DNA of 64,000 nucleotides from Fulvivirga sp. (GTDB lineage Bacteria > Bacteroidota > Bacteroidia > Cytophagales > Cyclobacteriaceae): positions 1 to 64,000 of the forward strand of contig JANQLQ010000147.1 of NCBI GenBank assembly GCA_028280565.1. Direction: 5' to 3'. Shown in pieces: positions 1-64,000 of the stretch; position 1 is the stretch's first letter; each line of letters opens with the position of its first letter. The notes under the pieces were generated by a model. The model saw only the letters and a list, made by a program, of their open reading frames with translations, was not told where the DNA came from and did no database searches. The translations under genes and the position numbers were made by a program.

Positions 1-92
1 ACTTTGCCTATTGCTAACTTGTCGAGAACTTCCCAACTTGGCAAATAGAGTTCATTGTTTAATCCTACACGTCAGTTGAGGTATGACTCGAC
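1..92 (+). repeat. Partial copy of 195-bp dispersed repeat family A
   Basis: This is the right half of a repeat also seen at 46521-46715 and 50438-50628 (same orientation) and at 8078-8186 and 44087-44281 (opposite orientation). Shared landmarks are TTTGCCTA(C/T)TGC, a TTGCC/TAACT(G/T)GTCGAGAAC stretch and a right end resembling ATGACTCGAC. The left half lies outside the window. No open reading frame is shared by the copies, so it is a non-coding element. Confidence 0.7.
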
Positions 93-95
93 ACT

Positions 96-378
96 AGGAA
101 CAGCGCGGTACATTTGAGGCCTGCGGGTAAGCGGCCTTTAGGGGCAGGATAGCGCTTTAGCTGGAAAATGGGCTTGGTTGTTTCACCGTTTTCTTTTGTT
201 TCGTTTTCTTTTGGCGTGCAAAAGAAAATGAAAACGGGCTTAGAACCCTATAATTCCCCTTAAGCTGCGCATTTCGAGGTTCGTATTGTCCAGAAATATT
301 GTAAAATATAAGCTCTTTGCCAAAATTAAACGTTTTACTAACAAAGCTAATTTGAGAAGATGCCCTGGATTAGCCCTA
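96..378 (+). repeat. Dispersed intergenic repeat family C, copy 1
   Basis: This stretch is homologous, with small indels, to 7762-8076. Landmarks in order are AGGAACAGCGCGG, CATTTGAGGCC, AGCGGCCT, GGATAGCGC, GGAAAATGGGCTT, AAAAGAAAATGAAAAC, an AAATTAAACG block and GCCCTAGAT at the end. It directly abuts the family A copy at 1-92. The 379-489 remainder shows nothing recognisable. No conserved reading frame is evident. Confidence 0.7.
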
Positions 379-489
379 GATTTAGAGCTTGTATATCTCG
401 CTTAGGAAAGAGAAGAAGTTGGGCCATGGCTAAGAACAGCAGTATGTACTTTCAGTAACGATCATTCCCTGTAATAGCTTGGAAATAAA

Positions 490-521
490 AAAGGAGACAC
501 TTTGATCAAAGTGTCTCCTTT
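490..521 (-). terminator. Rho-independent terminator of the first YfiR gene
   Basis: A perfect 16-bp inverted repeat (AAAGGAGACACTTTGA and its complement) lies 21 bp beyond the stop codon of the minus-strand YfiR gene and is followed on that strand by TTTTATTT. It therefore fits an intrinsic terminator. The symmetry means it could also stop plus-strand transcription. Confidence 0.8.
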
Positions 522-542
522 AAAGTTTGTAAAAGTTTTAGC

Positions 543-1058
543 CTATATTAAAATAGCAATGTTCATTAACTGGCTGGAAACCTTCAAATTAGATTGGTCC
601 AATGCCGCCTTATTAAGCTCAAATGCCAACCGGTTATTCACCAGTTTAAAATTAATATCACTTCCTCTTTTTCCTAAACCTTCCTTGTCCGTAATGATCA
701 ACGTAGGTTTAGCACCTAATGTGGCTTGAATCTGCTCAAATTGCTTACTGCTTCCCCGTGCCACGTAGAGAATGTCGCAATCACCTAGTTCGCCGACACT
801 GTTAAATTTAACAATGCTGAACTTTTTCGCACCTTTGGCTTTGTTAGAATACCAGCTTTTCAGGGTTTCATACACTTTGTCATCTCCAAGAACAGCAATC
901 ACGAATGAATTTGATGAGTTGTCCGGCCATTGTATATACTTCGTAAAGTTATACAACATCATAGAGTGGATCTCATACATAGGCCGATCTTGGGCTTGAA
1001 CCGTGGTATACGTCAATCCTGAAACCAAAAAAATTACTAATGGGATAAATGTCTTCAT
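543..1058 (-). CDS. YfiR family periplasmic protein, copy 1
   Basis: This 171-residue protein has a signal peptide (cleavage after VQAQ, about residue 22) followed by a DUF4154/YfiR-type domain. In gammaproteobacteria YfiR is a periplasmic repressor of a membrane diguanylate cyclase; in Bacteroidota the role of these proteins is not established. The conserved family start YEIHSMMLYNFTKYIQWP is clear at residues 28-45, as is the later IxFxxVNxRLxFELN block. It is a tandem paralogue of the next gene upstream (1202-1741) and has its own terminator. No diguanylate cyclase (GGDEF) gene is nearby, so a c-di-GMP role is only an inference. Confidence 0.85.
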   Translation of the reverse strand: MKTFIPLVIFLVSGLTYTTVQAQDRPMYEIHSMMLYNFTKYIQWPDNSSNSFVIAVLGDDKVYETLKSWYSNKAKGAKKFSIVKFNSVGELGDCDILYVARGSSKQFEQIQATLGAKPTLIITDKEGLGKRGSDINFKLVNNRLAFELNKAALDQSNLKVSSQLMNIAILI

Positions 1059-1112
1059 GTGTTTATGGATTGGTTTCCGTGCCTTTGGGGAACCAATTCC
1101 TGTACCAAAACC

Positions 1113-1147
1113 AAAAAGGGCTCAAATGCATGATTTGAGCCCTTTTT
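1113..1147 (-). terminator. Rho-independent terminator of the second YfiR gene
   Basis: AAAAAGGGCTCAAAT and its complement form a 15-bp stem around a 5-nt loop, ending in a run of T on the minus strand. It sits 54 bp past the stop of the 1202-1741 gene, so the two YfiR paralogues are probably separate transcription units. Confidence 0.8.
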
Positions 1148-1201
1148 ATAAAATTATTTGTCCCAAAAAGGGATATTTTTTCCCCATGCGGGATATAAAG
1201 A

Positions 1202-1741
1202 TCAGATTACAATGGCCATAGCCGCTAATTGGCTGGAACTCTTAAGGTTAGAACGGCTAATTGCCGTTTCATTTAGCTCAAATTTCAGGCGATTGTTCAC
1301 CACCTTGAAATTAATGCAGCTACCTTGCTGAGCAAGTCCATTCTGGTTAGTCACCGTAAGTACTGGCTGATCACCTACTTTTGTAAGTACCTCTTTGAAC
1401 TTAGAGCTTGCGTTTTTTCCAACATATAAAAGCTGGCATTGTTTGAGATCATCTGTTGGATCCAGCTTTTTGATGATGAACTTCTTGTCTCCCCTTGTCT
1501 TATTCCCATACCAAGTGCTTAAGGTATTGAATACCTCATCAGAGCCTACCACACCTATAACAAAGTTTCCGGAATTTTTCCCGGAAGGCCATTGAATGTA
1601 CTTCAAGAAGTTGTAGATCATCATGGAGTGCAATTCATGTGTAGGCCTTTCTTGCGCAAACGAGCCATTGAAAGAAAAAGTAATGGCTAAAATCAAGATA
1701 AAAAATTTGATACCTCTCATAACTAACTTTAATGGATTCAA
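1202..1741 (-). CDS. YfiR family periplasmic protein, copy 2
   Basis: This 179-residue paralogue of the 543-1058 product has an N-terminal hydrophobic signal segment (about residues 10-29, ending FAQ) and the same HELHSMMIYNFLKYIQWP signature. The C-terminal INFKVVNNRLKFELNE block is nearly the same in both. Two possible starts exist (M1 or the internal MRGIKFF at residue 8); the downstream one gives a more standard signal peptide. Tandem duplication of the family with individual terminators suggests independent regulation. Function in this phylum is unknown. Confidence 0.85.
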   Translation of the reverse strand: MNPLKLVMRGIKFFILILAITFSFNGSFAQERPTHELHSMMIYNFLKYIQWPSGKNSGNFVIGVVGSDEVFNTLSTWYGNKTRGDKKFIIKKLDPTDDLKQCQLLYVGKNASSKFKEVLTKVGDQPVLTVTNQNGLAQQGSCINFKVVNNRLKFELNETAISRSNLKSSSQLAAMAIVI

Positions 1742-1826
1742 ATCATAAGATTCTGAGCTGCGAAGTTAGTTATAAAAACTAATCAAAAACCCCCTATGTA
1801 AGAAACAGGCTACACTTGAAGCAGTA

Positions 1827-2897
1827 TTACTTTATGTACCTGAAATCATGTCCATTTTCAAGGCTTAGTAAGAATTTATTGATTAATTGTATTACATTTT
1901 CCACATCGGTTTTATGTACTGTTTCTACCGTAGTGTGCATGTATTTTAATGGTAAGGACACTAATGCCGAAGCTACCCCCATATTAGAGTAGGCAAAGGC
2001 ATCTGTATCTGTACCTGTAGCCCGGGAAGCTGCTGCCCGTTGAAAGGGAATTTTGTTTTTCTCGGCGGTTTCAATAAGCAAGCTGATAAGGTGGTTATGT
2101 ACTGCCGGGCCGTAAGTAAGAACAGGCCCATTACCTGCTTTTTGATACCCGCTTTCTTTTTTATTGTACATCGGTGAAGTGGTATCATGGCAAACGTCCG
2201 TAACAATGGCCACGTCAGGCTTTATTCTTTCGGCGATCATTTGCGCCCCACGCAACCCTACCTCTTCTTGCACCGCATTAACGATGTAGAGTCCGAAAGG
2301 TAACTCACTATTGTTTTCTTTAAGCCTCCTCGCCACCTCGGCAATCATGAACCCTCCTATCCTATTGTCCAAGGCCCGGCCTACAAGGTATTCTTCATTG
2401 AGTGTCATAAGCTCATCATCGAATGTCATGACACAACCTACGTGTATTCCCAATTGCTCCACTTCATCTTTGGAAGAGCAGCCTACATCAACAAAAATAT
2501 TCTTTAGGGTGGGTTTCTCTTCGTCTTTTGGGCTCCTGACATGTATGGCGGGCCAGCCAAATACCCCTTTTAATATTCCTTTTTCGGTATGTATGTTCAC
2601 CCGTTTAGAAGGGGCCACCTGGTGATCGGAACCTCCATTTCTCCGAACATAAATATAACCTTCTTCGGTGATGTAATTTACAAACCACGATATCTCGTCT
2701 GCATGCGCTTCGATCACCACTTTATAATCTGCCGCGGGGTTGACGATGCCCACTACATTTCCGTATGTATCCGTAAGGTAGTCATCAATGTAGGACTGAA
2801 TATAGTCAAGCCAAAGCCTTTGACCCGAGCTCTCGAAGCCTGTAGGGGAAGCATTATTGATATAGTTTTGAAGAAATTCCTGGCTTTTTTTGTCCAT
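1827..2897 (-). CDS. M42 family metallopeptidase
   Basis: This 356-residue protein belongs to the M42 (glutamyl/deblocking aminopeptidase, formerly endoglucanase) family of dinuclear metal enzymes that trim peptides in the cytosol. Visible metal and catalytic residues are EAHADE (His and Asp), GRALDNRIGG (bridging Asp), VQEEVGLRG (catalytic and ligand Glu), TDVCHDT (Asp) and KYMHTTVE (His). The frame stays open upstream to 3005, but that part overlaps the SDR gene and is not family-like; the start MDKKSQEFLQ at 2897 leaves a 13-bp gap to the SDR gene. It is the last gene of a probable three-gene minus-strand operon. Confidence 0.92.
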   Translation of the reverse strand: MDKKSQEFLQNYINNASPTGFESSGQRLWLDYIQSYIDDYLTDTYGNVVGIVNPAADYKVVIEAHADEISWFVNYITEEGYIYVRRNGGSDHQVAPSKRVNIHTEKGILKGVFGWPAIHVRSPKDEEKPTLKNIFVDVGCSSKDEVEQLGIHVGCVMTFDDELMTLNEEYLVGRALDNRIGGFMIAEVARRLKENNSELPFGLYIVNAVQEEVGLRGAQMIAERIKPDVAIVTDVCHDTTSPMYNKKESGYQKAGNGPVLTYGPAVHNHLISLLIETAEKNKIPFQRAAASRATGTDTDAFAYSNMGVASALVSLPLKYMHTTVETVHKTDVENVIQLINKFLLSLENGHDFRYIK

Positions 2898-2910
2898 AGC
2901 TATAAAAAGA

Positions 2911-3609
2911 TTAAACGGACCGGGTAACGCCCCCATCCACACGTAAGTTTTGACCTGTAATGTAAGCAGCGTCATCGGAAAGCAAAAACGCCGCGGTTTT
3001 AGCAACTTCGGAGACTTTCCCGGCTCGACCCATAGGTATCTTTTCCATAACCTCCTTTGTCACTTCATAACTGTCCATGAATCCCGGCAGCACATTGTTC
3101 ATACGTATATTCCCTGGAGCGTAGCGTTCCGCAAAGAGTTTGCTGTAACTTCCCAAAGCTGCTCTTAACGAGGAGCTAATCGGGAATTGAAGCGACGGCT
3201 CGAAGGCAGCGAATGTAGAGATATTGACAAAAGCGCCATTTCCTTGGGCTAGCATGATCGGTGTGACCAATTGGGCCATATGGACTACGTTCATTAACAC
3301 AAGGTCCAAGCCATAATGCCAATCTTCATGAGTAAGTGATAGCAGGTCTCCTTTAGGCGGGTGCCCTGTGTTGTTGATGACCCCGTCTATTTGGCCATAG
3401 CGGTCCATCGTCATTTCTACCAGCCTGTTTAGATCTGCTTTTTCTGTTACGGATCCCTCGAGCGCCAGGGCGTTTAAAGACTTGCCTAAGGACAAAACTT
3501 CTTTACCCCTGGCCATCAATGCCATATCGTAGCCTAATGCGTGTAATTCCCGGGCACAAGCGGCACCAATACCCTTACTAGCCGCGGTGACTATGGCAAC
3601 TTTTGGCAT
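2911..3609 (-). CDS. SDR family oxidoreductase with atypical active site
   Basis: This 232-residue Rossmann-fold protein has the overall short-chain dehydrogenase pattern: a TAASKGIG nucleotide-binding loop, NNTG, an NIST strand and the C-terminal AAYITGQNLRVDGG block. The usual catalytic Tyr-x-x-x-Lys is not visible: the equivalent stretch reads ISSSLRAAL, so Ser and Arg sit where Tyr and Lys are expected, and the first glycine of TGxxxGxG is Ala. A beta-ketoacyl-ACP-reductase-like SDR subgroup lacking the perfect tetrad is known, so it may be a divergent enzyme or non-catalytic. It overlaps the upstream carboxyltransferase gene by one base (TAATG), implying translational coupling. Confidence 0.88.
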   Translation of the reverse strand: MPKVAIVTAASKGIGAACARELHALGYDMALMARGKEVLSLGKSLNALALEGSVTEKADLNRLVEMTMDRYGQIDGVINNTGHPPKGDLLSLTHEDWHYGLDLVLMNVVHMAQLVTPIMLAQGNGAFVNISTFAAFEPSLQFPISSSLRAALGSYSKLFAERYAPGNIRMNNVLPGFMDSYEVTKEVMEKIPMGRAGKVSEVAKTAAFLLSDDAAYITGQNLRVDGGVTRSV

Positions 3610-5195
3610 TAAAGAGGTATGTTACCGTGTTTTTTCCTCGGTAGAGAATCTACTTTGTTTTCCAGCATCTTAAAAGCTTTGATAAGCTTTTTCCTTGTAT
3701 TTTCAGGTAATATGACCTCGTCAATGTATCCCCTGTGAGCAGCACGGTAAGGATTGGCAAATTTATTAGTGTAGTCATCTACCTTTTCTTGTAGCTTGGC
3801 TTCCGGGTTATCCGCTTGGGAAATCTCCCGTTTGAAAATGATCTCGGCAGCTCCTTTGGCTCCCATCACTGCGATCTCAGCAGTAGGCCAGGCATAGTTT
3901 ATATCTGCTCCAATATGCTTGGAATTCATCACATCATAAGCACCGCCATAGGCTTTGCGTGTGATCACCGTCACCCGTGGCACAGTAGCCTCACTAAAAG
4001 CATACAGTAGCTTAGCCCCATTGGTAATAATAGCATTCCATTCTTGGTCCGTGCCCGGTAAAAATCCCGGCACGTCTTCTAGCACTAACAGGGGTATATT
4101 AAAACTATCGCAAAAACGAACGAATCGAGCGCCTTTTTTACTGGCATCAATATCTAGCACCCCGGCTAATGACGACGGCTGGTTACCGACAATGCCGATA
4201 CTTCTACCTGCCAATCGTGCAAAGCCCACCACAATATTATCAGCATAGTTCTTATGCACTTCCATAAAGCTATTGCCATCCACGATTGGCCCAATGACAT
4301 CACGCATATCATAGGGTTGGTTAGGGTTATCCGGTACAATGTTATGGAGTTCTTTTACTTTTTCATCGCCAGTAGATTGGTAAGGTTCTACAGGTGCATT
4401 TTCTTCACAGTTTTGAGGCATGTAACTGAGGAGTTGCTTGATGTTATTGATGCATTCTACCTCGTTTGGACAGGCAAAGTGTGTCACGCCGCTCTTCGTG
4501 CTGTGTGTGCTTGCCCCGCCTAATTCTTCGGCGGTCACTTCCTCTTGGGTCACTGTTTTCACTACATTAGGCCCGGTCACGAACATGTAGGAAGTATTCT
4601 CCACCATAAGGATAAAATCTGTAATGGCCGGTGAATATACCGCTCCACCTGCGCAAGGGCCCATTACCGCAGAGACCTGGGGTATAACACCTGATGCCAA
4701 GGTATTCCTGTAAAATATGTCGGCGTAACCTCCTAAAGAAACTACACCTTCTTGTATTCGTGCTCCTCCTGAGTCGTTGAGACCGATGATCGGCGCGCCA
4801 TTTTTCATGGCCAAGTCCATGATCTTTACGATCTTTTCTGCATGTGTTTCAGATAATGAACCTCCAAATACCGTAAAATCTTGGGAGAACACATAAACCA
4901 ACCGCCCGTTAACCGTTCCGTATCCTGTCACAACTCCGTCGCCCAAGTAATACTCTTGGTCCAAACCGAAATCCTTGCAGCGATGCATTACGAATTTTCC
5001 AATTTCTTCAAAGCTACCATCGTCCAGTAACAGGTCTATTCTTTCTCGCGCAGTAAGCTTACCCTTAGCATGTTGTGATTCAATTCTCTTTTCCCCTCCA
5101 CCCAATAACGCTTCTTTATTCTTTTCTGCTAACAATTGGTTTTTTTCAGCGTTGGTCGGAAGAGTATATACTCTTTTATCTAGTTGTTCGGCCAT
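3609..5195 (-). CDS. Acyl-CoA carboxylase carboxyltransferase (beta) subunit
   Basis: This roughly 528-residue crotonase-fold carboxyltransferase transfers CO2 from carboxybiotin to an acyl-CoA, most likely propionyl-CoA. It shows the two-lobed family layout: [22 protein letters not shown] and [12 protein letters not shown] in the N-terminal half, [14 protein letters not shown] and [10 protein letters not shown] in the C-terminal half, and the typical end KHGNIPL. The frame opens nine codons earlier at 5222; [10 protein letters not shown] at 5195 looks the better start. No biotin carboxylase/BCCP gene lies nearby, so its partner must be encoded elsewhere. A TATGTTTG at 5271-5264 resembles a -7 box but lacks a matching -33 box. 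Confidence 0.93.
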
Positions 5196-5479
5196 AGGTT
5201 CATTTTTATATGATTTTACCAAATATACTGGCTAAAGACGAAAGTAGAAGCATAAATAAGTAGCAAACATACTTGAATTTTTATGCTGATTTCACGATGC
5301 AAAGGATGTCGACAAAAGCGATTAGGACGACCAAAAAAGCAAGTATTGCGCAGGTCTGAGAGTTATGCTTTCTATCTCATCGAATGAAGCGGCGGCTTAC
5401 ATTTTTTATATCCAGAAACCCTTACAGGCCATCGGCAAGCTGCCGACGAATAAGTATCTTGCGGCAGATTTAAACCGGC

Positions 5480-6415
5480 GTGAAAACAATAGCTATAATT
5501 GATTGCGGGACGAATACATTCCACCTATTAATCGTGCAATATGACAAAACCTCCCGGGAGGTTTTGTTACAAGATAAAAGAGTCGTAAATATCGGGCGAG
5601 GGGGTATTAACGATAACCGGATCATGGATGACGCTCAACAGCGCGCCATAAGGGCCATAAAAGAATTTCGGGACAGCATAGACCGATACGGAGCGATGGA
5701 AGTCTTCGCTTTTGCCACCAGTGCGTTCCGCAACGCGGAAAATGGCCCTTCACTCAGGGATAAGATCCGGGAAGCCTGCAATATCTCCATTGAGATCATA
5801 AGCGGAAACGATGAGGCGGAATTCATTTTCTGGGGAGTAAACGCTGCCATGGACCTAGGAAGTACTACCTCTTTGGTGATGGATATTGGAGGAGGCAGTG
5901 TAGAGTTCATCATCGGGAAAAAGGACCAGGTCAAATGGAAAAGAAGTTTTGAAATAGGTGCCCAGAGACTCTTGGACCTGTTCCATCATCACGACCCTAT
6001 CTTGCCAAATGAAATTGAGACATTAAAAGACCATTTAGATCGGGAGCTGGCAGACCTGTTTACAGCCTTTGTCAAATACAACCCCACCACCCTGGTAGGG
6101 TCTTCTGGCACCTTTGACACACTCAGCGCCATCTATTATCGGCAAAAAGGAATGGACATAACTCCCCAGCTCACTGAAACACTTCTGCCGATGGAAAATT
6201 ACAAAAAGATCCACGCGGAGCTGGTCTCTAAGAACCGTGAGGAAAGGATGAAGATCCCGGGTATGATCGGCATGCGTGTAGATATGATCGTTGTGGCTTC
6301 TTGCATTATTGACCTTCTCCTTCAAAAGCATGAGTTTAACAGGATAAGAGTGTCCACTTATTCATTAAAAGAGGGAGTGCTTGCCCAAATTGTGGATGGC
6401 AAATTACTTCATTAA
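5480..6415 (+). CDS. Ppx/GppA family exopolyphosphatase
   Basis: This 311-residue protein is a member of the ASKHA-fold Ppx/GppA family, which hydrolyses polyphosphate and/or pppGpp. Phosphate-1 motif AIIDCGTNTFHLLI (residues 4-17), the FAFATSAFRNAENG block (about 76-89) and the phosphate-2 motif LVMDIGGGSVEFI (about 132-144) are present. It is about the length of the two-domain short form. The reading frame has no ATG before the family start, so GTG at 5480 is chosen. Its 3' end is followed closely by the dehydrogenase gene on the same strand. Substrate cannot be settled from sequence. Confidence 0.9.
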   Translation: MKTIAIIDCGTNTFHLLIVQYDKTSREVLLQDKRVVNIGRGGINDNRIMDDAQQRAIRAIKEFRDSIDRYGAMEVFAFATSAFRNAENGPSLRDKIREACNISIEIISGNDEAEFIFWGVNAAMDLGSTTSLVMDIGGGSVEFIIGKKDQVKWKRSFEIGAQRLLDLFHHHDPILPNEIETLKDHLDRELADLFTAFVKYNPTTLVGSSGTFDTLSAIYYRQKGMDITPQLTETLLPMENYKKIHAELVSKNREERMKIPGMIGMRVDMIVVASCIIDLLLQKHEFNRIRVSTYSLKEGVLAQIVDGKLLH

Positions 6416-6428
6416 CTTCGCGGCACTA

Positions 6429-7505
6429 ATGGAGACTATTTTCACTGAAGAGCAGTTACGAACATTCACGAGGCAGACTTTCCTGTCCATGGGATGTACT
6501 GAAAAGGATGCCCGCTTGGCCACAGACGTGCTGGTCAGCTCCGATTTAAGAGGGATTGATTCCCATGGTGTTGCGCGGCTTACGGGCTACGTAAGGTTAT
6601 GGGAGGCCGGCAGGATCAACACTACCCCGAACATTAAAATCATCCACGAGACCCCTAGTACAGCGGTAGTGGATGGTGATAAAGGTCTTGGGCTGGTCGT
6701 TGCTCCTAAAGCCATGGAGATCGCCATGGAAAAAGCAAGCCAAGTCGGTACAGGATGGGTAAGCGTCAAAAATTCAAACCATTTTGGGATAGCAGGATAC
6801 CACACACTTAAGGCCGTAGAACAGGATATGATAGGCATTGCTATGACCAATGCAAGCCCGTTGGTAGCGCCCACCTTTGCTATGGAAAAGATGTTGGGGA
6901 CTAACCCGATCGCCGTAGCCATTCCCGCGGGCAGTCAACCTCCTTTTGTAGCCGACATGGCCACTACTACGGCGGCTAATGGTAAATTAGAAATATTGCA
7001 GCGTACTGGCAAAGAAGCACCACTGGGATGGATACAGGACCCTGACGGTTTTGCCACGAAAGATGCCCACGCTTTAAAAAAGGGTGGCGCTTTACTCCCA
7101 TTAGGAGGCGACCGTGAACATGGTAGCCACAAAGGGTATGCATTAGGAGCAATTGTAGACATTTTTTCGGCTGTTTTCTCGGGAGCTAATTATGGACCTT
7201 GGGCACCGCCATTCGTGAGCTTTCTTCCATTACCGGATAATCCCGTAGGCGAGGGACTCGGACATTTCCTAGGCGCTATGCGCATTGATGCCTTCCGGCC
7301 CGCGGAGGAGTTTAAGGCGCATATGGATCAGTGGATCACCCGTTTTAGAGAGACTCAGCCGGTAGCAGGCAAGAAAGTGCTTATCCCCGGCGATCCAGAA
7401 CGTGAAATAGAAGCCATACGTGCTAAGGAAGGGATCCCGCTCAATGAAAATGTGGTAAGTGATCTTCGCGAAGTAGGGGAAAAATTCGATATCGTGTTAT
7501 CGTGA
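6429..7505 (+). CDS. Ldh family oxidoreductase (malate/lactate/ureidoglycolate dehydrogenase type)
   Basis: This 358-residue NAD(P)-dependent dehydrogenase belongs to the type 2 malate/L-lactate dehydrogenase family, which oxidises small 2-hydroxy acids. Family signatures are RGIDSHGVARL (catalytic His region), VKNSNHFGIAGYH, MLGTNPIAVAIP, DMATTTAANGKLE and GSHKGYALG. The frame is open from 6381, overlapping the phosphatase 3' end, but METIFTEEQL at 6429 matches where family members begin. It sits 13 bp after the Ppx gene, so the two may be cotranscribed. The exact substrate is not determined by the motifs. Confidence 0.9.
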   Translation: METIFTEEQLRTFTRQTFLSMGCTEKDARLATDVLVSSDLRGIDSHGVARLTGYVRLWEAGRINTTPNIKIIHETPSTAVVDGDKGLGLVVAPKAMEIAMEKASQVGTGWVSVKNSNHFGIAGYHTLKAVEQDMIGIAMTNASPLVAPTFAMEKMLGTNPIAVAIPAGSQPPFVADMATTTAANGKLEILQRTGKEAPLGWIQDPDGFATKDAHALKKGGALLPLGGDREHGSHKGYALGAIVDIFSAVFSGANYGPWAPPFVSFLPLPDNPVGEGLGHFLGAMRIDAFRPAEEFKAHMDQWITRFRETQPVAGKKVLIPGDPEREIEAIRAKEGIPLNENVVSDLREVGEKFDIVLS

Positions 7506-7563
7506 GTTCAATATAAAGATAGGGCTAGATTAAGCTATAAAGAAGATCCCTTTGTAATTCTTT

Positions 7564-7617
7564 GTGCATTAGTGCCTTCGTGGCCGAGGAAGCTTCGCCA
7601 CTAAGACGCAAATGCAC
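7564..7617. repeat. Imperfect inverted repeat downstream of the Ldh gene
   Basis: Two 21-nt arms (7564-7584 and 7597-7617) pair with a few mismatches around a 12-nt loop. The text resembles the GTGCCTTCGTGGC / GCCACTAAGACGC palindromes found scattered in Bacteroidota intergenic DNA. It lies about 60 bp past the stop of the dehydrogenase gene and might act as an mRNA 3' end. There is no clear U-run. Confidence 0.5.
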
Positions 7618-7761
7618 CAAGGTCCACTAAGTTTACCAGCCAAAACTACCCCCAGGTAACATCAAAGTGATAAATGGTTATCGAGTTCGGCTTGGTAAGC
7701 TAAACCTTAAATGACATAGGGCGTCATTGAAAATTCAAGGGCGTATAGAGGGGAGACATCC

Positions 7762-8076
7762 AGGAACAGCGCGGCCCATTTGAGGCCCGTGGGTTAGCGG
7801 CCTATAGCGGCTGGATAGCGCGTTTTGAGGGGAAAATGGGCTTTGTTGCTGGCGCCCTTTCCTTTTGGGCGTGTAAAAGAAAATGAAAACTGGACTTTAT
7901 AACCTCATAGTCCTGCTTAAACTGCTCAATTCCAGGTTCGCATTACCCGAAATATTTTAAAAAGGCAGCCTAACTTGCCCAAATTAAACGCTCTACTATC
8001 AAAGCTAATTTTCAAGGGCATCATGTCATAAAGGGGATAGGATGAACTATATCGGCGGTATTAGGAAGCCCTAGAT
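7762..8076 (+). repeat. Dispersed intergenic repeat family C, copy 2
   Basis: This is the second copy of the element at 96-378, in the same orientation and with several small indels. Shared landmarks are AGGAACAGCGCGG, GTGGGTTAGCGGCCT, AAAAGAAAATGAAAAC, CAAATTAAACG, CAAAGCTAATTT and the terminal GCCCTAGAT. It fills most of the 726-bp gap 7506-8231, which carries no gene. Confidence 0.7.
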
Positions 8077-8077
8077 C

Positions 8078-8186
8078 AGTCGGCAATAGGCAAAGTATAG
8101 GATTACTGATTTTTTATTGAAGATTGGCGACTTTAAGAACGGGATCAAAAAAATAGTTTGCTGGGCAGTTCAAATTTGACTCAAAG
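8078..8186 (-). repeat. Partial copy of 195-bp dispersed repeat family A (inverted)
   Basis: Read on the minus strand, this contains the family landmarks: GATCCCGTTCTTAAAGTCG and TTTGCCTATTGCCGACTG. It abuts the family C copy, as the window-start copy also does, but in the opposite relative orientation. Confidence 0.6.
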
Positions 8187-8231
8187 GTGTCCAGTCGATA
8201 GAAAATCAATTCCTACTCCTATGAACGCAAC

Positions 8232-8780
8232 CTAGAACCCGAGATTAACACCCACCCGAAGGATCAGTGGGCTATCATAGGGTCGAATGACCTCGCTATC
8301 ATCATAGGACAAATTGTACAGCGCCGTGATAATGAAGAAAGCGCGCCGCCCAAGAGGCTGTGCCACACCGCCACCGATCAATACACTTGAAAACCCTTCT
8401 CTAAAAGAGTTATTGTCAGGGAACGTTATAAATTCGAAATCTAGGTATTCATATTCCGCCTGTAGAAAAAACGGTTCGAAAATATTGTACCGGGCAAAAA
8501 GGTTGAACCCGTAATCTGACGCTTCCAGGTCCGGGGTAAAACGCCTGTCATTTCGATAGCGGTACTGTATTTGCAATCCTGTAGAAAGTTTGTCGGTCAC
8601 CCGGTACCCTACCAATGGGGCCACTTCTACAAAGGTGACGTCCCCAAAGGAAAGCCCTAAATTACCCCCAAAGAAAACCCTGTCCCAAAAAGGTGAATCC
8701 TGGGTAATTTCGTTATCATTTTGAGCAAACGCCCCCGAAAAGGCCAAGGTTATGACAACTGTAAATAAGATCTTTTTCAT
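8232..8780 (-). CDS. Small outer-membrane beta-barrel protein
   Basis: This 182-residue protein has a clear signal peptide (MKKILFTVVITLAFSGAFAQ) and alternating hydrophobic/aromatic strands typical of an eight-stranded outer-membrane barrel, for example GNLGLSFGDV, GLQIQYRYRND, YGFNLFARYNI and FLQAEYEYLDF, ending with an aromatic strand (ILRVGVNLGF). It shares one base with the upstream DivIC/FtsB-like gene, so the two are probably translated together. The precise role is unknown; many such proteins are annotated only as porin family. Confidence 0.8.
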   Translation of the reverse strand: MKKILFTVVITLAFSGAFAQNDNEITQDSPFWDRVFFGGNLGLSFGDVTFVEVAPLVGYRVTDKLSTGLQIQYRYRNDRRFTPDLEASDYGFNLFARYNIFEPFFLQAEYEYLDFEFITFPDNNSFREGFSSVLIGGGVAQPLGRRAFFIITALYNLSYDDSEVIRPYDSPLILRVGVNLGF

Positions 8781-9070
8781 TATTCTTCTACAACTATGAA
8801 CAGGTCTTCCGTTGGTTTTTTCATGAGGTACTTCTCCCTGGCAAACTTTTCGAGTAATGCATCATTACTCAACAGTTCTTCCCGATCCTTTTTCACTTCC
8901 TCAATCTTATTAAGGTAATACGCTTTTTCGTCCTCAAGGTTTTTGCGTTGCCGCTCCAACTGGAATTGAGTGAATACATCGTTTGCATCAATAAAAAGCA
9001 TCCAGGTCAAAAAAAACATGGAGAAAATAAGATAGAAACTCTTTTTAAACTTGGGGAGCTTTATTTTCAT
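8780..9070 (-). CDS. Septum formation initiator family protein (DivIC/FtsB-like)
   Basis: This 96-residue bitopic membrane protein has a short basic cytoplasmic N-terminus, one transmembrane helix (about residues 13-31) and a periplasmic coiled coil (about 36-68, rich in Glu, Lys and Leu) followed by LEKFAREKYLMKKPTEDLFIV, the family's C-terminal signature. FtsB/DivIC proteins act in the divisome by bridging septal peptidoglycan synthases. Proximity to enolase is a widely conserved linkage; here a MOSC gene lies between. Confidence 0.88.
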   Translation of the reverse strand: MKIKLPKFKKSFYLIFSMFFLTWMLFIDANDVFTQFQLERQRKNLEDEKAYYLNKIEEVKKDREELLSNDALLEKFAREKYLMKKPTEDLFIVVEE

Positions 9071-9265
9071 AGAGCAAAAAAATAAGTTAAGCTTTCGCGA
9101 TTATTATGCCATATTTAAGCCTTAACAACGGGTCAGAGCAGAACGAAACATTCATTCAAGTCAACTTTTACCGTTTTAGGCCAATACTGGCAAATACAAA
9201 AAAGATACTTACTATTATAATTAATTAAAGTTACATAAATTTTCCTGATAAATTACAGGCTAGGG

Positions 9266-9745
9266 CTATGTGACTATGGGCACAAGCGGATCGCCTATTT
9301 TGGTAAGGCCTTCTTTTACTACTACTGCGGTTATGCCGCCATGCCCTCTCATGGCGTTGTAGCCTCCTACCCCCAAGTTTTCCTCCATACGCGAACAAGG
9401 ATGGCATTCACCGGTATACCTTAGGAGAGCCTCTCCTATTTTAAAGTCCAATCCTTTAAGAGAGGATAGGTTAATACCCGATATCACAATGTTCCGCCGG
9501 ACCAGCGATGGGTCGGGAGTACCTATGCCCAAGAAAGAGCCTACAGCATCCAGGTGTTCCTTTTGTACTATAGTCACTTGCCTCTTACCATCTTTTGCTA
9601 AGTAGTGATCACCGGCTAATCCTTTACCTGGTAGAGCTATAACCTCACTGACCGATGTCATAGGTTGTCTTCTCTTCGTGCGTATACCGATCCATTCTAC
9701 CTTACCATTTTGAAAATGATGGGTCATTAACTGTTGGATGGACAT
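9266..9745 (-). CDS. MOSC domain-containing protein
   Basis: This roughly 160-residue protein has a MOSC fold, known from molybdenum cofactor sulfurase C-termini and used to carry sulfur to metal centres. The conserved cysteine region GECHPCSRMEENLG lies in the second half, and the ALPGKGLAGDHY segment in the first half is family-typical. The frame opens at 9811, but MSIQQLMTHH at 9745 fits better as a start. It is encoded 92 bp after enolase on the same strand. No other molybdenum cofactor genes are nearby, so the substrate is unknown. Confidence 0.88.
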   Translation of the reverse strand: MSIQQLMTHHFQNGKVEWIGIRTKRRQPMTSVSEVIALPGKGLAGDHYLAKDGKRQVTIVQKEHLDAVGSFLGIGTPDPSLVRRNIVISGINLSSLKGLDFKIGEALLRYTGECHPCSRMEENLGVGGYNAMRGHGGITAVVVKEGLTKIGDPLVPIVT

Positions 9746-9837
9746 AGGTGTGCTTTTAAATGAAGTGGCACCCCATTTCAAGGGTGCCACTAGGCTATTA
9801 TTGATGAACACGCCGGGATCCAGGAGAATCCTCGACT

Positions 9838-12221
<2,384 letters not shown>

Positions 12222-12284
12222 AGTTAGACTTTTGTTTTTATGGATTTTTAAGGGTTCTTTTCGACGGCCTCTTTACGGCCGTAC

Positions 12285-12323
12285 AAAAATAAAAAAAGGG
12301 ACCAGATAAAAATCTAATCCCTT
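12285..12323 (-). terminator. Terminator of the ribosomal protein supercluster
   Basis: On the minus strand AAGGGA-TT-AGAT, a 4-nt loop and the complementary ATCT-GG-TCCCTT form a hairpin with two mismatches, followed by a long T-rich run. It lies 27 bp past the rplQ stop and is the only strong intrinsic terminator in the cluster, so it most likely ends the S10-spc-alpha transcript and separates it from carA-eno. Confidence 0.85.
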
Positions 12324-12349
12324 CATTATTATAGAAATTGCTTTCAACG

Positions 12350-13084
12350 CTATTGCTTGGTGTCTTCGTCCTCTTTTGGTTTTTCACCTTCTCCTTGGTC
12401 CTCTTCGGCACTGGTGTTTTCTGCCGGCGGCGGAGTTTCTGTTTCTTCTTCCACTTGCTCGCTCTCGGCCTTTGGCTCTTCTACCTCTTCGGTCACCGCG
12501 GTCTCTTCAACTACGGCTTCTTCTACCGGGGTTTCTTGAGCTTCTACTTCGGCTTCCGTCTCAACAGCTTCTCCCGCATCCGCAACAACTGCTTCCTCTA
12601 CAGGGATCTCTGCTGTCTTCTCTTCAGCAGCTACAGGTTTGGAGTCTTTAGGTGCACTCGAAGCACCTTTACCTCTTCTACTTCTCCTTGTTTTGGTTTT
12701 CTTGGCTGTATCTCCCAGTAGCAGTTCGTTGTAGTCGACCAGTTCGATTATGCACATGTCGGCATTGTCACCCAGCCTGCTACCTGTTTTAAGTATACGG
12801 GTATAACCTCCCGGTCTATCCGCTATCTTTGTCGCCACCTCGTCAAAAAGGGTTTTGACAGACTCTTTATTATTCAAATAAGAAAATACAACCCTCCTAG
12901 AATGCGTGGTATCATCTTTTGCCCGGGTAAGGATCGGTTCCACATATTTTCTCAGTGCTTTCGCTTTGGCTACGGTGGTAGTGATCCTTTTGTTCAGGAT
13001 CAACGAAGTAGCCATATTAGAAAGCATCGCCTTTCTATGTGGGGCTGTTCTCCCTAAATGATTAAATTTCTTTCCGTGTCTCAT
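12350..13084 (-). CDS. rplQ: Ribosomal protein L17 with long acidic C-terminal tail
   Basis: Residues 1-120 are a normal bacterial L17 ([12 protein letters not shown] start, [29 protein letters not shown]), which binds 23S rRNA near the peptide exit side of the large subunit. After a basic linker (about 124-148) comes a tail of nearly 100 residues (149-244) rich in Glu, Ala, Val and Pro with a repeated PVEEAVV motif. The total of 244 residues is about twice the usual bacterial length; extended L17 proteins occur in Bacteroidota, but this tail is long. It is the last gene before the cluster terminator. Confidence 0.97.
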
Positions 13085-13089
13085 CTCAA

Positions 13090-14079
13090 TTATTCTTCTT
13101 CAAGTTTGTATTTGGATAAGTCCATCCCGAAGGTGAGGTTTTTATCCTGTACTAACTGCTCCAATTCTGCGAGTGATTTTTTTCCAAAATTCCTGAATTT
13201 CATCATATCCGAGATTTCCAACCTTACCAAGTCCCCTAGTGTTTTCACATCAGCAGCTTTCAAGCAATTGTAAGCTCTTACAGAAAGGTCCAGGTCATTA
13301 AGAGAAGTCTTTAGAAGCTTTCTCATATGAAGCATCTCCTCGTCCACTTGCTCTATCTCTCCTCCTTTATCAGTCTCTAGCTCTATAGACTTATCTGAGA
13401 ACAACATAAAGTGCTGTATTAAGATATGAGCTGCCCCTTCCAATGCCTTTTCAGGGTGTACAGATCCGTCTGTTTCAATATCGATGAGTAATTGCTCATA
13501 ATCTGTTTTCTGTTCTACCCGTGTGTTCTCAACGCTGTATTTCACGTTTTTGATCGGGGTAAAAATGGCATCGATGGGAATGAAACCAAATACCTGCTCC
13601 GAAGGTTTGTTCTCTTCTGCGGGAAGGTACCCTCTTCCTTTGTCGATGGTAAGCTCAATTTCCATCTCTACGGAATCGTCGAGGTTACAGAGTACAAGTT
13701 CAGGATTCAATATCTCAAAAGCAGAAGTGAATTTGGCTATGTCGCCCGCTTTGAACTCTTTCTGATTTTTGATAGAAACTGTGATCTTATTATCAAATGA
13801 CTCGCCTATCTTTTTGAATCGAACCATTTTCAGGTTCAGTATAATTTCAGAAACATCCTCCACTACGCCTTCGATAGTAGAAAACTCATGCAACACGCCA
13901 GGTACTTTAATCCCGGTGATGGCGTACCCCTCTAAGGAAGAAAGCAATATTCTTCTCAGGGCATTACCTATTGTAACGCCATATCCCTTTTCAAGCGGTT
14001 TAAAAGTAAATAGGCCGCGGAAATCGTCCGCCTTTTCCATTGCGACCTTGTCAGGCATTTGAAATGCTAAAATCGACAT
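13090..14079 (-). CDS. rpoA: RNA polymerase subunit alpha
   Basis: This 329-residue protein has the alpha N-terminal dimerisation domain ([25 protein letters not shown] near residues 26-50) that assembles beta and beta-prime, a linker near 230-245, and a C-terminal helix-hairpin-helix domain ([24 protein letters not shown]) that contacts promoter DNA and activators. It is in the standard alpha-operon position, 5 bp before rplQ and 68 bp after rpsD. A strong stem-loop lies in the rpsD-rpoA gap. Confidence 0.98.
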
Positions 14080-14104
14080 AGTTGTTTCAGCTTTTTATAG
14101 TGAC

Positions 14105-14128
14105 AGCCTGTTACGATCCTAACAGGCT
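14105..14128 (-). promoter_or_regulatory. Stem-loop between rpsD and rpoA
   Basis: AGCCTGTTA and its exact complement TAACAGGCT form a 9-bp stem with a 6-nt loop, 26 bp before the rpoA start codon. On the minus (sense) strand it is not followed by a T run, so it does not look like a plain terminator. It could be a processing site, an attenuator or a target of S4 autoregulation; the sequence alone does not decide. Confidence 0.5.
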
Positions 14129-14147
14129 TTTGATTTATTCAATACTA

Positions 14148-14753
14148 TTATTTGGAGTAAAGTTCGACGATCAACTGCTCGTTGATGTTCTCAGGAATCT
14201 CATCTCGCTGGGGCAATGCCACAACTTTTCCCGTCATCTCACTTCCGTCCCATTCTAACCAAGGGAACCTCTTCGCGCCATTGGCTACCAAACTATTGGT
14301 AACTATCTCCAAAGATTTAGATCGCTCTCTAACACTGATCATGTCACCTACACGCAAAGAGAAAGAAGGTACATTTACTATCGTACCGTTAACAACAATG
14401 TGCTTATGAAGGACCAGTTGCCTGGCTGCCCGACGTGTAGGCGCTATTCCCAGTCTAAAGATCGTATTATCCAGCCGAGACTCAAGAAGCTGAAGCAGGA
14501 TCTCACCCGTAATGCCAGACTTTCGGGATGCTTTGTCGAACAAGTTGGCAAATTGTTTTTCAAGTACCCCGTAGGTATATTTTGCCTTTTGTTTTTCTCC
14601 AAGTTGTATGGCGTATTCAGACTGCTTTCTTCGCCTGTTCCTACCATGCTGACCAGGAGGGTAGCTCTTCTTTTGCAGCGCTTTGCTGGGGCCAAATATA
14701 GGCTCGTTGAATCTCCTGGCGATCTTAGTCTTGGGGCCTCTGTATCTTGCCAT
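14148..14753 (-). CDS. rpsD: Ribosomal protein S4
   Basis: This 201-residue 30S assembly protein binds 16S rRNA early and, in several bacteria, represses its own operon. It has the N-terminal [15 protein letters not shown] region and an S4 RNA-binding domain (about 91-155: [28 protein letters not shown] split by the usual turn). It is of the zinc-free type, without the CxxC...C cluster. It sits 29 bp after rpsK. Confidence 0.98.
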
Positions 14754-14782
14754 TATCTGATCTCTTTTTCTTTATATTATTG

Positions 14783-15175
14783 TTATACTCTTCTTCTTTT
14801 CGGGGGGCGGCAGCCGTTGTGCGGCAACGGGGTAACATCTTTGATCATCGTTACCTCTATCCCTGTATTTTGGATCGTCCTGATGGCTGACTCCCTACCG
14901 GCACCGGGGCCTTTTACAAGGACCTCCACTTTTCTCAGTCCAAGATCGTAAGCCTTTTGAGCGCAGTCTTGGGCTGCCATTTGTGCGGCATAAGGCGTAT
15001 TCTTCTTTGAACCTTTAAATCCCATTTTCCCGGCAGAAGCCCAAGATATCACCTGGCCCGATGTGTTCGTCATCGAAATGATGATATTATTAAAGGAAGC
15101 CTTAATGTGGGCTTGGCCGATGGCTTCAACCGCCACTACTCTCTTTTTTGCTTTATCTTTTCTCTTTTGTGCCAT
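14783..15175 (-). CDS. rpsK: Ribosomal protein S11
   Basis: This 130-residue protein of the 30S platform contacts 16S rRNA and mRNA near the E site. The family blocks [16 protein letters not shown] and [14 protein letters not shown] are present, with the end [23 protein letters not shown] written here as VTMIKDVTP...GCRPPKRR. A 76-bp gap separates it from rpsM upstream, longer than most spacings in the cluster; I see no promoter box in it. Confidence 0.98.
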
Positions 15176-15251
15176 TTTTTTCCCTGTTTGTTTTTCACAA
15201 GGAGTATCAAAGCTTTATATGCCCTGTGCCCTTGCTAATCAACGTGTATTA

Positions 15252-15629
15252 TTATTTGGTAGCTTTTTTCTTGTTCGCTACGGTTTTCCTCTTACCTTTT
15301 CTTGTACGCGAATTGTTCTTCGTTTTTTGACCCCTTACAGGAAGGCTCTTCCTATGTCGCAAGCCGCGGTAGCAACCGATATCCATAAGTCGTTTAATAC
15401 TCAACTGGACCTCTGATTTCAGTACCCCTTCTACTTTGAAATTTTCACTAATGATACTTCGTATGGCATTAGACTCATCGTCCGTCCAATCTTTTACTTT
15501 TTTACTCCAGTCGATACCCGCCTGGGTTAAAATATTTTGAGCCGTGCTTCTACCTATACCGAAGATATAGGTTAAGCCTACTTCGCCTCTTTTATTATCC
15601 GGGATATCTACTCCTGCTATACGTGCCAT
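15252..15629 (-). CDS. rpsM: Ribosomal protein S13
   Basis: This 125-residue protein of the 30S head forms intersubunit bridges with L5 and the 23S rRNA. It shows [26 protein letters not shown] at the N-terminus, the [17 protein letters not shown] turn and the basic tail that reaches toward the P-site tRNA. It starts 3 bp after rpmJ, as in most spc/alpha clusters. Confidence 0.98.
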
Positions 15630-15632
15630 ATT

Positions 15633-15749
15633 CTAGCCTTGTCTTTGTTTAAACCTGGGATTCTTTTTGTTGATCACGTAGACCTTACCTTTTCTCCTGA
15701 TGATCTTACAATCAGCGCTACGTTTTTTTACTGACGCTTTAACTTTCAT
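15633..15749 (-). CDS. rpmJ: Ribosomal protein L36
   Basis: This 38-residue gene was found by translating the gap between infA and rpsM: it starts [15 protein letters not shown] and ends [12 protein letters not shown]. The protein helps fold 23S rRNA domains II and V. Only one cysteine is visible, so it belongs to the zinc-free (C-minus) form. Spacing is 5 bp from infA and 3 bp to rpsM. Confidence 0.95.
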
Positions 15750-15754
15750 GTCTT

Positions 15755-15973
15755 TTACTTATATCGATATACAATTCGTCCTTTTGTTAGATCGTAGGGC
15801 GACATTTCGAGTTTTACTCGGTCACCCGGTAAAATTTTAATATAGTTCATTCTCATCTTACCAGAAATATGTGCTATTACCTCGTGACCATTTTCCAATT
15901 CTACTCTGAACATAGCATTGGACAGTGCCTCTGTAATAGTACCATCCTGTTCGATCGACTTTTGTTTCGCCAT
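15755..15973 (-). CDS. infA: Translation initiation factor IF-1
   Basis: This 72-residue OB-fold protein occupies the ribosomal A site during initiation. The family motifs [37 protein letters not shown] and [13 protein letters not shown] are all present. It lies 1 bp after map and 5 bp before rpmJ. Confidence 0.97.
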
Positions 15974-15974
15974 A

Positions 15975-16748
15975 TTAAAATTTAAAGTTCTCTTCTATAT
16001 ATTTATGTGTCGTTAAGACTTCCGTCCCTTCTTTAAATATTGCCACTGTATGCTCAAAATGAGCTGAGGGTTTTCTATCTGCTGTCCTGATGGTCCATCC
16101 GTCAGCCTCCTGCACTACATTCCTGGTGCCCAAGTTGATCATGGGCTCGATCGCTATCACCAAGCCGTCTTTGAGTAACGGACCCTTACCCCTCTTTCCG
16201 TAGTTGGGTACTTCGGGGCTCTCGTGGAGGTCCCTGCCTAAACCATGACCTACTAGCTCTCTTACTATGCCGTACCCGTAACCTTCCACATAGCTTTGTA
16301 TGGCATAAGCGAGGTCCCCGACACGGTTCCCATATACAGCGTGTTCAATTCCTTTGTATAATGACTCTTTTGTCACTTTTAAGAGTTGCATCACCTCTTC
16401 TGGCACATCCCCAACAGGATAGGTATATGCCGAATCGCTATGAAAACCCTTATAAAATACACCACAATCCACGGACATGATGTCTCCCTCCTTCAATTCA
16501 TACTCACTAGGGAAACCGTGGACCACATTTTCGTTAAGCGAAATACATAATGAAGCCGGGAAGCCATTAAAGTTTTTAAAGGATGGCACTCCACCATGAT
16601 CCCTGATAAATTCCTCGGCTCTTTCATCGAGCTGCCGGGTTTTTACACCGGGTTCTATCATCTTTGCGATCTCGCCGTGCGCCTTTCCTAGTATTTCCGC
16701 ACTTTCTTTGATCAATTCTACCTCATCCCTGGTCTTATATTTCACCAT
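15975..16748 (-). CDS. map: Methionine aminopeptidase, type I
   Basis: This 257-residue dinuclear metal enzyme removes the initiator methionine from new proteins. The pita-bread fold motifs are present: [29 protein letters not shown] (two Asp ligands), [15 protein letters not shown] (His ligand), AIEPMINLG (Glu) and [10 protein letters not shown] (final Glu region). It sits between secY and infA, its common place in this phylum. Confidence 0.97.
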
Positions 16749-16754
16749 TCGAGA

Positions 16755-18071
16755 TCAGGCCGCAGCAATTTGAGAACGTCCTTTCACTTTACCAGACTTC
16801 ATCATCCCTTCATAGTGCCTCATGAGTAGATAGCTTTCTATCTGCTGCAACGTGTCTAGGATAACACCTACCATGATCAATAGTGAAGTTCCTCCATAGA
16901 ACTGGGCAAAGTTAGCACTTACCCCTGCTTGAACAGCAAATGCCGGGATCACTGCAATCAATGCCAAGAAAATGGAACCTGGAAGTGTAATTTTTGTTAA
17001 TACTTGGTCTATAAATTCGGAAGTTTGTTTTCCTGGTTTTATTCCCGGGATAAAGCCTCCATTCCTTTTTAAATTATCCGCAATGTCATTCGGATTTACT
17101 GTAATAGCCGTGTAAAAGAATGTAAAAACGAGGATCAGGATACCAAAAAGCAAGTTGTATTGCCATGAGTACGGATCGCTAAAAGTGGATCCAATATAGG
17201 CCCCAATTTCACTATCTCTCCAGAGTCCAGCGATCATGGAAGGGATAAACATCAATGCTTGCGCGAAAATGATCGGCATAACCCCTGAAGCATTCACTTT
17301 AAGAGGGATATAGTCTCTTTTACCCCCGTACAGCTTATTACCAATAACTTGTTTAGCGTATTGTATCGGAATCCTTCGTGTGGCTTGTACTAACGCAACG
17401 ACAGCCATAACTACGAAGAAAAGTGCTACAATTTCCAAAACGGACATTAAAGCTCCGTTCAACCCTTTGTCTTCAACGATTTCATACCACAACGAAGCAG
17501 GAAATCTTGAAATGATACCGATCATAATGAGCATAGAGATACCATTACCGATCCCTTTATCTGTGATCCTTTCTCCAAGCCACATACAGAACATGGTACC
17601 TGTGATCAGGATTATGATTGCTGATACATGAAAAAATATACCGGGATACAAAATGGCCTCTGCCGGAATGGTAGCTGCTAAATAACTACCTCCTTGTGCC
17701 GCCGTAATAGCGATGGTCAACACCCGGGTGATCTGGGTAAGTCTTTTTCTTCCTGATTCACCTTCCTTTTGAAGTTTTTGGAAGTAAGGCACTGCCACGG
17801 TCATCAACTGGATCACGATAGATGCAGAGATGTAAGGCATTATACCAAGTGCAAATATGGAAGCTCGACTAAACGAACCTCCTAAAAAGGTGTTCAAAAG
17901 ATCAAAAATACCGCCTTGTGCACCACTGCCTAGAGCCTCAGGGTCAATACCGGGGATGACGATAAAAGAACCTAACCTGAATACAATAAGGAACCCGATG
18001 GTGTTCAGGATCCTTATGCGAAGGTCTTCAATCGAGAAAATGTTCCTTATCGTAGATATAAACTTTTTCAT
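16755..18071 (-). CDS. secY: Preprotein translocase subunit SecY
   Basis: This 438-residue protein forms the protein-conducting channel of the inner membrane with SecE and SecG. About ten hydrophobic helices are visible, including the plug region after IPGIDPEALG and the conserved GIGNGISMLIM segment, a cytosolic YAKQVIGNKLYGGKRDYIPLKVN loop split here by family residues, and NPNDIADNLKRNGGFIPGI. It begins 1 bp after rplO, so its expression is tied to the ribosomal genes. Confidence 0.98.
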   Translation of the reverse strand: MKKFISTIRNIFSIEDLRIRILNTIGFLIVFRLGSFIVIPGIDPEALGSGAQGGIFDLLNTFLGGSFSRASIFALGIMPYISASIVIQLMTVAVPYFQKLQKEGESGRKRLTQITRVLTIAITAAQGGSYLAATIPAEAILYPGIFFHVSAIIILITGTMFCMWLGERITDKGIGNGISMLIMIGIISRFPASLWYEIVEDKGLNGALMSVLEIVALFFVVMAVVALVQATRRIPIQYAKQVIGNKLYGGKRDYIPLKVNASGVMPIIFAQALMFIPSMIAGLWRDSEIGAYIGSTFSDPYSWQYNLLFGILILVFTFFYTAITVNPNDIADNLKRNGGFIPGIKPGKQTSEFIDQVLTKITLPGSIFLALIAVIPAFAVQAGVSANFAQFYGGTSLLIMVGVILDTLQQIESYLLMRHYEGMMKSGKVKGRSQIAAA

Positions 18072-18072
18072 G

Positions 18073-18519
18073 TTAAAGCTGGGTCACTTTTCCTCCTGCT
18101 GCTTCAATAGCTTTTGATGCTGACGCTGAGAATGCATGGGCTGTTACGTCGACTTTTGACTTAAGCTCGCCATTCCCCAATATTTTCACTAGATCATTTT
18201 TTCCGGCCAGGCCATTCTCTACGAGCAAAGCAACATCTACTGCAGTCGCCTTCGTTTTTCCAACGAGTTCCTCGATCGTTGATAAGTTGATCGCCTTATA
18301 TTCTACCCTGTTGGGATTCCTGAAGCCGAACTTTGGCACCCTTCTTTGCAAAGGCATTTGGCCCCCTTCAAATCCAAGTTTTTGTGAATAACCGGACCTT
18401 GATTTAGCACCTTTATGCCCTCGTGTGGACGTACCTCCTCTACCCGAGCCCTGGCCACGACCTATCCTTTTTTTATTTCTTACTGAACCTTTTGCAGGCT
18501 TTAATGTATTCAGCTTCAT
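18073..18519 (-). CDS. rplO: Ribosomal protein L15
   Basis: This 148-residue late-assembly protein of the large subunit has the glycine/arginine-rich N-terminal stretch (RIGRGQGSGRGGTSTRGHKG, a loop that threads through 23S rRNA) and the C-terminal fold that contacts L21. It is 4 bp after rpmD and 1 bp before secY. Confidence 0.97.
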   Translation of the reverse strand: MKLNTLKPAKGSVRNKKRIGRGQGSGRGGTSTRGHKGAKSRSGYSQKLGFEGGQMPLQRRVPKFGFRNPNRVEYKAINLSTIEELVGKTKATAVDVALLVENGLAGKNDLVKILGNGELKSKVDVTAHAFSASASKAIEAAGGKVTQL

Positions 18520-18523
18520 AAAA

Positions 18524-18703
18524 TTACAATTCAGTTACCGATACCAAATGGCTTACTTTATTGATCATCCCGTTGATCTGCGGGGTAAGCTCCACCTCCA
18601 CAGATTTATTGATCTTTCCTAGTCCTAGCGCCTTAATTGTTCTCTTTTGGCGTTCAGGGCGTTTGATCGTGCTTCTTACTTGAGAAATTCTAACTTTCGC
18701 CAT
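18524..18703 (-). CDS. rpmD: Ribosomal protein L30
   Basis: This 59-residue protein begins at MAKVRISQVRSTIKRPERQK. The frame remains open further upstream into rpsE, but that part is not L30-like. The family signature ALGLGKINKSVE is visible in the middle. It is present in the bacterial L30 short form and lies between rpsE and rplO with 4-bp gaps. Confidence 0.95.
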   Translation of the reverse strand: MAKVRISQVRSTIKRPERQKRTIKALGLGKINKSVEVELTPQINGMINKVSHLVSVTEL

Positions 18704-18707
18704 TTTT

Positions 18708-19226
18708 CTATCCGTTAAAAACTTTCGCCAATGAAATTCCCCTGTTTTGCGCCACGGTGTAAGCATCTCGCATATTGGTCAACGCATCAAATGTCGCTTT
18801 CACCACGTTATGTGGATTTGAAGACCCTTTTGATTTTGCTAGTACATTATGTACTCCAGCACTTTCCAGTACGGCCCGCATGGCACCACCGGCTATAACT
18901 CCCGTACCCGGTGAAGCTGGCTTCAATAATACAAGCCCTCCCCCATATTTACCGATCGCCTCGTGAGGTACAGTACCATTGATCACCGGCACTTTTACTA
19001 AGTTCTTTTTAGCATCGTCAATCCCTTTGGTAATAGCATCGGTCACTTCATTGGCCTTACCCAATCCGTAACCTACCACACCACCGCCATCACCGACAAC
19101 CACGATGGCAGAGAAGCTGAATCTCCTACCCCCCTTGACTACCTTGGCGACTCTTTTTATAGCTACGACCTTTTCTTTTAGGTCTATCTCGCTGGCTTTT
19201 ACTGATCTTATATTACTTTGAGACAT
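18708..19226 (-). CDS. rpsE: Ribosomal protein S5
   Basis: This 172-residue decoding-fidelity protein has the double-stranded RNA-binding-like N-terminal domain ([21 protein letters not shown] and [17 protein letters not shown]) and the C-terminal domain with [17 protein letters not shown]. It is placed between rplR and rpmD in the spc order. Confidence 0.98.
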
Positions 19227-19231
19227 ACTTC

Positions 19232-19579
19232 TTAAAATTTAAGACCTCCCTCTCTCGCACCATCGGCCAATGCTTTGATCTTGCCATGATAGAGGTAGCC
19301 ATTACGGTCAAAAACTACTTTTTCGATACCATTGGCCAGTGCCTTCTCTGCGAGTTTCTTGCCAACGTTTTTTGAAACTTCAATATTTATTCCCTTGTCG
19401 CCAAGCTCTGAAGAGGACACGGCTGTCATGGTATGACCCGCGATGTCATCAATGATCTGGGCGTATATAGCTTTGTTGCTTTTGAAAACTGACAGCCTAG
19501 GCTTTACCGGGGTACCTGAGATCTTGTTCCTGATCCCTCGTTTAATGCGCAGTCTTCTACTATATTTATTAAATGCCAT
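19232..19579 (-). CDS. rplR: Ribosomal protein L18
   Basis: This 115-residue protein binds 5S rRNA together with L5 and places it in the central protuberance. The [20 protein letters not shown] strand, the [20 protein letters not shown] segment and the end [11 protein letters not shown] are family-typical. Spacing is 7 bp from rplF and 5 bp to rpsE. Confidence 0.97.
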
Positions 19580-19586
19580 CTCTTAA

Positions 19587-20144
19587 TTATTTAGCTGCTT
19601 GTTTTCCTGCCTTACGTCTGATTTGTTCTCCAACGAACCGGATACCCTTGCCTTTGTATGGTTCTACTTTCCTAAGCGATCTTATTTTGGCTGTAACCTG
19701 TCCCAGCAATTGTTTATCAGATCCTTCAAGCGTCACGATCGGATTTTTACCTTTCTCCGTTTGTGCAGTCACTTTGATCTCAGGGGGAACTGCCAGCCAA
19801 ATGTTATGCGAATAGCCTAAGCTAAGTTCTAATACATTGTTTTGAGCAGTAGCCTTGTATCCTACACCCACTAATTCCAACTGGTTTTGGAATCCTTCGC
19901 TAACCCCCAAGATCATGTTATTGATCAGTGATCTATATAGTCCGTGAAGGGCTTTGTGCCTCTTCTGCTCTGTGGGTCTCTCAACAGTCAGCTCGCCTTC
20001 ATTTTCAACCAATTTGAAAGCAGGGTCGATCATTTGTTTTAACTCACCTTTCGGGCCTTTTACTGCCACCTCTCCCGAGTTTTGGTCGAAGGTGTAGCTT
20101 ACCCCGCTGGCGAGTTTAATTGGTTTTTTCCCTATTCTTGACAT
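19587..20144 (-). CDS. rplF: Ribosomal protein L6
   Basis: This 185-residue protein sits near the factor-binding site of the large subunit and consists of two similar alpha/beta domains. It starts MSRIGKKPIKL and carries VKGPKGEL in the first domain and LELVGVGYKA with the C-terminal EPYKGKGIRFVGE in the second. It follows rpsH after 11 bp. Confidence 0.98.
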   Translation of the reverse strand: MSRIGKKPIKLASGVSYTFDQNSGEVAVKGPKGELKQMIDPAFKLVENEGELTVERPTEQKRHKALHGLYRSLINNMILGVSEGFQNQLELVGVGYKATAQNNVLELSLGYSHNIWLAVPPEIKVTAQTEKGKNPIVTLEGSDKQLLGQVTAKIRSLRKVEPYKGKGIRFVGEQIRRKAGKQAAK

Positions 20145-20155
20145 TTTCTAATTTA

Positions 20156-20554
20156 TTAATATACGTAACACAATACCTCGCCACCGACGTTCATGTCACG
20201 TGCTTCTTTATCTGTTACTACACCTTTAGATGTGGAGACAATCGCCACACCCAGACCGTTTAACACGCGGGGCATAGCATCCGCTTGGGCATACTTTCTC
20301 AAACCAGGCCTACTTGCTCTTTCAAGATGCATAATAGCCGGCTTGTTAGTCTCCGGGTTATATTTTAATGCAATCTTGATATTGCCTTGGTGATTTTTAG
20401 TATCCTCAAACTTATAATTCAGAATATACCCTTTATCACGGAGTACTTTGGTGATCTCCTTCTTGATGTTAGAAGAAGGAATATCCAGTACCCGGTGCCG
20501 TGCTTTCAGCGCATTCCTGAGGCGGGTAAGATAATCTGCAATAGGATCTGTCAT
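20156..20554 (-). CDS. rpsH: Ribosomal protein S8
   Basis: This 132-residue protein binds the central domain of 16S rRNA and in E. coli represses the spc operon. It begins MTDPIADYLTRLRNA and ends with the STSKGVVTDKEARDMNVGGE region and a terminal YVY. It is preceded by the largest gap of the spc segment (96 bp), which contains a canonical Bacteroidota promoter (20604-20633), so it may head an internal transcript. Confidence 0.98.
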   Translation of the reverse strand: MTDPIADYLTRLRNALKARHRVLDIPSSNIKKEITKVLRDKGYILNYKFEDTKNHQGNIKIALKYNPETNKPAIMHLERASRPGLRKYAQADAMPRVLNGLGVAIVSTSKGVVTDKEARDMNVGGEVLCYVY

Positions 20555-20603
20555 TTCTTTCTTTATCTAAAGTAAAATTGCACGCCCCCTAAAAACGGGC
20601 CTG

Positions 20604-20633
20604 CAAAGATACGTAACTATTCTTTCGAACAAA
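20604..20633 (-). promoter_or_regulatory. Internal promoter ahead of rpsH
   Basis: On the minus strand TTTG (20633-20630) is followed after 18 bp by TATCTTTG (20611-20604), matching the Bacteroidota sigma consensus TTTG / TAnnTTTG. It lies in the 96-bp rpsN-rpsH gap, the widest in this part of the cluster, and the -7 box with its GCAG context is the same as in the promoter upstream of rplC. Confidence 0.7.
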
Positions 20634-20650
20634 ATATAAAGAGGATCTTT

Positions 20651-20920
20651 TTACCAGCTCGCCTTTGTCACGCCCGGTATCTTCCCCTCAGATGCCATCT
20701 CTCTAAATGTTACCCTTGAAATTCCAAACTTTCTCATGTAACCTTTAGGACGGCCGGTAAGCTTGCACCTATTGTGCAGGCGAACAGGAGAGGCATTTCT
20801 TGGTAACTTATCCAGTGCTTCGTAATCGCCAGCTTCTTTTAAAGCTTTCCTTTTCGCCGCATATTTTGCTACCAACCTTTCTCTTTTTCTTTCTCGTGCT
20901 ATAACCGCTTTTCTTGCCAT
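20651..20920 (-). CDS. rpsN: Ribosomal protein S14
   Basis: This 89-residue protein of the 30S head is the zinc-free long type: no CxxC pairs are present, and the C-terminal signature [18 protein letters not shown] and [11 protein letters not shown] is clear. The gene closes the rplC-led segment before the 96-bp gap with the internal promoter. Confidence 0.97.
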
Positions 20921-20928
20921 AGTTTCTA

Positions 20929-21480
20929 TTAGTTTTTGCTTGTAAAAGGCATGCCGAATGCCTTAAGCAATTCGTAACTTTCTTCGTCTGTTTTAGCAGA
21001 TGTTACAAAAGTGATATCCATCCCATTGATCCTGTTCACCTTATCGATGCTGATCTCGGGAAAGATGATCTGCTCTTTTACTCCTATGGTATAGTTACCC
21101 CTACCGTCAAATCCTTTATCGCTTATACCGCGGAAATCGCGAACCCTTGGTAAGGCTACGGTCATTAACCTATCCATGAATTCGTACATTTTTACACCCC
21201 TTAATGTCACCTTGGCCCCGATAGGCATTCCATCCCGCAATTTGAAATTAGAGATGGATTTTTTAGACAGGGTAGGTACCGCTTTTTGACCCGTGATCAA
21301 TGTAAGCTCTTCTACACCCGTATCTACCAATTTTTTATCAGCCACTGCCGCTCCAATACCTTTGTTAATGCAGATTTTCTCGATCTTGGGCACCTGCATC
21401 ACCGAGCTATACTGGAATTTCTCTTTGAGAGCCTGTATGATCTCCTTGGTGTATTTTTCTCGTAATCTTGGTGTAGCCAT
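20929..21480 (-). CDS. rplE: Ribosomal protein L5
   Basis: This 183-residue protein binds 5S rRNA and P-site tRNA in the central protuberance. Family blocks are [52 protein letters not shown] and [17 protein letters not shown]. It is 2 bp after rplX and 8 bp before rpsN. Confidence 0.98.
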
Positions 21481-21482
21481 CG

Positions 21483-21821
21483 TTAAATGAATTCTCCTGT
21501 TTTCTTAGAATATCTCTGCAATTTCCCGTCTTTATTGGGTTTTCTACCGATCCTCGTTGCCTCTCCGTTCGACGGATCCAATACCATCACATTGCTTAAG
21601 TGAATAGAAGCTTCAGTTTTCTCAATACCTCCCTCAGGTTTTGTAGCGGATGGTTTCACATGTTTGGTTACCACGTTCACCCCTTTTACAATAACCCTGC
21701 TTTTAGTAGGTAATACTTCTAGGACCTCACCTGTCTTTCCCTTGCTGTTACCAGCGATAATTTTGACGGAGTCTCCTTTTTTTACATGCAGCTTTTGCTG
21801 CTTATTCTTTTTTCTTTCCAT
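21483..21821 (-). CDS. rplX: Ribosomal protein L24
   Basis: This 112-residue KOW-domain protein initiates large-subunit assembly. The KOW motif [22 protein letters not shown] is at residues 15-36 (shown only in part here), followed by [16 protein letters not shown] and the SNVMVLDP block. It starts 3 bp after rplN. Confidence 0.97.
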
Positions 21822-21824
21822 TGC

Positions 21825-22193
21825 TTATAACACTTCTGGAGCCAATGAAACTATTTTCATGAATTGTCTCTCGCGCAATTCCCTTGCCACGGGACCAAAA
21901 ATCCTCGTTCCTCGCGGTTCATCGTTGGCGTTAAGCAGTACGGCGGCATTATCTTCAAAACGAATGTAAGACCCGTCTTTTCTTCTCACCTCTTTCTTAG
22001 TCCTGACCACAACAGCCCGGGATACCGTTCCCTTTTTTAAATTGCTAGAGGAAAGGGCAGACTTAACTGAAACAACAATCTTGTCACCAACGGAAGCATA
22101 TCTTTTTCCTGTACCTCCTAAAACACGAATACATAGCACCTCTTTGGCACCACTGTTATCGGCTACGTTCAATCTTGACTCTTGTTGTACCAT
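21825..22193 (-). CDS. rplN: Ribosomal protein L14
   Basis: This 122-residue beta-barrel protein forms intersubunit bridges and is the site where the silencing factor RsfS binds in many bacteria. It starts [19 protein letters not shown] and includes the signature [12 protein letters not shown] followed by [20 protein letters not shown] in the centre. It follows rpsQ by 1 bp. Confidence 0.98.
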
Positions 22194-22194
22194 T

Positions 22195-22452
22195 TTATTT
22201 CGCCTTTTCTAGGATTTCTATTAATCTCCACCTCTTTCTCTTGCTTAAAGGACGAGTCTCCATGATCCTTACTGTATCTCCAATACCACACTCGTTCTTT
22301 TCATCATGAGCCACGAATTTGGTAGTTTTATTAACGAACTTACCGTAGATAGGGTGTTTCTCTTTACGATTTACAGCCACGGTGATCGACTTTTGCATTT
22401 TATTGCTGACCACCTCCCCTACTCTTTCTTTTCTTAATTTTCTGGACTCCAT
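22195..22452 (-). CDS. rpsQ: Ribosomal protein S17
   Basis: This 85-residue OB-fold protein binds 16S rRNA helix 11. The frame opens at 22470 with MLNNKE, but [19 protein letters not shown] at 22452 is the usual start and leaves a 7-bp gap to rpm[20 protein letters not shown] and the terminal [13 protein letters not shown] are diagnostic. Confidence 0.96.
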
Positions 22453-22459
22453 TTCTTTG

Positions 22460-22654
22460 TTATTTAGCAAGCTCCTTTGCCCTTATTTCTGTTTGCAGCC
22501 TGGCTATGAGTTTCCGTGTTTCTTTGATCTTCATAGGGTTCTCAATAGGAGAAATGGCATGGGCAAACGTCATCTTTTGGAATGCTTCGGTCTCGCCAGC
22601 TAATTTTTGACGTAATTCCTCCAGGCTCAATGCTCGAATTTCTGAATTTTTCAT
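22460..22654 (-). CDS. rpmC: Ribosomal protein L29
   Basis: This 64-residue two-helix protein lies beside the peptide exit and helps recruit trigger factor and [20 protein letters not shown] and [19 protein letters not shown] are typical. It sits between rplP and rpsQ with 7-bp gaps on both sides. Confidence 0.96.
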
Positions 22655-22661
22655 TTCTCTT

Positions 22662-23081
22662 TTATTCTACGTAATCTCTACGTACTACAAATTTCGTTTT
22701 GATAGGAAGTTTCTGCTGGGCTAGTCTTAATGCTTCTTTCGCCAATTCCATTTTGATACCTCCCGCTTCAAACATGATGGTACCTGGCTTTACTACGGCC
22801 ACCCAGTATTCCGGGGCACCTTTTCCCTTACCCATCCTTACCTCGGCCGGTTTTTTGGTAACAGGCTTATCAGGGAATATCCGGATCCAGACCTGTCCTT
22901 CCCTTTTCATTGCCCTTGTCATGGCTATCCTAGCCGCCTCTATTTGACGAGAGGTAATCCATCCCGGCTCAAGAGCTTTGATACCAAAAGCACCAAAAGC
23001 GATCCTGTGGCCTCGTTGTGCGATACCTTTTATCCTGCCCTTTTGCTTTTTCCTGAATTTTACTCTTTTTGGCTGTAACAT
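22662..23081 (-). CDS. rplP: Ribosomal protein L16
   Basis: This 139-residue protein shapes the tRNA A site of the large subunit. It starts [19 protein letters not shown] and carries [19 protein letters not shown] and [19 protein letters not shown]. It is 44 bp after rpsC. The last residues are VRRDYVE. Confidence 0.98.
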
Positions 23082-23125
23082 CTTGTGTCTTTATTAAATA
23101 GGTGTGCTATTGCAACCACCGAGTC

Positions 23126-23860
23126 TTAATTACCTCTTCTTCTTTTTGCTCCTTCAGGCCCTCTTTTTCGGCCTCCCCTAGCGCCGCCGCCCGGGGCATT
23201 GCTTCCTAGTCCTACGTTAGGAGAAAGATCACGTTTGCCATACACTTCTCCTTTAAATATCCATACTTTGATACCAATCTTCCCGTAGACTGTATTCGCC
23301 TCACTCACCGCGTAGTCTATATCTGCACGAAGTGTGTGCAAAGGAATTCTACCATCTTTGTATTGCTCAGAACGCGCCATCTCGGCGCCTCCCAGTCGGC
23401 CGGAAACTTTGATCTTGATCCCTTGAGCCCCCACCCGCATGGCCGAGGCTATAGCTTGCTTCATTGCTCTCCTGTAAGATATCCTTGCTTCTAGCTGCTG
23501 GGCAACAGACTCTCCAACCAATTTTGAATCTAGTTCCGGACGCTTGATCTCGAAAATGTTGATCTGGACATCCTTACCGGTCAGTTTTTTCAACTCTTCC
23601 TTGATCTTATCTACTTCGGCACCTCCTTTACCAATCACTACGCCGGGACGAGCGGTATGGATCGTAAGGGTGATCCTTTTCAAGGTTCTTTCGATCACGA
23701 CTTTGGCTATCCCGCCTTTGGGAATACGCGCTTTTACGTATTTGCGGATATTATGATCTTCTACCAGCTTGTCAGAGAAGGTATTGCCACCATACCATGC
23801 AGAATCCCAACCTCTAACAATACCGAGTCTTAAAGCTACGGGGTTAACTTTTTGTCCCAT
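23126..23860 (-). CDS. rpsC: Ribosomal protein S3
   Basis: This 244-residue protein lies at the mRNA entry pore and contributes helicase activity. A KH domain is visible with [17 protein letters not shown], and the C-terminal domain contains [13 protein letters not shown] and [14 protein letters not shown]. The Gly/Arg-rich C-terminal tail ([20 protein letters not shown]) extends past the core. Its start overlaps the rplV stop by one base. Confidence 0.98.
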
Positions 23861-24258
23861 TACTTATCTTCTTTATCTTCAGTTACTTCTTTCGTTTCTT
23901 CCACCTCGGCTACGGATAGCTTGCTATCGAGGATCATCGTTACATGATTTGATCGCTTCTTGATCCTATGAGCCCTGCCCTGGGGAGCGGGTCTCAATCT
24001 TTTCAAGATACGTCCACTATCTACCTTGATTTCCTTGATGAAAAGGTCAGCATCTTCAAGGTCCACCTCTTCATTTTTTTGTTGCCAGTTGGAGACTGCT
24101 GAGAGCAAAAGCTTTTCCAAACGCGCGGCACCTTGCTTCGGCTCAAATCTTAGGATATTCAAAGCCTTACTCACACGTTCGCCACGGATAAGATCCGCTA
24201 CCATACGCATCTTTCTCGGGGAAGTAGGTACATTATTAAGTTTAGCGATTGCCTCCAT
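23860..24258 (-). CDS. rplV: Ribosomal protein L22
   Basis: This 132-residue protein lines the exit tunnel with a beta hairpin, the site of macrolide-resistance mutations in other bacteria. [18 protein letters not shown] and [21 protein letters not shown] are diagnostic. The tail after about residue 118 is acidic ([14 protein letters not shown]). It overlaps rpsC by one base (TAATG). Confidence 0.97.
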
Positions 24259-24260
24259 AA

Positions 24261-24539
24261 TTATCTTTTACCTTTATCTTTTTTACCAACATGCCCCCTG
24301 AAATTGCGGGTAGGAGCAAATTCTCCTAATTTATGCCCTACCATATTCTCGGTGACATAAACCGGGATAAACTTATTACCATTATGAACAGCGAATGTAT
24401 GACCCACAAAATCGGGAGAGATCATAGATCTGCGGGACCATGTTTTTATCACAGACTTCTTGCCCGAGTCATTCATGGCGTCGATTTTTTTCTCCAGTCT
24501 AAAATCGATGTAAGGTCCCTTTTTTAGTGATCTAGCCAT
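24261..24539 (-). CDS. rpsS: Ribosomal protein S19
   Basis: This 92-residue protein of the 30S head contacts L5 and the A-site tRNA. It starts [19 protein letters not shown] and includes [22 protein letters not shown] and [13 protein letters not shown], all typical. It shares one base with rplB and is 2 bp ahead of rplV. Confidence 0.97.
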
Positions 24540-25363
24540 TATTTCTTACCTCTGCTGATGATTAGATTGTTAGAATATTTTTTTGGAGCACGCGTCTTCT
24601 TACCTTTTGCCAATAAGCCCGTCCTGGAACGTGGGTGCCCACCGGAAGCCCTTCCTTCTCCACCTCCCATGGGGTGATCTACAGGGTTCATCGCTACACC
24701 TCTTGTCCTAGGTCTTCTCCCTAACCACCGGTTCCTCCCGGCTTTACCAAGGCTCACGTTCATGTGGTCGGAATTTGATACTGAGCCAATGGTGGCCAAG
24801 CAAGTAACTAGTACCCGACGGGTCTCGCCAGAAGGTAATTTTACAGTAGCATATTTTCCTTCTCTCGCTAGTAATTGTACATATGACCCCGCGCTTCGTG
24901 CCATAGCCCCTCCTTTACCGGGCTTGAGTTCAAGATTATGTATTATGGTACCCAAAGGGATCTTACCTAGCGGGAGTGTATTGCCAACTTCCGGGGCTAC
25001 ATTTTCACCAGAAATTACTTTTTGACCTACTTTTATGCCCTCTGGCGCAATGATGTACGCCTTGGCACCATCTGCATAATACAGCAAAGCTATCCTGGCA
25101 GAACGAGTAGGATCGTACTCTACCGACTTAACGGTGGCTGGGATATCAAATTTGTTTCTTTTGAAATCGATGGTCCGGGTCTTTTGTTTATGCCCACCGC
25201 CGATGTAACGCATGGTCATCTTACCCGTGTTATTTCTACCCCCGGATTTCTTTTTGCTGACAACCAGCGATTTTTCAGGTGTGGATTTAGTAATCTCGGT
25301 GAAAGCTGGCGCTATTCGATACCTTTGCCCTGGCGTAACTGGTCTTAACTTCTTAATTGCCAT
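24539..25363 (-). CDS. rplB: Ribosomal protein L2
   Basis: This 274-residue protein is needed for subunit joining and peptidyl transfer. Signatures are [17 protein letters not shown] near residue 55, [19 protein letters not shown], the [20 protein letters not shown] block and the catalytic-centre loop [17 protein letters not shown]. It starts 11 bp after rplW. Confidence 0.98.
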
Positions 25364-25374
25364 CTTCTTTCAAA

Positions 25375-25662
25375 TTATATTTCGCTGTAAAAATCAATGA
25401 CATCACCATCTGCAACCGTTACAATGGCTTTCTTGAAAGATGACGTACGACCGGTAATAATTCTCGACTTAGTATACCGGGCTTTTTTCTTGCCCAGGTA
25501 GTTCATGGTGTTTACGTCCTCTACCGTAACCCCATACATTTTTTCTACAGCCTTTTTTATTTCCACCTTGTTGGCCTTATGGTTTACGATAAAACCATAC
25601 TTTCCCTTTTCGTTCAACGCGGAAACTTTCTCAGTAACTAATGGCTTGATTAGAACACTCAT
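25375..25662 (-). CDS. rplW: Ribosomal protein L23
   Basis: This 95-residue protein sits at the tunnel exit and docks trigger factor and SRP. LIKPLVTEKVSALNEKGKYG, VNHKANKVEIKKAVEKMYGV and VEDVNTMNYLGKKKARY follow the family pattern. Gaps are 2 bp to rplD and 11 bp to rplB. Confidence 0.96.
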   Translation of the reverse strand: MSVLIKPLVTEKVSALNEKGKYGFIVNHKANKVEIKKAVEKMYGVTVEDVNTMNYLGKKKARYTKSRIITGRTSSFKKAIVTVADGDVIDFYSEI

Positions 25663-25664
25663 TA

Positions 25665-26294
25665 TTATTTCTTCAATAAGTTATCGATCTTCTCCAAAGA
25701 GCTTTCACTCAATATGAGGTTGTCAGCATCCAGCACATCATAGGTATTTAACCTATCTGCGGTGGTCACCTTAGCATTAGGTACGTTCCGTCCTGAAAGC
25801 ACTAGGTTGCGGTTGGATTCAGATAGTACCAACAACGTTTTCTTATCTGCCAAGGCAAGTGCCTGCAGCATTTTCAAATACTCTTTCGTCTTAGGAGCTT
25901 CAAAGGTGAAATCTTCGACGATACGGATATTTTCATCTTTCGCCTTATAAGTCAGTGCAGATTTCCTCGCTAGCTCTTTTAATTTTTTATTCAGCTTAAA
26001 AGAATAATCTCTTGGGCTGGGACCGAATACCCGGCCTCCTCCTTTAAACAAAGGAGATTTAATGCTTCCTGCCCGCGCAGTACCTGTACCCTTTTGTCTT
26101 TTGATCTTTTTGGTAGATCCTTTTATTTCCGCCCTTTCCTTAGACTTGTGTGTACCTTGCCTTTGGTTGGCCAAATATTGCTTTACGTCAAGATAGATAG
26201 CGTGATCGTTCGGCTCAATTCCGAATATCTCTTTGGAAAGAGTGATTTCCCTGCCCGTATCTTCGCCGCTATATTTTACTACTGTTACGTTCAT
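25665..26294 (-). CDS. rplD: Ribosomal protein L4
   Basis: This 209-residue protein has a globular domain and an extended tunnel loop. The loop with [21 protein letters not shown] and [14 protein letters not shown] (around residues 62-97) and the [20 protein letters not shown] region are typical. L4 represses the S10 operon in E. coli; whether that holds here is not shown. It overlaps rplC by one base. Confidence 0.97.
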
Positions 26295-26926
26295 TATTTC
26301 TCCAGGATTACCGTTGAATTATTAGCTCCGGGCACTGAACCATTGATCAAGATCAGGTTTTTTTCCGGTACGACCCTCATGACTTGCAGGTTGATCATTT
26401 TAACACGCTTACCACCTGTTCTCCCGGCCATTCTCATACCTTTAAACACCCTTGCAGGATACGATGCTCCGCCTATAGAACCGGGTGCACGCTCCCTGTT
26501 ATGCTGACCGTGGGTCCTTTGTCCCACACCACCAAAGCCGTGTCTTTTCACCACGCCCTGGAAGCCTTTTCCTTTAGAGGTCCCGATAGCATCCACGAAA
26601 TCACCTTCTTCAAAAACATCTCCTACCTTGATTTCCTGGCCTAGCTGGATACCTCCTTCAAATTCAGCTCGGAAATCTCTAAATTCTACCACTTCTTTTT
26701 TGGGAGTGGTGTTCGCTTTTTGGAAATGTCCTAACAAGGCCTTGGGGGTATTCTTTTCTTTTCTTTCCCCATAGCCCAACTGTACGGCATTGTAGCCGTC
26801 ACTTTCTTCGTTCTTTACTTGCGTAACTACACAAGGACCAGCTTCTATCACCGTGCATGGTACGTTCTTACCATTGGCACTGTAGATACTAGTCATTCCG
26901 ATTTTTCTTCCTATTATACCAGACAT
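26294..26926 (-). CDS. rplC: Ribosomal protein L3
   Basis: This 210-residue early-assembly protein reaches the peptidyl transferase centre. It starts [15 protein letters not shown] and carries [19 protein letters not shown] and [10 protein letters not shown]. Here it is the first gene of the cluster: a canonical promoter lies 60-90 bp upstream and the next gene upstream is recO, so rpsJ, which normally precedes rplC, is missing at this place. Confidence 0.98.
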
Positions 26927-26986
26927 TTGAACTTATTTAAGAGCAATATATGCTTCTCCTTCCGCGATTTTTACGCAAAAGGACTG

Positions 26987-27017
26987 CAAAGATAGAAACT
27001 AATAGTGAGGAAGCAAA
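26987..27017 (-). promoter_or_regulatory. Promoter of the ribosomal protein supercluster
   Basis: On the minus strand TTTG (27017-27014), exactly 19 bp, and TATCTTTG (26994-26987) match the Bacteroidota consensus. The -7 box is followed by GCAGTCC, giving a leader of about 55 nt before the rplC ATG at 26926. The rest of the 284-bp gap up to recO (27210) shows no gene. Confidence 0.8.
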
Positions 27018-27210
27018 TACCAGGATAAAAATTTTAGATTGCCTCAGTGCCCTGTCATGAACCGATCGGTTGGATCAATGAATTGGCTTATTTTATACAG
27101 CTTATGCCCATAGCTTACGTACTAAAAGTGCAGGCAGCCTGCTTATATTCATCCTACACGGTGATGATCAACCTCTTCTTTTGCCAGGTACTTGAAATTC
27201 CACCTTTTGA

Positions 27211-27861
27211 TCATAAGATCTCCTGCAGTATTTTAAGAGATCTCAGGTGGCCAAAAGCTTCAATATGTGTACCGTAAAAGCGGATGATCGTCTCCAACGC
27301 CTCTCGCCTGTCTTTATGTGTAAGAGATACGTGGTCATCATAAGAAGCGTTTAGTAGCCTACCTATGGTAGTGTCGCCTCCTATGGCGTTTTGATCAAAT
27401 GCATTTTCAATACCAAAGCCCAAGTACCGGGTCAGTTTTAAAAGGAATTGCAGGTGGAAGTTCTCAAAGCCGGTATCCAGGTGATCGAAGATCATCATTG
27501 AATCATGGATAAAACTAAATAGTTCCGGGATCTCACCTTCTTCTTTAATGGATTTAAAAAGTACCTCGGCCAGGAACACTCCTATGGAAGACTTCATTAC
27601 TTCATAGGGTACGGAGCGGTAAGGTTCCATACACCTCACCTCTGATATTCGGTGCATTTCAGCTCCTTCCTTAAAGTAGACCACCATTTCCAGTAAGGTC
27701 AAGGGTTGATAAAGGGCAATTTTACTTTTCGCGTTTTTGCTTCGCACCCCGTTGACCACGTAGGTCTGCAGGCCTAGCTTTTCCGTGAGCACTTTCACAA
27801 TGATAGAGGTATCACGGTATTTGAAGAATTTAAAAACGATCCCCCTGGTCTTATGCAGCAT
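27211..27861 (-). CDS. recO: DNA repair protein RecO
   Basis: This 216-residue recombination mediator loads RecA onto SSB-coated single-stranded DNA in the RecFOR pathway. The N-terminal OB fold begins LHKTRGIVFKFFKYRDTSIIVKVLT, with the GVRSKNAKSKIALYQPLTLLE strand pair, and the helical C-terminal domain has LLKLTRYLGFGIEN. It is at the short end for Bacteroidota RecO and lacks the usual zinc cysteines. It lies 20 bp after the PorZ-like gene. Confidence 0.92.
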   Translation of the reverse strand: MLHKTRGIVFKFFKYRDTSIIVKVLTEKLGLQTYVVNGVRSKNAKSKIALYQPLTLLEMVVYFKEGAEMHRISEVRCMEPYRSVPYEVMKSSIGVFLAEVLFKSIKEEGEIPELFSFIHDSMMIFDHLDTGFENFHLQFLLKLTRYLGFGIENAFDQNAIGGDTTIGRLLNASYDDHVSLTHKDRREALETIIRFYGTHIEAFGHLRSLKILQEIL

Positions 27862-27881
27862 GTGGCTTTATCCCTAAAGAA

Positions 27882-30113
27882 TTAATTAACAACGGCAATC
27901 TTGCCCACAAACGTCTCCTCACCATCATTATCAGCACTGAAGATAAAGTATATACCGCTGGAAGCCCGGTTGCCGTTGTAATCATTTACTTGCCAAGTGG
28001 CGGTGCCTCCTGCAGCTCTTGTTTGCCAAATCAGCTTCCCGCTGGCATCGGTAATCTTGACCTGTGCGTCTTCCACCAGGCCCGAGATACCAACCGTCCC
28101 TACAAAATCCGCCGTGACCGGGTTGGGGAATACCTTCACATTTTGGTGAGACACTCCCCCTCGCGTGGCTCCCTCGCGATAGGACAGGATGCCTTGGGGG
28201 GTGGCGAAAAATACTTCACCTGTATTCGGATCAATGGCAATGTCCAATATTTCATTGGTTGGCAAAGGGCTGTTGTCTTCCGTGAAGTTCAAAAGCTGCC
28301 GATCGGCCTGGGGGTCAAAAAGCCATACGCCGTTCTGGGTACCTATCCACTTCCTGTCACCGCCATCCACGGCAATAGCAGTGACAAACTCGTCACGAAG
28401 CAGGGGCCTGTTCTCAAATATGGGTTCAAAGGCATCTACCGGGCCGGAGAGTGCAGAAAATGGATTTGTTACCACGGAAATCCCTTGGTCTGTCCCCACC
28501 CAAACGAGCCCTTCACGGTCTATCGCCAAGGCATTGACCCTACTGCTTACCAGTCCACCTTCCCCGGATTCTTCTGCCAGGATGCGTATGGCACCTGATT
28601 CTTTATCAAAAACCGCAATACCCCCGCGAGGCCGCACGATCATCCATAACTGGGTGCTATTCCCGGTAAGATCAGTAACAAGATTTGAGGGTAATGAAAA
28701 CGATCTCCATTGGCCGTCATCCTGCCAAAGGTGCAATGGGTTAGGTGCAGCATAATTGAGTATCCACAACCCTTCCGGCGTATCCCTCAAAGAGGATACC
28801 ACTACGTTTCTACGAGAAGGGAACGTGTTAACTAGGGGGCTCCCCAGTGTGTTTTCGTCAATCACCTGTGTTAGGCCTTCATCATTGATCGTGATCAGAC
28901 CATACCCCGCCGAGGCAATGACGGTACGGCCTAAACGCTGTTGATAAACGGCGTCAACGGCATCGTTAAACTCCGGCAGTTCCACCTCGCTTTGAAAATT
29001 TGACCATTGCCCGTTGTTAAATTGGTAATATCCTCCCGGGATCCCTTGTGGATTAATGCTTGCATTATACCCTCCCGGGATCCCTAGCACCCCGGAATTT
29101 TGAAAAGTGACTTTAAAGGCCCGGTTAGAATATGGCCCCGACGGGATCAAAGATTGAAAGCCCCCGGAAATATCGGTAACCATACCATTGTCTCGGTCAC
29201 CTATAAAAAAGGCATCGCCCTCTTGCACAACGATGTCAGACGGGTTCACGATAAGTTCCCCTTCAATACGTGATGATTCCAAGGCATCGTCCAAGACAAA
29301 CAACCCGTCGTCAACGATAAAATAAGCATTTTCATTCTGAACCCGGGCATTTTGAAAAACTCCATTTGAAAAGAGTGTGGTTTGAGCCCAATTCCCCGAG
29401 TATGCATAGAGCCCATCTCCCGCAGCGCCGGCGAGCAGCCTGTTGTTGTAGTTCACGATCACCTGGAAAGACCTTTCCGGGAGGTTATCGTCAAGACCAA
29501 ACCGTTTCCACCTGCTGGGGTCTGCCAAGTTAATATTATTGATCAGCCGGGTGGCCAATATGCCATCTCCAGTGGCAAGGAAAAGCGAGTCGTTTAAGAG
29601 TGCACCTTGGTATACCATCACTGTGGAACGCTCCCTACCGATCTGTCGTACGGTTTCTACTACTTCTAATGATTGCGGATCTAATCGCAAAAGACCAAAG
29701 TCAGTCATTAAAAATAATGACCCACCTAGTAGGGTGATATAATTTATTCTTTTTGAGCCTGTAATTTGGGAGTTACTAGTCAAATCAATATTTGTAATTT
29801 CCGTATCATGGATCACATCCAGGTCACCATTAGCGTAGCCTATGAACAATTGAGCAGTGGCTCGATCATAATGGAGCGCCGAGATGTTATCCCCCTGCAG
29901 TCCTTGTAATTTCCCCAAGGTAGTAAGGCTATTATCCTGCCGGTCAAAAACGAAGAGACCCACCGGGGTGGCGGCGTAGATCTTGTTTTCCGCATTGGCA
30001 AGTCGATTGACTTGGTTATAGGAAAAATGGGTCCTCCAGGTACCAAGAGGAATATCCTGCGCATAAACCGTAAAAGAAATCGATAGTAATATGAGTATGG
30101 ATAGGTTTTTCAC
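27882..30113 (-). CDS. PorZ-like beta-propeller protein with T9SS sorting domain
   Basis: This 743-residue secreted protein has a signal peptide (MKNLSILILLSISFTVYAQ), two predicted propeller regions built from repeats such as NKIYAATPVGLFVFDRQDN and GLVWVGTDQGISVV, and a C-terminal T9SS type A sorting domain (about 665-743: VFPNPVT, VKITDASGKLIW, SSGIYFI, KIAVVN). The layout is that of PorZ, a component of the surface-attachment complex of type IX secretion that handles A-LPS in Porphyromonas. The start is GTG, directly adjacent to the thymidine kinase stop. It is followed by recO. Confidence 0.85.
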   Translation of the reverse strand: MKNLSILILLSISFTVYAQDIPLGTWRTHFSYNQVNRLANAENKIYAATPVGLFVFDRQDNSLTTLGKLQGLQGDNISALHYDRATAQLFIGYANGDLDVIHDTEITNIDLTSNSQITGSKRINYITLLGGSLFLMTDFGLLRLDPQSLEVVETVRQIGRERSTVMVYQGALLNDSLFLATGDGILATRLINNINLADPSRWKRFGLDDNLPERSFQVIVNYNNRLLAGAAGDGLYAYSGNWAQTTLFSNGVFQNARVQNENAYFIVDDGLFVLDDALESSRIEGELIVNPSDIVVQEGDAFFIGDRDNGMVTDISGGFQSLIPSGPYSNRAFKVTFQNSGVLGIPGGYNASINPQGIPGGYYQFNNGQWSNFQSEVELPEFNDAVDAVYQQRLGRTVIASAGYGLITINDEGLTQVIDENTLGSPLVNTFPSRRNVVVSSLRDTPEGLWILNYAAPNPLHLWQDDGQWRSFSLPSNLVTDLTGNSTQLWMIVRPRGGIAVFDKESGAIRILAEESGEGGLVSSRVNALAIDREGLVWVGTDQGISVVTNPFSALSGPVDAFEPIFENRPLLRDEFVTAIAVDGGDRKWIGTQNGVWLFDPQADRQLLNFTEDNSPLPTNEILDIAIDPNTGEVFFATPQGILSYREGATRGGVSHQNVKVFPNPVTADFVGTVGISGLVEDAQVKITDASGKLIWQTRAAGGTATWQVNDYNGNRASSGIYFIFSADNDGEETFVGKIAVVN

Positions 30114-30701
30114 TTATTTTTTTCTTTCTTTCATTCCTTCAATAAAGCTAGCCCTGCTCCTGGCCTCATATTTCTGTTTCTCACCTAGCAAAACCGTGTT
30201 ATCCGTTTCTACTAACCGAAAAGAGTACGATGCCAATTCACCGGTTTGAGCACAAATTGCATGAACTTTTGTTACAAACTCGGCTACTGCCAGCAGGTAG
30301 GGCATGGGTCCGAAGGGCCTTCCCTCAAAATCCATATCCAGCCCGGCAACAACCACTCTTTTACCGGCGTCAGCTAATTTGTTGCATACTTCAACGATGG
30401 CATCATCAAAGAATTGTGCTTCATCGATGCCTACCACATCACATTCCCCGGCTAAGAGTATAATGTCATTCGCAAAATTCACTGAAGTGGATCGAATGGA
30501 GTTTTCGTTATGCGACACGACGTGGTCCCTATGATAGCGGGTGTCTACCTTGGGTTTGAATATCTCCACTTTTTGCTTGGCAATAATGGCACGATTTAAT
30601 CTTCGGATCAGTTCCTCGGTTTTCCCTGAGAACATACATCCGCAGATCACCTCTATCCAGCCTGTTTTTTTGGTCTTTCCAAAATTAGGTTCAATGAACA
30701 T
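30114..30701 (-). CDS. tdk: Thymidine kinase (type II)
   Basis: This 195-residue enzyme phosphorylates thymidine to dTMP in nucleotide salvage. The P-loop GCMFSGKTEEL is at about residues 21-31, the DEAQFF Walker B-like motif near 96 and the GLDMDFEGRPFGPMP lasso region follow. The C-terminal zinc-binding cysteines of other type II kinases are not all present (AICAQTGELASYSFR), a variant common in this phylum. It abuts the PorZ-like gene without a gap. Confidence 0.94.
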   Translation of the reverse strand: MFIEPNFGKTKKTGWIEVICGCMFSGKTEELIRRLNRAIIAKQKVEIFKPKVDTRYHRDHVVSHNENSIRSTSVNFANDIILLAGECDVVGIDEAQFFDDAIVEVCNKLADAGKRVVVAGLDMDFEGRPFGPMPYLLAVAEFVTKVHAICAQTGELASYSFRLVETDNTVLLGEKQKYEARSRASFIEGMKERKK

Positions 30702-30810
30702 TTTTCAAAATTAGAAATGTTTGGTGTTCTATGTCCCACGTTTCATGCCCAAAGTTGCATGTTTAGCCATTGAAAACAAGCGCCTTAAACATGATGCGCT
30801 GGGCTAACTC

Positions 30811-31137
30811 CTAATACGAATACTCTACATGTGGTAACTTAGAATTGGCAGGTACTGTTATTTCCAGCTCTCCTTTTTTCAAAATAGCTTGGCAAGAAAG
30901 CCTCTCATTGCTGGCGAGTAGTCCAAGCTTGATGAACCTCTGCTCATGCGCAGTAGGGCTGGCCAGGTATGCTTGACCGGACGACACGATCATCTTACAA
31001 GTGGTGCAGCGACCTTTGCCACCACAAGCGTGCATCCAATCTATATACTCCTCTTGTAATGTTTTCAACACAGGTTGGTTTACAGCTGAAGTAACTATCG
31101 TGCGGTGATCCATATTTTTAATTATGATTTTGGGCAT
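30811..31137 (-). CDS. 2Fe-2S ferredoxin
   Basis: This roughly 108-residue plant/adrenodoxin-type ferredoxin carries electrons in the cytosol. The cluster cysteines are visible in CGGKGRCTTCKM (around residues 41-52) with the fourth in LSCQAIL. The frame continues upstream to 31170, but MPKIIIKNMDHRT at 31137 is the natural start. It is divergent from the unknown gene at 31201, with a 63-bp intergenic region; its electron partner is not identifiable from the context. Confidence 0.88.
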   Translation of the reverse strand: MPKIIIKNMDHRTIVTSAVNQPVLKTLQEEYIDWMHACGGKGRCTTCKMIVSSGQAYLASPTAHEQRFIKLGLLASNERLSCQAILKKGELEITVPANSKLPHVEYSY

Positions 31138-31200
31138 AATTACTAACTTTAGTCGCGTTGATCTCGTCAACCTAGTATTGGCTCACATCACAACTCAAGA

Positions 31201-32256
31201 ATGGAAAACAAGTTAAATCGCGAAGGTATAAAAAATTACAGTGAACGCTTTACTGATACGATCACTGATGATTTTTTTAATGGTAAAGAGAGGATATCAG
31301 GTAAGGAAATACTGGACTTACAGCCTATCCAGCAGGTGAATTTGTTTGTGCTCAAAAACTTATTCAAACACTGGCAAAAAGAAACTAACAAGCTTAAAAG
31401 TAAATACTTTGACTATGAGCACCCCGGGGTTAAAGAGGCGTTGCAAGAGTTTATGAATACGCTGTCCCAACATATCTCTATCAACAAAAAAGATTTTGTC
31501 CCGCTTTTTCAAGGCGCTACGGAAGAGACTGTACTGCTGATCTTTTCACCCTATGATTTTTATACCCATTTACTGGAAATGAACGACCATTCATTAAAAG
31601 TGGATGATCTCAAAAGAATATTAAAATACGTAAAGGTAAACAGGAATTTACTGGAGGTACTCATACAAAAGGTGGAAGAGGAGCATTTGACTATGGTAGA
31701 TAAGAGTAATCTACCCCGGCTTCTCGACGAGGTGTTTGCAAGTATTGATGATACACCCGAGGATATCGAAGAATATTTGACAGCTTTTACTGCCGTGGTC
31801 CCACTAGGCGAAGGTGACATTTACACTGTAGAAGCCCCGAAGGAAAGGCAAAATAATGATGTGGTCCATCCGCCTACCCCTAAAGAAGACCAAGAAAAGA
31901 TGGAAGACCCATCACAGGCTAATGGGGACGAGCGTTCGGTACAATGGCATGTAGGTCCCCCACAAAAGACCTTACATGACGAGTTCTCCGGCGATGCAAA
32001 AAATACACTTGCCGATATCCATGCCCAGCAGAAGATCACAAGCATTTTAGACAACCTCACGATCAACCAACGTTTCATGTTTATCAACGCATTGTTTGAT
32101 GGAGATGATCAACAATTTAAAAAGGTGATACAAATCTTAGAACGCAGTGAAAGCCACCAAGCAGCGATCGATTACATACAGGAAACGTATCCCAATTGGG
32201 ATCTCGACTCCGAGGAGGTACAAGAGTTTTTCGAAGTATTGAGCAAAAGGTTTTAA
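31201..32256 (+). CDS. Conserved hypothetical protein, unknown function
   Basis: I do not recognise a named domain in this 351-residue soluble, acidic protein. It has no signal peptide or membrane helix. Residues 1-190 look mostly helical, 205-255 form a Pro/Glu/Asp-rich linker, and the last 80 residues form a compact helical segment (INQRFMFINALFDGDDQQF ... YPNWDLDSEEVQEFFEVLSKRF) of the kind conserved among Cytophagales hypotheticals. It is transcribed towards rodA on the other strand (16-bp convergent gap) and away from the ferredoxin. A role in cell-wall elongation is only guilt by proximity. Confidence 0.8.
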   Translation: MENKLNREGIKNYSERFTDTITDDFFNGKERISGKEILDLQPIQQVNLFVLKNLFKHWQKETNKLKSKYFDYEHPGVKEALQEFMNTLSQHISINKKDFVPLFQGATEETVLLIFSPYDFYTHLLEMNDHSLKVDDLKRILKYVKVNRNLLEVLIQKVEEEHLTMVDKSNLPRLLDEVFASIDDTPEDIEEYLTAFTAVVPLGEGDIYTVEAPKERQNNDVVHPPTPKEDQEKMEDPSQANGDERSVQWHVGPPQKTLHDEFSGDAKNTLADIHAQQKITSILDNLTINQRFMFINALFDGDDQQFKKVIQILERSESHQAAIDYIQETYPNWDLDSEEVQEFFEVLSKRF

Positions 32257-32272
32257 GCCGTGTTATTGATCA

Positions 32273-33544
32273 CTAATGCACCAGCACTTGTGTCCTGTGG
32301 GCATCTAACTTCAATAAGATAAAGAGCAGCAAAGTAAAGCCGAAAAAAGAAGACCCTCCATAACTGAAAAGGGGAAGTGGAATGCCTATAACCGGGAATA
32401 GACCTATGGTCATGCCTATGTTCACGGCGAAGTGAAAGAAAAAGATACAGGCCACCGAATAGCCATACACCCTGGCAAAGCGCCATTTTTGTCTTTCCGC
32501 GATGTAGATCACACGGAGGATCAGGGTAACGAATAAAGCAATGGTGACCAGGCTGCCTATCCAGCCATGCTCTTCGCCGATCGTACAAAATATAAAATCT
32601 GTGCTTTGCTCCGGGACGAAATCAAACTTGGTCTGGGTCCCTTTCAAAAATCCCTTCCCCCAGGGGCCCCCGCTTCCAATGGCTATCTTGGACTGGGTCA
32701 CATTCCAACCGAACCCCAACGGGTCAGAATCCGGGTTAATGAAAGCTTTGATCCTATTTTGCTGGTGAGGTTTTAAGAGATCATTGATCACATAATCTAC
32801 ACTACGTATGACCCCGGATATGACCAGGGCCCCTGCCACAATCAAGGTGATCCGTTTGATCTTCTTCCGGTTCAAGAATACGGCCAAGGTAGTGACCGCG
32901 AGAATCCCCATATAAAGGTATACATGATCCTCTACCAGCAAGGTGAGAATAAAAATGAATGCGGAAAAAATCCCGGTGATCAATAGAATTGGTGACATTC
33001 CCTCCCGGAAAAGCACGAGTACAAACACGGAATAGACCATGGCGGTACCGGCATCTCCCTGCAACACGATCAACACCGCCGGGATGGCGATAATCGCGAA
33101 CAACGCTACCTGGTGGGATAAACGATCCATTCGAAACCCGGTAGTACTGATGTATTTTGCTAGCGCCAGACCCGTGGCGAACTTGGCTAATTCAGATGGC
33201 TGCAGGCGGAAAGGGCCTATTTCAAACCACGACCTGGACCCTGCCACCTCGCGACCGAACAAGAGAACAACCACCAAAAGCAGGATAACGGCGCCATAAA
33301 TGAAATAGGAGAAAGTATCATAGAAGCGAAAGTCCATGACCAAAACCACAATGACCAGGATGACCGAGGCGCCTATGAAAACTAGCTGACGCCCGCTATT
33401 TAAGGAGAGGTCAAAGATATTTTGGTATACGCTTTCATCGTATACCGCGGCAAATATATTGAGCCATCCTAACAACGCGATCAAGAAAAACAACAAGACC
33501 GTGAGCCAATCTAAGTTACCCGATATGTTTTCTGCTCTTCTCAA
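32273..33544 (-). CDS. rodA: Rod shape-determining protein RodA (SEDS glycosyltransferase)
   Basis: This 423-residue SEDS-family membrane protein polymerises lipid II in the elongasome. Ten or so transmembrane segments are present and the family motifs RLQPSELAKFA, DAGTAMVY and LLKGTQTKFDFVPEQSTDFIF (the last in family position) are visible. It overlaps mrdA by 4 bp (ATGA), so the SEDS enzyme and its PBP partner are translationally coupled. Confidence 0.95.
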   Translation of the reverse strand: MRRAENISGNLDWLTVLLFFLIALLGWLNIFAAVYDESVYQNIFDLSLNSGRQLVFIGASVILVIVVLVMDFRFYDTFSYFIYGAVILLLVVVLLFGREVAGSRSWFEIGPFRLQPSELAKFATGLALAKYISTTGFRMDRLSHQVALFAIIAIPAVLIVLQGDAGTAMVYSVFVLVLFREGMSPILLITGIFSAFIFILTLLVEDHVYLYMGILAVTTLAVFLNRKKIKRITLIVAGALVISGVIRSVDYVINDLLKPHQQNRIKAFINPDSDPLGFGWNVTQSKIAIGSGGPWGKGFLKGTQTKFDFVPEQSTDFIFCTIGEEHGWIGSLVTIALFVTLILRVIYIAERQKWRFARVYGYSVACIFFFHFAVNIGMTIGLFPVIGIPLPLFSYGGSSFFGFTLLLFILLKLDAHRTQVLVH

Positions 33545-35355
33545 TACAAAAACTCTCCTCTTTTAACAAATTCTTCAATGTAAGGCCTACCTGTTTCACC
33601 CAGCAAATATTTTTCGATCATAAGGCTGGCAATGGACGCCGCGGCCCGGGCACCTTGACCGGCATCTTCCACATAAACCGATACGGCAATTTTAGGATCG
33701 TCTTTAGGGGCAAAGGCTATAAAAACAGAATGATCCGGCAGCGGGTCGTTTTGTACCGTACCTGTTTTACCGCAAACTTCAATATCTTTCAACTTAGCCC
33801 GGTATTGCCCCGTACCGGACCTTACCACCTCGGCCATAGCCTCCACGGCTACGTCAAAATGCTTAGGGTCCACCATAGTGTAGTGCTTCTCCTTGTATCT
33901 TGGTAAAGATTCTCCATTGTCACCGATGGACTTTACTAAGTGGGGGATGTAATAATGACCGCGATTGGCCACGGTAGCTGCGAAATTGGCCATTTGTAAG
34001 GGCACTACCAGGTTTTCTCCCTCACCGATAGCAATGGAATAGATATTGGAGTATTTCCAGGGCCGGTTGTTGTAAGCACGGTCATAATAGCTGACCCCAG
34101 GCACCATGCCACTTTTCTCGTTGGGCAAGTCTATGCCTAAGGGAGAACCTAACCCGAAAGAAGCGATGTACTCCTCCCATTTTTCCAAACCGATCCGTGT
34201 ATCTTCAAAAGGACTTTCCGATACTCTACGGTTCACCACTCTTTTCATCACGTTGTAGAAATAAGGGTTACATGAGTTAGTGATCGCACCAATCAATGTT
34301 TCACCCGGGCCATGATAATGGCATTTCATCGGTACCATAATACACGGGATGTAGGTCTGTGTAGAGATCACACCTTCGTTCAGTGCCACCATGGCTTGGA
34401 TCACCTTAAAAATAGAACCCGGGCGGTACTGGGCCATTAAAGGACGATTGAACAAAGGTTTTAAAGTATCACTGCTTATCTCGGCGAAGTTTTTACTGTA
34501 ATTACGGCCTGTAAGCAGGCTGGGATCGTAGGAGGGACCCGAAACTATGGAAAGTATCTCCCCGGTAGCCGGTTCAATAGCTACGATACTGCCGGACTGG
34601 TCTTCCAGCAGGTATTCCCCGTATTTCTGTAGATCCAGGTCTATCGTAGTTATAAGGTTCTGACCCGGTACGGCTAATGTATCATATTCTCCATCTTCGT
34701 AGCTCCCTTTTTCAATTCCTCTTACGTTTTTAAGCTTGAACTTCACCCCTCTTTTACCGCGAAGTTGCTCCTCGTAATAAGCTTCTATGCCGCTTTGACC
34801 AATATAATCCCCTTGTTTGTAATAGCTAATGGTATCCCCTTCCAGTTGCCTAGGGCTTATTTCACTGACATAACCCAGTGCATTAGCCATAACGGGGGCG
34901 GTGTATGCCCTGGTCGTTCGTGCTTGTATGTCAAAACCGGGGAAGTCCACCAGGTAATCTTGTACGCGGGCCAGGTCCTGCTCTGAGAGCTGTTTGATGA
35001 ATACATTGGCCCTTACCCTAGAAAAGCCCTTTTTACCCCTAATGGTCTTGTAGGTTCCTTCGAATTCTTCACGGGTCATTTCAAATAATTCGCAAAATTT
35101 GAGGGTATCTAGCGCCCTTACTTCGTTAGGGGTGATGGTAAGATCAAACTGCGGGGTATTGTAGACCAAAAGACGGCCATGACGGTCGTAAATAAGTCCG
35201 CGGAACGGGTATTGCACCTCCCTGTGGATCACGTTGCTCGAAGCCGCTACCACGTACTGTGCATCCAGCACCTGGATGGAAAAGAGTTTCACCAAGAAAA
35301 TTAAAGCCACGAAAACAACGATCAACTGGATGATATACTTCCTTGAATCGTTCAT
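33541..35355 (-). CDS. mrdA: Penicillin-binding protein 2 (transpeptidase)
   Basis: This 604-residue class B PBP crosslinks peptidoglycan during elongation. One N-terminal membrane helix (about 8-25) is followed by the dimerisation/pedestal domain and the transpeptidase with motifs SIFK (nucleophile Ser314), SCN (361-363) and KTGT (530-533). It lies between mreD and rodA, overlapping each by 4 bp, and is expected to pair with RodA. Confidence 0.96.
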   Translation of the reverse strand: MNDSRKYIIQLIVVFVALIFLVKLFSIQVLDAQYVVAASSNVIHREVQYPFRGLIYDRHGRLLVYNTPQFDLTITPNEVRALDTLKFCELFEMTREEFEGTYKTIRGKKGFSRVRANVFIKQLSEQDLARVQDYLVDFPGFDIQARTTRAYTAPVMANALGYVSEISPRQLEGDTISYYKQGDYIGQSGIEAYYEEQLRGKRGVKFKLKNVRGIEKGSYEDGEYDTLAVPGQNLITTIDLDLQKYGEYLLEDQSGSIVAIEPATGEILSIVSGPSYDPSLLTGRNYSKNFAEISSDTLKPLFNRPLMAQYRPGSIFKVIQAMVALNEGVISTQTYIPCIMVPMKCHYHGPGETLIGAITNSCNPYFYNVMKRVVNRRVSESPFEDTRIGLEKWEEYIASFGLGSPLGIDLPNEKSGMVPGVSYYDRAYNNRPWKYSNIYSIAIGEGENLVVPLQMANFAATVANRGHYYIPHLVKSIGDNGESLPRYKEKHYTMVDPKHFDVAVEAMAEVVRSGTGQYRAKLKDIEVCGKTGTVQNDPLPDHSVFIAFAPKDDPKIAVSVYVEDAGQGARAAASIASLMIEKYLLGETGRPYIEEFVKRGEFLY

Positions 35356-35867
35356 AACCTTCTCTTGTTATAGAAAAAATATTGGATCGGCAATAGCACC
35401 ATGAACGTGAACAGGGTACTCGCCAGTACTTTAACAAACGTAAAGCTAAAAAGTCCGAACCCGGCTGCCTCCGCAAAAAACAAGACCAAATGGTGCAAAA
35501 ATATCAATGGCAGTGCATAGGAACTGAACCATTGCCATCCGTCCAGAGCAATCGAAGGTATAACCCCGGGGTCGTATCCTCCCTGTGGGGTCAGCAGGTT
35601 TAACCAGTAATTCCTTACGAACATAATAAACACACAAGAAGCCGCATGAATTCCCAAACTGTCGTAAAATACATCGGCACCGAGGCCCATAACAAAACCA
35701 AGTACAAGAAGTATGATCACACTCGATTCTATGGGAAGCAGTAACAGGAAACCTATATAAGCAAAACAAAAGGCCCGATCAAACAGCACAAGATTTTTGA
35801 ACAGCAGCGCCTGCACCAGCAGGTAGGCAAAAAAGGAAAAAACTTGTATCAATATCCTGCCACTCAT
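35352..35867 (-). CDS. mreD: Rod shape-determining protein MreD
   Basis: This 171-residue integral membrane protein has five or so hydrophobic segments (for example FFAYLVQALLFKNLVLF and IILLVLGFVMGLGADVFYD), the usual size and topology for MreD. The family is weakly conserved, so position is important: it overlaps mreC and mrdA by 4 bp each. MreD links MreC with the elongasome enzymes. Confidence 0.9.
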   Translation of the reverse strand: MSGRILIQVFSFFAYLLVQALLFKNLVLFDRAFCFAYIGFLLLLPIESSVIILLVLGFVMGLGADVFYDSLGIHAASCVFIMFVRNYWLNLLTPQGGYDPGVIPSIALDGWQWFSSYALPLIFLHHLVLFFAEAAGFGLFSFTFVKVLASTLFTFMVLLPIQYFFYNKRRL

Positions 35868-36703
35868 CTTTGCACCTCCATGATCTCGATTTGGACAGAA
35901 TCCAATTCCATTTTCAAATTATTCCTGACCAAGTATACATGAGAAAGCCCGTTAAGATCACTGGCCAGCTCGATAGTGATATCATGGAAGGGGGATTCCT
36001 CGCTCAATTGGTAATCGGTAATGGTACCCACGGGTATATCCCGGGGAAATACGGCATTGTAACCCGAGGTAACGATCGTATCTCCCTCTTGAAGCTGGAT
36101 ATGGCGAGGTACATAAAGGATCTTAGCCCGGTAGGGACTGAGGCCGTCCCATTTCATGGTACACAAGTCCCCGGTCCTTTTGACTTTTGCGGAAACCAAG
36201 ACATCGGTATGCAATATAGAGGTCACTAAAGAAAAATGCGCAGAAACCGTTTTAACCTTCCCTACGATGCCCTTGTTATCGATCACCGCCATGCCGGGTT
36301 CTATATCACTATCTCTTCCTTTATTGATGGTGATATAATTTTCCAGCTGGCGCACCGAATTTTTGATGACTTTGGCATCAATGTAATCGAACTGGTTGAT
36401 GATCTCAGCATCTTGTATCTCACGGATATCCAGGCTGTAGAGACTTTGGTTAAGCTGGTTAACTTGTTTCTTCAGCGCTGCATTTTCAGCAGCCAGCTCT
36501 TGGTTCACTTTTTTTAACCCAAAATAATCCGTGATGCTACTGGAAAACTGTAACACACCGGCCGCGTAACGATTGGAGGAGTTAAAAAACTTGGCTCCCT
36601 GGTAAGGATTATTTCTTACGATCAGCCAAATACAGAGGAGTTCGAGGAATAAAAAGGTTAAAAAAGCCCTATACTGGTATAAAAACAGGAATAATCGTTG
36701 CAT
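35864..36703 (-). CDS. mreC: Rod shape-determining protein MreC
   Basis: This 279-residue bitopic protein has a membrane helix (about residues 10-28), a coiled coil (about 60-90: KVNQELAAENAALKKQVNQL) and the periplasmic beta domains with YITINKGRDSDIEPGMAVI and GIVGKVKTVSAHFSLV. MreC activates the PBP2-RodA pair. It follows mreB by 51 bp and overlaps mreD by 4 bp. Confidence 0.95.
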   Translation of the reverse strand: MQRLFLFLYQYRAFLTFLFLELLCIWLIVRNNPYQGAKFFNSSNRYAAGVLQFSSSITDYFGLKKVNQELAAENAALKKQVNQLNQSLYSLDIREIQDAEIINQFDYIDAKVIKNSVRQLENYITINKGRDSDIEPGMAVIDNKGIVGKVKTVSAHFSLVTSILHTDVLVSAKVKRTGDLCTMKWDGLSPYRAKILYVPRHIQLQEGDTIVTSGYNAVFPRDIPVGTITDYQLSEESPFHDITIELASDLNGLSHVYLVRNNLKMELDSVQIEIMEVQR

Positions 36704-36754
36704 TTATGCAGCAAAATTGTTCAAATCGCAAAAACACAAGGCCTGTCAAACGAC

Positions 36755-37780
36755 TTATGTCATCAACACAGCCTTGAACGAATTGAGGTTTTTCAAGGAG
36801 TTACCCGTACCTCTCACCACTGCCCTAAGGGGATCTTCCGCCACATGTATCGGTAACTTGGTTTTTAAAGCCAGCCGTTTGTCCAAACCACGAAGTAAAG
36901 CTCCGCCACCGGTTAAATGAATGCCATTATCATAGATATCAGCAGACAACTCGGGAGGCGAGATCTCTAGTGCTTTTAGCACCGCTTCTTCAATTTTTGA
37001 CACGGATTTATCAAGAGCAAAAGCTATTTCAGAATATGATATTTTTATAACCTTGGGAATACCGGTCATCAGGTCGCGGCCCCTGATCTCGTAATCTTCT
37101 GGGCCGTCATCCAGCTCTGTAAGCGCCGAACCTACTTCTATTTTCACCTTCTCGGCAGATCGCTCCCCGATCAGGAGATTATGCTGTCTCCTCATGTAAT
37201 CGAGGATGTCCCGGTTGAAGGTATCCCCGGCTACCCGGATAGATTGGTCACAGACAATGCCTGATAGGGCGATCACGGCAATCTCCGTGGTACCCCCCCC
37301 AATATCTACGATCATAGAACCTACCGGCCTTTCTATGTCAATCCCAATCCCGATAGCCGCGGCTATGGGCTCGTGGATCATGTACACTTCTTTGGCCCCG
37401 GCATGTTCGGCCGAGTCGCGCACGGCCCTTTTTTCCACCTCGGTGATGCCTGAAGGTATGCAGATCACCATGCGATGCGAGGCCGGGAAGAATTTTTTGC
37501 CACTGTCGATCATTTTGATCATTCCCCTGATCATATGCTCCGCGGCATGGAAATCGGCGATCACACCGTCCTTCAGAGGGCGGATCGTTTTGATATTTTC
37601 ATGCGTCTTTTCATGCATTTGCATGGCCTCCCTGCCGATGGCCAACACCTTGTTGGTATTCTTATCAATGGCGATGATCGAGGGCTCGTCTACTACAATT
37701 TTGTCTTTATGGATGATGAGGGTGTTAGCAGTACCAAGGTCTATAGCGATGTCGCTAGAAAAAATGTCAAACAATCCCAT
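36755..37780 (-). CDS. mreB: Rod shape-determining protein MreB (bacterial actin)
   Basis: This 341-residue actin homologue polymerises on the inner membrane and orients elongation. ATP-binding blocks are DIAIDLGTANTLIIHKD, IVDIGGGTTEIAVI and IHLTGGGALLRGLDKRL, and IMIHEPIAAAIGIGID occurs in its family place as YMIHEPIAAAIGIG. It heads the mre genes, 84 bp after purH on the same strand. Confidence 0.98.
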   Translation of the reverse strand: MGLFDIFSSDIAIDLGTANTLIIHKDKIVVDEPSIIAIDKNTNKVLAIGREAMQMHEKTHENIKTIRPLKDGVIADFHAAEHMIRGMIKMIDSGKKFFPASHRMVICIPSGITEVEKRAVRDSAEHAGAKEVYMIHEPIAAAIGIGIDIERPVGSMIVDIGGGTTEIAVIALSGIVCDQSIRVAGDTFNRDILDYMRRQHNLLIGERSAEKVKIEVGSALTELDDGPEDYEIRGRDLMTGIPKVIKISYSEIAFALDKSVSKIEEAVLKALEISPPELSADIYDNGIHLTGGGALLRGLDKRLALKTKLPIHVAEDPLRAVVRGTGNSLKNLNSFKAVLMT

Positions 37781-37864
37781 GTTATATAATCAAAAAGTTT
37801 GGGTTATGAACAAACGGAAATTTACAAATTAGTTTCTTTATAGAATCACCAAATAAAGTTTTTT

Positions 37865-39388
37865 TTAATGTTTAAAATGGCGTACTCCTGTAAATATCAT
37901 AGCCATGTTATGTTTATTGCAAAAATCAATCGAATCCTGGTCTTTAATTGACCCCCCAGGTTGGATGACTGCTTTAATCCCCTCACCAGATGCAATTTGC
38001 ACACAATCCGGGAACGGGAAAAAAGCATCCGAAGCCATTACCGCCCCGTTAAGTTCAAACCCAAACTCTTTCGCCTTCAGGATCGCTTGTTTTAAGGCAT
38101 CTACCCTGGACGTCTGCCCAACGCCACTCGCCAATAACTGTCCGTCCTTAGCCAATACGATGGTATTGGACTTGGTATGTTTACATACTTTGCTGGCAAA
38201 GATCAATGCAGACCTATCCGCATCCGTAGGCTCGGCATGTGTTACCGTTTTTAAATCCTCCACCCCGTCGGTCTTAAGATCACGATCCTGCTCAATGATC
38301 CCGTTAAGTAGGCTTTTGAATTGTTTTGTCGTATGTAATGGCTCCAGCTGTTGCAATACTATCCGGTTCTTTTTTTGCTTTAGTACCTCGAGTGCGTCAT
38401 CGTCAAAACCGGGTGCTACCAAAATCTCGAAGAAAAGCGAATGCATCTCTTCTGCAGCCGCTTTGTCCACTGTTTTATTAGTGACCAGGACACCTCCAAA
38501 AGCAGAAACTGTATCCGCTGCAAATGCTTTTTGATAGGCTTCTTTTACTGTAGGGGCTGTCGCCACACCACAGGCATTGGTATGTTTTAAAATGGCTAAA
38601 GTGGTCTCCTGGAACTCTTCTATTAAGTTTACCGCGGCATCAATGTCCACAAGATTGTTGTAGGAGAGCTCTTTGCCGTTCAACTGCCGCATCATGGACG
38701 AAAGCTCACCGTAAAAGGCTCCTTGCTGGTGCGGGTTTTCGCCATAGCGCAATGTTTTTTTCTCACGTACGCTTTGCTTAAAGCTACCTACAGGTGTATC
38801 CTGGTTAAAATAGTTAAATATGGCTGTATCGTAATTTGAGCTAACATCAAATGCGCGGGCTGCGAAGAGTTTCCTGTCTTGTAGATCGGTGGCGCATTCC
38901 TTCTCTGCCAAGATCGCGGCTACTTCCTCGTACTGGTCTCTCGACGAGACGATGAGCACGTCAGTAAAGTTTTTAGCAGCCGCCCGGATCAAAGATATTC
39001 CCCCGATGTCTATTTTTTCGATAATGTCCTGTTCCGAGGCGCCGGAGGCTAGGGTCTCTTCAAAGGGATACAGGTCTACCACTACCAGGTCAATAGGAGG
39101 TATTTCATATTGCTCGGCTTGTTGAAGATCATCTTCCAGCTCCCTACGGTATAAAATGCCCCCGAATACTTTTGGGTGCAACGTCTTTACCCTACCTCCC
39201 AAAATGGAGGGATAGCTCGTGAGGTCTTCCACGGCAGTGACCGGCACTCCCAGGTCCTCGATAAATTTTTGTGTCCCTCCCGTAGAGAATATTTGGACGC
39301 CGTGCTTAGCAAGCAGCTCGACGATAGGTTCTAGCTTATCCTTATAAAAAACAGAAATAAGCGCTGATCTGATCTTTTTCAATGACAT
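37865..39388 (-). CDS. purH: Bifunctional AICAR formyltransferase / IMP cyclohydrolase
   Basis: This 507-residue enzyme performs the last two steps of IMP synthesis. The N-terminal MGS-like cyclohydrolase domain shows IFSTGGTQKFIEDLGV and GGRVKTLHPKVFGGIL; the C-terminal AICAR transformylase domain carries LKHTNACGVATA, containing the catalytic Lys-His pair. A standalone PurN is encoded at 44.3-44.9 kb. purH next to mreB is a conserved order in Bacteroidota. Confidence 0.97.
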   Translation of the reverse strand: MSLKKIRSALISVFYKDKLEPIVELLAKHGVQIFSTGGTQKFIEDLGVPVTAVEDLTSYPSILGGRVKTLHPKVFGGILYRRELEDDLQQAEQYEIPPIDLVVVDLYPFEETLASGASEQDIIEKIDIGGISLIRAAAKNFTDVLIVSSRDQYEEVAAILAEKECATDLQDRKLFAARAFDVSSNYDTAIFNYFNQDTPVGSFKQSVREKKTLRYGENPHQQGAFYGELSSMMRQLNGKELSYNNLVDIDAAVNLIEEFQETTLAILKHTNACGVATAPTVKEAYQKAFAADTVSAFGGVLVTNKTVDKAAAEEMHSLFFEILVAPGFDDDALEVLKQKKNRIVLQQLEPLHTTKQFKSLLNGIIEQDRDLKTDGVEDLKTVTHAEPTDADRSALIFASKVCKHTKSNTIVLAKDGQLLASGVGQTSRVDALKQAILKAKEFGFELNGAVMASDAFFPFPDCVQIASGEGIKAVIQPGGSIKDQDSIDFCNKHNMAMIFTGVRHFKH

Positions 39389-39715
39389 GGTAGCTCATGA
39401 TTTAGGGTCTTTTTCCAAGGATAAGGTCTTTGCAAGACCGGCCAGGTAAGCCCCATACGTGGTAGCGGTTTTTAGTAAATGAAGCGGCAAAGCTATACAT
39501 TTTTATGAATATTAAGAACGAGCTGCCATAAGTGCCCGAAGAAAGTAAAGTGCTTCGTAACATAGATGGAGCATTGGAGGCTTTGAATTCATGGTTTCGA
39601 TTTGTAATCTACCCACCCCAGTTCGATTTAAAATCATCGTAGCCGAGGCTTAAATGAGGTTTTGAATAATTGCACAGTCTTTAAACCGGGGAGTAGCTTC
39701 CATTCTACGACTCCC

Positions 39716-39810
39716 TTAACTAGCGCAAGTTTGCAACTTGTGACTTTTTAATGATCCCCAGGGTTTGTAACCCGGCTAAACATACCCACATCCTACAAAA
39801 AAACCCCACT
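39716..39810 (+). repeat. Direct repeat B, left copy, upstream of the XRE gene
   Basis: This 95-bp copy matches 40365-40456 with only scattered substitutions and a 2-3 nt indel. Each copy contains two small palindromes: GCAAGTTTGCAACTTG and CCAGGGTTTGTAACCCGG. The pair brackets the 420-bp XRE gene. The rest of the 39389-39935 gap holds no gene; a short GGTCTT/AAGACC hairpin is present at 39425-39439. Confidence 0.8.
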
Positions 39811-39900
39811 AATATAACTACAGGCTTGCATGGTAGGATTGGTAATCAACTGGTATTTTCACAAGCCCAATTTGTATCTTCACCAATACGGGCCAGGTCC

Positions 39901-39931
39901 TTTGTAACTCCCCGCCAAGTGGATATATTTG
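39901..39931 (+). promoter_or_regulatory. Canonical promoter abutting the XRE start codon
   Basis: TTTG (39901-39904), 19 bp, TATATTTG (39924-39931) match the Bacteroidota consensus exactly. The ATG begins at 39936, only 4 bp after the -7 box, so the transcription start should fall at or just next to the initiation codon and the mRNA would be leaderless. Confidence 0.75.
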
Positions 39932-39935
39932 ATCT

Positions 39936-40355
39936 ATGGAACATACAACAAAACCCCGACCCGTGAACCTAGGAAGAAAAATAAGACACATGCGCGAGCT
40001 GCTCAATTTCACCCAAGAAGACGTAGCCGAAAAACTGGGCATCAGCCAACAGGCCGTTTCCAACATCGAATCTAACGAAACCGTAGACCATGATCAATTA
40101 ATGAGGATGGCGAAAGCCATGGGAGTCTCGGCAGATGCCATCAAACACCTCGATGAGGATGCCGCGGTTTACAATATCGTTACCACCCATGATAACAGTA
40201 GCAATGCCTTTAATTACAACTGCACGTTCAATCCTTTGGATAAATTGATGGAGGCCCTTGATAAAAATGAAAAGCTGTATGAGAAATTGCTAAAAAGCGA
40301 ACAGGAAAAGGTGGCGATGCTGGAAAGGTTTTTGCAAGAGAAAAAGGATCGCTGA
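39936..40355 (+). CDS. XRE-family helix-turn-helix regulator
   Basis: This 139-residue protein has a Cro/C1-type HTH at about residues 11-66 (KIRHMRELLNFTQEDVAEKL, GISQQAVSNIESNE) and a C-terminal part predicted to form a coiled coil (LDKLMEALDKNEKLYEKLLKSEQEKVAMLERFLQE). Such small XRE proteins are frequent accessory regulators in Bacteroidota. It is isolated: plus strand between two minus-strand blocks, flanked by 95-bp direct repeats, and followed by the CCCCCGG array. A canonical promoter lies 4 bp upstream of the start. Possible role: local regulator that binds the neighbouring palindromes; not shown. Confidence 0.9.
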   Translation: MEHTTKPRPVNLGRKIRHMRELLNFTQEDVAEKLGISQQAVSNIESNETVDHDQLMRMAKAMGVSADAIKHLDEDAAVYNIVTTHDNSSNAFNYNCTFNPLDKLMEALDKNEKLYEKLLKSEQEKVAMLERFLQEKKDR

Positions 40356-40364
40356 CCCGGGCTC

Positions 40365-40456
40365 TTAACTGGCGCAAGTTTGCAACTTGCGCCCTTTTAG
40401 TGACCCCCAGGGTTTGTAACCCGGCTAAACACACCCATATCCTACAAAAACCCACT
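40365..40456 (+). repeat. Direct repeat B, right copy, downstream of the XRE gene
   Basis: This is the second copy of the repeat at 39716-39810. It starts 9 bp after the XRE stop codon and contains the perfect palindrome GCGCAAGTT-TGC-AACTTGCGC (40372-40392) followed by CCTTTTAG, which could serve as the gene's transcript end, and the CCAGGGTTTGTAACCCGG palindrome. Confidence 0.8.
40372..40392 (+). terminator. Hairpin at the XRE gene 3' end
   Basis: A perfect 9-bp stem (GCGCAAGTT / AACTTGCGC) with a 3-nt loop starts 17 bp past the XRE stop codon and is followed by CCTTTTAG. The poor T-run makes it a possible rather than certain terminator; it is also part of direct repeat B. Confidence 0.4.
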
Positions 40457-40484
40457 CGCCAGCGCCTATTTTGGGAGATAATTG

Positions 40485-40760
40485 CCCCGGCTTGATCGAA
40501 TTGCCAGGAAAATCTTTCAAAACTCCCCCGGGTGTATTTTTTTACCCCCCGGGTAGCCTTTTTATCTCCCCGGAAAGGCCAAAACATCCCCCGGAAAAGC
40601 AATATATTCCCCCGGGATCGAAAAAAAGCCCCCGGAGAGCAGGTCACCTCCCAAGAAACCTGTTATTCAGGCCCCGGGAAAAATTTTATTTGGCAGGAAA
40701 AATACTTTATCCCCCGGACAGAATTTTATTTGGCGAGAAGGATATACTATCCCCCCCGGT
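40485..40760. repeat. Degenerate array of CCCCCGG motifs phased at about 21 bp
   Basis: C/G junctions of CCCC(C)GG motifs occur at 40488, 40529, 40550, 40571, 40592, 40613, 40633, 40675, 40715 and 40757, with weaker CAGG/GGCGAG-like remnants near 40506, 40652, 40696 and 40734. Five consecutive units are spaced exactly 21 bp. Spacers are A/T-rich and not conserved, except that the last two double units share AATTTTATTTGGC(A/G)(G/A)G. The motif core (CCCCGG, often CCCGGG) is a dyad. No stable gene is apparent, although both strands stay open over part of the array because 21 bp equals seven codons. The rest of the 537-bp gap is unremarkable. Confidence 0.75.
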
Positions 40761-40892
40761 TTAAGTTCCTGCGCATCTGTTAGCGACGATCGTGATAAAA
40801 ACATGCCGGGCAAACGCACTGCCCGGGTGTCTTCGTTTTATGAACGAGAACAAGTGAGGAGATAGCGGGCCAAAGCATGCTGGAGAAGCCCC

Positions 40893-43559
40893 TCATTTAA
40901 ACCCTGGCAGTTTAAATTTCATCATTACTTCACCGGTTTCTTCGTCGATCTCTATTTTTTGGTTTTCTATGCCCATCTCTTGCCCAGTACTCATTTTATA
41001 AAGCCCAGCCAAGAACCCAAGCCCTTGGTTCATCACGTCTTCCATTTCTTTTATCTTTCCATGCTGGTCTTGATCGGCCTTTCCAGGTATGGGGGTCTCT
41101 CCTGGCGCAGGCTTTTCCATCTGCTTTTTTTCCCGTGGCTCTTTTTTCCCGTGGCCCTGGGTGTCTTCTAGGCTGTTTATAGCGTTAATTTCTTGCAAAA
41201 GTTCGTTTTCTTCCTCTTGGATATCCCCTAAATCATCCCACTGGGGTAGTTCTTCAATGAGTTGTTCTAATTGCTTTAAGAATTGTCCTTTTCCTTTCTC
41301 TGAAAAATCGACGATGTCCAAGTCAGCAGAATCATCAAGCACCCCGTCAAACAGGTTTTGTTTTAAAACCAGGCCTGCGGCAATCTTCTGCTCGATAGAA
41401 TGGAGGCTGATAAGGTTGATCACCGTGAGATGTTCACTTTTTTGTCCTAAACGATCGATCCTGCCGATGCGTTGATTCTTTTTAGAGGGATTCCAGGGCA
41501 GTTCAAAGTTGATGATAGTATCTGCCACTTGGAGGTTTAGCCCAGCTCCGCCTGCCTCGGTAGAAAGAAAGACATTACATCCCGGGTCATTCTCAAATTT
41601 TTTGACCAGGCGCCCCCTGTGTTTCACCGGCACTTTCCCGTTAAGCTCAGTAAATTCAATATTGTTGTCCCTAAGCATTTGCCCTATCAACTGGTTCATC
41701 TTCACCCATTCGGAAAATATGATCACCTTCCGGTCACTTCCAGGCAAATTCAACTTTTCTGTCAAAATATGCTTTAGCTCCATAAGCTTAGGAGAGTCGT
41801 GGGATTTATCATCTACTAAGGCAGAGGAGTCACACACCATACGCATATTGGTAAGCAAGTGCATAAGCATCTGCATGTCAAAAGGTGTTTTAAATTTTTT
41901 TCTTAGTATTTGGCTTACCCCAGAAGCATACCCGGCATGTAATTCACCTTGATAGGGAGTTAAAGCGACAGGCACGTCAATCTGCCGGATATTGGGCAGC
42001 TCATTTAAGACGGCTCTTTTTTCGCGCCGGATCAAAATCTCCTTTATGCGTTCTTTTAACGCATTCAAATTATAGTAACCGAGTATTTTGTCTCTTTCAG
42101 CAGGGTCAAAAACACAATGCTGGTAAGAGAATTCCCACAACGGGGTTAAGAAATATGGGTCTAAAAATATAGTGATGGAATAGAGGTCCAATAGTTTGTT
42201 CTCTATGGGTGTACCCGTGATGGCCAGCGCGTGCTTTTTCCCGATCCTGCGAATGGCGCTGTGCGTTTTTGTATTGAAATTTTTAATACGCTGGGCCTCG
42301 TCAAGAATAAGGAAATCTATCTTGCTTTCATTAATGTACCGGCTGTCCTTAAGGACAGCCTCATAATTGGTGATAAAAAAATACCCATCAAATTCGGCAT
42401 AGATCTTCCTTCTCTCGTGTGGAGTTCCCTCCACTACCACAGCCCCTTGATCGGTAAATCTTTCAATTTCACTTTTCCATTGTGCTTTTAATGAAGCCGG
42501 GCAGATCACGAGGGTTTTTTGAAAACCAAAGGTTGATTTTTTGACGATGGCAGCACCTATGGCCTGGAGAGTTTTCCCCAAACCCATATCGTCCGCAATA
42601 ATGGCACCTTTCTTAAAAGCAGTAAAAGAGATGCCCGCCTCTTGGTATGGAAAAGGGGTCACTTTCAACTCGCTAAGGTCTAATTTGGTCTTTTGGGCCA
42701 ACGTCATTAATGAATATCGCTGGTACTCACGGTCTATCTTCTCAAAAACTTCAGGCCTGACCAGGATATTATCGTACTCTTCTATCTCCCGGATGAAAAA
42801 AAGCAGGTCCCTAAGGTTACTCTCCGAGACGTATCTATCTTCACCGAAATAGGAAAATAGAAGGTTGGAAAGATTGTCGGGAAGTGGATGAGGATAATAC
42901 CATGTTACTTGGTAGTCACGTAAGGGGTCCGTGTAAACTTCTACAAATGGATACGTCTTGTGAAGCTTTTTGTACAGGCCTCTATTCATTTCAAGCACAT
43001 GGAATACGTATAATATATGCTTGGTAGTGCCCAGTTTATTGGTTTTCCAATCGATATTATTAATGTACCCGGTCTTTTCTTCGAAGTCGCGAAGGGTAAC
43101 ATAATATTTCTCGCCCTTTTCGTTGATAAGAAGATGCTCGCCATAGATATTATTCGCGAATTCAATCTTATATTCGGCCTTCAGCGCTTTTTCTTGCCTC
43201 TCCTTTAAAACGCGCTGCATCATCCCGGCACGGGTATATATCTTACCCTCCATAGAAAGAGGTTCGAGCAGGGATCGATAATACTCTTTCAAAAGGAGCA
43301 ACCCCGCAAAATAGATTTCATTCCATTCTTGCTCTATCTCCCTTTTATAAGGAGTAAACTTTTCATGCGAGTCTAATTCCAGTACGAATTCACCCGTTTC
43401 TCCTTCTATTTCTATGCTGAAATAGAAGTGGTCACTGCCCTGGGCCACGATAAGACATTGCTCTCTTTCGTTTATTTTTGATGCTGCCATCAACTGCCGG
43501 GGTGTGAGATAATCCCCTGATTGCAGGCGTTTGATATTCTCTTGTAGAATGGTCTTCAT
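40893..43559 (-). CDS. SNF2-family DNA-dependent ATPase/helicase
   Basis: This 888-residue protein has a unique N-terminal region (about 1-295, no clear SWIM zinc motif), then the SNF2 ATPase core: Walker A DDMGLGKTLQAIG (about 323-335), DEAQ (420-423), LAITGTPIENKLLDLYS, and the second lobe with STEAGGAGLNLQVADTI and QRIGRIDRLGQ. The last 130 residues include a Lys/Pro/Glu-rich linker and an acidic tail. Bacterial SNF2 proteins of this kind remodel nucleic acid-protein complexes, often with RNA polymerase (RapA) or in defence islands; no partner genes are adjacent. The substrate is unknown. Confidence 0.92.
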   Translation of the reverse strand: MKTILQENIKRLQSGDYLTPRQLMAASKINEREQCLIVAQGSDHFYFSIEIEGETGEFVLELDSHEKFTPYKREIEQEWNEIYFAGLLLLKEYYRSLLEPLSMEGKIYTRAGMMQRVLKERQEKALKAEYKIEFANNIYGEHLLINEKGEKYYVTLRDFEEKTGYINNIDWKTNKLGTTKHILYVFHVLEMNRGLYKKLHKTYPFVEVYTDPLRDYQVTWYYPHPLPDNLSNLLFSYFGEDRYVSESNLRDLLFFIREIEEYDNILVRPEVFEKIDREYQRYSLMTLAQKTKLDLSELKVTPFPYQEAGISFTAFKKGAIIADDMGLGKTLQAIGAAIVKKSTFGFQKTLVICPASLKAQWKSEIERFTDQGAVVVEGTPHERRKIYAEFDGYFFITNYEAVLKDSRYINESKIDFLILDEAQRIKNFNTKTHSAIRRIGKKHALAITGTPIENKLLDLYSITIFLDPYFLTPLWEFSYQHCVFDPAERDKILGYYNLNALKERIKEILIRREKRAVLNELPNIRQIDVPVALTPYQGELHAGYASGVSQILRKKFKTPFDMQMLMHLLTNMRMVCDSSALVDDKSHDSPKLMELKHILTEKLNLPGSDRKVIIFSEWVKMNQLIGQMLRDNNIEFTELNGKVPVKHRGRLVKKFENDPGCNVFLSTEAGGAGLNLQVADTIINFELPWNPSKKNQRIGRIDRLGQKSEHLTVINLISLHSIEQKIAAGLVLKQNLFDGVLDDSADLDIVDFSEKGKGQFLKQLEQLIEELPQWDDLGDIQEEENELLQEINAINSLEDTQGHGKKEPREKKQMEKPAPGETPIPGKADQDQHGKIKEMEDVMNQGLGFLAGLYKMSTGQEMGIENQKIEIDEETGEVMMKFKLPGFK

Positions 43560-43729
43560 AAGGTTATTTTAGACGAAAATCGGGATTATAGGATTGTAAA
43601 GAACCTAATGATAAGCCTTGGAATAAATACGTAAAAACCTCATTTAGTGTGAATTTGGGATGCAAAATTATAGGGGCAAAGCTGCTTGTGATTCCCAGGC
43701 CCGGCCTTCGTCTCCATCCTTATTCACAG

Positions 43730-43781
43730 CAGGTTCAGAGAACCTGTACATATACTGGCACGGGTTTGGAAAACCCGCGCC
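43730..43781. repeat. Pair of REP-like palindromes
   Basis: CAGGTTCAGAGAACCTG (43730-43746) and a near-palindrome of CACGGGTTT with AAAACCCGCG (about 43757-43781) lie 10 bp apart, the same two-palindrome layout as in direct repeat B. They lie in the 773-bp gap 43560-44332, which has no gene and whose 3' half holds the family A copy; the rest shows nothing distinctive. Confidence 0.5.
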
Positions 43782-44086
43782 AAACGGGAAATGGGAATTA
43801 AATTATTAAATCCAGCACAGGGTCATCAACACCCCAATTTTTCATGCCTGGGGAACTATATATTCTTGTTCCAAATTCACTTTGTTTTAAATTCTAAACA
43901 ATAAAAACTTATTTTTCTTACTGTTAAATCATCCTTGGCACGCTGCGGTTGAACCAATCAACTGATCCTGTAACATATTGATCCAACGTGTCAAAATTAA
44001 TACATTTATAGGCCTATCACAGCATACCTAGAATGAAGTTTGCAAACTAATTGTCTAAGAATCGCCAAGAAGAGTCTTGGGGCCTA

Positions 44087-44281
44087 GTCGTGTCACACCT
44101 CAAATGATCCTTAAGGTAGGATGATGAATTCTTTTTACAGTAATAGGAAATTCTCAACTAGTCAGCAATAGGCAAAGGGCAGTTGGCAAAACATAGAGTT
44201 GCCGATTGTTTATTGCCGACCATCGACTTTGGGAACGAGACCGAAAAAATAATTTAACCGTCGACGTAGATGTGACACGAC
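44087..44281 (-). repeat. Full-length 195-bp family A element with perfect terminal inverted repeats
   Basis: This copy starts with GTCGTGTCACA (44087-44097) and ends with its exact reverse complement TGTGACACGAC (44271-44281). On the minus strand the interior contains GTTCCCAAAGTCG, the GGCAATAAACAATCGGCAAC block and CTTTGCCTATTGCTGACTAG, matching copies at 46521-46715 and 50438-50628. Length and terminal repeats suggest a MITE-like non-autonomous element; I see no clear target-site duplication. Confidence 0.7.
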
Positions 44282-44332
44282 CGTCAGCCAGTAATTATAT
44301 TAATAGTAGCCCCAAGGGGTCATCTTACTGTA

Positions 44333-44935
44333 TTACAAAGATCCAGGCATTATCTTAACACCTTTAATAACATTCTCTATGATTTTCGGATAGTACCCAT
44401 ATTCTAGTGCATGCACCTTTGCTGCAATTTCGGTAACATCGTCCCCCGGATCAATGGTACACCTGGCCTGGAAGATTACCTGTCCCTCATCGTATTGTTC
44501 GTTAACATAATGGATCGTGATCCCCGTTTCCTTTTCCCCGGCTTCTTTTACTGCTTTGTGTACGCGGTCGCCATACATGCCTTTCCCTCCATATTTAGGA
44601 AGCAGCGCCGGGTGGATGTTTAAGATACGGTTTGGATATGCGTTGATCAAGGCGGCGGGCATCAGCCATAGGAATCCGGCCAAAACAATAAAATCGATAT
44701 TGCCCTTTTTTAATTGATCCGCAAGCCGATCCGTTTCATAGATATCCTCTCTTGTAAAGCTGGCAGCCTTTACACCGAGATCTTTGGCTCTTTGTAATAC
44801 ATAGGCAGAAGAGCGATTGGAAAGCACGAGGCTTACTTCTATCCCCGGTACTTTTTTGAAATAATCAATGATGTTTTGGGCATTGGTGCCACTGCCGGAA
44901 GCAAATATGGCAATCCTGTTTATGGGTGTACTCAC
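44333..44935 (-). CDS. purN: Phosphoribosylglycinamide formyltransferase
   Basis: This 200-residue enzyme transfers a formyl group from 10-formyltetrahydrofolate to GAR in purine synthesis. It starts with IAIFASGSGTNAQNIIDYF (phosphate-binding loop), followed by the ILNIHPALLPKYGGKGMYG active-site stretch (His/Asn), and then ETGITIHYVNEQYDEG with catalytic Asp. Family size is normal. It stands alone, separated from the UbiA gene by 105 bp. Confidence 0.94.
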   Translation of the reverse strand: MSTPINRIAIFASGSGTNAQNIIDYFKKVPGIEVSLVLSNRSSAYVLQRAKDLGVKAASFTREDIYETDRLADQLKKGNIDFIVLAGFLWLMPAALINAYPNRILNIHPALLPKYGGKGMYGDRVHKAVKEAGEKETGITIHYVNEQYDEGQVIFQARCTIDPGDDVTEIAAKVHALEYGYYPKIIENVIKGVKIMPGSL

Positions 44936-45040
44936 TAATTCAAGACGTATAAGGTTTATGAGGCCAAGTTATTTAAAAAAAACTGAAAAATGAGGATCAT
45001 TTATTGACCCCGGTAGGGAAAGACCGCGACCATGCCGTCA

Positions 45041-45919
45041 CTAAAAAAAGGCCATACTTAATATTCCCAAAAGCATGATCACTTTGCAGTAATTGCTGAG
45101 TTGATTAAAGTGCTTTACCGTATCCGCACGCTTTAGCTTAGCAGTAATAAACCCTAATGGCACTACCAGTCCCACACAAAAAACCATGAGTTCCGTACCT
45201 ACGAAAAGGTAAGTCAAAAAGCACATGCCACCCAGGAATAACAGGGAAAATAGGTAGACCAGGGTTTTCGTGCGCCGAACTCCATACACCACGGGTAAGG
45301 TCCTACAGCCAAAAGTAGAGTCGCCTTGCAGGTCCTCGATATCTTTTACAATCTCACGGATAAGGGTAAAAGAAAAAGCGAACGCTGAAAAGGCCACGAT
45401 CATCAAGTTGCCCGAATTGAAAAAAACGTCTACAATGTATACCGCCAGCCCAGTAAGAACCGCCACAGCAAAATTACCTACAAAGGGCATCCGCTTTAGC
45501 TGGTTGGAATAAAGCCACAATAATCCTACGGTCAGCAGGTTTATGGCACCTATCTTTAGTGACAGGGACAAGCCTAACAGTACCCCGATAGAACTCAACA
45601 CAACATGTGAAGCCATGGCTACCCTTCGCTTTAAAACCCGGCCCACTACAACACGTTCGGGTTTATTGATCAGGTCTATTTTGACGTCGTAGTAATCGTT
45701 AATAATGTACCCTGCCGCAGCTATCAAGACCGAAGATAACGAGAGAATGAAAAGCTTGGGATGTAATAGGAAATACAATGTCCCCTCGCCCGATTCTACC
45801 AAAAAAAAGGCCACAAAATATTGAGTAAGTACGATGATGAGCAAATTCCACAGTCTCGTGATCTGGATAAATCCTGACAGCGAAAAATTACGGATGTTAG
45901 AGGGTGATGAATTTGCCAC
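45041..45919 (-). CDS. UbiA family prenyltransferase
   Basis: This roughly 292-residue integral membrane protein attaches a prenyl chain to a small acceptor. The first Asp-rich motif NDYYDVKIDLINKPERVV and the second, DIEDLQGDSTFGCRTLPV, bracket about eight hydrophobic helices. It resembles the geranylgeranylglycerol-phosphate/protohaem-like UbiA proteins of Bacteroidota; the acceptor is not known. The frame is open to 46045, but the extra 42 residues are Cys-rich and unlike the family; I chose GTG at 45919 (VANSSPSNIR) because no internal ATG is available. Confidence 0.85.
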   Translation of the reverse strand: MANSSPSNIRNFSLSGFIQITRLWNLLIIVLTQYFVAFFLVESGEGTLYFLLHPKLFILSLSSVLIAAAGYIINDYYDVKIDLINKPERVVVGRVLKRRVAMASHVVLSSIGVLLGLSLSLKIGAINLLTVGLLWLYSNQLKRMPFVGNFAVAVLTGLAVYIVDVFFNSGNLMIVAFSAFAFSFTLIREIVKDIEDLQGDSTFGCRTLPVVYGVRRTKTLVYLFSLLFLGGMCFLTYLFVGTELMVFCVGLVVPLGFITAKLKRADTVKHFNQLSNYCKVIMLLGILSMAFF

Positions 45920-46208
45920 CAGGTCAAGTTTTTTTTGACAAAGGTATAAGGGTTCGCAGGGATTTACAAAAGAGACCGATGGGTTGTATTGAGCCCGGGT
46001 CGAACATAAACCTTCTATTCCAAGCCCAAACTGATTCATTATCAAGCATTTTGAACTATTATATCGAATCCCAAGGCATGACTAGGACTACTTTGTCAGA
46101 TTTAAGTCATTGATAATGAGGTTTTAGTTTCAAACCTAGTGCCAGCGAGCTGTAAAGGATGGGGGATCCACATCCTGTTCTAAATCTATCCAAACCTATA
46201 CCTAAGAA

Positions 46209-46413
46209 CGTCATTCCTTACTTTCTAACCTCGTCATTCTTACTTTCCAACCTCGTCATTCCTGCCGGCCTTGCCGGGTGAGCGATGCGCGAGAGCAGGA
46301 ACCTGCTGTGTCGTTGAACGTGAACCATTTTTTGAGTGTACTGGGTTTTCGTTTCACGACTTCACAGATTCCTTGTCACATCTAGCCCAACACACAGGCT
46401 GCAAGGAATGACG
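46209..46413. repeat. 205-bp element with 11-bp terminal inverted repeats and short tandem units
   Basis: CGTCATTCCTT (46209-46219) and AAGGAATGACG (46403-46413) are exact inverted repeats. The left end is in tandem: CGTCATTC recurs at 46209, 46232 and 46254, giving 23- and 22-bp units. The interior has a CCGGC-CTT-GCCGG hairpin near 46266. The text resembles CGTCATTCCTG repeats scattered in bacterial genomes. It lies in the 683-bp gap 46046-46728, which has no gene. Confidence 0.6.
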
Positions 46414-46520
46414 ATAGAGAAGTTTTTTTTCGTTTTTGATGAGGACACCCAACGATCTCATTTTTAGCTAAATCCCTGTCTGTCAAATAATTGAATGTGA
46501 CAACGTAGAACTAGTGTTAA

Positions 46521-46715
46521 GTTAAGTGTAATTGGATGGGTAGCTATTTTTTCCAATCCCGTTCTTAAAGTTGGCAGTTGGCAATAGACAATCGGCAACC
46601 CTATATTTTTTGCCTACTGCCTTTTCCCGATTGCCAACTGATCACGAAACTTCCCAATACCGAAAATACATTCGATACGTACACTAACCGTCAATTAACG
46701 TATGACTTGACCTGG
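46521..46715 (+). repeat. 195-bp family A element, left of the two-component genes
   Basis: This copy aligns with 50438-50628 over its whole length: GTTAAGTGTAATTG, TATTTTTTCCAATCCCGTTC, TAAAGTTGGCAGTTGGCAAT, TTTGCCTACTGCC and GATTGCCAACTG. Its ends are degenerate compared with the 44087 copy. It lies only 13 bp beyond the response regulator stop codon. Confidence 0.8.
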
Positions 46716-46728
46716 TCTAAAGCAGCGT

Positions 46729-47361
46729 TTAGATCAACTTTTCCTTGGTAGCTTTCGCGATGGCTTCGGACTTACTGTTTACTTGCAGTTTCGAGTAGAT
46801 ATTTTTAATATGTGATTTAGCCGTTTCTTTGGTAATGAATAACTCTTGTGCGATCATACTATAGCTCTTTCCCTTTGACAACAGCTCCAATACTTGTGTT
46901 TCCCTGGAGGAAAGTGGTGAGTTCGGGTTCTTTTGGAACGAGTTCACCACCATCTTAGCTATTTTTGAGCTCATGGGAGCGCCACCATTGATCACTTCAT
47001 CGATGGCATCTAATAATTCCGTATGGCTTGAATTTTTGGTGATATAGCCAGAAGCGCCGGCACACAGGGCTTGGAACACCAATTCGCTATTTTCATAGAT
47101 GGTGTTCACGATAAGCTGTATGTTAGGATTATTCTTCTTTATGACCCCGATGGCCTCTATACCGTTGATACCTGGTAGCTCCAAGTCCATCAAAACAATT
47201 TCGGGAGCGTCTTTTCGTAAGTTTTTAATTGCATCTTCAGCATTGTCGTAGGCGTTGACGACGTAATAATTGCTGACACTGTTAATGATTAAAGAGAACC
47301 CTTCTCTCACCGCGTCATTGTCTTCTACAATGACAATCCTTGACCTAAAATAATTGTTCAT
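46729..47361 (-). CDS. Response regulator, NarL/LuxR type
   Basis: This roughly 210-residue regulator has a receiver domain (RIVIVEDNDAVREGF, phosphoacceptor Asp in EIVLMDLELPGING, Lys in GYITKNSSH) and a LuxR-type HTH (LSSRETQVLELLSKGKSYSM, TAKSHIKNIYSKLQ). The frame opens at 47418 and would overlap the kinase gene; MNNYFRSRIVIVED at 47361 is the likelier start, leaving 10 bp after the kinase stop. The kinase encoded just upstream is its probable partner. Confidence 0.92.
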   Translation of the reverse strand: MNNYFRSRIVIVEDNDAVREGFSLIINSVSNYYVVNAYDNAEDAIKNLRKDAPEIVLMDLELPGINGIEAIGVIKKNNPNIQLIVNTIYENSELVFQALCAGASGYITKNSSHTELLDAIDEVINGGAPMSSKIAKMVVNSFQKNPNSPLSSRETQVLELLSKGKSYSMIAQELFITKETAKSHIKNIYSKLQVNSKSEAIAKATKEKLI

Positions 47362-47371
47362 GACATGCTGT

Positions 47372-50368
47372 TTAATAAAGTTTAACCTCTTTTTTCTGGG
47401 GTTCTGATTGCAATTCACCTTTAAGTTCTATGGATAATCCATAGCCGTTCGGCTTGCTGACAATATCTAGACAGCATCCGATCTGTTTGGCCCTGGACGA
47501 CATATTTTTGAATCCATTGCCTTTTTTTATCTTTTCAAGGACGGCACCGTGGCCGTTGTCCCATAACTTAAGTACGAAGCTGCGTTGGTCCAGGTTCAGT
47601 TCGAGGTGTACTTCACTTGCGCCGGAGTGCTTCAAGGCGTTCGTCATAGCCTCTTTGAATATCAGTACAATCTGACGACTCCAGCCCGAGGGCAAGGGCT
47701 TCTCCGCAAAATCATCTTTAGCCGAAAAAAAATCAATATTGGTGTTTTCAAACAGCTCCTCCCCGAAATCTTTGATATAGGTAAACAACTCGTTCAGGTT
47801 ATCACTTTCAGGATCTATGGACCATATAAAATCTTTGGTCCCGTTGAAAAGTGATTTGGTATGCTTTTCTATGTTATCCAGTAAGTCATTTATTTCTTGC
47901 GACTTATCTTTTAATTTCAGGTTAATGAGGTTCGTAAAAACCGTGATGCTGGCAAGCTGGTTCCCCATATTATCATGAAAGTCGCGGGCCATACGCTTTC
48001 TCACTTTCACCAGTTCTTCTGCCCGTATTCGTTCTATGGTCAGTATTTTCTCGAGGTTTTTCCTCACCCGGTAATCGTTGAAGAATTTTATACCCATAAC
48101 GAGCAGGATGGCCGCGAGTACGTAAAACCATGGCTCTTGCCAAAAAGGCGGCACAATTTTAAACTTAAATTCAGCATACTTACCCGACCATATCCCATCG
48201 CTATTTGCAGCTTGTAGCTGGAAAGTATAATCGCCGGCAGGCAAATTTGTGTATACCGCCTCTCTTCTTTTAGTCAAGGGCGACCAATCGTTCTCCAGGC
48301 CCTCCAAGCGGAATTTGTACGTTACTTCTCCCGGGTTTTTCAAGCTATTGCCGAAGTATTCGATGACGAGGTTATTCTCATCATAAGGCAGCCGTAAGTC
48401 CTGCGGCATATTGTGCCAACTGGATATCTCATCCGTATAGTCTAACCAGTCCACTTCATTATAAAAGAGCTTCAGACCGGAGATGTACACGATCGGCTCC
48501 ACCTTGTTCAAGCTTTCCGACAGTGCTTTGTAACGCAAAACCCCCTGGCTGTTGCCATACCAGACGCTGCCGTCTGTATCTTTAAAAATAGAATTGTAAG
48601 CGGTTCGTATGCCATCAAACCCTTCCACTTTGCCATAGTTTTTTATTCGTTGTACCTCGAAATTTTCGTCCAAGCAAAGTTTGTCTAAGCCTCTTTCTGA
48701 GCCTACCAGCAGGTTACCGGAATCATCAAAGACCAAGTTATAGATCAGGTCGGAGGAGAGCCCATTGTCCACGGTAAAAAGTTCCTTTGATGACCTGTCG
48801 GCAGCTACTTTCGCAATGCCGTGACCGGAGTAGCCTATCCAGAAATTACCCAAGTTATCTTGCAGGCAAACATTTATACGCTTATCAAAAATCGTTTCAT
48901 CCAAGGGCACCTGCTTGACCTGGCCTGAAATGTAATAATTCAATCCTTTGCGGGTAACGATCAGTATCTTCCCCGGCTGTGGTTCCGAAATACCCCATAC
49001 CAAGTTATCACTAAGCCCATCGGCCGTAGTATAGTTGGTAAAGGAGCCCCCGGCATAAATGCTTAACCCGTTGGTAGTACCGATCCACAGGTTATTCTGG
49101 CTGTCACTATACAAAACCCTGACTAAGTCATAGACGAGTCCATCTTTAGTAGAGAATTCTTCACATTCTTTTCCATTGTACTTGATCAAACCGGTATTGC
49201 GTGTTCCAAACCATATATTCCCTTGCTTGTCCGTAGCACTTGCCGTGATCTGTTCATTTTCCAGGCTTTTGACAGGCACAGCTGTCACCCTCCCGTTTTT
49301 CATTACCTTGCCCACACCCCCTCCATAGGTACCTATCCAATAATTGCCTTGGAGATCTTTAGAGATAGAGGTAACAGGCCGGTTGGGCAATCCGTGCTGG
49401 GGACCGTAAAATTCAAAAATGTCATTGCTCAACTTGTAAAGCCCTCCACCTTCTGTAGCAAACCAGTCATTGCCTTCACGATCACAAAAGATCTTGTTTA
49501 CAGGAAAATCCGTAAAGCCGTGATCTTCATTCATCAATTTCAGGGTTTCTTGCTTATATCGCATGGCCTTATTCCCAGACACAAACCATACCTCGTTTTT
49601 ATTCTTATAGGCTGAAGACGTAATGAACTTATCCTTGAACATAACGTGGAGCGCGGCAGCTTGCCCGGGGTTAAGTTGAACCAGCCCTTTGTTGGAGCCC
49701 AGTAAAAAAGAAGAATCTGACAGCACTTCTATATTCAGCAAGTAGCCTTTAAATTCGGCATTGCTTAATACGGACGTTACCTCGTCATTCTCATATTTAA
49801 ATAAGCCTTTTATAGCGGAAACAAAGTAAACCCTGCCCTTCGAGTCTGTGGCAATGTCGATGATCTTGTCGGTCTTGATCCATCCTTCCAATTGAATATG
49901 AGTGATTTTACCGGCTTCATCAATACGCCCTAACCCGCCATGTGGGTAAGAAAACCAGATGTTATTCTTGACATCACTACAGATCACATTGATAGAAGAG
50001 CCTGCGTTAGTAGTGTCCATTAAGTGATTTTCAAAACTGCGACCGTCAAAAACGCTCAAACCATTGGCCGTAGCAGCCCAAACCCTGCCTTTAAGGTCCA
50101 CCACCACGTTGCGTACAATATTATTGGCCAACCCGTCTTTTTCAGTGTAATTCTTAAATTCGAGGCCGTTAAAGCTCGAAAGCCCTCCCCCGAGGGTGGC
50201 AAGCCAGAGATTACCAAAAGGGTCTTCACAGATGTCCGTTATCTTTTCATGCGCCAAGCCGTCATCAATATTGTAGTTGATGAAATTGTAGTTCTGCCCG
50301 AAAAGAAGACCTGTGCAAAAGCAAAGGCAAGGGATTAAAAATAATATTTTATTGGATTCCTGGGTCAT
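47372..50368 (-). CDS. Propeller-type sensor histidine kinase
   Basis: This roughly 998-residue protein follows the hybrid-sensor-like layout of Bacteroidota: signal/anchor (ILFLIPCLCFCTGLLFG), two periplasmic propellers built of Reg_prop repeats (for example GNLWLATLGGGLSSF, NNLWIGTTNGLSIY), a Y_Y_Y domain near 660-735 (LPAGDYTFQLQAANSDG), one membrane helix (WFYVLAAILLVMGIKFF), then a HisKA_3 domain with the H-box RDFHDNMGNQLAS and an HATPase domain (NALKHSGASEV, NGHGAVLEKIKKGNGFKNM). It has no fused receiver. Start MTQESNK chosen over the frame start 12 codons upstream. Ligand unknown. Confidence 0.92.
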   Translation of the reverse strand: MTQESNKILFLIPCLCFCTGLLFGQNYNFINYNIDDGLAHEKITDICEDPFGNLWLATLGGGLSSFNGLEFKNYTEKDGLANNIVRNVVVDLKGRVWAATANGLSVFDGRSFENHLMDTTNAGSSINVICSDVKNNIWFSYPHGGLGRIDEAGKITHIQLEGWIKTDKIIDIATDSKGRVYFVSAIKGLFKYENDEVTSVLSNAEFKGYLLNIEVLSDSSFLLGSNKGLVQLNPGQAAALHVMFKDKFITSSAYKNKNEVWFVSGNKAMRYKQETLKLMNEDHGFTDFPVNKIFCDREGNDWFATEGGGLYKLSNDIFEFYGPQHGLPNRPVTSISKDLQGNYWIGTYGGGVGKVMKNGRVTAVPVKSLENEQITASATDKQGNIWFGTRNTGLIKYNGKECEEFSTKDGLVYDLVRVLYSDSQNNLWIGTTNGLSIYAGGSFTNYTTADGLSDNLVWGISEPQPGKILIVTRKGLNYYISGQVKQVPLDETIFDKRINVCLQDNLGNFWIGYSGHGIAKVAADRSSKELFTVDNGLSSDLIYNLVFDDSGNLLVGSERGLDKLCLDENFEVQRIKNYGKVEGFDGIRTAYNSIFKDTDGSVWYGNSQGVLRYKALSESLNKVEPIVYISGLKLFYNEVDWLDYTDEISSWHNMPQDLRLPYDENNLVIEYFGNSLKNPGEVTYKFRLEGLENDWSPLTKRREAVYTNLPAGDYTFQLQAANSDGIWSGKYAEFKFKIVPPFWQEPWFYVLAAILLVMGIKFFNDYRVRKNLEKILTIERIRAEELVKVRKRMARDFHDNMGNQLASITVFTNLINLKLKDKSQEINDLLDNIEKHTKSLFNGTKDFIWSIDPESDNLNELFTYIKDFGEELFENTNIDFFSAKDDFAEKPLPSGWSRQIVLIFKEAMTNALKHSGASEVHLELNLDQRSFVLKLWDNGHGAVLEKIKKGNGFKNMSSRAKQIGCCLDIVSKPNGYGLSIELKGELQSEPQKKEVKLY

Positions 50369-50437
50369 TTCTACCCGGCAAAATAACAACATTAAGTATA
50401 TCACCCATTTTGGGGGAATAGCTTACACAAATGTTAC

Positions 50438-50628
50438 GTTAAGTGCAATTGAACGGTTAGCCATTTTTTCCAATCCCGTTCTTAAAGTCGGCAGTTGACA
50501 ATGTGCAATGGGCAACCCTGTATTTTTTTGCCTACTGCCCTTTGCCGATTGCCAACTGGTCGAGAACCTTCCAATACCTCAAATCTACTCATCCTGTACC
50601 TGGTACAGCATTCGAGGCTTGACACGAC
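50438..50628 (+). repeat. 191-bp family A element between the kinase and PorU2 genes
   Basis: This second full copy, in the same orientation as 46521-46715, fills almost the whole gap upstream of the kinase gene and ends one base before the PorU2 stop codon (TTGACACGAC end). It shares ATTTTTTCCAATCCCGTTCT, TAAAGTCGGCAGTTG, TTTGCCTACTGCCCTTTGCC and GATTGCCAACTGGTCGAGAA with its relatives. Confidence 0.8.
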
Positions 50629-50629
50629 A

Positions 50630-53600
50630 CTACCGGAGTAAATACAACTTACCAAATCCGTTTTTAAAAGCTTTATCCGCCGAGGTACCACGATGATTCA
50701 AATTTTGCCCATTCTGTTTTACAATTACCTTGTAAAGATAGACCCCGTTGGCTAACTGATCTCCAAATTCATCCTTACCATTCCACGAAAAATCAGAGAT
50801 GTTATTACCGATCCGTATGGGTCCCAGTTCGTCTTGTGTGATCTCCCTGACAATCTTACCGGAAACCGTCATGATCTGGATCTTTACCTGGTCCGGGATC
50901 TCGCTGCCGGTAAGCGTAAAAACAAACCGTGTATTTGTAGAAAAGGGATTAGGATAGGGATAAAAGTTGGTGATAGAAGACTCGTTGATCACTTCAAAAT
51001 TCACGAGGTAAGGCTCTACCCCGGAAGAATTGCCACTAGCATCATCAGCCTCTACCCTGAAGGTATAAACGCCGTCTTCCAAGCGCCCGGGTCTAAACTC
51101 AACACTAAAGTCACGATCTTCCGTAGCAGGGGTCCATTGTACATTCTCCGATGACAGTGCTACACGCTCAAAAGTACAACCCTCACAAGGAAACCTGAGG
51201 AAGAGGTTGACACCTGCCGTATCGGTCTTTAAGATAAATTGGTTTTCATCTTTCAGCTTGATCGAGATCATAGGACTTGGGGAGACAATATCACCATCCA
51301 GGATGTACTCGCCATCAAAAACTACATCGATCACGGGATTGATATTATCTGCCTGTACTGTCAACAATCTTGGCAGATCGATCACATTGTTATCGTAGTA
51401 AACTTCCGGGGTTATGGATGGGTTAACAAACACGTTGAGATCATTCTCGCCTGCTTTCCCGATCGTATTTACCTCTACGGTGAAACGTGTGGTATCCCCG
51501 GGCAAAGGAGAAGCAATATTCCGTTCGGAGGGGGAGAGTTGCCTCCGATCAACATTAAACACGGTAGACCTTACGGTCAAGGAATCCGGGAAGTTACGCT
51601 CTCCTATATTCCAAAACCCAAACTCACGGGCGTAATCCTGCCCTTCTTGCCGGGTCTCCGAGAGGTTTTCCTTGTCAAAAGGAAGGAGGATCCCTTCAGG
51701 CACACCGGCATACAATACTGTCCACCGCGATAACTGTGCAGGGGTCAAGTTATCCGGGTCAGACAAATTGACTCGAAGCCGGAGGAAAGGATAGGTATCC
51801 GGGTCTATGGACGAAAGATCAGTATTCACACTTGTTACTCCAGGAAAAAGAACATTTTCAGCACCCTCCAGGGTGATACCTATCACATCGAATGAAAATA
51901 CGTCCGTCACCGGTGATTCTGAGGCCGTCACTGACTGTGAGAGGGTCTGCCAAGAAGACGCAGGACCGATAAGGGTGGAGAGTATCGCCCCGTTGGGCGT
52001 GACCCCGGTGATCCGGGTATCGAAAGTAAGCTGCTGCTCACGGGCAGGGACTTCAGTAGTCCTGATCACGGTGGCACTCCCTACAGGAGCTCCTTTTTGG
52101 GCCATAATGATGACTGGCTCCCCATCCTGTAATCCCTCGATCGTGGAAGTAGCTATCCCCAGCTCTTCAAGCTTTGTCTTTACCGTGGCAGACCATGTCG
52201 AAAAACCAGGGTCACCAATACTGAATAATAACACGCTGTCCCCCTCATTTACGTTGTCGACATACGTAACCAAGAATCCCGCCGGAGACGTGGTAGCCAT
52301 GATACTTTGCCCGAAACTATTGATCACCTGCGGGATACGCCCGCAGCTTCTCCGGTCTGTGAAAGGGAAAAATACACCCAAATAAGGATTGGAGGTTGTT
52401 CTTTCAAAAGCCACGAAGTTCATCGTGTTGTTCAGGCATGAAAAACCGTTATCTATAATGTATTGTACATCATTGAGCGTTACGGATATATTTAAAAGTG
52501 AATCTTCGCTGCCCGGGTCACCGCCATTGGGTAAAAGCTCATTGTCCGCTCCTAAAGTCAGTACCCCAATGTCCAAGGGTATCCGTAAAAATTCAAACTT
52601 GCGATTGGCAGGATTACTTTGTAATCCAAACAATTGGTTATCAACTACCTGGTCAAAAACTCCTTGCGACCAACCTTCCGGGCCGGAGTTTATATACGTG
52701 AACGAGCTCGTTACCCAATCGGTATTTTCCCCGGGTTGGGGTTGGGCAAACCGTGTGCGCCAGAAATAAACCACGCTGTCGTTGACAGGAATGTTGGGTA
52801 ATAGGGAGGTCTGCCAATTGGCCAATAGCTCCGCGTTTAGGGTATTGGTCATTCTAAAAGGACTGTTGAAAGAAGCAGTGGTATCTATTTCAAACAAAAA
52901 GTCCCTGGCGTCTTGCAAGAGGTCGGTGGATTGTGCGAGCAGGTTGACAGGCTGGGCATTAACAATACTGTAATTCACGGGGAAAAGATTTCGCGTGCCA
53001 AAAGACTGGATAAAGGCATCAATAGAAGCAGAATTGTTGTTCTCATCCAGTTCATCGATCTCGTTCAGACCATCGAGGGTTACTACGAACCGGTTATTTC
53101 CAAACCCGTTTTCGTTCCCACGCCTGATCACCATCACAAGGGTATCCCGGAACAGGACCGGTGAAAATATAGAATCGTATTGCAAAACGCTGCCATTTCC
53201 TAAAGTCCTGGACACATTCACCCGGAGGGAATCGTTAGAAGTTCTCCCGAAGTTCCGGGTGATCATTTTTACGGCAAAAGAATCGGCTAATGAAGTCACC
53301 GGCTCATCGTTAAAGGAATCCAGGAAAACATTTTCTTCCGAGATCTCATAGTCCGGTGTTACCGGGCCGAAAAGTTGAACCGCCGGGTCACCCAGCAGCA
53401 TCATTTGCTGGGCTTGGGTAATGTTGACCGGCGAGGATGAGCTGGTACTCATGTACTCAATGACGGTCTCTTTCTGTACATCGCCGATGGGCCGGCTCAC
53501 AAAAATAGAATCTCCATAGGCGACACTATAGAAGGTATCCGAGTACTTCCGTAGCGTATTTTCAAAACCGAAGAATGAATGAGCGATAAATCCTATGGCT

Positions 53601-55699
53601 CCCCTGCCAGGCGCAACGATCCAATCTTCTCCAAAGAGGACATCGGGACGGAAAAACTGCCCGGCATTGCAACCGTTGATCAGGAACATAGGATACCTCC
53701 CGGCATTGTTATACCCCTGTACGGGGTCTGTCACAAAACCGATGTCAATATCGGTAACGCCAGGGGAAGAGTGTCCATAAAAGGTGACTAGGTTCAGGCC
53801 TTCGTTCAGCTCCTCGGCGATGTTGATCAGCTCTATCGGGCCACTCAGTCTTTTCTGAATGGTAGTGACATCACCCCCTAGGAAATCATCCTCGGCTACC
53901 GAAGCAAAGCCGTTCATATAACCTAAGAACCGGGGAAGCTCAGACTCACGTAACCCACCACTCAAATGCAATACCCGCTTTCTCCAAAGATCGTCAAAAG
54001 GCAGCGCTTCTGTTTCCCTGACTTTGTCAAGATAGGCCACCACCTCCGAAGAAGACTTGGCCGGCAGCCTGCCGACAGGGACTGCAGGTTCAAATTCTGT
54101 ACCATCTAAGCCCGCGGTAAAGACCATGTCTGAGCCCGGGAATCCCGCCGGGGGTACCAAATCACGGATTTGGAAAGTCTGACCAAATTTAGTTACCGTG
54201 AAGAAACCGGTAAGATTCCGATGAAAGTCTACGTCCGGGCTCAGTCCCTTTCCCACCAGGAACAGGTAGCGTGGGTCACCTTCGTCGATCATGAACCGCA
54301 TGAATTCATAAATAGCCCGTGGACTGGTCTCTCCAAAATTGAACTGGTTATATAACTGGTCTATATCCACAACCAAGGTATCAAAACTGCCACCGGCATC
54401 GCTGGCACGGTATTCCGCATAGGCTTGTACCGGGTTATCAATGCTACCGGAAGGCTGCATTAAGAGTTTATGACTAATGATGACGTAATCGTGATTAGCG
54501 GGAGTGATGTCACGGAAGTCAACCCTTCGTACTACTGGCGTTCCAAACTCACCTTCGCTATTCACATAAAGTTTCCTTTCAATGGACGTTCCTCCTAAAA
54601 CAAAGCTGGCAGTGCCACTATTAAGCTGGAAACGGACTTGGGCTACGTTATCGGGGTCTGTAATGTCATAAATACCCGTATTATCAAGTACTTCGTTGAT
54701 CTCTAGGAACGATTCGTTGCCCGGGTTTACTCCTAAGTTAAAAACTTTGCTCTCGGATGAGGTGCTAAAATTTTGCGGGAATCTCACACGAACATAGGAT
54801 GTGCTGATCAAATCGTTACCACCGGATACTCCCAAAGCTGCCACGCGTACTACGAGCGATCCATCTGTGCTATTCACATCCGACCAGTCCAACACCGAAG
54901 TAAACCGATCGGTCTCAAAATTAAAAAACTGCGTGGTACCTAATGATCTTAAGCTCCCGTCTCCCGGTCCAACAAAGATCTCGACGTTATGCGCTAGGTT
55001 ATCCCTCCCTACTAGCAGTACTTCTAAGGTAGGATTAGCTACCGCCTGTTCTTCGTTAATGATCCCAGCAAGTGAAAAGTCACTTTGTTGATTTTCCTGG
55101 ATCGCGTTGCTCGTCCAGCCTTCACCTTGATCAAAATGAGTGAAGCGGATCACTTCGTCCGTAGCAAAGCCTTGTCCTAAGGAATAGTCTTCTAGGTTTA
55201 AGCTGATAATGTCTTCGTTATGGGTAATTTCTGCCGGTAACGCTCCCACATTATTTTCACCCACGGTAGCCATGCGCTTGCCATCACCGGGAGTAAGACC
55301 GAAAGTGAGGAAATAAGCACTGGTATCACTAAAAATATTGTAAAAAGCGTGGGGCTGCGCGGTAGAAGGGCGGTAAAGATCTGCATCTAAGGTGCCGTCG
55401 TTTCGTTTTCCGTAAAATTCAATAAAATCCGTGGTATTGAAGACCGCATCCCCCTCTCCTTCTACCAGGATCGCTTGCTCCTCGCCACGATAAAAAAGGC
55501 GTAGCCTCCTCGGGTCAGTTGTCGTTAAAGGGAACCCGGCACTGAGTAAGTCGGCATACGTGATCCTGTAAATGCCATCTTCTGCTACGGATACCTTGTA
55601 ATATTGTTGATCAAAATTGATCCATTCATTCCCATAATTTTGGGCAGTTAGGGCACTCGATAGGAACACCCAGGCTAATATTGTAATGTATTTCTTCAA
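50630..55699 (-). CDS. PorU2-like C25 peptidase with T9SS sorting domain
   Basis: This 1689-residue secreted protein starts with a signal peptide (MKKYITILAWVFLSSALTAQ). The central gingipain-like C25 peptidase domain shows the catalytic His in FYGHSSPGVTD (about 641) and Cys in NGCNAGQFF (about 675). A long series of beta domains follows, and the end (PNPFSTNTRFVFTLTG, VSGKIVREI, FGDQLANGVYLYKVIVKQ) is a T9SS FlgD-like sorting domain. PorU is the T9SS sortase that cleaves and anchors cargo; this larger version matches PorU2 candidates. Translation is coupled to the PorV2 gene by an ATGA overlap. Confidence 0.88.
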   Translation of the reverse strand: MKKYITILAWVFLSSALTAQNYGNEWINFDQQYYKVSVAEDGIYRITYADLLSAGFPLTTTDPRRLRLFYRGEEQAILVEGEGDAVFNTTDFIEFYGKRNDGTLDADLYRPSTAQPHAFYNIFSDTSAYFLTFGLTPGDGKRMATVGENNVGALPAEITHNEDIISLNLEDYSLGQGFATDEVIRFTHFDQGEGWTSNAIQENQQSDFSLAGIINEEQAVANPTLEVLLVGRDNLAHNVEIFVGPGDGSLRSLGTTQFFNFETDRFTSVLDWSDVNSTDGSLVVRVAALGVSGGNDLISTSYVRVRFPQNFSTSSESKVFNLGVNPGNESFLEINEVLDNTGIYDITDPDNVAQVRFQLNSGTASFVLGGTSIERKLYVNSEGEFGTPVVRRVDFRDITPANHDYVIISHKLLMQPSGSIDNPVQAYAEYRASDAGGSFDTLVVDIDQLYNQFNFGETSPRAIYEFMRFMIDEGDPRYLFLVGKGLSPDVDFHRNLTGFFTVTKFGQTFQIRDLVPPAGFPGSDMVFTAGLDGTEFEPAVPVGRLPAKSSSEVVAYLDKVRETEALPFDDLWRKRVLHLSGGLRESELPRFLGYMNGFASVAEDDFLGGDVTTIQKRLSGPIELINIAEELNEGLNLVTFYGHSSPGVTDIDIGFVTDPVQGYNNAGRYPMFLINGCNAGQFFRPDVLFGEDWIVAPGRGAIGFIAHSFFGFENTLRKYSDTFYSVAYGDSIFVSRPIGDVQKETVIEYMSTSSSSPVNITQAQQMMLLGDPAVQLFGPVTPDYEISEENVFLDSFNDEPVTSLADSFAVKMITRNFGRTSNDSLRVNVSRTLGNGSVLQYDSIFSPVLFRDTLVMVIRRGNENGFGNNRFVVTLDGLNEIDELDENNNSASIDAFIQSFGTRNLFPVNYSIVNAQPVNLLAQSTDLLQDARDFLFEIDTTASFNSPFRMTNTLNAELLANWQTSLLPNIPVNDSVVYFWRTRFAQPQPGENTDWVTSSFTYINSGPEGWSQGVFDQVVDNQLFGLQSNPANRKFEFLRIPLDIGVLTLGADNELLPNGGDPGSEDSLLNISVTLNDVQYIIDNGFSCLNNTMNFVAFERTTSNPYLGVFFPFTDRRSCGRIPQVINSFGQSIMATTSPAGFLVTYVDNVNEGDSVLLFSIGDPGFSTWSATVKTKLEELGIATSTIEGLQDGEPVIIMAQKGAPVGSATVIRTTEVPAREQQLTFDTRITGVTPNGAILSTLIGPASSWQTLSQSVTASESPVTDVFSFDVIGITLEGAENVLFPGVTSVNTDLSSIDPDTYPFLRLRVNLSDPDNLTPAQLSRWTVLYAGVPEGILLPFDKENLSETRQEGQDYAREFGFWNIGERNFPDSLTVRSTVFNVDRRQLSPSERNIASPLPGDTTRFTVEVNTIGKAGENDLNVFVNPSITPEVYYDNNVIDLPRLLTVQADNINPVIDVVFDGEYILDGDIVSPSPMISIKLKDENQFILKTDTAGVNLFLRFPCEGCTFERVALSSENVQWTPATEDRDFSVEFRPGRLEDGVYTFRVEADDASGNSSGVEPYLVNFEVINESSITNFYPYPNPFSTNTRFVFTLTGSEIPDQVKIQIMTVSGKIVREITQDELGPIRIGNNISDFSWNGKDEFGDQLANGVYLYKVIVKQNGQNLNHRGTSADKAFKNGFGKLYLLR

Positions 55700-56766
55700 T
55701 TCAAACCGGCTTTCACAGAAAACACATGACTATACAGGGATTCTGACTGGTCGCCAATATCGGTGAGGGCATAGTCAATCGTTACTTTTTTGATCGCAAA
55801 CCCTAGTCCGAAGTTAGGCTGAAATGTGCGATACGTAGAGTTATCAAAGTCTTTCACCTCTTGTACGTCCCCGGCTCCAAAACGCAGAAACACCGTTTGT
55901 TTATAGTCCATCTCCAGCGCTGCCGAAGGATCCAGCGAGATAACCTCTGATTTGACCAGGACATTCCTTCGACCGTCAAAGGAGGACACAAAATCTACGG
56001 CCAATTCCATCCCGAATTTAGCATGCAGCGGGAAATAGCGGGCTACGCCAAAAGTAGCTTTTGGTAACGTGATCTCTATAGAATTACTGGGGATCTCGTT
56101 CCCGGTTTGTGTAAAAACATCAAAAACAAGGTCAGCATTATGGCTCCAGGCGTTGAAAGTACCTGTAACATCATGGATCACTAAGCCCAAATTCCATCCT
56201 TTGTAGTCCATTTGGGCACCAACATCTAACCCAAAACCCCACGCATTGGCAAAATTTCCCGCTATTCGATGGACCACCTTAAAATTAGCGCCTAACCTGA
56301 GGCCATTCAGTATCGGCAGCCTCCTGGCGTATGAGACCAGGAAAGCATAGTCCGCCGCTGAAAAAAAACGGATGTTATCGTAGTTGATAGCACCATTTGC
56401 GTCGTATAAAAAACGAGTATCAGGGATATCGTCCGTGGCAAAACGGATCAACGAAAGAGCAATATGACTGGAAGAATCCACGGGAGTGGCAAAAGCCGCG
56501 TAATCCAATGAAGAGATACCTGCAAAATACTCGGCATGCATCAATGAGAACTCGTATTTATCCTCGATGTTGAGTAAACCGGCTGGATTCCAATACCCGG
56601 CTGTAACGTCGGAAACCGTCGCCACCTGGTTACCGGACATGGCCAAGCCCCTTGCCCCTACGCCAATAGAAAGAAATTCGTTACTAAACTTTGGCGCACT
56701 GGTCTGCGCTAAAGAAGTTCCGAAAATTAAAAGAAGACTTATGCATGTATAAAAAGCCCTAAACAT
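55696..56766 (-). CDS. PorV2-like outer-membrane protein (PorV/PorQ family)
   Basis: This roughly 356-residue barrel protein has a signal peptide (MFRAFYTCISLLLIFGTSLAQ) and the PorV/PorQ signature FLSIGVGARGLAMSGNQVATVSD with GYWNPAGL, followed by alternating strands. PorV escorts T9SS cargo to the sortase, so the coupled PorU2 (4-bp ATGA overlap) is its expected partner. The frame opens five codons earlier; MFRAFYTC is preferred. Upstream lies a 424-bp gap with a hairpin repeat and the PadR promoter. Confidence 0.88.
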   Translation of the reverse strand: MFRAFYTCISLLLIFGTSLAQTSAPKFSNEFLSIGVGARGLAMSGNQVATVSDVTAGYWNPAGLLNIEDKYEFSLMHAEYFAGISSLDYAAFATPVDSSSHIALSLIRFATDDIPDTRFLYDANGAINYDNIRFFSAADYAFLVSYARRLPILNGLRLGANFKVVHRIAGNFANAWGFGLDVGAQMDYKGWNLGLVIHDVTGTFNAWSHNADLVFDVFTQTGNEIPSNSIEITLPKATFGVARYFPLHAKFGMELAVDFVSSFDGRRNVLVKSEVISLDPSAALEMDYKQTVFLRFGAGDVQEVKDFDNSTYRTFQPNFGLGFAIKKVTIDYALTDIGDQSESLYSHVFSVKAGLN

Positions 56767-56892
56767 TGATCCCCGTACCATCCTAATCTTGTAAATATAT
56801 TACAAAGCCCTGGCTTCTTACTCTTTCCTGTTAAGTATATCCCTAAAATAGCCAGAATTTATCGGGAGTAACAAGCCTATTTTGACATTATT

Positions 56893-57040
56893 TTAGTCTT
56901 GAGTCCATAGTCTTGAGTCTTGAGTATTAAGTTCCTTGGAAAACAGGTTTCACAATTTGGGTAGGGGACAATGATGTCCTAAGAGTCAAGGCGGGAAAAC
57001 CAATGAGTGTCTTTACTCAAGACCATAGACTCAAGGCTTA
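56893..57040. repeat. Hairpin repeat, family D, copy 1
   Basis: The arms TTAGTCTTGAGTCCATAGTCTTGAG (56893-56918) and the complementary ACTCAAGACCATAGACTCAAG (about 57015-57035) pair with few mismatches across a 95-nt loop. The same ATAGTCTTGAGT text recurs at 61511-61620. It fills the space between divergent PorV2 and PadR genes and leaves no room for a gene. Confidence 0.6.
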
Positions 57041-57078
57041 ACACCAACATTCCATTGCAAGCTAATATTTTTTACTTA

Positions 57079-57099
57079 GTACTATGCAACACATAGTAC
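57079..57099 (+). promoter_or_regulatory. Candidate PadR operator
   Basis: A perfect 8-bp inverted repeat, GTACTATG-CAACA-CATAGTAC, lies 92 bp before the PadR start. A TATACTTG box (57109-57116) ten bases downstream resembles a -7 element with one mismatch, so bound regulator would block the promoter. PadR proteins commonly repress their own operon through such palindromes; binding is inferred. Confidence 0.6.
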
Positions 57100-57190
57100 C
57101 TTTTTGCGTATACTTGTATTACAAGGTCAAAACTATCATTATGAGCACTTTATATTCCTTTGAAATGATAGCAACTTAAAACTAAACCGG

Positions 57191-57529
57191 ATGAATTTGG
57201 AAAATACACAAGTACAAATGCGGAAAGGTATTCTTGAATACTGCATCCTGCATATCATTTCCCGCGGTGAGGTATATGCCTCAGACATGCTTGAAGAACT
57301 TACATCTGCAAAAATAATGGTTGTGGAAGGTACGCTGTACCCATTGCTGACCCGGCTGAGAAAGGCCGGCCTGGTCGAGTACAAATGGGTTGAGTCTAGT
57401 TCGGGACCACCCCGTAAGTATTACACACTTACGGAGGACGGTGGGACTTTTTTGAATAGCCTAAATGAGACCTGGAAAGGTCTCGTGAAATCTACCCGGC
57501 TGATCACCTCAAAAAAGACCACGAAGTAA
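57191..57529 (+). CDS. PadR family transcriptional regulator
   Basis: This 112-residue regulator has a winged-helix domain (MRKGILEYCILHIISRGEVYA, LTSAKIMVVEGTLYPLLTRL, GLVEYKWVESSSGPPRKYYTLTEDG in the wing) and a short C-terminal dimerisation helix. It is 31 bp ahead of the PspC gene, an arrangement typical of Bacteroidota PadR-PspC stress modules. The upstream palindrome at 57079-57099 is its likely operator. Confidence 0.93.
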   Translation: MNLENTQVQMRKGILEYCILHIISRGEVYASDMLEELTSAKIMVVEGTLYPLLTRLRKAGLVEYKWVESSSGPPRKYYTLTEDGGTFLNSLNETWKGLVKSTRLITSKKTTK

Positions 57530-57560
57530 TCACGAAAACTCAACCATAAAGCAAACAACA

Positions 57561-59945
57561 ATGAAAAAAAATATCAGTATCAACATTAGCGGGATCATTT
57601 TTCACATCGAAGAGGATGCATACGAAGAGTTGAAGGCTTACCTAGACTCTATCAACGCTTACTTTTCAACGTTCGATGACAATCAAGAGATCATCGCAGA
57701 CATAGAGAGCCGGATGGCCGAGATCTTCCTGTCTAAGCTTAATGAAGACAAGCAGGTGATCACCCAAGAGGATGTAAAAAGTTTGATCGCCACCATGGGC
57801 AGCATCCGTGACTTCCAAGCCGTAGAAGAGCCATTACTCGAAGAAGAACCCCGTGTAGAAGAAGAACAAGCACCTGGCGATGGCCCGAAAAGATTATTTA
57901 GAGATCAGAAAAGAAAGATCATAGGCGGGGTATGCGCCGGTATAGCACATTATTTTAATGTAGATCCCCTGTGGATCCGGTTGGTATTCTTGCTCTTATT
58001 GATAGGATATGGTATCATTTTCATCGTATACATCATCATGTGGATCGTTTTTCCCGGTAATGAGTCCCTTTCCGAGGATAAGAGCGTTAAGAAAATGTAT
58101 CGCGACCCGGATAAACAGGTACTCGGCGGGGTAGCCTCGGGGATGGCGGCCTACTTTGGAATAGAAGCGGCCATAATTCGGCTGATCTTTGTGCTGTCTA
58201 TCTTCCTGGGAGGTACCGGGCTCATCGCATACATAGTGCTCTGGATCATTTTACCGGAAGCGAAGTCCATCACGGATAAAGTAAAAATGAAAGGGGAGCC
58301 GGTGACGTTGTCTAACATTGAGACCAATGTAAAAAAGAGCATGAATGTGAAAAGCGATGAAGATGAAAACATCTTTGTCAAGATATTACTGTTCCCCTTC
58401 CGGCTTATCGCCGCTATTATTTCCGGGATAGGCAGGATACTCGGGCCACTCATGCTCTTTTTGGTGGATTTTACCAGGATCATTATCGGGATCTTCCTGA
58501 TCTTTATCGGCTTGGTAGTGGTTTTTTCCATGGTAGTGAGCCTAGGCGCCCTGCTGGGGATCTTTTCCACCGGGATGTGGGACCACAGCTTTGTTTGGGG
58601 AGATATCGGGTTCCCTATAGAATTAGTCCCTGAAAGTTTCCCGATGTTCACAGCGCTGGCCGGTTTCCTTGTCGTACTGGTGCCTAGTATTTTCCTTATG
58701 CTGCTGGGTTCATCGATGATCGCCAAAAAGATCGTTTTTAATACCTCTACCGGCTGGACTCTATTCGCGTTATTCATCATCAGCGTGGCGATCTTAAGTG
58801 TCAACGTACCGGGTATAGCTTACAAATTCCGGGAAGATGGTGAGTATACCGTCACCGAAACGTATGATCTTGCCGATAAGACGGCCATTTTGAGGATCAA
58901 CGAAGTGGGTATGGAAGATTACGAAGTGGCTACCCTCACGATCCGGGGCTATGAAGGTAAGGAGTACAAGCTCGAAAAGAACTTCGAAGCCCAAGGAAGT
59001 TCCAGGAGAAATGCCATAGAAAATGCCAAAATGATCACCTACAATGTAGAGGTCGCCGATTCAATCCTTTACTTCGACTCGAACATACAATTCAAAGAAG
59101 AGGCCATCTTCAGGGCACAAAGCTTAGATATGTACTTATACGTTCCATACAATAGCCGGTTTATGATGGAAGAGGAACTACGTCATATTCTTAGGAATAC
59201 GATCTATGTGAATGGCTACCGGGTATCGGACATGGAAGACAACACGTGGACCTTTACCGAGGCCGAAGGACTCGTATGCCTGTCCTGTGAAGAAAATGAC
59301 GATTACAATTCTACGGTATTAGAAGGCGAGCGGTATGACCGTACTATGAAATTCACAGATTTTCAAGACCTTGTCATTCGAGGGGCTTATACGATAGATA
59401 TCGTCAAATCCAATAAATATATGGTCTTGCTCAAAGGAAGAACCCCGGACTTGAACCAAGTGGAGATCCGGGAGGATGGCGATCAGTTACGGATATATTG
59501 GAACGACCGGTACGCCTATGACCGGTCAAGCCTACGCCAAAAGGAGGTCAAAATGGTCATTTTGATGCCGTATCTCCATGAGCTCGAGCTTAAGGGCGCC
59601 TCGAAAGTCTACATCGACGATCTACGGCAGCGCGATCTGCGACTTGAATTGGATGGTGCCTCTTTCTTAAAAGCAAATGTAAACATTGATAACCTCGAAA
59701 TCGATGCTTCCGGGGCATCCGAGATCGAGTTGGAGGGGTCTGGGATGGAACTTATGGCTGACATTCGCGGGGCTTCTCAACTCGAGGCCTATGACTATGA
59801 AGTAAAAAGGGCCACGATAGAGGCGGGTGGGGCAGCCGGTGCCCGGGCTTTTGTCACGGATGAGATCATCATGGATGAGTCTTTCATCAGTAATATTAAG
59901 TTTAGAGGAGGTGCGAAAATTGTGAAAGACAGTGACGAAAATTAA
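57561..59945 (+). CDS. Double-PspC membrane protein with C-terminal beta domain
   Basis: This 794-residue protein begins with a helical cytoplasmic domain (about 1-90, ISINISGIIFHIEEDAYEEL), then two PspC domains (about 107-165 with IGGVCAGIAHYFNVDPLWIR, and 175-233 with LGGVASGMAAYFGIEAAIIR), further membrane helices to about 415 and a C-terminal beta-helix-like GIN/DUF2807 head domain (about 590-790: FQDLVIRGAYTIDIV, LELKGASKVYIDDL, IEASGA-type repeats). PspC proteins sense envelope stress; fused PspC-DUF2807 versions are common in this phylum with a PadR regulator, as here. Confidence 0.9.
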   Translation: MKKNISINISGIIFHIEEDAYEELKAYLDSINAYFSTFDDNQEIIADIESRMAEIFLSKLNEDKQVITQEDVKSLIATMGSIRDFQAVEEPLLEEEPRVEEEQAPGDGPKRLFRDQKRKIIGGVCAGIAHYFNVDPLWIRLVFLLLLIGYGIIFIVYIIMWIVFPGNESLSEDKSVKKMYRDPDKQVLGGVASGMAAYFGIEAAIIRLIFVLSIFLGGTGLIAYIVLWIILPEAKSITDKVKMKGEPVTLSNIETNVKKSMNVKSDEDENIFVKILLFPFRLIAAIISGIGRILGPLMLFLVDFTRIIIGIFLIFIGLVVVFSMVVSLGALLGIFSTGMWDHSFVWGDIGFPIELVPESFPMFTALAGFLVVLVPSIFLMLLGSSMIAKKIVFNTSTGWTLFALFIISVAILSVNVPGIAYKFREDGEYTVTETYDLADKTAILRINEVGMEDYEVATLTIRGYEGKEYKLEKNFEAQGSSRRNAIENAKMITYNVEVADSILYFDSNIQFKEEAIFRAQSLDMYLYVPYNSRFMMEEELRHILRNTIYVNGYRVSDMEDNTWTFTEAEGLVCLSCEENDDYNSTVLEGERYDRTMKFTDFQDLVIRGAYTIDIVKSNKYMVLLKGRTPDLNQVEIREDGDQLRIYWNDRYAYDRSSLRQKEVKMVILMPYLHELELKGASKVYIDDLRQRDLRLELDGASFLKANVNIDNLEIDASGASEIELEGSGMELMADIRGASQLEAYDYEVKRATIEAGGAAGARAFVTDEIIMDESFISNIKFRGGAKIVKDSDEN

Positions 59946-60054
59946 CGGCTGATCTTCGGTGGTATGCTTCCGGCTCACTCATGGCTACCCCATGAAAACG
60001 GAAACATACCACCAGGCAACATCATTCCCGGCTTTTTTTGCTTACTTTACTGCT

Positions 60055-60501
60055 ATGAAGCGAGCCCTTCAAATGATTATGTTTTTATCAGTCGTGGCAC
60101 TTTCCTGCCACTCGGCACAACAGGATGCTGCACAAGGCATTAGGGGTAAAGTTACTTGGTTTGAGGGGGACCTTATGCCCGGTCCGGGCCGCGATATCCC
60201 AACCGGCAAACCCATAGAACGTACGATACTGATCTACCCGTTAACGAACCTTAGCCAGGTCAAAGGGAGTGCACCACTTTTCGAAAGCGTGGCACATGAA
60301 CCGTTGCAGCGTATACGCAGCAATGCCGAAGGTACTTTTACGGCAAACCTGGCGCCCGGCTTCTATTCGATCCTTATCAAGGAAGACGAAGGGCTTTTCG
60401 CCAATTTCTTTGATGGTAATGACAACATCCATCCGGTAGAAGTTAAACAGGGCACCTTTACCCAGGTAGAGATCGAGGTAAACTACAAAGCAGCATACTA
60501 A
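60055..60501 (+). CDS. Small secreted protein, probable lipoprotein with carboxypeptidase-like regulatory fold
   Basis: This roughly 148-residue protein begins MKRALQMIMFLSVVALSCHSAQ: a hydrophobic signal ending in a Cys that may be a lipoprotein cleavage site, though the lipobox ALSC is imperfect. The remainder (GIRGKVTWFEGDLMPGPG, LAPGFYSILIKEDEGLFANFF) resembles a CarboxypepD regulatory-like beta-sandwich. The frame begins at 59959; the internal ATG gives the proper signal peptide. It lies between the PspC and the Gfo/Idh genes; function unknown. Confidence 0.75.
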   Translation: MKRALQMIMFLSVVALSCHSAQQDAAQGIRGKVTWFEGDLMPGPGRDIPTGKPIERTILIYPLTNLSQVKGSAPLFESVAHEPLQRIRSNAEGTFTANLAPGFYSILIKEDEGLFANFFDGNDNIHPVEVKQGTFTQVEIEVNYKAAY

Positions 60502-60517
60502 AATACAGGGAACGACA

Positions 60518-61498
60518 ATGATAAATTGGGGCATCATGGGTACTGGTAAAATTGCCGGTAAATTTGCTGAAGACTTCAAACACGTTGAAAACGCCAGCTT
60601 AGTGGCTGTAGGCTCCCGGGCAGAAAGCTCGGCCGGGTCCTTTGCCAGGGACCATAATATCCCAAGGTACCATGCCAGCTATGAACAATTGGTACAAGAC
60701 CCGGGGATAGACGTCGTTTATATTTCTACACCTCACAATTTGCATTGTGAAAATACACTTTTGTGCCTTGAGCATGGCAAATCCGTACTCTGTGAAAAGC
60801 CAATTGCGGTCAACCGTGGAGAATTGGATACCATGACCCAGCTTGCCCAAAGCAAAGGCCTGTTTTTAATGGAAGCCATGTGGACCTACTTCCTACCCGC
60901 CATTCGCCAGGCGCAAGCATGGATAGCCGAAGGGAAAATAGGCCCGGTACAACACATCAAAGCTGATTTTGGCTTCAAGGCACCTTATGACCCCGAGAAA
61001 AGACTTTTCAATCCCGCTTTAGCGGGGGGCGCCCTGTTGGACGTGGGCATTTACCCTATTGCTTTTTCACTCCTTTTCGCGCCGCCTGGCGTTGAGCATG
61101 TATCTGTAAGTTCTACAAAAGCCCCTACGGGTGTTGACCTCACCGATATTTACTCGATCCTTTTTAGCAATAACACCACGGCCGACTTATCCTGCTCCCT
61201 AGGGCATGCGTTTACGAATGATGGTTTTATTTATGGTAAAAAAGGTTATATCGAATTACCTGTTTTTTGGAAAAGCTCCAAGGCCATTCTCCACCTTTAC
61301 GATGAAGAGCAGCCAGTGGTCTTTGAAGATCATAGGACCACAAACGGTTATAACTTTGAAACGGACGAAGTGACCCGCGCTCTTATAAATAACAAAACCG
61401 AAAGCGAGGTGATGCCGCTTTCTAAAAGCCATGAGTTATTGGCAATCATGGATGATATCCGCAACAAAATCGGTCTTCGTTACCCTTTTGAGTCATAG
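60518..61498 (+). CDS. Gfo/Idh/MocA family oxidoreductase
   Basis: This 326-residue NAD(P)-dependent oxidoreductase of sugars or related alcohols has the N-terminal Rossmann motif WGIMGTGKIAGKFAEDF, the VLCEKPIAVN signature and DVGIYPIAFSLLF in the C-terminal domain. Similar short members act as dihydrodiol or sugar dehydrogenases. It starts 17 bp after the preceding small gene; followed by a hairpin repeat. The substrate cannot be inferred. Confidence 0.9.
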   Translation: MINWGIMGTGKIAGKFAEDFKHVENASLVAVGSRAESSAGSFARDHNIPRYHASYEQLVQDPGIDVVYISTPHNLHCENTLLCLEHGKSVLCEKPIAVNRGELDTMTQLAQSKGLFLMEAMWTYFLPAIRQAQAWIAEGKIGPVQHIKADFGFKAPYDPEKRLFNPALAGGALLDVGIYPIAFSLLFAPPGVEHVSVSSTKAPTGVDLTDIYSILFSNNTTADLSCSLGHAFTNDGFIYGKKGYIELPVFWKSSKAILHLYDEEQPVVFEDHRTTNGYNFETDEVTRALINNKTESEVMPLSKSHELLAIMDDIRNKIGLRYPFES

Positions 61499-61510
61499 TG
61501 TTGATAGGTT

Positions 61511-61620
61511 GAGTAATGAGTCTTTAGTCTTGAGTAGGCTATTGAGAATACCCTTCGGAAAGAAAGCAAGTTTTACCGTTTCTCCGTTGGCTATTCACTA
61601 CTCAATACTATGGACTAAAT
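61511..61620. repeat. Hairpin repeat, family D, copy 2
   Basis: Arms near 61511-61545 and 61590-61620 are imperfect complements and contain TTAGTCTTGAGTAG and CACTACTCAATACTATGGACTAA. The common words with 56893-57040 are (C/T)TTAGTCTTGAGT and CCATAGT/ACTATGG. It fills the gap between the Gfo/Idh and sigma factor genes. Confidence 0.5.
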
Positions 61621-61718
61621 CACACCCCAGGCAAACCGTTTATTGTTAAATAATTGATTATTAAAAAGTTGAACCTAGTAAAGTAGAACTAGCGGCTTCC
61701 TTCTTTTTTTCCTCCCCC

Positions 61719-61748
61719 GTGCAACCCTTCTTTAGTATATTGCATCTA
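61719..61748 (+). promoter_or_regulatory. ECF-type promoter of the sigma factor operon
   Basis: GTGCAACC (61719-61726) and TGCATCTA (61741-61748), about 15 bp apart, match the GCAAC-type -35 and the CATCTA/CGTCTA -10 commonly seen upstream of Bacteroidota ECF sigma genes. The gene starts 19 bp later. This suggests that the factor transcribes its own operon. Confidence 0.65.
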
Positions 61749-61767
61749 CCGGGTGAGAACGCACTAA

Positions 61768-62337
61768 ATGACACTGAAGATTTACAGATCTGGGGAAGAT
61801 ATACTTTTAAAAAAATGCCGGAAACAAGATAGCCAAGCGCAGAAGGAGTTATACAACACGTATGCTTCTACCATGCTGGGTGTCTGCTGCCGGTACATCA
61901 AGGACTTTGACCAAGCGGAAGATGTTATGATCGGGGGCTTTGTAAAAGTATTTGACCGGATCGGCCAGTTCAAAGGTGAAGGAAGTTTTGAAGGATGGAT
62001 CAGGAGGATCATGGTAAACGAAGCCCTTACGTACATCAGGAAGAATAAGAAAATGTATTTGGAAGTGGATATTGAAGCAGCAGACAGGGAGCCTAACTAT
62101 CGTACACTGGACAGTGAATTAGAGGCCAATGACTTGCTGAAACTGGTACAGCAGCTTCCCACGGGGTATCGCACCGTCTTCAACCTGTATGCCATCGAGG
62201 GATACTCCCATAAGGAGATTGCGGAGCAATTGGGCATTAGTGAGAATACTTCGAAATCCCAATTAAGCAGGGCAAGGGTTTTGTTACAGAAACAATTGCT
62301 AAAAACAGAGCAGATGCTAAATCAAAATATGAAGTAG
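61768..62337 (+). CDS. ECF RNA polymerase sigma factor
   Basis: This 189-residue sigma-70-family protein has region 2 (QAEDVMIGGFVKVFDRIGQF, GWIRRIMVNEALTYIRKNKK) that opens the -10 element and region 4 (LPTGYRTVFNLYAIEGYSHK, ISENTSKSQLSRARVLLQKQ) that binds the -35 element. It starts 19 bp after an ECF-like promoter. The adjacent genes for a membrane protein and an outer-membrane protein overlap in sequence, suggesting one operon. Confidence 0.94.
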   Translation: MTLKIYRSGEDILLKKCRKQDSQAQKELYNTYASTMLGVCCRYIKDFDQAEDVMIGGFVKVFDRIGQFKGEGSFEGWIRRIMVNEALTYIRKNKKMYLEVDIEAADREPNYRTLDSELEANDLLKLVQQLPTGYRTVFNLYAIEGYSHKEIAEQLGISENTSKSQLSRARVLLQKQLLKTEQMLNQNMK

Positions 62338-62340
62338 GTG

Positions 62341-63195
62341 ATGAGTAGCAAAGAATTAGATAAGCTTTTTAGAGATAAGCTGGAGACGTTAAAGCAAGCG
62401 CCTTCCAATGACGCTTGGACGAAAATACAAGGACAAGTAGCTGGTAAAAATAAAAAAGTGGCCTGGCCTTATCTTAAGATTGCCGCTGCCATCCTCCTTT
62501 TGATTGCCGTGGTCAGTGTTTTCAAATTCGTGGACAGGAAAGGTGAGAAGCAAAAATTGACGGCCATTCCCCCATCAAACAACCCCTTGCCTAACCCTGT
62601 CACCGCTGGAAAGGACACGATGAAGGGGCCAGGAGAGGAACAAAGCTCCCCCCCGTTGATCGCAACTCGTGAAAAGGCAACTAAAGCAACACCTTCGGCG
62701 GGATCTGAAAAAGAACAGTCAAAAGAAACGGGAGGCATTCAAGAAGCAAAAGTTCCTCAAAAGGAAGTAGCGCTTACACCTTCACAAAAACCCCGGCAAA
62801 AGGATAAAACGGGCGAAGCGTCACCTATAACCCCTGCTGTACAGGCCTTATCCCCTCCCGGCAACAACGAAACTTTAGCAAAAATACACAAGGACGAAAC
62901 ACCTGCCCTAAATCCAAACAAGACCCAAGAAGACCTGCTGGCGGGAGAAGATAAGCCAACGCCTGCAGCAACGGGCAGGACCTTAGTGTTTGACATCGAG
63001 GAATTTGATATGAAAAACGCCGTAGCGGCTGTAGATGAAGCGCCGGAAGACCCTAAAAAGAGCGGTTTTAAGAAGATTGTTGACATTATTAAAAGTGTAA
63101 AAGAAGGCGACGGGGCATTGGCAGAGCTAAGGGAAGCAAAGAACAACTTGCTTGCCCTGGACACAAAAGAAAAAGAATATGATCACTCAAAATAA
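62341..63195 (+). CDS. Membrane protein, probable anti-sigma factor-like
   Basis: This roughly 284-residue protein has a short cytoplasmic N-terminus (KELDKLFRDKLETLKQAPSN, DAWTKI), one transmembrane helix (about 42-62, PYLKIAAAILLLIAVVSVFK) and a long Pro/Lys/Thr-rich periplasmic region without recognised domain. The start is ATG at 62341, three bases after a GTG alternative. The position directly after the ECF sigma gene and the single-pass topology suggest an anti-sigma role; no ZAS motif is visible, so this is an inference. Confidence 0.75.
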   Translation: MSSKELDKLFRDKLETLKQAPSNDAWTKIQGQVAGKNKKVAWPYLKIAAAILLLIAVVSVFKFVDRKGEKQKLTAIPPSNNPLPNPVTAGKDTMKGPGEEQSSPPLIATREKATKATPSAGSEKEQSKETGGIQEAKVPQKEVALTPSQKPRQKDKTGEASPITPAVQALSPPGNNETLAKIHKDETPALNPNKTQEDLLAGEDKPTPAATGRTLVFDIEEFDMKNAVAAVDEAPEDPKKSGFKKIVDIIKSVKEGDGALAELREAKNNLLALDTKEKEYDHSK

Positions 63196-64000
63196 GGTAA
63201 CAACACTACTGGCATTACGCTTGATCACTATCATGATCCTTTTAGCCTCCTCTTGGTCGGCAAAAGCTCAAAATGGTACGGATTCATTGATCATAAATGT
63301 GGGTAAAAGCCAAATCATCTTTTTGGTCAGGGATAAGGAGGACTTAGAGACTCTCAAAAACTATGACCTCAACCAGGTCTTGGAAAAACTCAGCCTCGAG
63401 CTCGACGCCGACTCGACGCTGACTTCGGGGAACGGCACAGTGTCTGACACCACCATCGTAGTAGAAGAGGCGGAAGAAGAACTGGTAACGGATAACCGGC
63501 AGGTGGAAGACCTGGAGCACTGGGAGGAGCGAGAACGCTCCGATGAAGATGAAGACCGCTACAGCAGGCGACGTAGAAGGGGTTACAGCCGACACTTTTT
63601 TAATTTGGAGTTGGGAACTAACAATTATTTGGAAGACGGTGAGTTCCCCGATGAAAATAACGAACCTTATGCCGTTCGCCCTTGGGGCTCCTGGTATGTG
63701 GGTTTAGTCTCTGTGAACCAAACCTACTTGGGAGGGTCGTTCCTCATCGAATGGGGACCTAGTGTGACCTGGTATAACTTCAAGTTCGAAGATGACGCGG
63801 CAAGGATCATAGATGGAGACGAGACTACCTTTATCCTGGATCCCGATACCGAAACGAACTTCGAAAAAAGCAAGCTTACCGTAGCCTATGTGAATTTTTC
63901 AGTGGTACCGATGTTCATGTCCCGGAAAGACATTCGTAGAAACCGATCACGGCGGTTTTATGACAAGAAAGATGAAGACTCCGGTTTTCGTTTCGGGCTC
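63179..64000 (+). CDS. Outer-membrane beta-barrel protein (partial, runs off the window)
   Basis: The frame is open from 63179 to the window end, 274 codons, and overlaps the preceding gene by 17 bp. It encodes a signal peptide (MITQNKVTTLLALRLITIMI... ending SAKAQ), an acidic and Arg-rich region (about 90-140, RYSRRRRRGYSRHFF) and then barrel-like strands (FFNLELGTNNY, GSWYVGLVSVNQTYLGGSF, LIEWGPSVTWYNF). It looks like a PorT-type or other T9SS/outer-membrane barrel, but the C-terminus is missing. It is likely part of the sigma-factor regulon. Confidence 0.8.
   Translation, partial: MITQNKVTTLLALRLITIMILLASSWSAKAQNGTDSLIINVGKSQIIFLVRDKEDLETLKNYDLNQVLEKLSLELDADSTLTSGNGTVSDTTIVVEEAEEELVTDNRQVEDLEHWEERERSDEDEDRYSRRRRRGYSRHFFNLELGTNNYLEDGEFPDENNEPYAVRPWGSWYVGLVSVNQTYLGGSFLIEWGPSVTWYNFKFEDDAARIIDGDETTFILDPDTETNFEKSKLTVAYVNFSVVPMFMSRKDIRRNRSRRFYDKKDEDSGFRFGL

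Follow-up and report, generated by a model that had tools for sequence, protein, structure and literature searches.

A helically phased CCCCGG array in a Fulvivirga genome and a class of 21-bp arrays beside genes of an all-helical protein family

Between an XRE gene and an SNF2-family helicase gene of Fulvivirga sp., short CCCCGG cores recur about every 21 bp, and the question raised by this locus is what, if anything, reads them. An earlier note had proposed a multi-site platform bound on one face of the helix, with the adjacent XRE protein as one possible binder. We examined the array in the window, by which we mean the whole stretch of 64,000 nucleotides that was analysed, in the remainder of the genome and in related genomes.

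The array of the window and its copies

The features of the locus are as follows.

40485..40760, + strand: 21-bp phased array of CCCCGG cores, assessed by shuffle tests
40671..40743, + strand: AT-word module, AATTTTATTT and then GAATTTTATTTGG ~40 bp further (model R1, alignment A1)
39936..40355, + strand: XRE/HTH_3 gene, 139 aa (Pfam HTH_3, E 6.5e-14), 130 bp from the array
40893..43559, - strand: SNF2-family helicase gene, 3' end towards the array
40478..40757, + strand: repeated stretch, equal to C1:7933-8209 on the - strand, 80% identity, units in the same order

We found that all ten CCCCGG sites of the array, which start on the + strand at 40485, 40526, 40547, 40568, 40589, 40610, 40630, 40672, 40712 and 40754, form a single chain at steps of 20-22 or 40-43 bp. 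The gaps in order are 41, 21, 21, 21, 21, 20, 42, 40 and 42 bp, which bears out the earlier statement of at least ten motifs spaced by 20-21 bp or double that (every gap is 20-21 or 40-42 bp), with four intervals of exactly 21 bp in a row in place of the five that had been reported. At the gaps between cores, degenerate units carry on the period (~40503, ~40650, ~40693, ~40732). When the 300 bp array stretch was dinucleotide-shuffled 10,000 times, no chain exceeded 3, and upon random placement of ten sites in 300 bp a chain of ten was obtained in 0 of 100,000 trials (maximum 8); comparable phasing in random sequence, which had been named as grounds for giving up the proposal, was thus not reached. 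Across the window CCCCGG is about twofold up (61 observed vs 31.6 expected), the array accounting for 10 of the 61. These results confirm that the 21-bp CCCCGG array is real.

The 3' end of the SNF2 gene faces the array, which therefore sits between two convergent genes. A dispersed repeat with the palindrome GCAAGTTTGCAACTTG flanks the XRE gene on both sides (~39711-39809 and ~40366-40453) and has a further copy on contig C1. Two + frames run without a stop through most of the array, as repeats of 7 codons, and we considered whether it could be a gene; the copy on C1 has 1-bp indels, and in most other arrays at least four of the six frames contain stops, so the window array is not read as one. 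An Rfam scan of the window array returned a chance miRNA match and nothing else.

Judged by the alignment, the window/C1 array has been copied without its flanking genes, the C1 copy lying between other genes on a contig from which XRE is absent. Other arrays of this genome, to which the terminal AT words led, have different cores and an unchanged phase:

Contig C198: cores CCGCGAA
Contig C131: cores CCGCGG and CCTCGG
Contig C162: remnant

Upon searching 58 relatives for a three-site CCCCGG pattern, we observed repeated matches in three genomes (G000, G010, G013) and a single match in each of two others (G021, G047). The search of genome and relatives that had been advised yielded the C1 copy and repeated matches in few relatives, and no contig of this genome that bears one of its other full-length XRE copies is among the matches. 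We built the sequence model R1 from 12 array stretches of G000, G010 and G013, and it matches strongly in these three, weakly or not at all in the other 12 genomes of the genus (best E 3.9e-4, G008), and at E 2.2e-5 in G021, of another genus; since R1 derives from those three genomes, arrays of another dialect would be missed. The AT-word module of the window scores 65.6 bits against R1 (E 2.5e-17), being itself among the 12 building stretches, and in alignment A1 it is the most similar part between arrays of different species. The spacers, described earlier as mostly unrelated, are so within the window array, but AATTTTATTT and, ~41 bp on, a GAATATTATTTGG-like word are common to arrays of different species. 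Some arrays consist of 42-bp alternating units, and in G013 arrays have been copied without a gene (C35/C46/C56). Plasmid and phage sequences searched with the array gave no match in either, and a search of literature listings returned nothing on such an array. Separately, a Cas9-like ORF, named by eye, lies in G021 (L306 8370-13013) ~300 bp behind a CCATGG array of the same class.

Arrays of another kind were observed ~0.05-2.2 kb from XRE genes, where they are commoner than in the background. They are second-style 21-bp arrays with less variable units, found near XRE homologues of this genome (L037 ~2450-2650 on C314; L038 ~775-950 on C325) and at other Bacteroidota XRE loci (L110 3830-4100, L111 2560-2800, L112 5460-5870), the last of them starting ~50 bp behind the XRE stop codon. 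A CRISPR-like array with the repeat CTTCTAATTGCATCTTGTAGAGATTGAAAC (L036 ~635-860, C112) lies less than 1 kb from another XRE copy.

Helical period, conserved cores and the gene beside the arrays

Next, we investigated the period and the conservation of the class as a whole. Across 40 arrays we measured 342 spacings of 15-27 bp, with cores picked so that 20, 21 and 22 had equal weight, and obtained a mean of 20.76 bp (244 at 21, 83 at 20 and 8 at 22), in agreement with B-DNA phasing at a multiple of 10.4-10.5 bp across many arrays. Most arrays of the class have a core of their own. The orientation of the core differs between arrays, and eight arrays with non-palindromic cores read as two-armed, the left arm carrying the reverse complement of the core and the right arm the core. 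When aligned copies are compared, the core outlasts the spacer in three of seven comparisons, these being the more diverged pairs: window/C1 (core 3/58 vs spacer 57/218 differences, p 0.0003), L170/L171 (4/66 vs 97/262, p 1.7e-7) and L245/L246 (2/63 vs 57/197, p 3.6e-6, without indels). In the remaining four (L170/L173, L211/L233, and C46 of G013 against C35 and against C56) there was no significant difference between core and spacer. The idea of a one-face, multi-site binding platform fits well with the average period of the 40 related arrays and with cores that outlast spacers in the more diverged pairs.

The usual place of the arrays is directly 3' of a gene for an all-helical protein of ~232-235 aa, and several begin just behind the stop codon. 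We collected 47 distinct genes of this family, from which L213, L174 and L242 were dropped for a short downstream region or a broken frame, leaving 44, of which 43 had at least 300 bp downstream. With an array called at a 21-bp-lag score above 12 (the thresholds for linkage and background scans being the analyst's choice), arrays were found downstream of 40/43 family genes, upstream of 3/43 and in the gene body of 0/44. A stricter second detector called 38/43, missing L080, L217, L220, L225 and L239, although an array is visible by eye at L080, L217 and L239. In the first scan L239 is just under threshold, and L220 and L225 have no array within 500 bp behind the gene. In background sequence we detected no array in the 260 kb taken from this genome and a single one in the 376 kb taken from others; that one has a CATGG core and lies in a genome that encodes an HW-tailed, CATGG-linked protein.

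In this genome we found two intact family genes (C131, C198), each followed by an array, and a fragment at C162; CCCCCGG is the core of neither of these two arrays. The family gene occurs in 27/390 sampled genomes of the bacterial family, in 10/84 genera, compared with 6/390 genomes sampled from the order and 1/395 from the phylum, the one being the window's own genome. Within the genus of 15 genomes, the three with a family gene are the same three with strong R1 array matches. G017 has a family gene and no R1 match.

The structure model of the family protein is all-helical (pLDDT 89, pTM 0.70), and a fold search with it gave no PDB or viral-model match at E<=0.001; a sequence search of the PDB gave one weak match (E 0.039). 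Among the members scanned, Pfam (two members) gave nothing above cut-off, with a sub-threshold Spectrin match in one, PADLOC gave no match and PHROG chance-level matches at most. Searches of plasmids with P0002, of phages with P0001 and of viral contigs with the family protein yielded no match. Nine of ten members scanned show weak profile similarity to the NCBIfam family PQLLE (NF052641; best E 2.9e-07), but the best reaches 30.4 bits against a cut-off of 80, and an array above threshold lies downstream of only 1/16 PQLLE-family loci (9 over the cut-off and 7 weaker); we do not count the proteins as members of PQLLE.

Several known systems resemble parts of this architecture. Iterons of plasmid origins are direct repeats about two helical turns apart on which molecules of a protein from a neighbouring gene line up, and they usually conserve the whole repeat unit. 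The array class shares the repeats of about two turns next to a protein gene; it differs in that ~7 bp are kept while the spacers drift, in that no Rep protein was recognised, and in that the arrays lie on chromosomal-scale contigs, occur several times with cores that differ, and follow the gene at its 3' end. An iteron-type origin was rejected both by the genes present, the window array having XRE and SNF2 as neighbours and the usual partner being without a Pfam match above cut-off or a PADLOC match, and by the three diverged copy pairs, which keep the core and not the spacer. At the partition sites parC/ParR and tubC/TubR, arrays in helical phase nucleate a superstructure of protein, and phasing is likewise what the present arrays have. 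On the other side of the comparison, the usual partner family has no Pfam match above cut-off (two members), and copies in G922 lie at 1.70, 2.09 and 3.72 Mb. A protein that covaries with the core was observed; no ParM/TubZ-like motor partner was recognised by eye at 20 loci, where up to two neighbouring proteins per side were read over their first 70 residues. CRISPR repeats are ~23-50 bp long and come with cas genes. A constant core with variable spacers is a likeness to CRISPR, whereas here the core is ~7 bp, the spacers are ~14 bp, the period is fixed at two helix turns and spacer words are common to several species; with a 7-bp core, a 21-bp period and no cas gene recognised among the ORFs of 36000-46000, a CRISPR identity was rejected for the window array.

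Covariation of a tail residue with the core

Upon closer examination of the C-terminal tails, we observed that the tail varies with the core of the array downstream. The pattern was spotted by eye first and then tested on the same genes, 39 of the 44, with L220, L225 and L241 (no usable array) and L223 and L238 (no S-x-Y tail) set aside. The tail S-x-H-W goes with a CATGG core in 3/3 genes from two genera, S-x-Y-L with TCAGG in 4/4 genes of one genus, S-x-Y-H with CCGGGA in 5/8 genes from four genera (the other three, from a single genus, having TACAGG), and S-x-Y-F with GCAGGA in 4/9 genes from three genera (exceptions L154, L226, L227, L236 and L243). The code holds in 16/24 genes with the tails HW, YL, YH and YF, and the remaining 15/39 genes (tails YK, YR, YW, YY, YN and QH) follow no clear rule. 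Among cross-genus pairs, a common core was seen in 15/70 with identical tail dipeptides, compared with 14/592 for different dipeptides, a result reached by 0/5000 within-genus tail shuffles; with a looser core match the counts are 19/70 vs 55/592 (3/5000 shuffles). When we scanned 232 alignment columns, column 230 alone had z>=4 (5.76, a value reached in 2/50,000 shuffles), the next being 3.38. Four broken gene copies were also examined as an independent check of the code, and the tail was readable in two (L242, L175) and not in the others (L230, L247): L242 has YL with TCAGG and fits the code, and L175 has YR with GCAGGA and belongs to no rule.

Such a signal could arise in part from physical linkage of the 3' end of the gene with the array. 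In G929, contigs L289 and L288 are 99.87% identical over 7827 bp, with the mismatches confined to the final ~127 bp and reaching to ~20 bp short of the stop codon of the family gene, and after the divergence point the tails, arrays and downstream genes differ; tail and array thus change as one block, and part of the covariation could be linkage. Against pure linkage, the columns near 230 show little (226, z -0.22; 228, z -0.85; 231, z 1.12). Paralogues of one genome can have different cores while being near-identical in the body: in the first 205 columns L212/L234 are 100% identical, L226/L240 99% and L210/L233 95%. A tail residue that varies with the site sequence suggests an undescribed protein-DNA recognition system.

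As a separate observation on L288, a stretch flagged as a second array (13401-13800) is a 21-bp (7-codon) tandem repeat within a frame that by eye resembles a REP-associated (Y1) transposase.

Candidate explanations and the meaning of the array class

The explanation that we favour, at a probability of about 0.58, is that the window array is an orphan of this dispersed class, in which the tail of a helical partner protein reads the core and protein copies align on one face of the DNA. Support comes from the C1 copy without XRE, the arrays behind the family genes, the period, the cores kept in the more diverged pairs and the tail-core covariation; weighing against it are the exceptions to the code, the four copy comparisons without a significant difference, the block change in G929, the array-free L220 and L225, the differing cores of C131 and C198, the RNA folds, and Pfam and fold searches without a match to a DNA-binding domain. 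A short, array-specific core would recur at each two turns of B-DNA, a register that puts all sites on the same side of the helix, and the usual partner would be the all-helical protein of ~235 aa whose gene immediately precedes the array on the 5' side. The C-terminal tail of this protein (..GY-x-S-x-Y-Z-..) would contact the core, with residue Z setting the preferred sequence, and many copies may sit side by side on one face and form a nucleoprotein platform. Anchoring or local compaction would be candidate roles, as would segregating the locus or regulating the region of the gene itself. The site in the window may either be bound in trans by one of the two intact family proteins of this genome (C131, C198), whose cores are similar and not identical, or be the relic of a lost gene.

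We consider it highly improbable that the window array instead serves the neighbouring XRE protein as an operator platform, much as had first been put forward. The nearness of the gene speaks for it, as do other 21-bp arrays near 2/7 other XRE regions of this genome and 3/6 XRE loci elsewhere, compared with a background of 1 per ~636 kb; however, those arrays differ by eye from the window array in sequence and in spacer conservation, and the window array does not travel with the gene. Its C1 copy has no XRE nearby, the genome's seven other full-length XRE copies (some at contig ends, so that their neighbourhoods are visible in part) are all absent from C1 and from the contigs with a three-site CCCCGG match, and the same architecture is found elsewhere 3' of a different gene family. 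XRE is thus probably not the partner of the window array, and the interpretation given in the earlier note is, as a whole, partly supported. A function at the RNA level, with the array transcribed as a 3' RNA in which the cores base-pair in a fold-back or act as a binding sponge, is unlikely, though it is the rival to which we give most weight. It would account for the usual position 3' of a gene and for the complementary cores of the eight two-armed arrays, and RNA folds gave a negative z in 31/31 arrays (mean -3.98 for the 8 two-armed, -2.67 for 14 with one orientation and -3.98 for 9 palindromic ones), although the folded stretches contain terminator-like hairpins and these z-scores are not from the arrays alone. 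Of 39 arrays checked for terminator-like hairpins, 12 lie at or beyond such a hairpin, 7 precede one, a single array contains one and the other 19 lack any; moreover, core orientation varies, the window array has no excess structure on the + strand (z 0.04; -1.7 on the - strand), and the mean spacing fits B-DNA rather than an A-form helix, in which two turns come to ~22.

Two further explanations treat the arrays as passive or mobile sequence. Growth of a neutral, dispersed satellite by slippage of a 21-bp unit appears somewhat less probable than a role as RNA: gene-less copies (window/C1 and those of G013), the 42-bp alternating units and the lack of a core-spacer difference between near-identical copies speak for it, but diverged copies keep their cores while the spacers change with few or no indels, one protein residue covaries with the core, and the own-genome background holds no array. 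We see still less reason to regard the arrays as termini or remnants of a non-autonomous mobile element for which Y1 transposases or the family protein would supply the mobility. Array-only copies do occur at unrelated places, genes that by eye resemble Y1 transposases adjoin several loci, and inverted GGACGCCACA / TGTGGCGTCC motifs bracket two G013 arrays (L149 8160-8448 and L153 6855-7102) like the ends of small elements; yet of 16 sources, 2 have the GGACGCCACA motif at both flanks, L151 has it at one and 13 lack it, and scans of several family members assigned the protein to no catalytic family.

Beyond the window, the orphan-array reading belongs to a wider possibility, to which we give slightly less than even odds, of an undescribed, self-matched protein-array system of one bacterial family, probably of the Cytophagales, in which a helical protein of ~235 aa reads its own downstream, two-turn-phased array through a short C-terminal tail and essentially one residue sets the core. 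Jointly with it would stand a tail code in which F corresponds to GCAGGA, H to CCGGGA, L to TCAGGA and W to CATGG. Were a single tail residue to set the core, paralogues in the same genome could keep separate arrays. Even if their function proves modest, the arrays display from their letters alone both helix phasing and cores that are kept while spacers change. If the wider reading is true, a protein family without an assigned function would join the DNA-binding proteins, with a short tail in the place of a known DNA-binding fold, and it would offer a simple residue-to-sequence preference that point exchange could test in vitro. It would also mean that natural sets of parallel sites exist inside one cell, and it would account for intergenic repeats of a kind overlooked in annotation.
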